Made by a program: the position numbers and the translations under genes. From an uncultured Opitutia bacterium (GTDB lineage Bacteria; Verrucomicrobiota; Verrucomicrobiia; Opitutales; Opitutaceae): a stretch of DNA of 38,731 bases. Positions within the stretch are counted from its first letter, which is position 1. The number at the start of each line of letters is the position of its first letter. Positions 1-38,731 of the stretch are shown here, piece by piece. The DNA lies in contig CAIONS010000003.1 in assembly GCA_903859715.1 (NCBI GenBank), positions 1 through 38,731 of the forward strand, read 5' to 3'. The notes under the pieces were generated by a model. It made no database searches, was not told where the DNA came from, and saw nothing but the letters and a program-made list of their open reading frames with translations.

Positions 1-111
1 GTCAGCGCCTGTCGTCGAGAGTCCGCCAGCACCTACGTTGCAACCATCGGTCAGTGTCGGGGTTAGACGCGACTTGACGCGACAAAACGCGAAGATTCGC
101 GTCGGGTAAAA

Positions 112-188
<77 letters not shown>

Positions 189-703
189 AACAGAAGAAGG
201 GTCACAAAGCGGCATGGCTTTGGTCGAGGCAAGTAGTTTTTACCAGAGCTTGCCCAATCCCAGGTGATCAATTTCACGCGACCGCAGGGTCGAACCAGAT
301 GGGCCTCTTCCATGTGCACAAGCGTACTTCATAACAACCAAGATTCAGATGTGCAGGGCAGCTCTTGCGATCTGCCTTCTGCGAACACGGTGGTTGAATT
401 TATCCCTCAGGCAGCCGGTTTGATCGGAAATCCTGGGTCGATTATGCTCTACCCGATATCGTGACGGTCCCTTGAGCCAGCTTTGGCCAAATAACATTAA
501 ATCCCCCGGCAGCCTGCCGGATTACCCGCGCGGTCATTACTTACGACCAGGGTTTGGGCTGAGATCGAGTCATAGCTTAAAATAATAAGGATAAGCATAT
601 TAAAATAGATCGTCCCATTTTTAATGCCGTGAATTCACCTTTTGGATCACGATGAGGATTTGCACTTGGGGATTGAAACATGGGTAATACACCCTAGCCT
701 TGA
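189..703. other. 515-bp stretch without a recognisable gene
   Basis: No reading frame here looks like a protein: the open frames are short and have no domain, signal peptide or credible start. The base composition is clearly less GC-rich than the flanking genes, especially around 570-620. The only structure I see is a perfect palindrome at 506-520 (CCGGCAG, C, CTGCCGG) without a T-run, so it is not a convincing terminator. The right part presumably carries the promoter of the exported protein at 710. Confidence 0.6.
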
Positions 704-709
704 TTGAGA

Positions 710-1274
710 ATGAAACCCCGCCATAATTTGATGATGTTCGCGCTCGTTGTCCTAACCTTTGGGCTAGGCGCCATGGCCCATGCGAGTACGGCGACAAATC
801 TTTCAGGTCACCATCACGGGCACTGCCACAGGTACGGTCACCAATGCCGTCTCGATCAGCCTGACCATCTCGGCGGACGACCAATATTCGATCTACGTCA
901 ATCCATCCGGCAACGGCACGACGCTGCCGACGGGAACGGCCGCGGCCACGGGCACGAGTGCATGGAACAACACGACTTCGGTCACGCTGCAAAACGGCAC
1001 CAACGGCTACAACGGCAATTCCCAGTTCAAGGTTGGCACGAATTACCTGACCATCGTGGTGGACAACACCAACAGCGTGACGGGCAGTAGCGGGAGCACG
1101 GCGCTGAATGCGAGTGGCCTGCTGGTTTATCAGGTCGGGTCCGCGGCGCTGATCAATGGCAACCCCGTCCCCGAGGTGGGAACGTGGCTGCCTCTGGCGG
1201 GCGCTTTAGGAGTCTACGGCCTCTCATTCTGGCGGCGCGGCCGGAAGAACTCGCTGGCGGTTGCGGCTGCCTAA
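710..1274 (+). pseudogene. PEP-CTERM-like exported protein, frameshifted after the signal peptide
   Basis: The gene is in two frames. From the ATG at 710 the first frame gives a clear Sec signal peptide (basic MKPRHN, hydrophobic core, AHAS-type cleavage site near residue 25). At about 795-803 the reading must skip one base to enter the second frame, which runs to the stop at 1274 and holds a Thr/Ser/Asn/Gly-rich, probably beta-stranded body. It ends in a tripartite sorting tail: VPEVGTW, a hydrophobic helix, then WRRGRK. This is the PEP-CTERM architecture handled by exosortase in family members, in a variant common in Verrucomicrobiota (inference). Neither frame alone is plausible: one has a leader without a body, the other a body without a leader. 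The break could be a real inactivating mutation or a one-base sequencing error in the AAA/TTT context. The body matches no domain I know. It converges with the TPR gene at 1404-3224. Confidence 0.7.
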
Positions 1275-1358
1275 ACGGGGAATTTGAATCGCGAAGGCGC
1301 GAAGAGGCGAAGTTCGTTCGGAAGAGAGGCTCGCTGGCTTCTTGGCTACTAATAAATC

Positions 1359-1382
1359 CCAGCCTCCTTACGTCGGCTGCTA
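1359..1382 (-). repeat. Dispersed 24-bp repeat, family A, copy 1
   Basis: Minus-strand copy of the repeat with consensus TAGCAGCCGACGT followed by NAGGAGGCTGG. It lies between the convergent ends of the PEP-CTERM-like gene and the TPR gene. Other copies are at 17668-17690, 25714-25737, 27563-27585, 27604-27627 and 34059-34082. Confidence 0.85.
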
Positions 1383-1403
1383 CCGGGGATCACTTTTCCG
1401 GGC

Positions 1404-3224
1404 TCAGCGCCCGGTCAGAGCCGCCTTGATCAAGGCCACTTCCTGTGTGGTCAGCGTGGCGTCATCGATGGAGCTTAGTACGGAGCCGGCTTTGTCTTGT
1501 TGTCCGGTACCGGCCAGGGCCAGGCCATAGGGCAGGGCCAGCGCCGGTGATTTCTGCCAGTCGTGAGCCACGGGCTCGAGCAAAGTCAGGGCCTCGGCGG
1601 CGCGATTTTGGGCGAGCAGCACAAGGGCGTACGTCGAGCGATAGATGAGATTATGCGAATCCTGGCCAAAGTTCTTGCGGGCGATTTCCTCGGCCTCCGT
1701 CAGGTCCTTGCCGGTCAGGGCGGCGAAGCACGCGAAGTTGTTGGCGATCCCCGCATCCTGGGCGCGCAACGAATGCAGCCGGCGGAACGCCTGATACTGG
1801 CCCTCCGCGTCGCGTTGCACCTGATAGTGCCGTGCGAGGGTGCCGAGCGCCTCCACGGTCACCCGGGGTTGATCCGCCGCCATCCATAGCAGGGTCAGGG
1901 CATCGTCGTGCCAGCCCCACGAATAGAGGGCATCCGCGGCAAAAAGGGCCTGCACCCCATTGGTCTGGGCCTTGCCTTGCAGCGTGCGCCACCATTCATC
2001 GGCGCGGGTCGTCTCGCCGAGCTTGCGACAGGCCTGAAGCCCGTAGAGCAGGCGGAGGAATTCAACGTCACCGTTCCAGTTCCCCTCCTGCACCCACGTG
2101 TTCAGCTTGTCCCATTCCGCCGACAACCGGAAGGCCTCGGCGGCGACGACGAGCGCAGGCGGATTACGGGCAATGGCGGGCGGCAGGCTTTCGACCCATT
2201 GGGTGGCCTCGGCGTTGCGGCCGATCTGATTCAGCCACTCGATTAACTGTGCGACTTGGCTGGCATTGGCGGCACTGTTTTTTTCCAACAAGGCGAGCAC
2301 GGCGGCGAACCGGGTTTCATCCGCCCGGGAGAGCGCGCGGAGACAATTGGGAATGTCGCCAAGGGTGCAACGGGGATGGACGCGCAGCGCCTCGGCCCAA
2401 CGCAACATCGCGGGGCGGTCGTCGTGCTCCAGTGCATCGCCGAGCAGTCTGCGCAGGGCATTCGCGCCCCATTCGCGATCCGTGGTCCAGCGGGTGAGCA
2501 ACGCCAGCCCCCGCTGGCGCTCCGCCGAATCCCGGGAGTAAATCAGGATGGTTCCCAGCGGCACTTCATCGATGGCCACCGGGCCGTCGAGGCGGAGCGC
2601 CGTTTCAAAATGATCCCGCGCGGCGGTGAGCCGGACCCGGCGACGGGCGATCTCGCCGGCGATCCGCTGGGCGGGGGCCGAGGCGGCGATCACGGGAGCC
2701 GGCAAGGTCGCCAAGGCCTGATCCGCTTCGTCCGTCAGGTTGGCCAGCAGGGCGTCGGTGGCCCAGGCGAGAACCAGCGCGGGATTATTTGGCGCCAGCT
2801 TCGCCGCATGGCGCGAGTGCTCCACAGCCAAGGGGAAGCTTTTCTGGCGCCGGGCCAGTTCTGCGGCCAGTTGCCAGACTTCGGGACGCTCGGGTGCGCG
2901 GTCCATCGCCAGTTGGACCGCTTCGGCGGCGTGGTCGAGCCGGCCGGCGTCGAGCCATTGGTGCGCCATGCTGATGGCGTTGCGCTCGATCCACCACGGG
3001 TAAACCCAAGCCCACGAGGCGCCGATCACCACAACGACCGCTAGCGTTGCATAAATGGCCCGGCGCAAGGCGCGATGGGTTTCCCAAGCGTCGAGGAACC
3101 GCCACCATTTTTCGCGCAGGTCGAAGGCCGAGACACGCGCCGCCCGGCGCTTCCATTGCTTGGAAAACGGGCTGGCGGTGCCATCCGCCGCGCGATCCTT
3201 GTCGTCCTGATTTAAGTTGGGCAT
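1404..3224 (-). CDS. Membrane-anchored tetratricopeptide-repeat protein
   Basis: Product of 606 residues from the ATG at 3224; the frame is open upstream but only from weaker starts, and MPNLNQDDKD begins a typical hydrophilic cytoplasmic leader. One transmembrane helix lies at about residues 57-76 (IYATLAVVVVIGASWAW), so the large C-terminal part should be periplasmic with the first 55 residues in the cytosol. From about residue 83 to the end the sequence is alpha-helical, with degenerate TPR-type repeats such as 'A..WLDAGRLDHAAEAVQLAMDRAPERPEVW' spaced at about 34 residues. TPR proteins act as assembly or scaffold platforms; no enzyme motif is visible. Its partner is unknown. The PEP-CTERM-like gene next door is convergent, so a functional link is only a guess. 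No clear Shine-Dalgarno sequence precedes the start. Confidence 0.8.
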   Translation of the reverse strand: MPNLNQDDKDRAADGTASPFSKQWKRRAARVSAFDLREKWWRFLDAWETHRALRRAIYATLAVVVVIGASWAWVYPWWIERNAISMAHQWLDAGRLDHAAEAVQLAMDRAPERPEVWQLAAELARRQKSFPLAVEHSRHAAKLAPNNPALVLAWATDALLANLTDEADQALATLPAPVIAASAPAQRIAGEIARRRVRLTAARDHFETALRLDGPVAIDEVPLGTILIYSRDSAERQRGLALLTRWTTDREWGANALRRLLGDALEHDDRPAMLRWAEALRVHPRCTLGDIPNCLRALSRADETRFAAVLALLEKNSAANASQVAQLIEWLNQIGRNAEATQWVESLPPAIARNPPALVVAAEAFRLSAEWDKLNTWVQEGNWNGDVEFLRLLYGLQACRKLGETTRADEWWRTLQGKAQTNGVQALFAADALYSWGWHDDALTLLWMAADQPRVTVEALGTLARHYQVQRDAEGQYQAFRRLHSLRAQDAGIANNFACFAALTGKDLTEAEEIARKNFGQDSHNLIYRSTYALVLLAQNRAAEALTLLEPVAHDWQKSPALALPYGLALAGTGQQDKAGSVLSSIDDATLTTQEVALIKAALTGR

Positions 3225-3339
3225 CGAGTAGAAACGAACACCCCAGACGTAGCGGATAGCACAACCGCTTAACAAGCCGAATGAGGCCCATGTCGGGACG
3301 GTGGGCCGCTCATTTCAGGTAAGCCACAGTCGATCCATG

Positions 3340-3454
3340 TTGGCCGCAAAAAGGCACAAGGGCGCCAAGGCTGCGAATCGCATCTCCCGCGCGCTTATAA
3401 GCGCAATGGAGACTTAGCCGGAGCCTACGATTCCTTGTGCCTCTTTGTGGCCAA
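3340..3454. repeat. Imperfect inverted repeat between TPR gene and ligA
   Basis: The arms at 3340-3361 and 3433-3454 are reverse complements at 20 of 22 positions (TTGGCC.CAAA.AGGCACAAGG) and flank about 70 bp. It sits in the divergent intergenic region and resembles the 'CACGAAG' type of inverted repeat at 30748-30847. It may be a small non-autonomous repeat or a large hairpin. The promoters of both divergent genes must lie around it. Confidence 0.6.
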
Positions 3455-3521
3455 CCCTCCGGATGCCTGGGTTTGGGGAACGCCTGGCGAGGCAATGTAG
3501 GCAATGCCACGTGTGGATTGA

Positions 3522-5756
<2,235 letters not shown>

Positions 5757-5839
5757 AAGCTCTGCGCCGTCGCGCCGCTTTCACGATGCTTGCCTCATGT
5801 GCAGGGCCGGGCATGCTGGCAGAATTACCGTTCCCCCCC

Positions 5840-7201
5840 ATGCGTCGTCCCGGTGATTTCCTGCGGATTTTGAGCGCAGGCGCGTTTTTTGCGCAGGGCT
5901 TTCTTTGGGCGCAGACGCCCGCCGCGACGGATGCGACCTTGCAGGCGATCATCGAGCAGAACCAGCAGTTGCAGGCGGAGGTGAAGGCGCAGCAAAAGAC
6001 AATCGAGGCGCTGAATGCCCAGATGGAGGAAATTCGAAAAGCGAGCGAGCGGCAGGATCGCGCCTTGCAGAGCCTGCAGGCGCGGTCGGATGCGGCGGCG
6101 CCCGACCGTCCGGTTCCCGTCGAGCAGGATCATGACCATGAGGTAAGGGTGGGTGGCGAGATGGCCCTGGGATTTTTCAGCACGGGCAGCGCGGGGCAGT
6201 TCCCGAAGTCAGAGTTCCGGGTCGACGACTCGAAGGTCACGCTCGAGGCGGCGGTCTGGAAGAATGTCTATTTCTACACGGACCTCAACCTGCTCACGCG
6301 CGAGACCGGCACGGACAATTTCCAGTTCGGCGAACTCTACGTGGAGTTAGAGGGCCTGGCGGATCGCTGGGGCCACCCGGATCTGCTCAGTCTGCGGTTC
6401 GGCAGCATCAACATTCCCTTCGGCGAGGAATATCTCCTGCGCGGGCCGATGGAGGATCCGCTGATTTCCCATTCGCTCAGCGACATCTGGGGTCCGGACG
6501 AGGGCGTGGAGCTTTATGGCAAGGCCGGCGCATTTCAATACGTGCTCGCCGTGCAGAACGGCGGCCTCAGCCAGCTGCACGATTACAACGCCGACAAATC
6601 CCTCACGCTGAAATTGGGCTGGGATCCGCTGGCGTGGGTGCATCTGAGCGCGAGCGCGATGCGGACGGGGGAACTCAACACGGTCTCACCGGTGACCTCG
6701 GTGGGGGACAACCTGTCTGCGCTCTGGTTTGCCAACGCATTTTTCCGGGCGCTGGGTCCCGCCATCAACACCACGCATTTCTCGGTGAATCTTTATGAAG
6801 CCGACGCCGTGGCCCACTGGAGCAGCGGTCACGTCAGCGCGGCGCTGGGCCAGGCGCGGTTCGACGACAACGATCCCTTGGTGAATGACTCCCGGCGGCT
6901 GACCTACGGCTATCTGGAGACGGTGCAGTCCCTCACGGACCAGCTGTTTGGGGCGGTGCGCTATTCCGAGATTCAGGCGCCGGGCGGTTATCCGCTCGCG
7001 GGCTGGGGCAGCCCGGGGACGTATTTTTACCGGCCGTCTTTGACCGAGGAACTGAAGCGGATGAGCCTGGGGTTTGGCTACCGCTTCGGGCCTCCGCTGG
7101 TGCTGAAACTCGAGTACAGCTGGGAGAGCGGCCACATGATCAATGGCACGCCCCGCAATCATGAGGATTTCTTCGGCGGCCAAATCGGCCTGAAATTCTG
7201 A
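5840..7201 (+). CDS. Porin-like outer-membrane beta-barrel protein with N-terminal coiled coil
   Basis: The ATG at 5840 (MRRPGDFLRIL) gives a 453-residue precursor with a signal peptide ending near 'LWAQ'; frames open further upstream would bury the signal. The mature N-terminus (about residues 35-85) is Gln/Glu-rich coiled coil ('IIEQNQQLQAEVKAQQKTIEALN' pattern), followed by a His/Asp linker and a long stretch of alternating hydrophobic/polar beta strands ending in 'GQIGLKF', a typical barrel-terminating aromatic. This is the layout of coiled-coil-plus-barrel porins such as OprP/O-like proteins; I cannot assign a substrate. It starts 84 bp after ligA and is followed after 14 bp by the cupredoxin gene and then the sensor kinase, all on the same strand, so the three are probably co-transcribed. 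Confidence 0.75.
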   Translation: MRRPGDFLRILSAGAFFAQGFLWAQTPAATDATLQAIIEQNQQLQAEVKAQQKTIEALNAQMEEIRKASERQDRALQSLQARSDAAAPDRPVPVEQDHDHEVRVGGEMALGFFSTGSAGQFPKSEFRVDDSKVTLEAAVWKNVYFYTDLNLLTRETGTDNFQFGELYVELEGLADRWGHPDLLSLRFGSINIPFGEEYLLRGPMEDPLISHSLSDIWGPDEGVELYGKAGAFQYVLAVQNGGLSQLHDYNADKSLTLKLGWDPLAWVHLSASAMRTGELNTVSPVTSVGDNLSALWFANAFFRALGPAINTTHFSVNLYEADAVAHWSSGHVSAALGQARFDDNDPLVNDSRRLTYGYLETVQSLTDQLFGAVRYSEIQAPGGYPLAGWGSPGTYFYRPSLTEELKRMSLGFGYRFGPPLVLKLEYSWESGHMINGTPRNHEDFFGGQIGLKF

Positions 7202-7215
7202 TCTTCTCCCATCTC

Positions 7216-7896
7216 ATGACCATGAAACGATTGCTCCTTGTCCTGTGGCTCGCGGGCGCGATGGCGGTCCGGGCAGGGACGATCATCGGGACGGTGCGTG
7301 GCCTCCCGCCGAAGGGCGGAGCGGAGGCGGCCGGTGGCGGCGCCTATGAAAGCCGGCGCTACAAGTTTGCCGAGAAGGTCGACTATGAGCACTTGCAGGA
7401 CTTCGTCGTCTATATCGACCAACCGGTGTCTGAGGTGACTCCGGGCGCCCCGCGGCTGGCAGCGGTCACGACCCAGAAGAACGCGAGCTTCGACCCGCAT
7501 GTGCTGCCGATCGCGGTCGGCACGACGGTGCGCTGGCCGAATGACGATGACATTTATCACAACGTCTTCTCGATGTCGGACCCAAAGGAATTCGACCTGG
7601 GGTATTACAAAAAGGAGCTGACGCCCGAGGTGGTTTTCGACAAGGTCGGCCGGGTGGATGTGTTCTGCGCCATCCACACCAAGATGCACTGCATCATCCT
7701 GGTGCTGCCGAATTCATTCTTTGCGACGGCCGATGCGAAGGGCCGGTTTGTGATCAAGAATGTGCCGCCCGGCACCTACAAGCTGCGGGCCTGGCATGAG
7801 CGGCTGCCGAGCCAGATCAAGGAAGTCGTGGTGCCGGCGGAGGGCGAGGTGACGGTGGATTTTGCGCTCGGGCTGTCCGGATTGCCGAAGTACTAG
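7216..7896 (+). CDS. Exported cupredoxin-domain protein (methylamine-utilisation-like)
   Basis: Product of 226 residues with a signal peptide (MTMKRLLLVLWLAGAMAVRA, cleavage near residue 20; a second ATG at 7222 would also work). Residues about 60-165 form a plastocyanin/azurin-type fold with a full type-1 copper set: H115 in IYHNVF, then C151, H154 and M157 in VFCAIHTKM. Residues about 170-215 ('GRFVIKNVPPGTYKLRAW') resemble a carboxypeptidase-regulatory or transthyretin-like beta domain. Proteins of this build are often annotated as 'methylamine utilization protein', although no mau genes are nearby. It should act in the periplasm in copper binding or electron transfer. The kinase gene starts 3 bp after its stop, which argues strongly for co-transcription. 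A role in delivering a redox or metal signal to the kinase is inference. Confidence 0.85.
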   Translation: MTMKRLLLVLWLAGAMAVRAGTIIGTVRGLPPKGGAEAAGGGAYESRRYKFAEKVDYEHLQDFVVYIDQPVSEVTPGAPRLAAVTTQKNASFDPHVLPIAVGTTVRWPNDDDIYHNVFSMSDPKEFDLGYYKKELTPEVVFDKVGRVDVFCAIHTKMHCIILVLPNSFFATADAKGRFVIKNVPPGTYKLRAWHERLPSQIKEVVVPAEGEVTVDFALGLSGLPKY

Positions 7897-7899
7897 GCC

Positions 7900-10185
7900 A
7901 TGGCGAATTCCCGACGAAGGTTCCGTTTCAGCCTGCAGACCAAGGTTCTGATCGTGGTGCTGGGCTTTCTCGTGCTTCTGCCCGCCGTGACGCTGTGGAT
8001 CGTCAACGACCACATCCAGCAGCAGATGGAGGATGAGGCGCTGCGGACGCTCACGACTGCCGAGGCCGTTTTTCTCAAGTCCCTCGACAACCGCGGGCGC
8101 AATTTCCTGACCCACTATGGCAGCGTGGTGGAAGAGAAGCGGTTCAAGATCACGGCGGACCTCGCGGTGACCGGTGAGCGGGCCGAACCCAAGACCATGA
8201 ACGGCCTGCTCAGCAACGTGCTGGAGGATTCCCCGGAAGACCATGCCGCGATCCTGTTCTTCGATGCCAGGAATGAATTGATTGCCGGCCGCCGCCGGGC
8301 GTCGTCCATCGATATCGAGCGGTTCGCCCAAGCGGCCGCGGCCGTCACGCGCAAGGCGCTCGCCGGGGATCCGGCCACGGGGGTGGTGGGTCTGGATGGC
8401 AACGCCTATCATGTGATTTCCGTGCCCGTGGCGGCGCCGACCTCGGGGCCGCTGACCGGGGCGCTGACCGTGGCCATCCATCTCAACGAGGCGACACTCA
8501 AGGAACTCAAGCTGCCGCGGACTGAGATCCTGCTGGTCATCGACAACCGGGTGGCGGTTTCCACCGTTCCGGGCATCGAGCTGCCGGATTCGCTGTTGCG
8601 GCAGGCCGCGCCTCCGTCCGATCCCACGGAAGCCGCCCCGGTGCAAAGTGTCCGGCGGGTCATCATGGCCGGAGAGCATTTCATGGCGCGGGCCGGGGAT
8701 ATCGATGCGGCCGGACCCGGCCGGCAGGGCATTCACTACGTCATGTTTTCGTCCTACGAGCAGCGGCTGCAGGCCTTGGCGCAGACGCGGCGCGAACTCG
8801 TGGGCTTGAGTGTCGCCGCCATTCTGGTCAGCGCGCTGGTCGTTTCCTGGTTTGTCCGGCGCGCCACGCGTCCCTTGCGCGCCCTGCGCGACAGCGCCGA
8901 GGCGGTCGGCCGGGGCGATTTTTCCCGGCGGATCGAGCGGTTCTCCAATGACGAGTACGGGGATCTCGCGGTGGCGTTCAACCAGATGACCACGAACCTG
9001 CAGACGTCGCGCACGGAGCTGGAGCGGGCGATGCAGACGGTGAAGGCGACCCAGGAGCAGCTCATCCAGAGCGAAAAACTTTCCGCGGTCGGCCAGTTCG
9101 TGGCCGGCGTGGCGCACGAGCTGAACAATCCGCTGACGGCGGTCATCGGGTTTTCCGAGCTGCTGCAAAGCATGGAGTCGAACGAGAAGATCCGCGGCCA
9201 TCTCGACCGCATCGCGAAGAGCGCGCACCGGTGCCACAAGATTGTCCACAGCCTGCTGAGTTTTGCCCGGCAGGAGGCGCCGGAGCGCAAGCTGGTCGCG
9301 TTGCATACGGTCATCGAGGAGGTCCTGGAAATCATGGCCTACGACCTGCGCACGAGCAATGTGACGGTGGTGAAGGAGTTTGCCCCGACCGTGCCGCCGA
9401 TCATGGCCGATCCGCATCATCTGCAGCAGGTTTTTGTGAACATCCTCGGCAACGCGCGACAGGCGATCGAGCCGTTTCAGCGCGAAGGCCGCATCGTCGT
9501 GCGCACCTCGACCGAGAACGGCTGGGTGAAAATCGAGTTCCAGGACAACGGCCCCGGCATCCGGCCGGAACATCTGGCGCGCATCTTCGATCCGTTCTTC
9601 ACGACCAAGCCGGCAGGCAAGGGGACGGGACTTGGGCTGAGCCTTTCCTACGGCCTCATCCAGGAACACGGCGGCCGGATCAGCGCGCGCAGCGAGCTGG
9701 GCCAGGGTGCCGCATTTACCATCGAGCTGCCCGTGGCCTCCGCCTCTGCCGCGACGCAGACCATCCGCCGCAGCGGCACGCCGTGGCCGTTTGCGCCCTC
9801 AGGCGGGCCGACGGGCAAGTCGATCCTGGTGATCGATGATGAGGAATGGATCCTGGATCTTGCGCGCGAGCTGCTGCAGGGCGACGGGCACGCCGTGGAA
9901 ACCGCATCGAGCGGACAGCGGGCGCTCGAGTTGCTGAGCCGGCAGAAATTCGACGTCCTGGTCTCTGACTGGAAAATGCCCGGGTTGAATGGCATCCGGC
10001 TCTACGAGCACTTGGTGGCGACCCATCCCGAATCAGCCAAGCGGATGTTCTTCATGACCGGCGACGTGGTCAGCGACACGTTCCAGGCATTTCTCCAGCA
10101 GCACAACCTGACCTGCCTGTCGAAGCCGTTTGCGATCAGCGAATTTCGCTCGGCGGTGAACCGGATGTTCAAGGCCGGGAAGTAG
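7900..10185 (+). CDS. Hybrid sensor histidine kinase (HAMP-HisKA-HATPase-REC)
   Basis: Product of 761 residues. TM1 is at about 16-34 and TM2 at about 300-320, enclosing a periplasmic sensor region of some 265 residues that looks like a CACHE-type fold, not confidently classifiable by eye. Then HAMP (about 320-372), a coiled-coil linker, and HisKA with the phosphorylatable H406 in [12 protein letters not shown]. The HATPase domain has an N box around N514/N518, DNGPGI at 549-554 and GTGLGL. A receiver domain at 641-757 has D646, D647, phosphoacceptor D690, T720 and K742, all conserved. No DNA-binding domain is attached and no separate response regulator gene lies nearby, so the output partner is elsewhere or phosphate is passed to a distant phosphotransfer protein. 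The gene abuts the cupredoxin and porin genes, suggesting it senses a periplasmic redox, metal or solute signal connected with them (inference). Confidence 0.93.
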
Positions 10186-10220
10186 GCGGTATTTTTGCCC
10201 GCTAATTTTCGCTAATCAGG

Positions 10221-10246
10221 CGCTTATCCGGAGGATTCGCCCTACC
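10221..10246 (+). repeat. Dispersed repeat, family B, copy 1
   Basis: Sequence CGCTTATCCGGAGGATTCGC continuing CCTACC. Direct copies are at 10881-10907 and 33912-33938. The first two bracket the 172-residue gene at 10270-10788 in the same orientation. Confidence 0.8.
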
Positions 10247-10269
10247 TCAATCGCGGCCACACTACGGCC

Positions 10270-10788
10270 TCAATAACCCCGCTTTTGCAGGGCGGCGCTG
10301 AGTTCCTGCACGAAGGCCTGGCCATCGGCGGGAGTGGGGCGGTAGCCGGGCTGGCTGACTTGGGTGAAACCGGGGCGGCCCTGGTTGTCCACGATCCACT
10401 TGCCGGTCACGCCGTCACTGAACGTCACGCTGCCGCTCGCGAGTGCGCCGGGCATGAGCGTGACCTTGTCCACGCTGATGGAGAGGCTGCTCGCGCCGGC
10501 GGGGAGATCGGGGGGGAATTCATCCATCGCGCCGTCTTCGGCGCTGGCGGCGTCATCGGGGCCGGGCGCGGCGGCTTTGGCCGGTGCGACCTTGGTCACG
10601 TCGGAAACGTCGATCTTCGGCGCGGCGTCCTTCAGGGCGAGATTCAGGTCGTCCACGAGAAAACGGACATCGCGGTAGGTCATCGAGAGCTTGAACTGCT
10701 CGAGCAGCTTCTTCTGGACGGCGGAAAGGTTGTCGCCGGCGGCGACCCAGCTGCTGACGGCCTGTGTTTGCTCGGGAGTGAGGGTCAT
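10270..10788 (-). CDS. Conserved hypothetical protein, 172 residues
   Basis: I do not recognise a named family. The N-terminal 55 residues (MTLTPEQTQAVSSWVAAGDN..., '...QKKLLEQFKLSMTYRDVRFLVDDL') look like a small helical, helix-turn-helix-like domain. It is followed by an Ala/Pro/Asp-rich linker (about 60-95) and a beta-rich C-terminal domain (about 100-172: 'LSISVDKVTLMPGALASGSVTFSDG', ending 'ALQKRGY'). There is no signal peptide or transmembrane helix, so it is probably cytoplasmic. It is on the same strand as dnaA but lies 168 bp downstream of it, separated by a family B repeat; a second copy follows its own stop. Coding quality is good (strong third-position G/C), so I take it as a real gene of unknown function. 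Confidence 0.75.
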   Translation of the reverse strand: MTLTPEQTQAVSSWVAAGDNLSAVQKKLLEQFKLSMTYRDVRFLVDDLNLALKDAAPKIDVSDVTKVAPAKAAAPGPDDAASAEDGAMDEFPPDLPAGASSLSISVDKVTLMPGALASGSVTFSDGVTGKWIVDNQGRPGFTQVSQPGYRPTPADGQAFVQELSAALQKRGY

Positions 10789-10880
10789 GGAATTTTGGAT
10801 TTCGGAGGGCGGATTGCGGAAGGAATCCGACGGCCGGAACTCTCAGCGATAAAGCGGCAAGTTTCAACTCGGGGTGCAGA

Positions 10881-10907
10881 CGGCTTATCCGGAGGATTCG
10901 CCCGACC
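10881..10907 (+). repeat. Dispersed repeat, family B, copy 2
   Basis: CGGCTTATCCGGAGGATTCG followed by CCCGACC, a near-identical direct copy of the element at 10221-10246. It lies between the dnaA stop and the start of the small hypothetical gene. Confidence 0.8.
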
Positions 10908-10956
10908 TTCCCAAACCGGCGGGGTCAGCGACTCCGCCATACATTCCGCGCCCTGA

Positions 10957-12345
10957 TCACTTCGAGAGCTGCGCCTTGAGGAACTCGACGCTGCCGCGGG
11001 TGGACGTGTCCTGTTCCATCATGTTGTCCACGGCCTTGCAGGCGTGGATGACGGTGCCGTGGTCGCGGCCGCCGTAGGCGTCGCCGATTTCCTGGAGCGA
11101 ATGCTTCGTGAGCACGCGGGTGAGGTACATCGCGATCTGGCGGGGGATGGCGATGTTATTGGGCCGGCGCTTGCTGGTCATGTCGCTGTGGCGGATCTGG
11201 TAATGGTCGGCCACCCGTTTCTGGATCGTCTCGATGGTGAGGATGTTCTGGGCCTGCTCCATGAGCACGTCCTGCAGGAGCATCTCGGTGGTCGCGAGGT
11301 CGAGCGGCTTGCTGGTGAGGGCGGAGTAGCTGGCGACCTTGATGAGCGCGCCCTCGAGCCGGCGGATGTTCTTCGAGATGTTTTGCGCGATGAAGGTCAG
11401 GACCGGCTCGGGCAGGTCGAACTTCAGGCTGGCGGCCTTGGTGCGAAGGATGGCGATGCGGGTCTCGAAATCGGGCGCCTGGATGTCGGCGGGCAGGCCC
11501 CATTCGAAGCGGGACACGAGGCGGGCCTCGAGCTTCTGGATCTCGCTGGCGCGGCGGTCGCTGGAGAGGACGACCTGTTTGCCGGACTCGAAGAGGTCGT
11601 TGAAGGTGTGGAAGAACTCTTCCTGAATGCGCTCCTTGCCGGCGAGGAACTGGACGTCGTCGATCAGGAGCACATCGACGTGGCGGTAACGCTGGCGGAA
11701 CTTCGTGAGGCTGTTTTCCTGGAGGGCCTGGATGAACTCGTTGGTGAATTTCTCGGTCGAGAGGTAGGCGACGCGGGCATCGGGGTTGGCGCGGAGGATG
11801 GCGTGCCCGATGGCATGCATCAGGTGGGTTTTGCCCAGGCCGGTGTTGCCGTAGATGAAAAGGGGGTTGTAGGCCTGCGCGGGGGCCTGGGCCACGGCGA
11901 GGGCGGCGGCGTGGGCCATCTGGTTGTTGGAACCGACGACGAAGGTCTCGAACGTGTTACGGGCGTTCAGCGTGCCGGCGGCGGGGCTGCGCTCGTCGTA
12001 ACGGGTCGTCCGGCGCGGGGTGGTGCGGCTGCGCGTGGCAGCGGTCTCGGCGGCCCGGGACGTGTGGGCGGGCGACGGGGAGCGGGTCGAATCGGCCTTC
12101 CGGAGCGTCACATTGACCAGGCGGCCGGCGGTAAGGCGCAGGCGCTGCGTGATCAGGTCGAGGTAGTTGTCGTGGATCCAGATCGCCGCAAAGTCATTGG
12201 GCACCCCGAGCGTCATGGCGTCTTCCGTCGTCTCGAGGCACACCATGGGCTCGAACCACATCTGGAAAACGTCTTCCGGAAAAAGCTCCTTAAAGTCGCA
12301 TTTGACGGTTTCCCAGAGGCTGGGTGACAGGGACAAAGAGGGCAT
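10957..12345 (-). CDS. dnaA: Chromosomal replication initiator protein DnaA
   Basis: Product of 462 residues from the first ATG in frame, at 12345 (MPSLSLSPSLWETVK); the frame stays open to about 12444 with a possible TTG at 12438, which would add 31 unconserved residues. Domain I has the usual LW...LFPEDVFQMWF. Domain II is a short Ser/Thr/Arg-rich linker (about 85-125). Domain III, the AAA+ domain, has Walker A GNTGLGKT (166-173), Walker B LLIDD (226-230) and the sensor/Arg-finger region. Domain IV carries the DNA-binding signature 'HSLQEIGDAYGGRDHGTV' (415-432). It binds DnaA boxes and melts oriC. Neither dnaN nor rpmH is adjacent, unlike the classical arrangement; the upstream neighbour is ispG on the same strand, behind a terminator. 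Confidence 0.97.
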   Translation of the reverse strand: MPSLSLSPSLWETVKCDFKELFPEDVFQMWFEPMVCLETTEDAMTLGVPNDFAAIWIHDNYLDLITQRLRLTAGRLVNVTLRKADSTRSPSPAHTSRAAETAATRSRTTPRRTTRYDERSPAAGTLNARNTFETFVVGSNNQMAHAAALAVAQAPAQAYNPLFIYGNTGLGKTHLMHAIGHAILRANPDARVAYLSTEKFTNEFIQALQENSLTKFRQRYRHVDVLLIDDVQFLAGKERIQEEFFHTFNDLFESGKQVVLSSDRRASEIQKLEARLVSRFEWGLPADIQAPDFETRIAILRTKAASLKFDLPEPVLTFIAQNISKNIRRLEGALIKVASYSALTSKPLDLATTEMLLQDVLMEQAQNILTIETIQKRVADHYQIRHSDMTSKRRPNNIAIPRQIAMYLTRVLTKHSLQEIGDAYGGRDHGTVIHACKAVDNMMEQDTSTRGSVEFLKAQLSK

Positions 12346-12721
12346 GGGGGCTGGCGAAAAGGCGGGTTTATTTACACTGGCGCCGCCGGGGCACTTCTTC
12401 ACGTCTGGTTCAGCCTTGGTTGCGACCGTGGTCTGCAACGAAATTCATGCCTGGTCATCGGGAAAAAAGTAGGAGGAAAAGTGGGAATATAAGCAATTGA
12501 TGACCAAAGACTACCCGCAGTGATGCTGGGTGGGTTTGAGAACAAGGCCAAAAGGACGTGAGAAAGAACGACCGGACGGGAGAAAGGTTCTGAATGAGGG
12601 CGCAGTAACTGTGAACCAAAAAAGCATTTCAAGAGCAACTTTCTGACAAGTTGTTCACATCGGAGCTGGGCATAACTTTTCGATTATTTTGTTGCCACGT
12701 TATGGCAAAGTTAGCGCGGAG
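12346..12721. promoter_or_regulatory. dnaA upstream region, possible oriC
   Basis: About 375 bp of lower GC content than the rest of the window, with AT-rich patches at 12484-12500 and 12665-12700. A DnaA-box-like nonamer TTGTTCACA lies at 12651-12659 (one mismatch to TTATNCACA), and a weaker one, TGGTTCACA on the minus strand, at 12610-12618. The dnaA promoter must be here. Two imperfect boxes are too few to call an origin with confidence; it could simply be an autoregulated dnaA promoter. Confidence 0.3.
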
Positions 12722-12739
12722 AAAAGCCCCCGGGCTTTT
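12722..12739 (-). terminator. Rho-independent terminator of the uppS-ispG operon
   Basis: AAAAGCCC, CC, GGGCTTTT forms an 8-bp perfect stem with a tight loop and is followed by U-rich sequence in both directions. It lies 120 bp past the ispG stop, so on the minus strand it would end the envelope operon before dnaA. Confidence 0.7.
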
Positions 12740-12861
12740 TGTCATGCATGTTTCATGACATCACCTTGCAGATGGCTTCTGAAGCGGGCTGCAAGGTTAC
12801 AGGCAGGTTACAAACCGGTGACGGCGTGTTTGGTTCTGAACTACGCGGCGCGAACGGACGT

Positions 12862-14880
12862 TCACGCGTGAGCCGGGGCGGGATCGAACCATTTCCCGTG
12901 TTCCTTGATGAGCGCGACGAGCTTCGCGTCGGCCTCGGCCTGCGGGATGTTGTACTGCACGCAGTTTTTCCCGACGTAGAGGTTGATTTTGCCGGGCGCG
13001 CCGCCGACGTAGCCGAAATCGGCGTCGGCCATTTCACCCGGGCCGTTCACGATGCAGCCCATGATGGCGATCTTCACGCCCTTGAGATGGCCGGTCTGGG
13101 CGCGGATGCGCTGGGTGGTCGTCTGGAGGTCGAAGAGCGTCCGGCCGCAGCTCGGGCAGGCCACGAATTCGGTCTTGGAAATACGCGCGCCGGCACCTTG
13201 AAGAACGTTGTAGGCGAGCCGGGTGGCCCGGACGGGGTCTGCCTCGGTCTCAATGCTGACGAAGTCGCCGAGTCCGTCGCACAGCAGGCCGCCGGTGAGA
13301 AACGAGGCCTCCAGCAGTTTGGAGAGGAAGGTATTGTCGCCGCTCACGGCGGTCGCCGGGGTGTTGCGAATCCAGAGCGGGGCGCGGGAGCCGAGCGCAC
13401 TCAAGGCCTTCGCGAGGCGCCGGTAGGCGCCCAGGGCGTGTCCGATACCGGATACCGGATGGCGGATACCGGATAGGGTGAAGAGCAGGCGGTCGTCGCC
13501 GAGTTGCTGGAGCGTCGGGGCGAGGGGTATGAGATCAACGGGAGCGACGGCGACGGCCAGGGCGAATTGGTGTTCGCGGGCGAATTGAGTGAACGCGGTG
13601 AGGGTCGTGGCCTCGCTGACGGAGAATTCCCGGACGAGGATTGTGCCGGGCGGGAGATGGGCGGCGACGGGCTTGAGCTCGCTGACGGTGACCGTGGGAG
13701 CGAGTTCCAAGGCATAGGAGGACGCGCCGGGATTGGGCAGGCTCGTGATTCGGGAAACCGAATCCACCTGCACGAGGATGATCTCGGCGGGCGTATCCTT
13801 GAGCTTGCCGGCGGCGAGCTGGGCCAGTGTCGCGGCGACATCCTCACCCGCCCGCACGATCACCCGTGGCGGCTGCTCCGGCCCGACTGTGATGCCCGGC
13901 CCCACATGCAGCGTCGTCGTTTCACGCTTGGTAAAATGGTACGGATCGATCCCGTCTGCTTCCTTCTCCTTGCTCTCTTCTCCCTTCTCCTGGCGCCACA
14001 ACGCCATCGCCTTGTCCGCGATGGCCCGCGCGACTGGCACTTCATAAACGCTGTCCTCGGTCAGCGACACGCGGATGGTGTCGCCGAGGCCGTCGAGCAG
14101 CAGCGAGCCGATGCCAATCGCGCTCTTGATCCGGCCGTCCTCGCCGTCACCCGCCTCGGTCACGCCGAGATGCAGCGGGTAGTGCATGTCCTCCTGGTCC
14201 ATGCGCTGCACGAGGAGCCGGTAGGCCTGGATCATGACCTTCGGGTTCGACGCCTTCATCGACAGCATGAGCTGCCGGTAGCCGTGCGACTCGGCGATGC
14301 GGAGAAACTCGAGCGCGCTCTCGACCATGCCGAGGGGCGTGTCGCCATAGCGGTTCATGATGCGGTCGCTGAGCGAGCCGTGATTGGTGCCGATGCGCAT
14401 GGCGCGGCCGAGTTCCTTGCTGCGCTTGACGAGCGGTGAAAACGAATCGTGCAGGCGCTGCAGCTCCGTTTCATAGTCGGCGTCGGAGTACTCGCGGACG
14501 GCGAATTTCTTCTTGTCCGCATAATTGCCCGGATTCACGCGGACCTTCTCGACGTGCTCGACCGCTTCCATCGCGGCGCTGGGCAGGAAATGGATGTCGG
14601 CGACGAGCGGCACATGGCCGAAGCCAGCGGCGGTGAACTGCGCGCGGATGTCCTTCAGGCATTTCGCGGCGGCGACATTGGGCGCGGTGATGCGGACGAT
14701 CTCGCAGCCGACCTCAGCGAGAGCGATGGACTGCTTCACAGTCGCGGCGACATCCTGAGTGTCGCTGGTTGTCATCGATTGCAGACGGATGGGGTTCGTG
14801 CCGCCGACGCCGACGCCGCCGACCATGACCTCGAGGGTGGGCCGGCGGACGGTATGGAAACGTGACGCGCAATAGGACAT
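12862..14880 (-). CDS. ispG: 4-hydroxy-3-methylbut-2-enyl diphosphate synthase IspG, large insertion type
   Basis: Product of 672 residues from the ATG at 14880 (MSYCASRFHT); a TTG 15 bases upstream is less likely. GAGG precedes the ATG by about 10 bases. It converts MEcPP to HMBPP in the MEP isoprenoid pathway using a 4Fe-4S cluster. The N-terminal TIM barrel begins 'GGTNPIRLQSMTTSDTQDV'. The C-terminal cluster domain has C575, C578, C609 and E616 in 'CPSCGRT' and 'GCIVNGPGE'. Between them is the extra domain (roughly residues 290-540) typical of plant, chlamydial and PVC IspG, which explains the length compared with about 370 residues in E. coli. Within that domain, residues about 467-479 (SGIRHPVSGIGHA) are encoded by an intergenic-type repeat. 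It follows the rseP stop by 15 bp and is the last gene of the operon. Confidence 0.96.
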   Translation of the reverse strand: MSYCASRFHTVRRPTLEVMVGGVGVGGTNPIRLQSMTTSDTQDVAATVKQSIALAEVGCEIVRITAPNVAAAKCLKDIRAQFTAAGFGHVPLVADIHFLPSAAMEAVEHVEKVRVNPGNYADKKKFAVREYSDADYETELQRLHDSFSPLVKRSKELGRAMRIGTNHGSLSDRIMNRYGDTPLGMVESALEFLRIAESHGYRQLMLSMKASNPKVMIQAYRLLVQRMDQEDMHYPLHLGVTEAGDGEDGRIKSAIGIGSLLLDGLGDTIRVSLTEDSVYEVPVARAIADKAMALWRQEKGEESKEKEADGIDPYHFTKRETTTLHVGPGITVGPEQPPRVIVRAGEDVAATLAQLAAGKLKDTPAEIILVQVDSVSRITSLPNPGASSYALELAPTVTVSELKPVAAHLPPGTILVREFSVSEATTLTAFTQFAREHQFALAVAVAPVDLIPLAPTLQQLGDDRLLFTLSGIRHPVSGIGHALGAYRRLAKALSALGSRAPLWIRNTPATAVSGDNTFLSKLLEASFLTGGLLCDGLGDFVSIETEADPVRATRLAYNVLQGAGARISKTEFVACPSCGRTLFDLQTTTQRIRAQTGHLKGVKIAIMGCIVNGPGEMADADFGYVGGAPGKINLYVGKNCVQYNIPQAEADAKLVALIKEHGKWFDPAPAHA
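13441..13476. repeat. In-frame GATACCGGAT repeat inside ispG
   Basis: Three near-identical units of the GGATACCG type follow each other here and are translated as SGIRHPVSGIGHA on the minus strand. The motif resembles the 'ACCGGATA' arms of the intergenic inverted repeat at 17568-17749. Confidence 0.6.
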
Positions 14881-14895
14881 GCGGGCCGCCCTCAA

Positions 14896-16329
14896 TCAGG
14901 GTTTGGCAGGAGCCGCAGCGTGGGCGGCGGCCTCGGCCCGGTCGGCCTGGACATCGCGCACCCAGCGGCGGACGTCGAAAAAGCCGACATACAGGATGAA
15001 CGAAATCAGGAGGACAAAGCAGACGCTCTGGGCCATGATGATGAAGTTCACGGGCAGCGAGCGGCCGCGCAGCCGGCCCACGGTGGCGAACAGCATCTGG
15101 CCGCCGTCGAGCACGGGGATGGGCAGCAGATTGCAGATCGCGAGGTTCACGTTCACGAGGATCGTGATGAAGAGGGCGGCGCGGATCCCGGCCTCGGCGG
15201 CGCTTTGGAAGACGCGGAGAATGCCGACAACGCCGGAGGCTTTCGACAGCCCGATGTCAGAATGCGGGCTGAGAAAACTCCAGAGTGAGCGGAAGGTCAG
15301 TTTCACCTGGTCGGCGAGCAGGGTGAAGGGCGACGGGTGCGTGAGCCGGAGACCGGTCGCGAAGCCGAAACCGAAATTATCGGTGGGTTTGGCGGCGGGC
15401 CGGGCGGGAATGGTCAGCGAGCGTTCCACTCCGGCGCGGAGCACATGCGCGATGACCGGCCGAGCCCGAGCGGTATCGAGGTGTTCCTGCACGACCTCGG
15501 GGAGCAACGTCAGGGTCTCATCGAGGCGGAGAAGTTCATCGCCTTTTTGAAAGCCGGCTTGCTCGGCGGGTGAGCCCGGATCGATCTGGAGGACGAACAA
15601 TTCGCAGCCAGGGGCGATGCCGATCTTGCGTTCCTTCTCCTCGCCCACGAGCTGGGGCTGCAAGGAAAAATCGATGAGCCGGCCATCGCGTTCCGCCGTG
15701 ATGAGCACGCGGCGCTCGCCGGTGTCGGTGTGTCCGTCGCCCAGCTTGAGGGAGAACTGCACTTCGTTCCAGTCCTTGACCCCGTGGCCGTCGATGGTCC
15801 GCACGGTGTCGCCGATGCGCAGTCCGGCCTGAAGCGCAGGACTCGGCGCCTTGGTGCCGTCGGCCAGCTCGATCGTCGGCGCGACATAACCGATGCGGGT
15901 CGTGGCCGTGAGGCCGTTTTCCGGTACGCCGATTCCCGTGAGCACACAGGCGAGGACAAAAGCGAAGAGCGTGTTGAACGCCGCCCCGGCGACGAAGACG
16001 ATCATCTTCGTCGCGTAGCTGACAGGGGGAAGCTTGGAGATGTCCACCTCGCTCTGGCCCTCGACGGCGCCGAGGTCGGCGAGTTGCGGCAGCAGCACAT
16101 AGCCGCCAAGGGGAATCCACGAGATCCGGTACTCCACGCCGTCCCGGCCGCGCCGCGACCAGATTGCCGGGCCGAAACCGATGGAGAAGCGTTCCACCTT
16201 TACGCCACGCCGGCGGGCCGCGAGGAAGTGTCCCAGTTCATGGACGAAGATCGAGAGTCCCAGCAGCAGCAGGGCGAGGGCAAAGGTCCAGGCGTTGGAA
16301 AAAACCGAGGAGAGCAGGTTGGGAAACAC
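14896..16329 (-). CDS. rseP: RIP site-2 zinc metalloprotease RseP
   Basis: Product of 477 residues. An intramembrane protease of the inner membrane; in relatives it cleaves anti-sigma factors and leftover signal peptides. The first helix carries the zinc motif HELGH (H30, E31, H34). Two PDZ domains follow in the periplasmic part (about 150-220 and 235-320; 'LQAGLRIGDTVRTIDG' and 'AEQAGFQKGDELLRLD'), and the third metal ligand lies in 'PIPVLDGGQMLF' near residue 400. It is somewhat longer than E. coli RseP (450). The ATG is 8 bp after the dxr stop, and ispG follows 15 bp later, so it lies inside the operon. No anti-sigma factor gene is visible nearby. Confidence 0.96.
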   Translation of the reverse strand: MFPNLLSSVFSNAWTFALALLLLGLSIFVHELGHFLAARRRGVKVERFSIGFGPAIWSRRGRDGVEYRISWIPLGGYVLLPQLADLGAVEGQSEVDISKLPPVSYATKMIVFVAGAAFNTLFAFVLACVLTGIGVPENGLTATTRIGYVAPTIELADGTKAPSPALQAGLRIGDTVRTIDGHGVKDWNEVQFSLKLGDGHTDTGERRVLITAERDGRLIDFSLQPQLVGEEKERKIGIAPGCELFVLQIDPGSPAEQAGFQKGDELLRLDETLTLLPEVVQEHLDTARARPVIAHVLRAGVERSLTIPARPAAKPTDNFGFGFATGLRLTHPSPFTLLADQVKLTFRSLWSFLSPHSDIGLSKASGVVGILRVFQSAAEAGIRAALFITILVNVNLAICNLLPIPVLDGGQMLFATVGRLRGRSLPVNFIIMAQSVCFVLLISFILYVGFFDVRRWVRDVQADRAEAAAHAAAPAKP

Positions 16330-16337
16330 GGTGAGGA

Positions 16338-17525
16338 TCAGGCCGTGAAGGCTTTGAGTTGGAGGGTGGCGATGCGCCGGGCGGAGGCGTCGGCCTGCAA
16401 GACCGCGCTGAGGGTGTCCGGTTCGAAGTTATCCACGTGTTGCAGAGTTTGATCGATGACCCGTGGAATCGCAAGAAAGGGGATTTGCCCGCCGAGGAAA
16501 GCGGCGACGGCGACCTCGTTGGCGGCGTTGAAGATGGCCGGGGCGATGCCGCCGGCGGTCATGGTCTGGCGGGCGAGGCGGAAGCAGGGGAAGCGGTCCT
16601 CGTCGACCGGCCGGAATTCGAGGCCCAGCAGCCGGGTGAAATCGAGCGAGGCCTCAACCCCCGGTGCGCGGGCCGGGTGCAACAGGGCGTGCTGGATCGG
16701 AAAGGTCATCGACGGCGGCGAAAGTTGGGCGAGCATCGCGCCGTCGGTGAACTCCACGAGGCAGTGCACGATGCTCTGCGGATGGATGACCGCGGTGCAT
16801 TGTGCGGCGCGGAGGCCGAAGAGCCACTGGGCCTCGATCAGCTCGAGGCCCTTGTTCGCGAGCGTGGCGGAATCGACGGTGACCTTGGGGCCCATGGACC
16901 AGTTCGGGTGCTTGAGGGCGTCAGCGGGCGTGACATGCGCGAGCCGTTCGGCGGGCCAGTCGCGGAACGCGCCGCCGCTGGCGGTGAGGACGATGCGGCG
17001 GACGCCGGCCGACGGATGGCCCTCGAGGCATTGGAAGACCGCGCTGTGCTCGCTGTCCACGGGCAGCAGTTTCGCGTCGTGCTGCCGCGCCGCGGCCATG
17101 ATGAATTTGCCGGCGAGCACGAGGATCTCCTTCGACGCAAGGGCGAGGTCCTTGCCGGCGGCGAGCGCGGCGAGCGCGGGCTCGAGCCCGGTGGTGCCGA
17201 CGACGGCGACGAGCACGAGATCGGCCTCGGGCAACTGGGCGAGCGCGACGAGCCCGCCGAGTCCACCATAAAGCTGGGTGCCGGCCGGAAAGGAACCGGG
17301 AGTTTTCGCCGCGGCGTAGGCGGCGTCATCAAACACGGCGACGTGGAGCACGCCGAAGTCCCGTGCGATCTGGGCCAGCCGGGCGTGGTTCGTGCGGGCG
17401 GCGATGCCGACGAGTTCCAGCTTGTCGCGGTGCGCGGCGATGACGCGCAGGGTGCTTTCGCCGACGGAGCCGGTCGCGCCAAGGAGGACGATGCGCTTGC
17501 GGGGAGTTGAAGAGGAAACGGCCAC
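16338..17525 (-). CDS. dxr: 1-deoxy-D-xylulose 5-phosphate reductoisomerase
   Basis: Product of 395 residues, normal length. It rearranges and reduces DXP to MEP with NADPH, the first committed step of the MEP pathway; ispG, two genes downstream, catalyses a late step. The NADPH-binding loop is GATGSVGEST at 16-25. The metal-binding acids lie in 'PVDSEHSAVFQ', and the catalytic loop and third acid in 'NWSMGPKVTVDSATLANKG' and 'LELIEAQWLFG'. The start MAVSSSTPRKRIVLLG places the nucleotide-binding strand immediately after, as in the family. A 231-bp gap filled with nested inverted repeats separates it from cdsA, the only sizeable gap in this operon. Confidence 0.97.
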   Translation of the reverse strand: MAVSSSTPRKRIVLLGATGSVGESTLRVIAAHRDKLELVGIAARTNHARLAQIARDFGVLHVAVFDDAAYAAAKTPGSFPAGTQLYGGLGGLVALAQLPEADLVLVAVVGTTGLEPALAALAAGKDLALASKEILVLAGKFIMAAARQHDAKLLPVDSEHSAVFQCLEGHPSAGVRRIVLTASGGAFRDWPAERLAHVTPADALKHPNWSMGPKVTVDSATLANKGLELIEAQWLFGLRAAQCTAVIHPQSIVHCLVEFTDGAMLAQLSPPSMTFPIQHALLHPARAPGVEASLDFTRLLGLEFRPVDEDRFPCFRLARQTMTAGGIAPAIFNAANEVAVAAFLGGQIPFLAIPRVIDQTLQHVDNFEPDTLSAVLQADASARRIATLQLKAFTA

Positions 17526-17567
17526 GAAGCGGGCAGTTATGCCGGAGGCCGGGGTGGCGGGGCAACT

Positions 17568-17749
17568 CCGATTGCGGATTTCGAATTTCGGAAACCGGAT
17601 AGGTCGATCTGGCCTGCTTTACGAGCCGGTAGCAGACGAGGTGACGAGGCTGTTGAGCTTATCCCTTCAGCCTCCTGACGTCGGCTGCTACGAGGCCGCT
17701 TGGTTTCGCCGGAACTATCCGGTTTCCGGTCTCCGAAATCCGCAATCGG
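17568..17749. repeat. Nested inverted repeats between cdsA and dxr
   Basis: The outer arms at 17568-17602 and 17715-17749 are reverse complements with a few mismatches (CCGATTGCGGATTTCG...GAAACCGGATAG). Inside them a family A repeat at 17668-17690 pairs with a degenerate partner at 17630-17652. The whole forms a potential cruciform or long hairpin within an otherwise tightly packed operon, where it may attenuate transcription or affect mRNA processing between cdsA and dxr (inference). Confidence 0.7.
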
Positions 17750-17756
17750 CCGGGGC

Positions 17757-18590
17757 TTACGGCAGCGCGAACAGAAAGTACCCAAGCGGGGCGGTCAGCA
17801 GGAGGCTGTCGGTCAGATCGAAAAAGCCGCCGATGCCGGGGATGCCGATGCCGGAATCCTTGAGGTCGGCGCGGCGCTTGATGATGGACTCGATGAGATC
17901 GGAGACAATCGCGACCAGCGCGATGGGGGCGGCGAGCAGCGCGGCGATCAGGGGCGTCATGTGCGGCGGCAGCACGCCGCGGCCGAGCCATGCCACGAGG
18001 GCACCGATGCCCATCGATACGAGCACGCCGCCGACGGCGCCTTCCCAGGTTTTCTTGGGCGAGATCTGCGGGGTCATTTTGTGGCGACCAATCGCGAGAC
18101 CGGTAAGCAGGGCGCCGACATCGCAGAATTTCGCCACGGCGATGAGCCACAGGCAGAGGAGCAGCCGGCCGTTGGGCGAGACGGTGTCGTCGGGCAGCGG
18201 GGTGAGGATGCGGACGAGATATTGCAGCATCAGCGCGACGTAAACGAGGCCGAAGATCGTGCTGGCGAGCGCCTCGACGCGGGTCAGGGGCTCGCGTTCG
18301 CTGAGGATGCGGATGGAGAAGACGATGACGGCCAGCGCGAGCGCGTTCGAACTGGCGGGCACGCCGAACTGGGCGTGGAGCCACGGGGCGAGGGTGATGA
18401 GCGCGCCGAACGCCATGCCGAGGCGGTGAAAGGGCGCGAGGCCGGCGCCGCCAAGGAGGTGGTAGAATTCGCGCAGCGTGAGCACGGACAGCAGCGCGGT
18501 CAGCATCACGGCGCCGGTGGTGCGGAAAAACCAGAGCGTGGCAAACACGATGGCCCAGAGGAGCACGGTGCTGAAGATGCGTTTGGCCAT
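17757..18590 (-). CDS. cdsA: Phosphatidate cytidylyltransferase CdsA (variant signature)
   Basis: Product of 277 residues with about eight hydrophobic helices. It makes CDP-diacylglycerol from CTP and phosphatidate in the inner membrane for phospholipid synthesis. The family segments 'KFCDVGALLTGLAIGRHKM' and 'ISPKKTWEG' are present, and the signature region begins normally (S230 ... KRR ... KD). However, the canonical PGHGGxxDRxD reads PGIGGFFDLTD (251-261): the conserved His is I253 and the Arg is L259. Position between uppS (7 bp upstream) and dxr supports the assignment. The altered residues may be a lineage variant or imply changed activity; the family call itself is secure. Confidence 0.9.
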   Translation of the reverse strand: MAKRIFSTVLLWAIVFATLWFFRTTGAVMLTALLSVLTLREFYHLLGGAGLAPFHRLGMAFGALITLAPWLHAQFGVPASSNALALAVIVFSIRILSEREPLTRVEALASTIFGLVYVALMLQYLVRILTPLPDDTVSPNGRLLLCLWLIAVAKFCDVGALLTGLAIGRHKMTPQISPKKTWEGAVGGVLVSMGIGALVAWLGRGVLPPHMTPLIAALLAAPIALVAIVSDLIESIIKRRADLKDSGIGIPGIGGFFDLTDSLLLTAPLGYFLFALP

Positions 18591-18597
18591 GGTTGGA

Positions 18598-19371
18598 TTA
18601 TTTCGCGGCCGTGGCCGCCGGTTTGACCTGTTCGCTGGTAAGGCCGTAGCGGCGCTCCCGGCGGGCGTACTCGGCGCAGGCGGCGGCCAGGTCGGCCTTC
18701 GTGAAGTCGGGCCAGAGCACGGGCGTGAACACGAGTTCGGCGTAGGCGCCCTGCAGGAGCAGGAAATTGCTCAGGCGCGTCTCCCCGGAGGTGCGGATGA
18801 TCAGGTCAGGATCCGGCAGGTCGGCGCTGGAAAGGTAGCGGTTGAACGTCGCCCACGAGCCGTCGTTGAGCTTCTCCTTGCCCGCGGCGACAGCGGCGGC
18901 GTAGGCGCGGGCGGCGTCGACGACCTCGGTGCGGGAGCCGTAATTGAGCGCGAGCACGAGGGTGTAGTCGGTGAAATGGGCGGTCTCGGCGATGGTGTGG
19001 CGCAGGTGCTTTTGCACGCCGGCGGGGAGTTCATCGATGCGGCCGATGGTGCGCAGCCGCACGCGGTCCTTCACAAAGGTCTTGAGCTCCTGCTTCAGGT
19101 AAAATTCGAGCAGGCTCATCAGCCCGCCGACCTCGGCCTTCGGGCGGTTCCAGTTTTCCACCGAAAAGGCATAAAGCGTGAGCATGCTCACGCCGAGTTC
19201 GCGGGCGGCGTTGGTGACCGTGCGGACGGTCTCGACGCCGCGGCGGTGGCCCTCCAGGCGGGGCAGGCCGCGCTGCTTGGCCCAGCGGCCGTTGCCGTCC
19301 ATGATGATGGCGACATGCGCGGGCACCTTCGCTCTTTCGGCGGGCTCGGGGCGGGCGGCGGAGTGCGACAT
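18598..19371 (-). CDS. uppS: Undecaprenyl (isoprenyl) diphosphate synthase UppS
   Basis: Product of 257 residues, normal length. A cis-prenyltransferase that condenses farnesyl-PP with isopentenyl-PP to give the C55 lipid carrier for peptidoglycan and O-antigen. Motifs: 'IIMDGNGRWA' with catalytic D25, 'GHRRGVETVR', 'LTLYAFSVENWNRP', and the C-terminal 'PDLIIRTSGETRLSNFLLLQGAYAE' substrate-binding block. First gene of uppS-cdsA-dxr-rseP-ispG, so the operon promoter should lie in 19372-19500. It uses isoprenoid precursors made by the pathway to which dxr and ispG belong. Confidence 0.97.
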   Translation of the reverse strand: MSHSAARPEPAERAKVPAHVAIIMDGNGRWAKQRGLPRLEGHRRGVETVRTVTNAARELGVSMLTLYAFSVENWNRPKAEVGGLMSLLEFYLKQELKTFVKDRVRLRTIGRIDELPAGVQKHLRHTIAETAHFTDYTLVLALNYGSRTEVVDAARAYAAAVAAGKEKLNDGSWATFNRYLSSADLPDPDLIIRTSGETRLSNFLLLQGAYAELVFTPVLWPDFTKADLAAACAEYARRERRYGLTSEQVKPAATAAK

Positions 19372-19498
19372 GCGAAAGTCCGGAGTTAGGGAGGCGGCAT
19401 GGGGTTTGACAAGCCGGCTTCGATAAAACTTCCGCCTTCGCCGAGCCTATGGCGGACAGGTCCGCCGTTGCGGGCCAGGATGGAGCTTCATCTGGGCC

Positions 19499-19650
19499 GT
19501 CATCCTGAGCGAAGCCGAAGGATCCCTGTTATCCTGGCCGCTGATTCCGGGTTTGATTCGGACACTTAAGCGTCGTTGTGAGAGTGGCTGTGACCGGACG
19601 CAGTCTGACGAAAATAATCACGGAGATCCTTCGGCTTCGCTCAGGATGAC
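19499..19650. repeat. Perfect 26-bp inverted repeat between uppS and phhB
   Basis: The arms at 19499-19524 (GTCATCCTGAGCGAAGCCGA continuing AGGATC) and 19625-19650 are exact reverse complements flanking 100 bp. From memory, this type of 'CATCCTGAGCGAAG..GAAGGATC' element occurs between genes in many unrelated GC-rich bacteria. The enclosed 100 bp has no gene. Confidence 0.85.
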
Positions 19651-19714
19651 GGGAGAGAAAGGGTTGTGGCGGGGAGCCGCTTGCCAAAAGCGTGGCACAG
19701 GACAGGATGCTGCC

Positions 19715-20011
19715 ATGGCGAGCAAACCCCTGACAGCGGCGAAGATCACGGCGGTGCTTGATGCGCTGCCGGGCTGGACGTTTAAACGCGATGCGCTGGT
19801 GAAGACCTTCACGTTTGGGAATTTCCGCGAAGCCCTGGGTTTTATGGTGCGCGTGGGATTTGAGGCGGAGGAAATGGATCACCATCCGGAGTGGACCAAC
19901 GTCTACAACCGCGTCGTGATCCGGCTCAACACCCACGACGCTGGCGGCAAGGTGACGGAGAAGGACTGCGAGCTGGCGCGACGGATTCAGGCTGTGTCGT
20001 GGGTCGACTGA
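19715..20011 (+). CDS. phhB: Pterin-4a-carbinolamine dehydratase
   Basis: Product of 98 residues from the ATG at 19715 (MASKPLTAAK); the frame is open further upstream but that stretch lies in the inverted repeat and is not conserved-looking. It dehydrates 4a-hydroxytetrahydropterin during pterin cofactor recycling. The active-site pattern EEMDHHPEW (H56, H57, W60), then H74 and a terminal D, fits the family. No phenylalanine hydroxylase is visible in this window, so its physiological partner is elsewhere. The last 25 bases overlap the end of the convergent membrane-protein gene. Confidence 0.92.
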   Translation: MASKPLTAAKITAVLDALPGWTFKRDALVKTFTFGNFREALGFMVRVGFEAEEMDHHPEWTNVYNRVVIRLNTHDAGGKVTEKDCELARRIQAVSWVD

Positions 20012-21519
20012 ACGGGCATTGATTCCGGCCGGTTTCGCCCACGCCAGACCGCCGCGAGCAGGTAACCCAGGGTCGTGGCGTAGAATACCGCGAGGCTCAG
20101 GCGCATCCACTTCGTCCGCACCCAGCCCTGATCAGGCCAGTGATATTTGAGCAGATCTGGTTTCGTTCCGGCTGGCCCGGGCCGGGTGATCTCGTCCGGC
20201 AAAGCTTCCTTGATGACGGGATTGGCGAGCAGTGGGTCCAGATAGGCCGGCTCGGGATAGGGCAACACGGGAAATTGGACGGAGTTCAAGGCGGCTTTGC
20301 TCTCGCCGGAATAGTAGCGGTTGATCACATCGATCTGTCCCATGGCGTAGGTTCGCATGGCGGGGATGTCGTAGATTATATGACTGCGGGCAAACTCCCA
20401 GCCCTTCAGTCCGACCCAGCCGCTCCAGATGACTGCCAGTGAAATCACCAGGGCGCGGAGTCGGCGCGGGGTCTTCACGGTCGTAACGAAGCCATGGCAA
20501 AGCAGGGCGTTCGCGATCACGCCGACGGCGAAAATATCATAGTAGCGGGGCGCCAGGGCCGGCGCGGGCAGACTGCGAGTGTAGGCGATGCAGGCGATCT
20601 GCAGCGCAGTCCAGATCGCGAGACCATAGCTGGCCAGCCAGACGGTGGAGTGGCGGCGAAAGACCAGGGCGGTGGCGCCCAGAGTGGGGAGCCAAAGCAT
20701 CCACCCGAAAATCGCGGGTTGCATGGCGGGCCAGGAGAACGCGTGCAACGCGGTGTGCAGCAGGTTGCCCGGTTCGACGCCCCTTGCGCCCAAGGTGGGA
20801 CTGCGGAGGATCACGAGACCGCCCGCAATCAGGCCCGCGAGATTGACGATGACGGCGCCAATCAAGGCCGGACGTGATCCAGTCCAAGTGCGGGTCCGGT
20901 AAGCACAGATCAAGAGAGCGACCAGCGAGGCGAGCAGCCCGCTGCCAAATGACAACACGCCCGCCATCGCCACGGCGGTGACGAGCCACCACCAGCGGTC
21001 GAAGGACTCCATCCTGCACGTCGCGATGATTTGGAGGATCGCGGTGAGCACCAGCAACTCGACGCAGGACTGGAAACCCCACAGGCAGCTCCCATAAAAC
21101 AGCGGTGAGCTCAGCCAAACCGCGGCGACCAGTCCGCCGAGGGCCAGGCCCGTGGAGGGAAAGCGACGCACGGCATGATAGAGCAGAAAACCAAACGCGG
21201 CGGCGATGAGCGCGTTGTTGACCAACATCTCGGCGAGCATGTCCCAATGGCCGGTGAGCCGGTAGAGGATGTAGGCGATCAGCCGGGTTGAAACGATGAG
21301 ATGGTCGCCATGCGGGATGAAGAAATTATGCCACGTGAGCTTGTGTTCGGCCTCCTGCACCAGGAGATGCGTGGCCTCGGCGATCCACTGGTCATGGAAG
21401 GGAACCGGAGAGCCCGCATAAAAAACGAGCGCACTACGGCCCGCGAAAATTATTCCGGCGGCCAACAAGGCCAGCAACCACGCCCGGGAGGAAAATCGGC
21501 GATCGGGCAGGGCCGGCAT
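19987..21519 (-). CDS. Polytopic membrane protein, glycosyltransferase-C-like
   Basis: Product of 510 residues with about ten to eleven hydrophobic segments spread over the length, starting at residues 14-32. After TM1 comes a periplasmic loop 'PVPFHDQWIAEATHLLVQEAEHKLTWHNFFIPHGDH' with acidic and His residues, the layout seen in GT-C enzymes (PMT/ArnT-like) that use polyprenyl-phosphate sugars. I see no decisive family signature, so the function is open: membrane glycosyltransferase or uncharacterised integral membrane protein. It ends convergently with phhB, overlapping it by 25 bp, and starts 7 bp after the small lipoprotein gene, so it is probably co-transcribed with proA and that lipoprotein. 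Confidence 0.75.
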   Translation of the reverse strand: MPALPDRRFSSRAWLLALLAAGIIFAGRSALVFYAGSPVPFHDQWIAEATHLLVQEAEHKLTWHNFFIPHGDHLIVSTRLIAYILYRLTGHWDMLAEMLVNNALIAAAFGFLLYHAVRRFPSTGLALGGLVAAVWLSSPLFYGSCLWGFQSCVELLVLTAILQIIATCRMESFDRWWWLVTAVAMAGVLSFGSGLLASLVALLICAYRTRTWTGSRPALIGAVIVNLAGLIAGGLVILRSPTLGARGVEPGNLLHTALHAFSWPAMQPAIFGWMLWLPTLGATALVFRRHSTVWLASYGLAIWTALQIACIAYTRSLPAPALAPRYYDIFAVGVIANALLCHGFVTTVKTPRRLRALVISLAVIWSGWVGLKGWEFARSHIIYDIPAMRTYAMGQIDVINRYYSGESKAALNSVQFPVLPYPEPAYLDPLLANPVIKEALPDEITRPGPAGTKPDLLKYHWPDQGWVRTKWMRLSLAVFYATTLGYLLAAVWRGRNRPESMPVQSTHDTA

Positions 21520-21526
21520 CGGGACG

Positions 21527-21700
21527 TTATTTGCCGAGCGGGAGGCTCACGCTGGCTCCGGCCGTGGACGGATGGTCGGAGCCCAGTTGGGCCCAGCCGT
21601 GGAGCGTGGCGCAGCCGGTGAGGCCGGAGAGTGCGAGCAGAGCGGCGAAGGCGAGGGATGCGAACCGCGAAAAGCGAGCGGGCATGGCGGAATGGATCAT
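21527..21700 (-). CDS. Small lipoprotein, 57 residues
   Basis: A short gene overlapping the proA stop in the ATGA manner (ATG at 21700, proA TGA at 21697-21699); a second ATG at 21685 (MPARFSRF) is an equally good start. The product has a short basic N-terminus, a hydrophobic core 'FASLAFAALLALSGLTGC' with an LTGC lipobox, and a mature part of only 28 residues (CATLHGWAQLGSDHPSTAGA...). It should be a lipid-anchored envelope peptide. The translational overlap with proA and the intact lipobox are the main evidence that it is real. I know no family for it. Confidence 0.65.
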   Translation of the reverse strand: MIHSAMPARFSRFASLAFAALLALSGLTGCATLHGWAQLGSDHPSTAGASVSLPLGK

Positions 21701-22971
21701 TCGCGCACTTGGCCGGTTCCCTCGATGATGAACTTGTGGGTGCAGAGTTCGCGCAGGCCCATCGGGCCGCGGGCGTGCAGCCGATCGGTGCTGATGCCGA
21801 TCTCGGCGCCGTAGCCGAACTCGAAGCCGTCGGTGAAGCGCGTGCTCGCGTTCCAGTAGACCGTGGCGCTGTCGACCTGGGAGAGGAAGCACCGCGCAGT
21901 GGAGGCATCGGCGGTCACGATGGCATCGCTGTGATTGGAGCTGTCGCGGTTGATGGTCGCGATCGCGGCTTCCAGCGAATCGACGACGCGGATGGCAATA
22001 ACGTAATCGAGAAACTCGGTGGTGAAGTCGGCGGCGGCCGCGGCGGTGTGCGGAATTTTTTCGCGGGCGAAGATGGCCGCGCTGGCGGCATCGCAGCGCA
22101 GTTCGACTTTTTTCGCGAGCAGCGCGCGAGCCACGGCGGGGAGGAATTGCTCCGCGACGTGGCGGTGGACCAGCAGCTGCTCGGCGGCGTTGCAGGCACT
22201 GGGACGCGAGGCCTTGGCGTTGACGGTGATTTTTTCCGCCATTGCGAGGTCGGCCGCGGCGTCGACGTAGACGAAGCACACGCCTTGGTAATGCTTGATG
22301 ACGGGGATGGTGGAGTTTTCCGCGACGTAGCGGATGAGGCTCTCGCCGCCGCGCGGGATGATGCAGTGGATCAGCGTGTCGAGTTTGAGCAGGGTCGTGA
22401 GGGCGGCGCGGTCGGTGGTCGGGACGAGTTGCACGGCATCCGCGGGCAGGCCGGTCTCGGCGAGCGCCTGGGTGATCAGGGCGGCGAGGGCGGTGTTCGT
22501 CTGGAAGCACTCCTTGCCGCCGCGCAAGATGCAGGCGTTGCCGCTTTTCAGGCAGAGGATGGCGCAGTCGATGGTGACGTTGGGGCGCGCCTCATAGATG
22601 ATACCGATGACGCCGATCGGCACGCGGACCTTGCGGAGATGCAGGCCGTTCGGGCGGGTGAAATCCTCGAGCACGTCACCGACCGGGTCGGGGAGCGTGG
22701 CGACGGCGCGAACGGACTCGGCAAGATGCTGGAGCCGCGCGGGCGTGAGCGTCAGGCGGTCGCGGGAAGCTGGCGTGAGCGCGGCAGCTTCGGGCGAGGC
22801 GAGATCCTGCGCATTGGCGGCCAGCAAGGCGGCGTGGGAGGTGTCGATCAAGCCGGCCAGCCGGATGAGCGCGGCGTCCTTCCGGGCGGTGGTCGCCGTC
22901 GCCAGCACGAGCGACGCCGCGCGGGCGCGCTGCGCGAGAGACGTGACGAGCTGGGCGAGATCGGAGGGCAT
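21697..22971 (-). CDS. proA: Glutamate-5-semialdehyde dehydrogenase (gamma-glutamyl phosphate reductase)
   Basis: Product of 424 residues from the ATG at 22971 (MPSDLAQLV); an upstream extension of 11 residues lies in repeat sequence and is unlikely. It reduces gamma-glutamyl phosphate with NADPH in proline synthesis. Recognisable blocks: 'VPIGVIGIIYEARPNVTIDCAILCLKSGNACILRGG' and the catalytic cysteine in 'SACNAAEQLLVH' (normally PGACNAMETLLVH). The C-terminal 'FGYGAEIGISTDRLHARGPMGLRELCTHKFI' block is also there. proB is not adjacent. The downstream lipoprotein and membrane-protein genes are translationally coupled or very close. Confidence 0.97.
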   Translation of the reverse strand: MPSDLAQLVTSLAQRARAASLVLATATTARKDAALIRLAGLIDTSHAALLAANAQDLASPEAAALTPASRDRLTLTPARLQHLAESVRAVATLPDPVGDVLEDFTRPNGLHLRKVRVPIGVIGIIYEARPNVTIDCAILCLKSGNACILRGGKECFQTNTALAALITQALAETGLPADAVQLVPTTDRAALTTLLKLDTLIHCIIPRGGESLIRYVAENSTIPVIKHYQGVCFVYVDAAADLAMAEKITVNAKASRPSACNAAEQLLVHRHVAEQFLPAVARALLAKKVELRCDAASAAIFAREKIPHTAAAAADFTTEFLDYVIAIRVVDSLEAAIATINRDSSNHSDAIVTADASTARCFLSQVDSATVYWNASTRFTDGFEFGYGAEIGISTDRLHARGPMGLRELCTHKFIIEGTGQVRE

Positions 22972-22988
22972 GGGACCCCACAAGGGGT

Positions 22989-23124
22989 AAGTGGCAAGTG
23001 ACAAGGGGCAAGTAACAAGATGACCCGCCGAAGAGAGAGCGCCGTGCGGTCATGAGCACTCGTCCCCGGGCACGCGTTTTCCCTGGAATCCCTTGGCACT
23101 TGCCCCTTGTTACTTGCCACTTGG
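22989..23124. repeat. Inverted GGCAAGT-rich repeat upstream of proA
   Basis: The left arm (22989-23013, AAGTGGCAAGTGACAAGGGG...) and the right arm (within 23097-23124) are reverse complements over about 25 bp with one mismatch. Each arm contains internal direct repeats of 'GGCAAGT.ACAAG'. It fills the gap between the ABC permease gene and proA, so it may form a large hairpin between the two transcription units. Confidence 0.75.
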
Positions 23125-23149
23125 CGCGGCGGCGCCTGCCGGGGCCGCG

Positions 23150-24571
23150 CTAAGCGAAGATCTGCTTCTTCTTCAGCCGCCAGATGGCGACGGTCATGAC
23201 CACCAGCGTGATGCCGGTGAGGATCCCGAGGATGGGCAGAAGCTCGACGAAGGTGCGTTCGGCCCAGAGGACCTGGAGAAATCCCTCCATCGACCAGTAC
23301 ACGAGGGTGAACTTCCCGATCGTCTGCATGAACTCCGGCATAAAGCTCATCGGAAACCACGCGCCTCCCGTGGCACTCATCACCATTACCACGAGGGTGG
23401 ACAATCCGCTGGCCGCGGTGGCATTGGGCGCGAGCGCGGCGATGAGCATGCCGAAGGCGGAACAGGCTGAGGCGGCCGCCACGCTGACGGCGATCAAGTT
23501 CCCGAGATGGCCGAACACATCGATGCCGTACATCATCTGTCCGACCACGAATATGATCATCAGCTGGAACAGCCCGAGCAGGACGCCGTAGAGAAACCGA
23601 CTCCACAGCAGCTGGGCCCGGGAGACGGGAGCGGACAGGATGCGCTGGAAGACGCCGGTGTTGGCCTCGTCGAAGAACGCGGCGGCGCCCCCGCTCACGG
23701 CGAAGAGCAGAAACATGATGGCCCAGCCGCCGACCATGCGCGTCGCCGCGGGGCTCTTCACGCTTTTGCCGACGATCTGTTCCGAGTCGATTTTCACGAG
23801 ACGGGAGAAAAAGTCCTGCGCGGTGGCCGGCGCGGGCTTGGCGGCGGGCGTGGCCGGGTTGGGAGTGGTGGCCGGTGCCGGCGCCCCGTTGTCGAGCCGG
23901 CGGAGGGAGGGATCAGCGGGCTTGGCGGGTGGGGTGATCCGATCCAGGCCGAAGCTGCCGGATTCGATGGTCCGCTGAATTTTTGCCGGATCGCCGCCGA
24001 AGGCCGTGGCGACGGTGTCGGCGATGCTGTGGTTGAACTTGTTGAACCGGCTGTCGCCGAGGAATTGTTTTGCGCGAGCCTGCAAGGACTGGCCCAGCAG
24101 CTCGGGGACGTTGGAGAAAATCGTCTTTTGCAACAGTCCATTGACCGTCTGGGCCTCGATATCGTTGCGCGGGTCGGAGAGGATTTTCAGGTGCAGGCCG
24201 ATGCGGTCCGTGCTGACCACGTCGGCGGGGATGACGACCGCGAAGCGATACCAGCCGTCGCGGATCTGCGGGCGCAGGTCCTCCTCGGTGAGGGGCCGCT
24301 TGATCTTGTCCGGATTGTCCGTCGTGGTGATGACGTGGAAGGCGGGATCGGCCTTCAAGGCGTCGACCAGCTTCTGCGCGGCGGGATTGGTGCTGGCATT
24401 GACGATGGCGAGGCGGATGTCGGTCGGGCCGGTGTCCTTCTGGTTCAGCCCGAAGACCCAGCCGAAGATATAGATCAGCACAATCGGCACGAGGAAGGTG
24501 ACGACCACGGCGGCGCGGTTCCGGAGGAAGGTCGCGATGTCCTTGCGGACGAGGGTGAGGATGATGGCCAT
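23150..24571 (-). CDS. ABC-2 type transporter permease
   Basis: Product of 473 residues of the ABC2_membrane_3 build: TM1 at about 20-40 ('VVVTFLVPIVLIYIFGWVFG'), a large extracytoplasmic domain (about 45-275), then five hydrophobic segments to the C-terminus, which ends in basic 'WRLKKKQIFA'. Between residues about 212 and 252 the external domain has a Pro/Ala/Thr-rich linker (PAKPADPSLRR..., PAPATTPNPATPAAKPAPAT) that looks like an added flexible insertion. It pairs with the ATPase gene 107 bp upstream on the same strand to form an exporter. Substrate unknown; there is no adjacent membrane-fusion protein or outer-membrane channel. Confidence 0.9.
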   Translation of the reverse strand: MAIILTLVRKDIATFLRNRAAVVVTFLVPIVLIYIFGWVFGLNQKDTGPTDIRLAIVNASTNPAAQKLVDALKADPAFHVITTTDNPDKIKRPLTEEDLRPQIRDGWYRFAVVIPADVVSTDRIGLHLKILSDPRNDIEAQTVNGLLQKTIFSNVPELLGQSLQARAKQFLGDSRFNKFNHSIADTVATAFGGDPAKIQRTIESGSFGLDRITPPAKPADPSLRRLDNGAPAPATTPNPATPAAKPAPATAQDFFSRLVKIDSEQIVGKSVKSPAATRMVGGWAIMFLLFAVSGGAAAFFDEANTGVFQRILSAPVSRAQLLWSRFLYGVLLGLFQLMIIFVVGQMMYGIDVFGHLGNLIAVSVAAASACSAFGMLIAALAPNATAASGLSTLVVMVMSATGGAWFPMSFMPEFMQTIGKFTLVYWSMEGFLQVLWAERTFVELLPILGILTGITLVVMTVAIWRLKKKQIFA

Positions 24572-24597
24572 GGTGGGAGGAGGCAGGAGATCGAAAT

Positions 24598-24658
24598 GTG
24601 GAACTCAGGAAAGTTGGAAAGGAGCGCCGGCGTCGGTTCCCGGGTTCCTGAGTTCCAC
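24598..24658. repeat. Hairpin between ABC ATPase and permease genes
   Basis: The 14-bp arms GTGGAACTCAGGAA (24598-24611) and TTCCTGAGTTCCAC (24645-24658) pair perfectly around a 33-nt loop. There is no T-run, so it is more likely an mRNA-stabilising or processing structure than a terminator. Confidence 0.7.
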
Positions 24659-24678
24659 CTTCAACACCGGATTGGGTT

Positions 24679-25596
24679 TCATTCCCGGAGATTGCGGCCG
24701 GTGAGGTGGAGGAACACGGCCTCAAGGGACGGCCGGGCGGCGGTGAACAGCTGCGGTGAGAGCCCGTGAGCCTCGGTACGGGCATAGAACGCGGATAGCT
24801 TGAAGCCGGTGGCGGCCTGAAAGTGGTGGCGTCCCTCGAGGGTGGTGAGCGCGCCGTGGGCGCCGAGCTCGGCGGCGAGCGGGGCGGTCACGGGCGTGGC
24901 GGGGAAAACGATTTCCTCGTCGAAGGGCAGGCGCGTGAGCAGTTCATCGAGCGTGCCCAGTGCGTGGATCTTGCCGTGGTCAATGATGCCGATGCGCGAG
25001 CAGAGGCGGGTGGCCTCCTCCATGTAGTGGGTGGAGTAGATGATGGTGAGGCCCTCGCGGTTCCGCTGCTCGAGGAAATCGAAGATCGCGTTGCGCGACT
25101 GGGGGTCGACGCCGACGGTGGGCTCGTCGCAGAGCAGGAGCTTGGGCCGGTGGAGCAGTGCTGCGATGAGGTTGAGCCGGCGCTGCATGCCGCCGGAATA
25201 GTTTTTCACCGGGTCATGGCGGCGGTCGGCGAGGCCGACGGCGGTGAGGGCTTCGTCGATCCGCTCGCGCAGCACCGCGCCGCGGAGGCCGTAGAGCCGG
25301 CCAAACGTGTGGAGATTCTGCTCGGCGCTGAGTTCCTGGAAAAGCGCGATGGACTGCGGCACGAGGCCGAGGGCGGAGCGGGCGGCGGGATCGGCGGGTG
25401 TGATGACGACGCTGTCGAGCGTGAGGGCGCCGGCATCGGGCGCACGCAGGCCCGCCGCGAGCGACATGAGCGTGGACTTGCCGGCGCCGTTGGGGCCGAG
25501 CAGGCCGAAAAATTCGCCGTGCGCGATGTCGAGCGAGACCCCGTCCAGCGCGGTGAGCGCGCCGTAGCGCTTGGTGACCGAGCGGAGGGAAAGCAT
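24679..25596 (-). CDS. ABC transporter ATP-binding protein
   Basis: Product of 305 residues, the DrrA/NatA-like size. Walker A GPNGAGKS (34-41), Q-loop Q81, signature YSGGM (133-137), Walker B LLLCDEP (153-159) and the H-loop in 'IIYSTHYMEEA' are all intact. The C-terminal 80 residues form the extra domain common in ABC-2 exporters. It should energise the permease encoded next. These systems export lipids, polysaccharides or toxic compounds; the sequence does not say which. A family A repeat lies 118 bp upstream of the start. Confidence 0.94.
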   Translation of the reverse strand: MLSLRSVTKRYGALTALDGVSLDIAHGEFFGLLGPNGAGKSTLMSLAAGLRAPDAGALTLDSVVITPADPAARSALGLVPQSIALFQELSAEQNLHTFGRLYGLRGAVLRERIDEALTAVGLADRRHDPVKNYSGGMQRRLNLIAALLHRPKLLLCDEPTVGVDPQSRNAIFDFLEQRNREGLTIIYSTHYMEEATRLCSRIGIIDHGKIHALGTLDELLTRLPFDEEIVFPATPVTAPLAAELGAHGALTTLEGRHHFQAATGFKLSAFYARTEAHGLSPQLFTAARPSLEAVFLHLTGRNLRE

Positions 25597-25713
25597 GGCT
25601 TCAGAAATGGGCTGGATGTCCGTAAACCGGACTTGGCGCGAAACGTTACTGGAAAACTGGGGAATACCGGATTTCGTAGAGCGGAGACCGGAAAGCGGAG
25701 CCGCTCAATCCAG

Positions 25714-25737
25714 TAGCAGCCGACGTGAGGAGGCTGG
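25714..25737 (+). repeat. Dispersed 24-bp repeat, family A, copy 3
   Basis: TAGCAGCCGACGTGAGGAGG followed by CTGG, in the gap between the PfkB kinase stop and the ABC ATPase start. It is preceded by 'ACCGGA' motifs like those at 17568-17749. Confidence 0.85.
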
Positions 25738-25794
25738 GGCGAAGGCCACGAGCAGCATATCAGCTGAAAGTTTCGGTGACGCCTGATGCAGCCA

Positions 25795-26808
25795 TCAGGT
25801 CAGCGCGTGGTGGACGCGCTTCGCGGTGGCTGGCCAGTGGGCGTCGGGGATGATCGGGCCGAGGTGGCGGACGGTCTCGGCGCCGAGGAGCGAGGCGGCG
25901 GCGCCGCAGACGGTCAGCGGCTTGCCGCGCAGCCACGCCGCGAGGAAACCGGCGGCCCAGGCATCGCCGGCGCCGTTGGAATCGATGGCATCGGCGACCG
26001 GCACGGGCGCGATGCGGTGCAGCTCCGCGCCGCGGGCGAGCCAGGCGCCATCCTTGCCGAGTTTCACGGCGGCGGTGCCACCATAGCCGGCGAGGCGGCG
26101 GGCGTGGGCGGCGTAGTCCTCGGGCCCGGCAGCCGGCAGATCCGGAAAGAGGGCGCGGATCTCGTCCTCGTTGGCGACGACGAGGTCGAGGCCGGCGGTG
26201 AGCTGGGCGAGCAGCCAGTCGCGCGTGGCGCGGACCACCTCAAACGAGGCGAGATCGAGGCTGAGGGAGCAGCCGGCGGCGCGGGCGGCGGCAAAAATGG
26301 CGTCGGCCAGGGCCTGGTTGAACACGACGTAACCCTCGATGTGAACATGGCGTGCACCGGCGAAATCCGCGGCGGAGATTTCCGCGGGTGAGAGGGTGAA
26401 CACGGCGCCGAGGTCGGTGCGCATCGTGCGCTGGGCGTCGGGGGTGGTGAGGATGAGGGAGCGGGCGTTGGGCAGGGTGCTGTACTTGTACCGCCCGATG
26501 TCGACGCCGGCGCTGGCGAACCGCGCGCGGTAGGTGGCGGCGGTTTCGTCGCTGCCGAGCTTGCCGACGAAGGAGGTGCGCAGGCCGAGCCGGGCGACGT
26601 TGAAGGTGGTGTTGGCCGCGGAGCCTCCGGGCGTGAACAAGGGCGGGGCGGGCAGCAGGGCGACAAGGCGCGCCATCTCAGTGCCGTCAATCATGACCAT
26701 GCCGCCCTTTTCCCCACCGGCATGGACGAGGAAGGAATCGGGCACGCTGGCGACAAGATCCATGACCGGGGCGCCGACGCCGATGAGATCGAAAGTGGAG
26801 GAAGACAT
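25795..26808 (-). CDS. PfkB-family carbohydrate/nucleoside kinase
   Basis: Product of 337 residues from the ATG at 26808 (MSSSTFDLIGVG); the 13-residue upstream extension lies in a repeat and is not credible. Ribokinase fold: 'GVGAPVMDLVASV' at the N-terminus, the first signature 'GGSAANTTFNVARLG' (about 80-95), and the C-terminal signature 'DSNGAGDAWAAGFL' with the anion-hole GAGD and catalytic Asp. Overall pattern (GG.A.NT...L.R......G.D.....Y) is closest to adenosine kinase/ribokinase-like members; sugar specificity cannot be set by eye. It is on the same strand as, and 76 bp after, the DUF6941-like gene, with palindromic repeats between. Confidence 0.92.
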   Translation of the reverse strand: MSSSTFDLIGVGAPVMDLVASVPDSFLVHAGGEKGGMVMIDGTEMARLVALLPAPPLFTPGGSAANTTFNVARLGLRTSFVGKLGSDETAATYRARFASAGVDIGRYKYSTLPNARSLILTTPDAQRTMRTDLGAVFTLSPAEISAADFAGARHVHIEGYVVFNQALADAIFAAARAAGCSLSLDLASFEVVRATRDWLLAQLTAGLDLVVANEDEIRALFPDLPAAGPEDYAAHARRLAGYGGTAAVKLGKDGAWLARGAELHRIAPVPVADAIDSNGAGDAWAAGFLAAWLRGKPLTVCGAAASLLGAETVRHLGPIIPDAHWPATAKRVHHALT

Positions 26809-26822
26809 TGGGTAGTGCTGGA

Positions 26823-26877
26823 GTAGGGCGGGTTTCCGACCCGCCATTCGAAAGGGCAGGTCAGAGACCTGCCCTAC
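26823..26877. repeat. GGGCGGGTC palindrome, family C, between pfkB-type gene and DUF6941-like gene
   Basis: GTAGGGC at 26823-26829 pairs with GCCCTAC at 26871-26877. Inside are two smaller palindromes: GGCGGGTTTCCGACCCGCC, and GGGCAGG...CCTGCCC at 26854-26874. Related copies are at 30208-30236 and 31878-31940. Confidence 0.8.
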
Positions 26878-26884
26878 TGGACGT

Positions 26885-27268
26885 TCAGCCGCTGACCGTC
26901 AGGTTCGTGGCGAGCAGCGGCTCCTCGTCGACCTCGACGAGGATGGAGTAGTCGCCGGGGGCGGAGAAGGTGAGGTTGCGGATTTCGTTGATGAGGTTGA
27001 TCCGGTGGAGCGGGCTTTGGGACTCGAAGGGGCGTTCGATGAGGGTCTGCATCTTGGTCGGGTCGAGGCCCATCGAAAGCCGCATCTGATGCGGGCCGGA
27101 GGCGCAGTCGGTGAGCGTGAGAAACCAGACCATGAACGGGTGCGTGACCGGAAAATGGCGGGCGTTGATGTTTGAAAAGGCGCCGAGAATGGTGTGTTTG
27201 CCGGTGCCCGGGTCGATGTGGACGCCGTCGCAGGTCAGCCAGGCGAGAAGCTGCGGTTTCGATTGCAT
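26885..27268 (-). CDS. DUF6941-like conserved protein
   Basis: Product of 127 residues: 'LLAWLTCDGVHIDPGTGKHTILGAFSNINARHFPVTHPFMVWFLTLTDC' and a C-terminal 'FSAPGDYSILVEVDEEPLLATNLTV'. The pattern 'CD.v..d..tGK..i.G.F..i....FP..h....' matches the uncharacterised DUF6941 proteins I recall from PVC and other bacteria, a small beta-rich fold. No signal peptide. Function unknown. It diverges from the small membrane-protein gene at 27353 across an 84-bp gap that must hold both promoters. Confidence 0.75.
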   Translation of the reverse strand: MQSKPQLLAWLTCDGVHIDPGTGKHTILGAFSNINARHFPVTHPFMVWFLTLTDCASGPHQMRLSMGLDPTKMQTLIERPFESQSPLHRINLINEIRNLTFSAPGDYSILVEVDEEPLLATNLTVSG

Positions 27269-27352
27269 GCTGCGAGTGGGGGGACGGGCGTGGGAGGGGG
27301 CAAATCATTTTGCTTGGAGCGGTGGCGCCGGCCGCGCTTAACCTGAGGCGTC

Positions 27353-27565
27353 ATGTCGTCGCCCGTGCTGCCGCCGAACCCGTTGCTCGACTCGCTTGCG
27401 AGCTATCCGCACTGGTTCGTGGCGGCGTGCCTGACCATCGTGGCGGCGGCGGTGATCTGGGTGCTGGCGAAGGTGCTCAAGTGGGGCCTGTACCTGCTGA
27501 TCGGGCTGGTGCTCGTCGGCGGTGCGGCGACGACGGTGTGGCTGCTGGTTCATTCAGGCCGGTAG
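27353..27565 (+). CDS. Small membrane protein, 70 residues
   Basis: Two hydrophobic helices (about 20-42, 'HWFVAACLTIVAAAVIWVLAK', and 44-66, 'WGLYLLIGLVLVGGAATTVW') joined by a short basic turn, with both termini likely on the same side. TGAGG lies 5 bases before the ATG, one of the better Shine-Dalgarno matches in the window, which supports the start. The stop TAG is the first three bases of a family A repeat. I recognise no family; the composition is that of a true inner-membrane miniprotein. Confidence 0.7.
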   Translation: MSSPVLPPNPLLDSLASYPHWFVAACLTIVAAAVIWVLAKVLKWGLYLLIGLVLVGGAATTVWLLVHSGR

Positions 27566-27627
27566 CAGCCGACGTAAGGAGGCGGTTGGAGGTGCGACGT
27601 CGTCCAGCCTCCTCACGTCGGCTGCTA
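27563..27627. repeat. Family A repeat pair in inverted orientation (copies 4 and 5)
   Basis: Copy 27563-27585 (TAGCAGCCGACGTAAGGAGG + CGG) and copy 27604-27627 (its reverse complement) face each other across 18 bp, forming a strong hairpin directly at the end of the small membrane-protein gene and before pyrG. Confidence 0.85.
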
Positions 27628-27671
27628 CGGGCGGAATGCACGAGATAAGCGCGGGCGGGGCAGGCTTTTTC

Positions 27672-27700
27672 TTGTCACCGGTTGCGCGCCACGCTTAACC
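27672..27700 (+). promoter_or_regulatory. Possible pyrG promoter
   Basis: TTGTCA, a 17-bp spacer and TTAACC lie just before the pyrG ATG at 27709. The same CGCTTAACC block also occurs about 9 bases before the ATG of the small gene at 27353. With so short a gap the transcript would be almost leaderless. Confidence 0.3.
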
Positions 27701-27708
27701 CAATCCCG

Positions 27709-29349
27709 ATGAAATACATTTTCGTGACGGGCGGGGTCGTTTCGTCGTTGGGCAAGGGCCTGACGGCGGCATCCCTCGGCGCGCTCCTTGAGCTGCGCGG
27801 CCTCACCGTCCGCATCCAGAAATTCGATCCCTATCTGAACGTCGATCCGGGCACCATGAGCCCGTTCCAGCACGGCGAAGTCTATGTGCTGGAGGACGGC
27901 GCGGAGACGGACCTGGATCTCGGCCACTACGAGCGGTTCACGAGCGGCAAGCTCTCGCGGCTCAACAGCCTCAGCTCGGGCCAGGTTTACGAGAGTGTCA
28001 TCCAGAAGGAGCGGCGCGGCGACTACCTCGGCAAGACGGTGCAGGTGATCCCGCACGTCACGAATGAGATCAAGGAGCGCATTTATTCGGCCGCGAAGGA
28101 CGTCGACATCCTCATCACCGAGATCGGTGGCACGACGGGCGACATCGAGGGCCTGCCGTTTCTCGAGGCCATGCGGCAGTTCGCGCTCGAGGTCGGGCCG
28201 GACGACGTCCTTTTCATCCATGTCACGCTGGTGCCCTACGTGGCCGCGGCGGGCGAACTGAAGACCAAGCCCACGCAGCAGTCGGTCGCGAAGCTGCGCG
28301 AGATCGGTATCCAGCCGGACATCCTGGTGTGCCGCACGGACCATCCGCTGGATGCCGGCCTGCGCGAGAAGATCTCGATGTTCTGCAACGTGCCGGTGAA
28401 GGCCGTCATCGAGTGCGCCGACGTGGCCAACTCCATTTACGAACTGCCGCTCGCGCTGCAGAAGGAGAAAATGGACCAGCTCGTGATCGACCTGCTCGGG
28501 TTCAAGAATCCGCCGCCGAAGAAAAATATCTGGAAGCAGATCGTCCACCGCCTGCTCAACCCCGTGCACGAGGTCACGATCGGCGTCGTGGGCAAGTACA
28601 TCGAGCTTCAGGACGCATATAAATCCGTCTACGAATCCATCACTCATGCCGGCATCGCGAACAACTGCCGGATCAACGTCGTCCGGATCGATGCCGAGGA
28701 CCTGGAGAAGAAGGGCGGCCTGGCGCGGCTGAAACGGCTCGACGGCATCCTGGTCCCGGGCGGTTTCGGCGACCGCGGCACCGAGGGCAAGATCGCCGCG
28801 GCCCGCTATGCCCGCGAGCACAAGATTCCCTATTACGGCCTGTGTCTCGGCCTGCAGATCGCGGTCATCGAGTTTTCCCGCAACGTCCTGAAGCTCGCCG
28901 GCGCGAACAGCACCGAGTTCGACGCGAACCCCCGCCATCCGGTCATCAACATGATGGAGGAGCAGAAAAAGATCCTCGATAAGGGCGCGACGATGCGGCT
29001 CGGCAGTTACGATTGCGCACTGACGCCGGGTACGCACGCCGCGAAGGCCTACGGGATGGCGAGTGTCCGCGAACGCCACCGGCACCGCTACGAGGTGAAC
29101 AACGCCTACGTCGACCAGCTCAAGCGGGCCGGCATGGTGATCAGTGGTGTCAATGTGCGCCGGAATCTCGTCGAGATCATCGAGCTGAAGAACCACCCGT
29201 GGTTCGTGGCGGTGCAGTTTCATCCGGAATTCCAGTCCAAGCCCAACCGCGCGCATCCGCTGTTCGCGGCGTTCATCGGTGCGGCGATCAAAAAACACGG
29301 GCCTGCGAAGACGGGAAGTTCGAAGGTCAAAGCCCGAAGCTCGAAATAG
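27709..29349 (+). CDS. pyrG: CTP synthase
   Basis: Product of 546 residues from the ATG at 27709 ([17 protein letters not shown]); the upstream in-frame start is not conserved. It aminates UTP to CTP using glutamine. The synthetase domain has the P-loop-like [10 protein letters not shown] and '[25 protein letters not shown]'. The glutamine amidotransferase domain has the oxyanion/nucleophile region '[15 protein letters not shown]' (CLGLQ where CLGMQ is usual) and the 'FHPEFQSKP' His/Glu pair. The last 18 residues ([19 protein letters not shown]-like tail) are Lys/Ser-rich and encoded by repeat sequence, beyond the normal C-terminus. kdsA follows after 68 bp; CTP is the co-substrate for activating Kdo, so the pairing makes sense. 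Confidence 0.97.
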
Positions 29350-29410
29350 GCCGCGCCCAGCTTCTTCATTCCGGCCTTTCGAATTTCGGACTTCGAGTTT
29401 AGTGCTTCCT
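29313..29410. repeat. Imperfect inverted repeat at the end of pyrG
   Basis: The arms 29313-29347 (inside the pyrG tail) and 29377-29410 share, as reverse complements, the pattern TTTCGA..TTCGG.CTT.GA..TT....CTTCC. The left arm encodes the Lys/Ser-rich C-terminal extension of CTP synthase. Confidence 0.55.
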
Positions 29411-29417
29411 GTCACCG

Positions 29418-30212
29418 ATGCTTTTCGATCCCAAAAAACTCCTCCTGATCGCCGGGCCGTGTTCGCTTGAGAACGAGCGCGTGTGCCGGGCCGTGGCCGA
29501 AGTGCTGGTGAAGCTGGGGCAGAAGCACCCGGAGCTGAACCTCGTGTTCAAGGGTTCCTTCGACAAGGCCAACCGCACGTCGGCCAAGGGCGCGCGCGGC
29601 ACCGGGCTGGAGGAAGGCCTCGTGCTGCTCGCCCTGGTCAAGCGCGACTACGGGCTGCCCGTGCTGACGGACATCCATGAGCGCGAGCAGGTGAAGCCGG
29701 TCGCGAAGGTGTGCGATGTGCTGCAGATCCCCGCGTTTCTCAGCCGTCAGACGGACCTGCTCCTCGCCGCTGCGGCGAGCGGGCGCATCGTCAACGTGAA
29801 GAAGGGCCAATTTCTCTCGCCGCAGGAAATGGTGTTCGTCACGGGCAAGCTGCGCGAGGGGAAGGCGAAGGAAATCTGGCAGACCGAGCGGGGCACGACC
29901 TTCGGCTACAACAACCTGGTCGTGGACATGCGCTCGTTCCCCATCATGAAGCAGAATGGCTATCCGACGATCCTCGACGCCACGCACAGCGTGCAGCTGC
30001 CCGGCGGCGCCGGCGGCAAGAGCGGCGGTCAGCGTGAATTTGTCGCGCCGCTGGCGAAGGCCGCGCTGGCGGCGGGGGCGGACGGACTTTTCCTGGAGAC
30101 GCATCCGAATCCGGACAAGGCGATCTCGGACGGCCCGAACATGATTCCGCTCGCGGAATTGCCGGCGCTGATCGCGGGCTGCCTCGCGGTATGGCAGGCG
30201 GTTCGGGGGTAG
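29418..30212 (+). CDS. kdsA: 3-deoxy-8-phosphooctulonate synthase KdsA, metal-dependent type
   Basis: Product of 264 residues. It condenses phosphoenolpyruvate with arabinose 5-phosphate to Kdo-8-P for lipopolysaccharide. Family blocks: '[10 protein letters not shown]', '[12 protein letters not shown]', '[10 protein letters not shown]', '[14 protein letters not shown]', '[17 protein letters not shown]', '[11 protein letters not shown]'. C15 in AGPC together with the later His/Glu/Asp ligands ('[16 protein letters not shown]') matches the metal-dependent class (Aquifex type), whereas the E. coli enzyme has Asn at this place. Its presence implies a Gram-negative outer membrane with Kdo. The TAG stop is embedded in the hairpin at 30208-30236. 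kdsB, kdsC and kdsD are not in the window. Confidence 0.97.
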
Positions 30213-30236
30213 GGCGGGTCAGAGACCCGCCCTACC
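30208..30236 (+). terminator. Stem-loop at the kdsA stop codon (family C repeat)
   Basis: GGTAGGGCGGGTC, loop AGA, GACCCGCCCTACC: a perfect 13-bp GC-rich stem. The kdsA stop TAG lies within its left arm. No T-run follows, so it may act as a Rho-dependent pause or 3'-end stabiliser and not as a classical terminator. Confidence 0.6.
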
Positions 30237-30282
30237 TTGACCAGGTCCGCGCCTGCCCCACACTCCGGGCAACAAAACTGCC

Positions 30283-30741
30283 ATGGACACTTTCATCATC
30301 GACGTCCCGGTGCCCTCGATGGGCGCGACCGTCAGCGAACTCAATGTCATCGTCATCAAGGTCAAGGCGGGCGACCGCGTGACCAAGGGCCAGCGGCTGG
30401 CCGACCTGGAGAGCGACAAGTCCGCCTTTGAGTTTGAGAGCCCGTGCGAGGGGGTGATCCGCGCGATGCTCGGTCAGCCGGGAGCAACGATGACCTCGGG
30501 CCAGACGTTCTGCCAGATCGAGACCACCGACAGCACGCAGCGCCATTTGGAGTCCAAGTCCGCGCCCACGTCGGCTGCGCCCAAGCCGGCGACGGCCGTC
30601 ATCTGGACGCCGCGCGCCACGAAGCTCGCGCAGGAGGCGGGTCTGGATCCCGCGAAGATCACGGACATCGAGGCGACGGGCCCGGGCAACCGGGTCTCGG
30701 GCGACGATGTGCAGAAATATCTGGCGCAGCGGAAAAGCTGA
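30283..30741 (+). CDS. Stand-alone lipoyl domain plus E3-binding domain protein (E2-like, no catalytic domain)
   Basis: Product of 152 residues. Residues 1-80 form a lipoyl/biotinyl domain with K46 in DLESDKSAFEFESP, the classical lipoylation hairpin of 2-oxoacid dehydrogenase E2 subunits. After a Ser/Ala/Pro linker (about 85-105), residues 109-147 form a peripheral-subunit-binding domain ('TPRATKLAQEAGLDPAKITDI', 'GPGNRVSGDDVQKYL'). E2 proteins continue with a 230-residue acyltransferase domain; here the gene stops immediately after the binding domain, and nothing downstream continues it, since rsmE is convergent. No E1 or E3 gene is nearby. It could be a mobile lipoyl carrier for a complex encoded elsewhere, or a degenerate E2. 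A 13-bp hairpin separates it from kdsA. Confidence 0.9.
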   Translation: MDTFIIDVPVPSMGATVSELNVIVIKVKAGDRVTKGQRLADLESDKSAFEFESPCEGVIRAMLGQPGATMTSGQTFCQIETTDSTQRHLESKSAPTSAAPKPATAVIWTPRATKLAQEAGLDPAKITDIEATGPGNRVSGDDVQKYLAQRKS

Positions 30742-30747
30742 CCGGAT

Positions 30748-30847
30748 TTTTCACCACGAAGATCACGAAGGACACGAAGCCCGGAAGATTTTGATTCCGG
30801 CGGCTTTGGTCTGAGCCTTCGTGCTCTTCGTGTGCTTCGCGGTGAAA
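30748..30847. repeat. CACGAAG-type inverted repeat between convergent genes
   Basis: TTTCACCACGAAG..CACGAAGGACACGAAG (30748-30779) faces CTTCGTGCTCTTCGTGTGCTTCGCGGTGAAA (30817-30847). An inner stem CCGGAA/TTCCGG lies between. It occupies the whole gap between the ends of the lipoyl gene and rsmE and may serve as a two-way transcription end. A half copy occurs near 31958-31978. Confidence 0.75.
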
Positions 30848-30851
30848 CTTC

Positions 30852-31610
30852 CTACGCCGGGTTTTGAAGTTCGTAGCTGAGCACGCTCAAAGCGTAGGTC
30901 GCGGCGGTTTCGCAGCGGAGGACGAGCGGGCCGAGGGTGATCGGTTCGAAGCCGCAGGTTTTGGCCTGGCTCAGCTCGGCGGGCGTGAAATCGCCTTCGG
31001 GACCAACGAGCCAGAGGACTTTTTTCGGCGCGCGACCCTGCGCGGCCTGAAAGGCGGCCAGCACGGTCTTCAGCGATTTCGCCCCGGGCTGGAGGCTGGC
31101 GATGAGCTTCAGGTCATAGCCGCGCGCGGCTTCCATGAAGGCGGCGGCCTGCTGCACGGGCGTGATCTCGGGCAGAAACGGATTGCCGCATTGCTTGGCG
31201 GCCTCAAGGGCGGCGGTCTGCCATTTCTCGATTTTTTTGTCGGAGCGGTCGCCGTCGAGATGGACCTGGGTGCGCTCGCTCTCAAGCGGAGCAATGCGCG
31301 CCGCTCCGATCTCGGTGGCCTTGCGTACGATGGCATCCATGGACGGCCCTTTCGGGAGCGCCTGGCCGAGCGTGATCTCGTAGGGCAGGGGTTTCGCCTT
31401 CTGGCGGAAGCGCACTTTCAACCCGGCGGCGTTCTTTCGGTCGCTGGTGAGTTCGCAGATCCACTCGGTGCCGCGGCCGTCGAAGGCGACGACGGTGTCG
31501 CCGGCCCGGGCGCGGTTGACGGCGACCAGATGGTGGGACTCGTCGGCGCTCAGCGTGAGTTCGGCGGGCTCGGCGGTGGGCGGCGTGCAATAGGCGCGAA
31601 AGTCGGGCAT
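30852..31610 (-). CDS. rsmE: 16S rRNA (uracil1498-N3)-methyltransferase RsmE
   Basis: Product of 252 residues from the ATG at 31610 (MPDFRAYC); the 19-residue upstream extension is not conserved. A SPOUT-class methyltransferase acting on U1498 of 16S rRNA. An N-terminal PUA-like domain ('ESHHLVAVNRARAGDTVVAFDGRG') is followed by the trefoil-knot domain with 'QALPKGPSMDAIVRKATEIG', 'ERTQVHLDGDRSDKKIEKW', 'LVGPEGDFTPAEL' and 'LGPLVLRCETAATYALS'. The knot motif has GPEGDFT where GPEGG is commoner. Convergent with the lipoyl gene. Confidence 0.95.
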   Translation of the reverse strand: MPDFRAYCTPPTAEPAELTLSADESHHLVAVNRARAGDTVVAFDGRGTEWICELTSDRKNAAGLKVRFRQKAKPLPYEITLGQALPKGPSMDAIVRKATEIGAARIAPLESERTQVHLDGDRSDKKIEKWQTAALEAAKQCGNPFLPEITPVQQAAAFMEAARGYDLKLIASLQPGAKSLKTVLAAFQAAQGRAPKKVLWLVGPEGDFTPAELSQAKTCGFEPITLGPLVLRCETAATYALSVLSYELQNPA

Positions 31611-31669
31611 GGCCGGGAAGTGGAGCGCGCGGGCCGGCGGGTGACAAGCTCGGGGCCGGAAAATCAAAA

Positions 31670-31696
31670 GGGCGCCAGACTTTTGGTCCGGCGCCC
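31670..31696 (-). terminator. Rho-independent terminator, orphan
   Basis: GGGCGCC, one mismatch, GAC, loop, GTC, GGCGCCC; on the minus strand it is followed by TTTTGATTTT. It lies 19 bases past a minus-strand stop codon at 31715, yet no complete gene leads into it. It fits the end of the truncated frame described next. Confidence 0.7.
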
Positions 31697-31714
31697 GATT
31701 GAACTACAAACAAT

Positions 31715-31876
31715 CTACCACTGTGGGTAACTAATAATTACCGGGAAAGACGCGGGGTTGGCCGGGACGTTCAATCTTTCGGTGGATAAAATCGGATTCA
31801 TTCCATCTGGGGTGCTGGCTGGATCGGAGTAGGCATGACTCCCTATTTTTAGATTGAAGCGGATGCGGATGAAGGG
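31715..31876 (-). pseudogene. Possible 3' remnant of a lost gene
   Basis: On the minus strand a frame reads 'FNLKIGSHAYSDPASTPDG', '...LNVPANPASFPVIISYPQW' and a TAG stop, followed at once by a strong terminator. The codon composition is unlike the repeats around it. The upstream side is replaced by a family C repeat (31878-31940), so only about 53 codons remain. I cannot name the family. The intact stop plus terminator is what suggests a gene end; it might instead be a chance frame. Confidence 0.3.
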
Positions 31877-31877
31877 A

Positions 31878-31940
31878 GGTAGGGCGGGTCTCTGACCCGC
31901 TCGTTTGCGGGCCGGATGGCGGGTCAAAGATTCGCCCTAT
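31878..31940. repeat. Family C repeat, imperfect copy
   Basis: GGTAGGGCGGGTCTCTGACC followed by CGC, then about 18 bp, then GGCGGGTCAAAGATTCGCCC. It is related to 26823-26877 and 30208-30236. The rest of the 520-bp gap up to the gene at 32130 shows no gene on the plus strand. Confidence 0.7.
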
Positions 31941-32129
31941 TTGTGATTTCCATGGTTTGCGTCCTTCGCGGTTAACTCGAAACCGGGGGTTTTGTTTCAG
32001 GGCTGTAACAAGCGTGGCCGGCGGTTGTCAGTCTGCCGGAGCAGTGCTAGATATGGCGGGCTGTTTAAGGTCGGTCATCGCGACTGATTTCCCGTCAGGA
32101 ACCTTTTCACGCAGCCCTGAATCATCCTT

Positions 32130-33875
32130 ATGCGATCCCTCATCCGCGCGCTTGCCTGCCACAGTTTCCTGCTTCTTGCCTTTGGCCCTTTGAGTGAAGC
32201 TGCGGATCAGGCGCCGTCCTTGGCCGATCCAGCCCGGGGCAAGATCCTGTTTCAGCAAAGCTGCGCGCTCTGTCATGCCGCCAGCCTGGGAGCGGGAAAC
32301 CAAGTGGTCGCGGGACAGGGTCCGAGCCTGGTCGGGGTTCTCGGCCGGCGGGCGGCTGCGCTGGAAAACTTTAGCTATACCAAAGCCCTGGGCGACTCGG
32401 GGCTCACGTGGGATCCCGCCAACCTGGACCGCTTCCTCGCGAGTCCGATTGCGGCCGTTCCGGGCACAAGCATGCCGGCGGCCGTTCCCCAGGCGGCGGA
32501 TCGGCGCGACCTGATTGTCTATCTTGCGACCTTGGTTGCGCCGGCCGGGCTTTCCTCCGTTGCTCCGGCTGCGTTGCGGCCGGTCGTTTCAATGGGGGCC
32601 GATCCGGGCGACTGGCACAATGATGCCCCGAGGATTAAGCACCGGGTCACGCTGGCCGATCTGCCCGAGCCTTATCGCACCACGTCATCGGGCAACGGTC
32701 CGCGGGTGATCAAACGACCGGCGAACGCCGTATTGTCGGTGCCGCCGGGCTTCACGGTCCGGCAGCTGGCCACGGGCTTGTCGGGGCCGCGCCTGCTGCG
32801 CGTGGCGCCCAACGGGGATATTTTCATCGCGGAGACGCGGGTGAATCGCATCCGGGTGATCCGGGCGGCGGACGGAGCGGACATGCCGTCGGAAAACCAG
32901 GTGTTTGCCGCCGGCCTCGACCGGCCGTTCGGCATCGCTTTCTACCCGGCGGAGGGAAATCCGCAGTGGCTCTATGTGGCGAACAACAATTCGGTGGTTC
33001 GCTTCGCCTACCGCAGCGGTGATCTCACGGCGCGCGGCCCTGCGCAGGTCATCGTGCCGAGTTTGTGCGAGAGCACCGGGGGTCATTCCACGCGCGATGT
33101 GGCCTTTTCGAAGGACGGCCGGCGCCTGTTCATCTCGGTCGGCTCCGGATCGAACGTGGCGGAAGGCATGCGGATTAAGACCCCTGCGGAGGTAAGCCGC
33201 TGGGAAACGGATCACGGACGGGGCGCGGCGTGGGGTTCCGAGACGAACCGGGCGGATATTTTGGTGACCGATCCCGAAGGCCGCGAGCCGCTGCGAACCT
33301 TCGCGACCGGCATCCGCAACGGCGTGGGGCTCGCGGTCGATCCGGTGACGGGCGAATTGTGGACTTCGACGAACGAGCGTGACGGCCTGGGTGACGATCT
33401 GGTACCGGATTACATCACGCGGGTGAAAGCGGGCGGATTCTACGGCTGGCCGTGGTATTATCTCGGCCGTCACGAAGATCCGCGCCACGCCGGCGAGCGT
33501 CCGGATCTGGCCGGCCAGGCGATCGTCCCCGACGTGCTGCTGCAGTCGCATTCCGCGTCACTGGAGATGGCCTTTTATACCGCGACGACCGGAGTGGCGG
33601 CTTTTCCCGCGGAGTATCGCGGGGATATTTTTGCCGCCTTGCACGGTTCCTGGAATCGGAGTTCGCGCACGGGCTACAAGGTCGTGCGTGTCCACTTGGA
33701 CCACGGTGTGCCGACGGGTGGATACGAGGATTTCCTCACAGGTTTTGTGGTGGATGGTCGCAGCGTCTGGGGCCGGCCGGTGGGTGTGGCCGTGGCCCAT
33801 GATGGTGCGCTGCTTGTGACTGAGGACGGCAACGGTACGCTCTGGCGCGTGGCGTACTCGGGGCGCTCGCCCTAA
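32130..33875 (+). CDS. Cytochrome c / PQQ-dependent sugar dehydrogenase fusion
   Basis: Product of 581 residues with a signal peptide (MRSLIRALACHSFLLLAFGP..., cleavage near AEAA, residue 24). Residues 33-140 are a class I cytochrome c: C45, C48 and H49 (CALCH), with M115 in 'PGTSMP' as likely sixth haem ligand. From about 190 to the end is a six-bladed beta-propeller of the GSDH/L-sorbosone dehydrogenase type ('VPPGFTVRQLATGLSGPRLLRVAPNGDIFIAET', 'LDRPFGIAFYP', 'TRDVAFSKDGRRLFISVGSGSN', 'GIRNGVGLAVDPVTGELWTS', 'HGSWNRSSRTGYKVV'). It should oxidise a sugar or related alcohol in the periplasm and pass electrons straight to its own haem. Substrate unknown; PQQ synthesis genes are not nearby. 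It stands alone between repeat-filled gaps. Confidence 0.92.
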   Translation: MRSLIRALACHSFLLLAFGPLSEAADQAPSLADPARGKILFQQSCALCHAASLGAGNQVVAGQGPSLVGVLGRRAAALENFSYTKALGDSGLTWDPANLDRFLASPIAAVPGTSMPAAVPQAADRRDLIVYLATLVAPAGLSSVAPAALRPVVSMGADPGDWHNDAPRIKHRVTLADLPEPYRTTSSGNGPRVIKRPANAVLSVPPGFTVRQLATGLSGPRLLRVAPNGDIFIAETRVNRIRVIRAADGADMPSENQVFAAGLDRPFGIAFYPAEGNPQWLYVANNNSVVRFAYRSGDLTARGPAQVIVPSLCESTGGHSTRDVAFSKDGRRLFISVGSGSNVAEGMRIKTPAEVSRWETDHGRGAAWGSETNRADILVTDPEGREPLRTFATGIRNGVGLAVDPVTGELWTSTNERDGLGDDLVPDYITRVKAGGFYGWPWYYLGRHEDPRHAGERPDLAGQAIVPDVLLQSHSASLEMAFYTATTGVAAFPAEYRGDIFAALHGSWNRSSRTGYKVVRVHLDHGVPTGGYEDFLTGFVVDGRSVWGRPVGVAVAHDGALLVTEDGNGTLWRVAYSGRSP

Positions 33876-33911
33876 GGGAAGCGATCTGTTGCCAAAGAGC
33901 GGACATGGTCA

Positions 33912-33938
33912 CGGCTCATCCGGAGGATTCGCCCTACC
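33912..33938 (+). repeat. Dispersed repeat, family B, copy 3
   Basis: CGGCTCATCCGGAGGATTCG followed by CCCTACC, 37 bp after the stop of the dehydrogenase gene; the same orientation as the copies at 10221 and 10881. Confidence 0.8.
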
Positions 33939-34058
33939 CACGAATGTCTAGCGGGGTGAGGGCACCCCGCCCACAATTTGTCCATCCGGCTCTGTCGGAT
34001 TTGTCAGCGGGTATTTCTTTGCGCTTTTTTGCGGCTAAGAATCCGCTTCGATTCCGGA

Positions 34059-34082
34059 CCAGCCTCCTTATGTCGGCTGCTA
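34059..34082 (-). repeat. Dispersed 24-bp repeat, family A, copy 6
   Basis: CCAGCCTCCTTATGTCGGCT followed by GCTA, ending 4 bases from the DUF1501 stop codon. Confidence 0.85.
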
Positions 34083-34086
34083 CTGG

Positions 34087-35505
34087 CTACGCCATGAAAC
34101 CGAGGTTCGGGTGGGCGAAGCGGCTGAGGTTGGGGAGGATCATCGGCAGGTCGGCGGTCTTCACGCCGAACCAGGTGGCGAGCGTGGCGTTGTACTCGTC
34201 GACGCTGGTCGTGGGAATCCAGCGGCCGCGGCCGGTGTCGTCGGGACCGTTGAGCACGAAATCGGGCATGTTTCCGTAGATGTCGCCGCCTTTGACCGCG
34301 CCGCCCATGATCAGGTGGTGCGAACCCCAGCCGTGGTCGGAGCCGTCGCCGTTCGTCGTCCACGTGCGGCCGAAATCGGAAGCGGTGAAGGCTGTCACCT
34401 GGTCGCCAATCCCGAGTTCGCCGGTGGCCTTGGCAAAGGCGGCCAGACTTTGGCTTACGTCAGCCAGCAGCTTGGCGTGCGTGCCGGTGGCGGTGGCGCC
34501 GGCGACGACTTGGTGATCGTGCAGGTCCCAGCCGCCGACGCGCGCAAAGAAGATCTGCCGGCGCAGCCCGAGGCTGGGCGCCACCGCGGCGAGGCGCGCG
34601 ATCATGCGCAGCTGCTGGCCGAGATTGGACTTCGGGAACTCGGCCTTGAAAGGGATTTCCTTAGAGAGGATCGAGGAAAGCAGCGCGCTATCCATGACGG
34701 CGTCTTTCGTCAGGCCGGCGAAGGCGGTGGCGAAAAGGTTTTCATCCGGCGTGCCGAGCAGTTCCCGCCGCGCCTTCGAGCGGATCGCGCCGAGATTGCC
34801 GCCGGTGGCATTGGGCTGGATCGCGCCATTGTGGCTGACGGCATACTGCGTGACCTGCTTGCCGACCTGGAAGGAGTTTTGCCCGGCCAGGCTAATCGAC
34901 ATCGAGATCGTGTTGTTCTCGTTGAACGCATTGGTCAGGTCGGCGAGCCGGCCGCCCCAGCCGGTGGTGAAGAGCTTGCTGTCGGGCAGGCTGCTTTGCC
35001 ACTGGACCTGCTGGTCGTTATGGGAAAACAGGGCGTTGGGGAGCGGCACGGACTTGCTCTGGAACTGGGCCTTGGTCGTGGGCACGGCGAGCGTGCCGAC
35101 GTTGGCGAGGACCGCGAGTTTGCCACTAGCGAAGAGATCGCGCAGCTCAGGTGTCGCTGGATGCAGACCGAACGCGCGGCCGTCGGAGGTATGCGGTGTC
35201 AACCCGAGCAGGCTTTCCCGCGGCAGGGCGAGGGCGCCGCGGCCCTTGGCGTAAGTTGCATAGGTCGCGGCGTCGGCGGGCACGATGAGGTTGTTGGCGT
35301 CGTTGCCGCCGGCGAGAAAGAGACAGACCAGCGCACGGTAGTCCGGGTGGCCGGCGGGGGTGGTCGCGGACGGCGACGGTTCGGCCAGCGCGCCGATGAG
35401 GCGAAGTTGGGCGAGGGCGGAGAGCAAGCCGGTGGTGCCGACGGCGGCACAGCAGCTGCCGATGAATTTGCGCCGGGAGAGACCAAAGGAGGAGGGAGAA
35501 TTCAT
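34087..35505 (-). CDS. DUF1501 protein, Tat-exported
   Basis: Product of 472 residues from the ATG at 35505 (MNSPSSFGLSRRKFIG). The twin-arginine motif SRRKFIG (R11, R12) followed by a moderately hydrophobic stretch marks Tat export, i.e. a protein folded in the cytoplasm. The body matches DUF1501: 'RALVCLFLAGGNDANNLIVP', 'GWGGRLADL', 'VTAFTASDFGRTW' and 'DHGWGSHHLIMGG'. This fold is related to alkaline phosphatases/sulfatases, with the terminal 'DFGRT...G.DHGWG' as the putative metal site; biochemical function is not established. It begins 10 bp after the DUF1800 stop, so the two are co-transcribed, the usual arrangement for this pair. Confidence 0.93.
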   Translation of the reverse strand: MNSPSSFGLSRRKFIGSCCAAVGTTGLLSALAQLRLIGALAEPSPSATTPAGHPDYRALVCLFLAGGNDANNLIVPADAATYATYAKGRGALALPRESLLGLTPHTSDGRAFGLHPATPELRDLFASGKLAVLANVGTLAVPTTKAQFQSKSVPLPNALFSHNDQQVQWQSSLPDSKLFTTGWGGRLADLTNAFNENNTISMSISLAGQNSFQVGKQVTQYAVSHNGAIQPNATGGNLGAIRSKARRELLGTPDENLFATAFAGLTKDAVMDSALLSSILSKEIPFKAEFPKSNLGQQLRMIARLAAVAPSLGLRRQIFFARVGGWDLHDHQVVAGATATGTHAKLLADVSQSLAAFAKATGELGIGDQVTAFTASDFGRTWTTNGDGSDHGWGSHHLIMGGAVKGGDIYGNMPDFVLNGPDDTGRGRWIPTTSVDEYNATLATWFGVKTADLPMILPNLSRFAHPNLGFMA

Positions 35506-35515
35506 GGCAGAGGGA

Positions 35516-37926
35516 TCAGCGTTGGATGGCCGCCTCAGGTGAGGTGACGACCAGGTCGAGGGCGCAGCGGACGCGCTCAAGGTCACTCGTGTTGGGCGGA
35601 AGGTGGGCGACCGTGTTGACGGCAATGGCCCGGGAGGGCTCCGACATGGCGCCGGCGCAGAAGACGAGGTCGAGATAGTCGATGAGCTGATCCGGGGTCT
35701 TGGCCAGGGCCAGCAATGGATCGAGTTTCAGCACGAGGGCATTCTCCTTCGGTTGGGCTGGGGTATGGATGAAGTTCCGGAGCTGGTTGGGAATCGAGAT
35801 GGCGGTCGTATCGGTGAAGATCTGGTACTCGGGCGCGTGGAGGCCGGCCGCCGCCAATGGGCCGGGCAGCACGTAGTCCGGTTCGAAGAAATTAAAGACG
35901 GTCGGGGAGCGCAGCGCGGCCTGGCCGAGCGAACCCTCGGGATTGGGCAGATAATAGCGCCCGTTGGCCGACGTCGCATCGAACGCGCGCAACAGCGCGG
36001 TGGCCTGCAGCAGCGGCTCCTTCATCTTGCCGTAGCCGATATTGTGCAGCACATCGGGCGACCGCGCCTCGTAGTCGAGCAGGATGGCGCGCACCACGGC
36101 GCCGAGGTCGCCGCGCTCGCCATGGCCATTGTGGGCGAACACCTGGGCCACGCGGTAGACGTAGCCGGGACTGGGGTTGCTGGTGACGAGCCGCTGGATC
36201 AGCTGGCGGCAGATGAACGGGCCGGTGTTGGGATGACGGAAAAATGCGTCCAGCGTCAGGCGGAGATCGTTGGCGCCGCCCAGCTTGGCCGGGATCTTGA
36301 TTCCGCCGACGAGGGTCTTCGGGCCGTCATCGTGCTGCTCGGGATAGAGCATCATGGGCTGGAAGTAATTCTGCCGGACGCCGAAGAAATTGGGCTTGGG
36401 CTCGGGCGAGTAGAAGCCCCAGCCGGTGAAAATCTTGGCCGTTTCCACGACGGTGCCCTGGTCGTAGGTGGCGATCGGCAGGCCGTCGCGGCCGAGGCGG
36501 TAGGTGCCGTCGGGCTGGAGTTCGTTCAGGCCGATGGTGAACAGTTGCATGACCTCGCGGGCGTAATTCTCGTCGGCGCTCGTGCCGCGCTTTTCGTCGC
36601 CCTTGGGGCTTTTCAGATGGCTGAGGTACGCGCCCATGATCGGGCTGAGCGTCACGTCCTGCAGGAGCTGGCGGAAATTCCCGAAGGCATCGCGCGCCAG
36701 CAGGTCGTAGTAGGCCGCGGCGGCCTCGGGATTGTTGGCGAGGGCGTCGTTTACATCGGAGACGACGAAGATCTCGCTGAGTGCGAAGGCGACGCGCTGG
36801 CGGAGTTGATCGGGAGCGGTGAGGGCGGTCTGCCACCAGGCGACCTGGCGGTTGGCGTTGTTGATGCGCGCGCGCGGGTTGTTCGGCGGGAAGGCGCGAT
36901 AGTCGGCGCGCATGGTTTCCACCTGCGAACTCGGCGGGATGCCATCTGCTCGTTGATCCAGTTATTGAAATTCTGCGGCTTCGGCGGCGGCTCGTTCAGG
37001 CGGGGCGTCGGATGGACGAATTCGTCGATCTCCGTCTTGGTCGGCCCGAAGGTTGCCTGGGTGAGGAAGCGGGCCACATCGCGGGCGGGCGGTGGCGTGT
37101 TGGGCAGCTTGGGCGGGTTGGCGGGCGGCTGGAACTTCACCGAGCCGGTGGCGTGGATGAAATTGCCGCGCAGTTCGCCGGTGGGGTGGTTCTTGGTGTC
37201 AATCGCGGCGTAAACCAGCCCGCGATCGAGCGCGGCCCAGAGGGCTTCCGAGGTGAATTGCCCCGTCGGCTGCATCGCCCAATCGAAGGAGACACGCTGA
37301 TCCGCGTGGAAATTCATCAGGTACGCACCTTCATGACCCGGGTCGCCGAGCTTGAGATGGGCGACGACGAAGGGCGAAGACAAGTTGGCGTGGGAGACGG
37401 TCACCCGGGCCCGGGAGTGGTCGGGAGCGAGCAACAGCACGGCGGTGCCATAGGCGGTGGATTCGGGCGCCTCGGCGGTCGGGCGCAGCGCGGCGACAAA
37501 CAGCTCGGGCGGCGAATCGGTGATCGTGATGATCGCGCGGTCGGACGGGCCCACCTGATAATCGGGACCTGAGCGCAGGGAGCAGAACACGGTGCGCAGC
37601 GGCTCCTTTTCAAAATCGCCGATGGCCGTGATGGCAATTGTCGCCGTGGCCGCGCCGGCCGGGAAGGTGAGGGTGGGGGGAATCTCGTGGTAGTCCACGC
37701 CCGGCTTGGCGGTGCCGCCCGGCTCGAGGCTGACGGTGAGCGCGGCGGAAAGATCACCGGAGCGCGTGACGGTGATGAGGCCCGGCTTCACGGCGGTTTC
37801 GTCCGTGGTGGCGACCGTGGCGGTCAGCGTGACCATCGGCTTGGCTGAATCGGCGGCGGAGGCGGCGGGCAGTCCTAGACCGATCAATCCAAAGAAGAGC
37901 AGGGCAAATCTGAATAATGGGCGCAT
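35516..37926 (-). pseudogene. Calx-beta / CHRD / DUF1800 exported protein, single frameshift
   Basis: The gene starts at the ATG at 37926 (MRPLFRFALLFFGLIGLG..., Sec signal peptide ending 'AASAA'). The first frame encodes a Calx-beta domain (about 30-135), a CHRD-like domain (about 140-245: 'SRARVTVSHANLSSPFVVAHLKLGDPGHEGAYLMNF', 'GLVYAAIDTKNHPTGELRGNF') and the start of DUF1800 ('DVARFLTQATFGPTKTEID', 'NFNNWINEQMA'). At about 36940 the frame breaks: restoring one base after ATGGC yields 'MA-IPPSSQVETMRADYRAF' and joins the second frame, which continues DUF1800 to the stop at 35516 ('RQRVAFALSEIFVVSD', 'ADENYAREVMQLFTIGL', 'PGYVYRVAQVFA'). Both halves are otherwise intact, so a recent one-base deletion or a sequencing error is likely. 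If the product is made, it is a surface or periplasmic partner of the DUF1501 protein. Confidence 0.85.
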
Positions 37927-38092
37927 AGTCGGGCGACCCATCGCGGGCGGCATGCAGCGTGACGAGGGCGGCCGGCCAAGGTTACTGGATTCGCCGGCTG
38001 CGCGTAGATCAGAGGTCCCGTCGTCGCATGGACCGTTACTTTGATTCGCGGCTTGCCACGGATTTTTTCTTCGCGTGGCATGAGGACTCCTC

Positions 38093-38176
38093 GCCCGGGT
38101 GGCGGAATTGGCAGACGCTGCAGACTCAAAATCTGCCGACAGCAATGTCATGTGGGTTCGACCCCCACCCCGGGCA
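38093..38176 (+). tRNA. tRNA-Leu (anticodon CAA)
   Basis: An 84-nt class II tRNA. Acceptor GCCCGGG pairs with CCCGGGC, discriminator A. Anticodon stem GCAGA/TCTGC with loop CTCAAAA gives CAA at 34-36. The long variable arm (GACA/TGTC) is typical of leucine. The T arm GTGGG-TTCGACC-CCCAC is intact. CCA is not encoded (CTA follows), unlike the tRNA-Pro at the left end. The 3' half overlaps the end of an integrase reading frame on the other strand. Confidence 0.95.
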
Positions 38177-38180
38177 CTAG
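38148..38180. other. Probable attachment site in tRNA-Leu 3' end
   Basis: The integrase frame terminates inside the tRNA variable arm and covers the whole T arm and acceptor 3' strand, which is where tRNA-specific integrases recombine. The expected second copy of this sequence is not in the window. Confidence 0.4.
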
Positions 38181-38606
38181 TTCTCCATTTGGACAGGTTT
38201 GGACACCATTCTCCAAAGCGGGACAACCCTCCTCCGCGTCAGCAGTTTCCGTAACGAATTGCCTCGTAACCGATTTTTCGCGACGGACAGGTTTGGACAA
38301 CGAATCCCTATCTTGGCCGGAAAAACGTGGAGAACTGCGTGGAGAAGCTGCAACGGCGGATAGGGTCTCGATTCCTTCCGCCAGGGGCAGCTTGGTCGTG
38401 TCGGTGTAAGTCCAGTCAGTCAGACGCAGGCTCTTGTGACGGGCCAGTTGCATGATCACGCGCGAGTGAATTCCTGATTTCTGCAGCAGGGTAATGAACG
38501 TCCGCCGGAAAGTATGAATGCCAGCTGGCCGGCCGAGTTTGTCATTAAGGGGAATCCCCGCCTTGACCATATCACGGTGCAGCGTGTCCACGCCTCCTTC
38601 TTCCAC
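38148..38606 (-). pseudogene. Tyrosine-type integrase, C-terminal fragment
   Basis: The open frame encodes the C-terminal half of a phage-type tyrosine recombinase: 'AGIPLNDKLGRPAG', 'IHTFRRTFITLLQKSGI' (HxxR box), 'IMQLARHKSLRLT' (His of the second box) and 'WTYTD', whose Tyr is the likely nucleophile. This resembles PVC integrases with 'LRHTF...LMRHSD.RLT...YTD'. The N-terminal core-binding domain and first catalytic Arg are missing: at about 38595 the sequence passes into an IS3-type orfA in another frame. The C-terminus ('VPGVGVEPT', stop at 38148) is encoded by the tRNA-Leu 3' half, so the gene runs into its own attachment site, as in tRNA-integrating elements. It should be inactive. Confidence 0.85.
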
Positions 38607-38731
38607 TGGCTCACCTGGACCGGGTGCACCTGATACTTCGCCGCGATGGCGTGGACTGGCTCGATGCCCTTCAGGGCTTCAAGACCAACTTTGGCTTTCA
38701 GATCGGGACTGTGCAGACGTCGTTTCTTTGA
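38591..38731 (-). mobile_element. IS3-family transposase orfA, 5' part, truncated
   Basis: Reading leftward from the window edge: SKKRRLHSPDLKAKVGLEAL, then KGIEPVHAIAAKYQVHPVQV and SQWKKEA. This is the helix-turn-helix N-terminus of an IS3-type OrfA ('KKRR.HSPEFKAKVALEALKG...A..F.VHP.QISQWKK'). The start codon is just outside the window. The frame loses similarity after QWKKEA, where integrase sequence begins, so this orfA lacks its C-terminal half, and orfB is absent here. The join is either the scar of an insertion followed by deletion, or an assembly junction. Confidence 0.75.

Follow-up and report, generated by a model that had tools for sequence, protein, structure and literature searches.

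A conserved porin–cupredoxin–receptor gene trio as a candidate trans-envelope signalling module

Genes and domains at the locus

The window analysed here, a 38,731-nucleotide stretch of DNA from an uncultured Opitutia bacterium (contig CAIONS010000003.1), carries three plus-strand open reading frames (ORFs) in series, which encode an outer-membrane porin-like barrel (5840–7201), an exported cupredoxin (7216–7896) and a hybrid histidine kinase (7900–10185), separated by 14 and 3 bp. This layout, predicted earlier from the letters of the window, was confirmed by the ORFs. The neighbouring ORFs are ligA, a 172-aa ORF without a match and a dnaA-like ORF. A promoter scan found no promoter-like site at 5400–10400, and the terminator-like site 3′ of the kinase is one of four found against 4.1 expected, so that nothing rises above chance and the site is no evidence. 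In Pfam searches of the flanking ORFs and ten further ORFs of the window, neither a DNA-binding response regulator nor a methylamine gene was recognised, in agreement with the original prediction.

The porin frame is open from 5786; by eye, the ATG at 5840 is where the signal-peptide-like stretch starts, bearing out the proposed start, and the protein ends in a C-terminal Phe. Coiled-coil Pfam models, which predict a coiled coil near the N-terminus (5909–6097), are its sole matches: the Pfam family BBP2 did not match the window porin and matched only weakly 3 of 15 relatives (best E 0.001). Its assignment as a barrel draws on these matches and on kinship with the barrel of a second type of locus described below (hhalign 98.7, E 2.5e-16). 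A search of the barrel profile against the PDB gave no useful match. One sequence with in-frame stops (L005) was left out of the porin alignment.

The cupredoxin (226 aa, the reading on which our residue numbering is based) contains a type-1 copper domain at 7474–7686 with the ligands H115 (7558), C151 (7666), H154 (7675) and M157 (7684), the complete site that had been predicted. Taken alone, the protein scores below the Pfam Copper-bind cut-off (17.1 vs 21.2), while its profile matches solved cupredoxins, namely chains of nitrite reductase (1.8e-10) and amicyanin (3e-6). The window protein has the ligand set HCHM, as do 172 of the 173 cupredoxins compared, and the copper ligands are retained in all 126 that are linked to a receptor. 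Relatives carry the annotation 'methylamine utilization protein'; identity with amicyanin was rejected, as was a role in the methylamine pathway, the NCBIfam amicyanin score lying far under the cut-off (21.7 vs 110.2 bits). The original prediction did not mention a C-terminal carboxypeptidase-regulatory-like domain (residues 170–218, 7723–7869; PF13620, 35.4 bits vs a cut-off of 32.3).

The kinase (761 aa) has transmembrane segments at about residues 16–34 and 301–319, enclosing a periplasmic CHASE4/double-Cache-like sensor (residues 35–300, 8002–8799), followed by a HAMP domain (8848–9003), a HisKA and HATPase_c core (9088–9738) with H406 and the N, G1 and G2 boxes in place, and a receiver domain (Response_reg, 9823–10158) with D690, so that its description as a hybrid kinase with a large periplasmic sensor holds. 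Against a CHASE4 cut-off of 26.2 bits, the whole kinase scored 24.7 and residues 1–320 scored 26.7; among 16 sensor relatives, dCache_3 matched seven and CHASE4 four. The sensor profile had no useful match in the PDB. A metal site in this domain was rejected, with no H, M or C conserved above 70%.

Gene order and receptor types across genomes

Across 200 genomes of the family, in which cupredoxin places were counted at E<=1e-40, a gene for a two-transmembrane receptor directly follows the cupredoxin in 63 of 63 places, two of which (L085 and L092) are cut by contig ends. The scattering of these genes among related genomes that could have contradicted the original prediction was therefore not seen, and chance adjacency was rejected, the gene order lying far beyond it. 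Of these receptors, 35 are of the window type, 23 are of a second kinase type and 5 are cyclase-type. Searching from the other side, the window-type sensor adjoins a cupredoxin in 35 of 39 places (two of the remaining four lie at contig ends), and dCache_3, used as an independent search entry, does so in 27 of 36. Single departures are a genome (G403, locus L160) with the kinase but neither porin nor cupredoxin inside the 12 kb read, and a cyclase receptor (L218) beside which no cupredoxin was found.

The barrel lies upstream in 34 of 35 window-type loci and downstream in 29 of 30 second-type loci, the two barrels belonging to related families in opposite positions; 15 of 50 cyclase loci have no barrel match by the profiles used. 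At second-type loci of the same family, an OmpR-type regulator adjoins the cupredoxin; the missing DNA-binding regulator is peculiar to the window's type. Window-type cupredoxins form one clade (support 99). No fusion of a cupredoxin to a receptor or barrel was found in the fetched loci, in which long frames resemble GC-rich read-through.

In other phyla, the gene that follows relatives of the cupredoxin encodes a class III cyclase, a GGDEF-EAL protein or a Ser/Thr kinase, whose periplasmic domains are similar, and the outputs of the paired receptors comprise histidine kinase, PAS-histidine kinase, cyclase, GGDEF-EAL and Ser/Thr kinase. A sensor HMM built for the module matched all 32 receptors of the window type and 28 of 30 of the second type, and did not match any of eight dCache_3 receptors lacking a cupredoxin. 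The periplasmic domains of the different receptor types are kin, though weakly so when second-type kinases are compared with EAL or Ser/Thr kinase receptors, or L131 with several; Cache domains are generally kin to each other, which counts against the weight of this kinship. Single-sequence hhalign lacked the power to settle this, giving 29–33% for the window sensor against cyclase and EAL profiles and 93.6% for one of eight controls (L209).

Evolutionary distances were compared over 29 window-type loci, two of the 31 complete ones (L099 and L101), in which no H-box pattern was found, having been set aside. Cupredoxin and sensor distances correlate at r 0.655, with partial correlations of 0.55 when the kinase core is controlled for and 0.40 when the porin is, but the cupredoxin correlates more strongly with both the porin and the kinase core (0.82 each), so that this comparison does not single out the sensor. 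Four of the five Proteobacterial units that were opened encode an exported truncated haemoglobin, which hints that the signal may be a gas or redox.

The trio as an envelope-spanning unit

The conserved trio, the exchange of outputs and the retention of the barrel despite changed order give good support to the three genes being one envelope-spanning unit. Since the inner end of the receptor was exchanged while the pair stayed together, the copper protein is suggested to aid the receptor's sensing on the outside, and its most likely role, judged from sequences, is that of a periplasmic co-sensor. Of the sensing unit originally proposed, the unit itself thus stands well supported; a copper protein that passes its signal to the kinase is the interpretation that fits the comparative evidence best, with redox, a metal, a gas or a solute as candidate signals. 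We also consider it somewhat probable that the trio represents a widespread signalling module that spans the envelope, consisting of a barrel, a type-1 copper protein and a double-Cache-like receptor with exchangeable outputs.

In such a module, a stimulus would enter via the barrel or act at it, and the cupredoxin would change state through copper loading, Cu(I)/Cu(II) conversion or a bound ligand. The altered cupredoxin would then act on the periplasmic domain of the receptor, which would relay the change through HAMP to its output, in the window HisKA/HATPase and the receiver. Comparison between loci shows that the gene order is conserved, that cupredoxin and receptor type are inherited together, that the sensors are kin, that outputs have been exchanged, and that copper ligands and barrel are retained; we infer that the cupredoxin is loaded with copper and touches the receptor, what the signal is, which way information flows and what the receiver acts on. 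More tentatively, the blue copper protein may be an exchangeable signal reader that bacteria of at least three phyla pair with Cache-type receptors of varied output, mostly alongside a barrel, so that copper chemistry would relay inward the redox, copper or NO/O2 state of the surroundings.

Cupredoxins are known chiefly as electron carriers, and 47 of the 173 compared have no recognised adjoining receptor. Three of these 47 (L142, L148 and L149) adjoin the terminal oxidase gene COX1, a further relative (L194) adjoins a MauG-like peroxidase and a plasmid-borne one adjoins SCO and cbb3 oxidase genes, all with the copper site retained. The receptor-less proteins, their COX1 neighbours and L019, a single protein with c-type-haem-like motifs, suggest that relatives of the cupredoxin may be electron carriers. 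This favours an alternative that we nonetheless regard as unlikely, in which barrel and cupredoxin are working machinery for copper uptake or trans-envelope electron transfer and the receptor only controls or monitors them via a small ligand bound by its own Cache domain: the outputs range from second-messenger enzymes to kinases, yet the cupredoxin gene remains the immediate neighbour of the receptor gene, and ORF and Pfam analysis recognised no electron-transfer partner or copper gene (copper export, oxidase) adjoining the window's trio.

That same lack of a copper export or oxidase gene makes a copper-stress system, with periplasmic copper sensed as in CusRS/CopRS and the cupredoxin as copper binder, decidedly improbable. 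A complete copper site, a periplasmic sensor and a barrel would suit it, but the sensor has no conserved metal ligands and a type-1 copper site is chiefly an electron-transfer site. That the gene order is merely a product of common descent of the entire region, as ligA upstream in many close relatives might suggest, is barely credible, being contradicted by the changed barrel position (upstream in one type, downstream in another) and by window-type loci L079–L109, all 31 of which have the trio intact while 14 showed ligA (in some the contig is too short to judge), and in which porin and cupredoxin identities fall as low as 36% and 48%, respectively.

A co-sensor role of the cupredoxin with varied receptor outputs and a barrel, if true, would set a classic protein a new task, offer a new means of carrying information across two membranes and assign a function to many genes currently called 'methylamine utilization protein'. 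In the portions available of the literature matches listed, we found no description of the module.

Comparison with known systems

In the periplasmic co-sensor systems LuxP-LuxQ, TorT-TorS and ChvE-VirA, an exported protein is encoded beside a receptor that senses the periplasm. The module resembles them in how it would work, a comparison that extends to function only: its gene for an exported partner likewise adjoins that of a periplasmic-sensing receptor across genomes. Unlike in these systems, a type-1 copper protein takes the place of the partner, the unit includes an outer-membrane barrel, and receptors paired in this way comprise kinases, cyclases and c-di-GMP enzymes.

With amicyanin and MauL-type cupredoxins the window protein shares a type-1 copper domain and an amicyanin-like match, but it falls under the amicyanin cut-off, carries the extra C-terminal domain and has no recognised methylamine gene nearby. 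The kinases CusS and CopS of the copper-responsive systems CusRS and CopRS sense periplasmic copper; the window kinase is like them in its periplasmic sensor and in a possible link to copper, and unlike them in a sensor without conserved metal ligands and in having no adjoining DNA-binding regulator. The DNA-binding regulator and copper genes expected of a CusRS/CopRS system were not recognised beside the kinase, although second-type loci do have a regulator. Finally, the module receptor shares with CHASE4/dCache_3 receptors two transmembrane segments, a periplasmic domain of about 255 aa and a HAMP domain, and differs from them in being encoded directly after a cupredoxin.

Gene order within the family

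The window is contig C3 of a 3.18-Mb genome; among named records, its nearest relatives belong to Opitutaceae and other Verrucomicrobia. On the forward strand, open reading frames for the porin (5840–7201), the cupredoxin (7216–7896) and the kinase (7900–10185) are separated by gaps of 14 bp and 3 bp, with ligA preceding the trio and, on the opposite strand after it, a 172-residue ORF with no Pfam match and an ORF judged by eye to be dnaA-like. Genes for GcpE, an M50 peptidase and DXP reductoisomerase are consecutive on the reverse strand (12862–17525), and two tRNA genes lie close to the window ends (115–188 and 38093–38176). The host genome encodes one cupredoxin of the window family, and two further Copper-bind proteins are found elsewhere in it.

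As a first test of the original prediction, the three genes were sought among genome contigs, where the porin, cupredoxin, kinase order is kept in 15 of 17 relatives (L003–L017), one of them (L005) with stops inside the porin frame. At locus L018 a class III cyclase comes after the cupredoxin, and the periplasmic part of this cyclase matches that of the window kinase; the gene context of L019 differs from the trio.

Both neighbours were read for all 63 family cupredoxin places, which occur in 52 of 200 family genomes at E ≤ 1e-40. The window type accounts for 35 of the 63, with a receptor gene in all 35 (cut by the contig end at L085 and L092, frame broken at L180) and a porin in 34 (frame broken at L202), L180 starting inside the cupredoxin so that its porin is not in the count. 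A second type, at 23 places, has a two-TM kinase after the cupredoxin. An OmpR-type regulator immediately precedes the cupredoxin at 21 of these places; at L122 it is about 0.7 kb away on the upstream side, and at L115 it is encoded on the opposite strand. At the five places L124, L125, L171, L172 and L177, the cupredoxin is flanked by a small barrel-like ORF and a cyclase-type receptor, the L177 receptor (2979–5522) ending in DUF6580 in place of a cyclase.

Partners in other phyla and from the sensor side

Outside the family, the link between cupredoxin and receptor is looser than inside it. The phylum sample gave 55 cupredoxin places in 41 of 387 genomes (E ≤ 1e-10); among the 44 loci outside the family count, a receptor was recognised in 26 (17 cyclases, seven histidine kinases, two Ser/Thr kinases), COX1 adjoins three, and the neighbours of 15, mostly the weakest cupredoxin matches, were unrecognised. 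G160:C202, read over a short stretch, carries regulator, cupredoxin and kinase in that order. The phylum of the Kofleriaceae record holds 44 places in 34 of 188 genomes, and 13 of 36 fetched loci have a recognised receptor (nine cyclases, one EAL protein, two Ser/Thr kinases and one kinase, at L233, preceded by a window-like porin). All three genomes from the small phylum to which L018 belongs have a match, and L153 is again a cupredoxin-cyclase pair. Fourteen plasmid records matched; of six loci opened, five are cupredoxin-GGDEF-EAL pairs, four of these adjoined by DUF3034 and truncated haemoglobin, and a Phyllobacterium locus is arranged differently from the five. The haemoglobin genes lie at L050:5450–5890, with a signal-peptide-like start, and in L051–L053.

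Searching from the sensor side, we found matches to the window-type sensor profile in 38 of 200 family genomes, at 39 places. A cupredoxin adjoins 35 of these; two are at contig ends (G541, G487), G403:C7 (L160) has a kinase with neither porin nor cupredoxin within the 12 kb read, and G515:C158 (L161) has decayed, leaving pieces of the porin, cupredoxin, sensor and kinase. L160 and L161 come from two genomes of one genus (g208), which also has intact copies (L106, L108). Pfam dCache_3 occurs at 36 places, 27 adjoined by a cupredoxin; eight of the nine others are receptors unmatched by the module sensor HMM, and the ninth, L218, is a cyclase receptor for which no cupredoxin was found.

The barrel is part of the module: 34 of 35 window-type loci have it upstream and 29 of 30 second-type loci have it downstream, none being found in the remaining second-type locus, L111, which is on a short contig. 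By hhalign, these two families of barrels are kin (98.7, E = 2.5e-16), and their profiles match a barrel in 35 of 50 cyclase loci; of eight barrels assigned a downstream position in the cyclase loci, five (L125, L213, L216, L217, L223) are probably upstream, misplaced by an overlong call of the cupredoxin frame. Kinship to the window porin was not detectable for DUF3034, the alginate-export-like barrel of L146 or the small barrels; DUF3034 and the small ORFs are taken as putative barrels because they look exported and end in Phe. At L130:5351–10584, two tandem cupredoxins are followed by a porin-like fragment and a HAMP-HisKA-REC kinase.

Copper site, sensor kinship and output exchange

All 126 cupredoxins linked to a receptor keep the His, Cys, His and Met copper ligands, as do 46 of the remaining 47. 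No column of the window-type sensor alignment exceeds 70% H, M or C, and Cys is absent from 18 of 33 sensors, which would make the cupredoxin a likelier reader of metal or redox than the receptor.

The window type forms a single clade (support 99) in a tree of 173 cupredoxins, and the second type also groups together (90); 13 changes are needed for the cyclase rows. The full set of labels needs 19 changes compared to a shuffled mean of 100, and 0 of 200 shuffles came down to 19. Near-copies aid such clustering, and a few of the rows marked 'other', L154 and L177 among them, do have a receptor.

Receptor outputs have been exchanged with the cupredoxin-receptor pair retained: adjoining receptors end in hybrid kinase, PAS-HK-REC, HK, class III cyclase, Ser/Thr kinase or GGDEF-EAL. 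Profile comparisons indicate that the sensors of these differing receptors are kin (cyclase-EAL, E = 8e-30; cyclase-second kinase, 2e-23; window kinase against EAL, 4e-18, cyclase, 5e-17, Ser/Thr kinase, 2e-11, and second kinase, 7e-11). Kinship is weak or absent for the second kinase against EAL (1e-5) and Ser/Thr kinase (0.003), and for the L131 sensor against the EAL and Ser/Thr kinase sensors. An HMM of cyclase and EAL sensors matched, at E < 1e-4, 32 of 32 window-type, 28 of 30 second-type, two of three Ser/Thr kinase and 23 of 23 cyclase receptors (eight of the 23 being in the HMM), and none of the eight dCache_3 receptors lacking a cupredoxin.

A probable co-sensor, with electron transfer or copper uptake as the rival

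Searches of an open-access library listed no account of the module. The main rival reading is regulated electron-transfer or copper-uptake machinery, favoured by cupredoxin relatives that adjoin oxidases and a MauG-like peroxidase: COX1 at L142, L148 and L149, SCO and cbb3 oxidase genes at L055, and the peroxidase at L194. Relatives in such settings are perhaps electron carriers. A Kofleriaceae cupredoxin of the window family (L019:7647–9254) continues without a frame change into a region where two CxxCH haem-like motifs were noted by eye. In the best-fitting reading, a Cache-type receptor would have the cupredoxin as its periplasmic co-sensor, and the barrel would serve as the outer contact.
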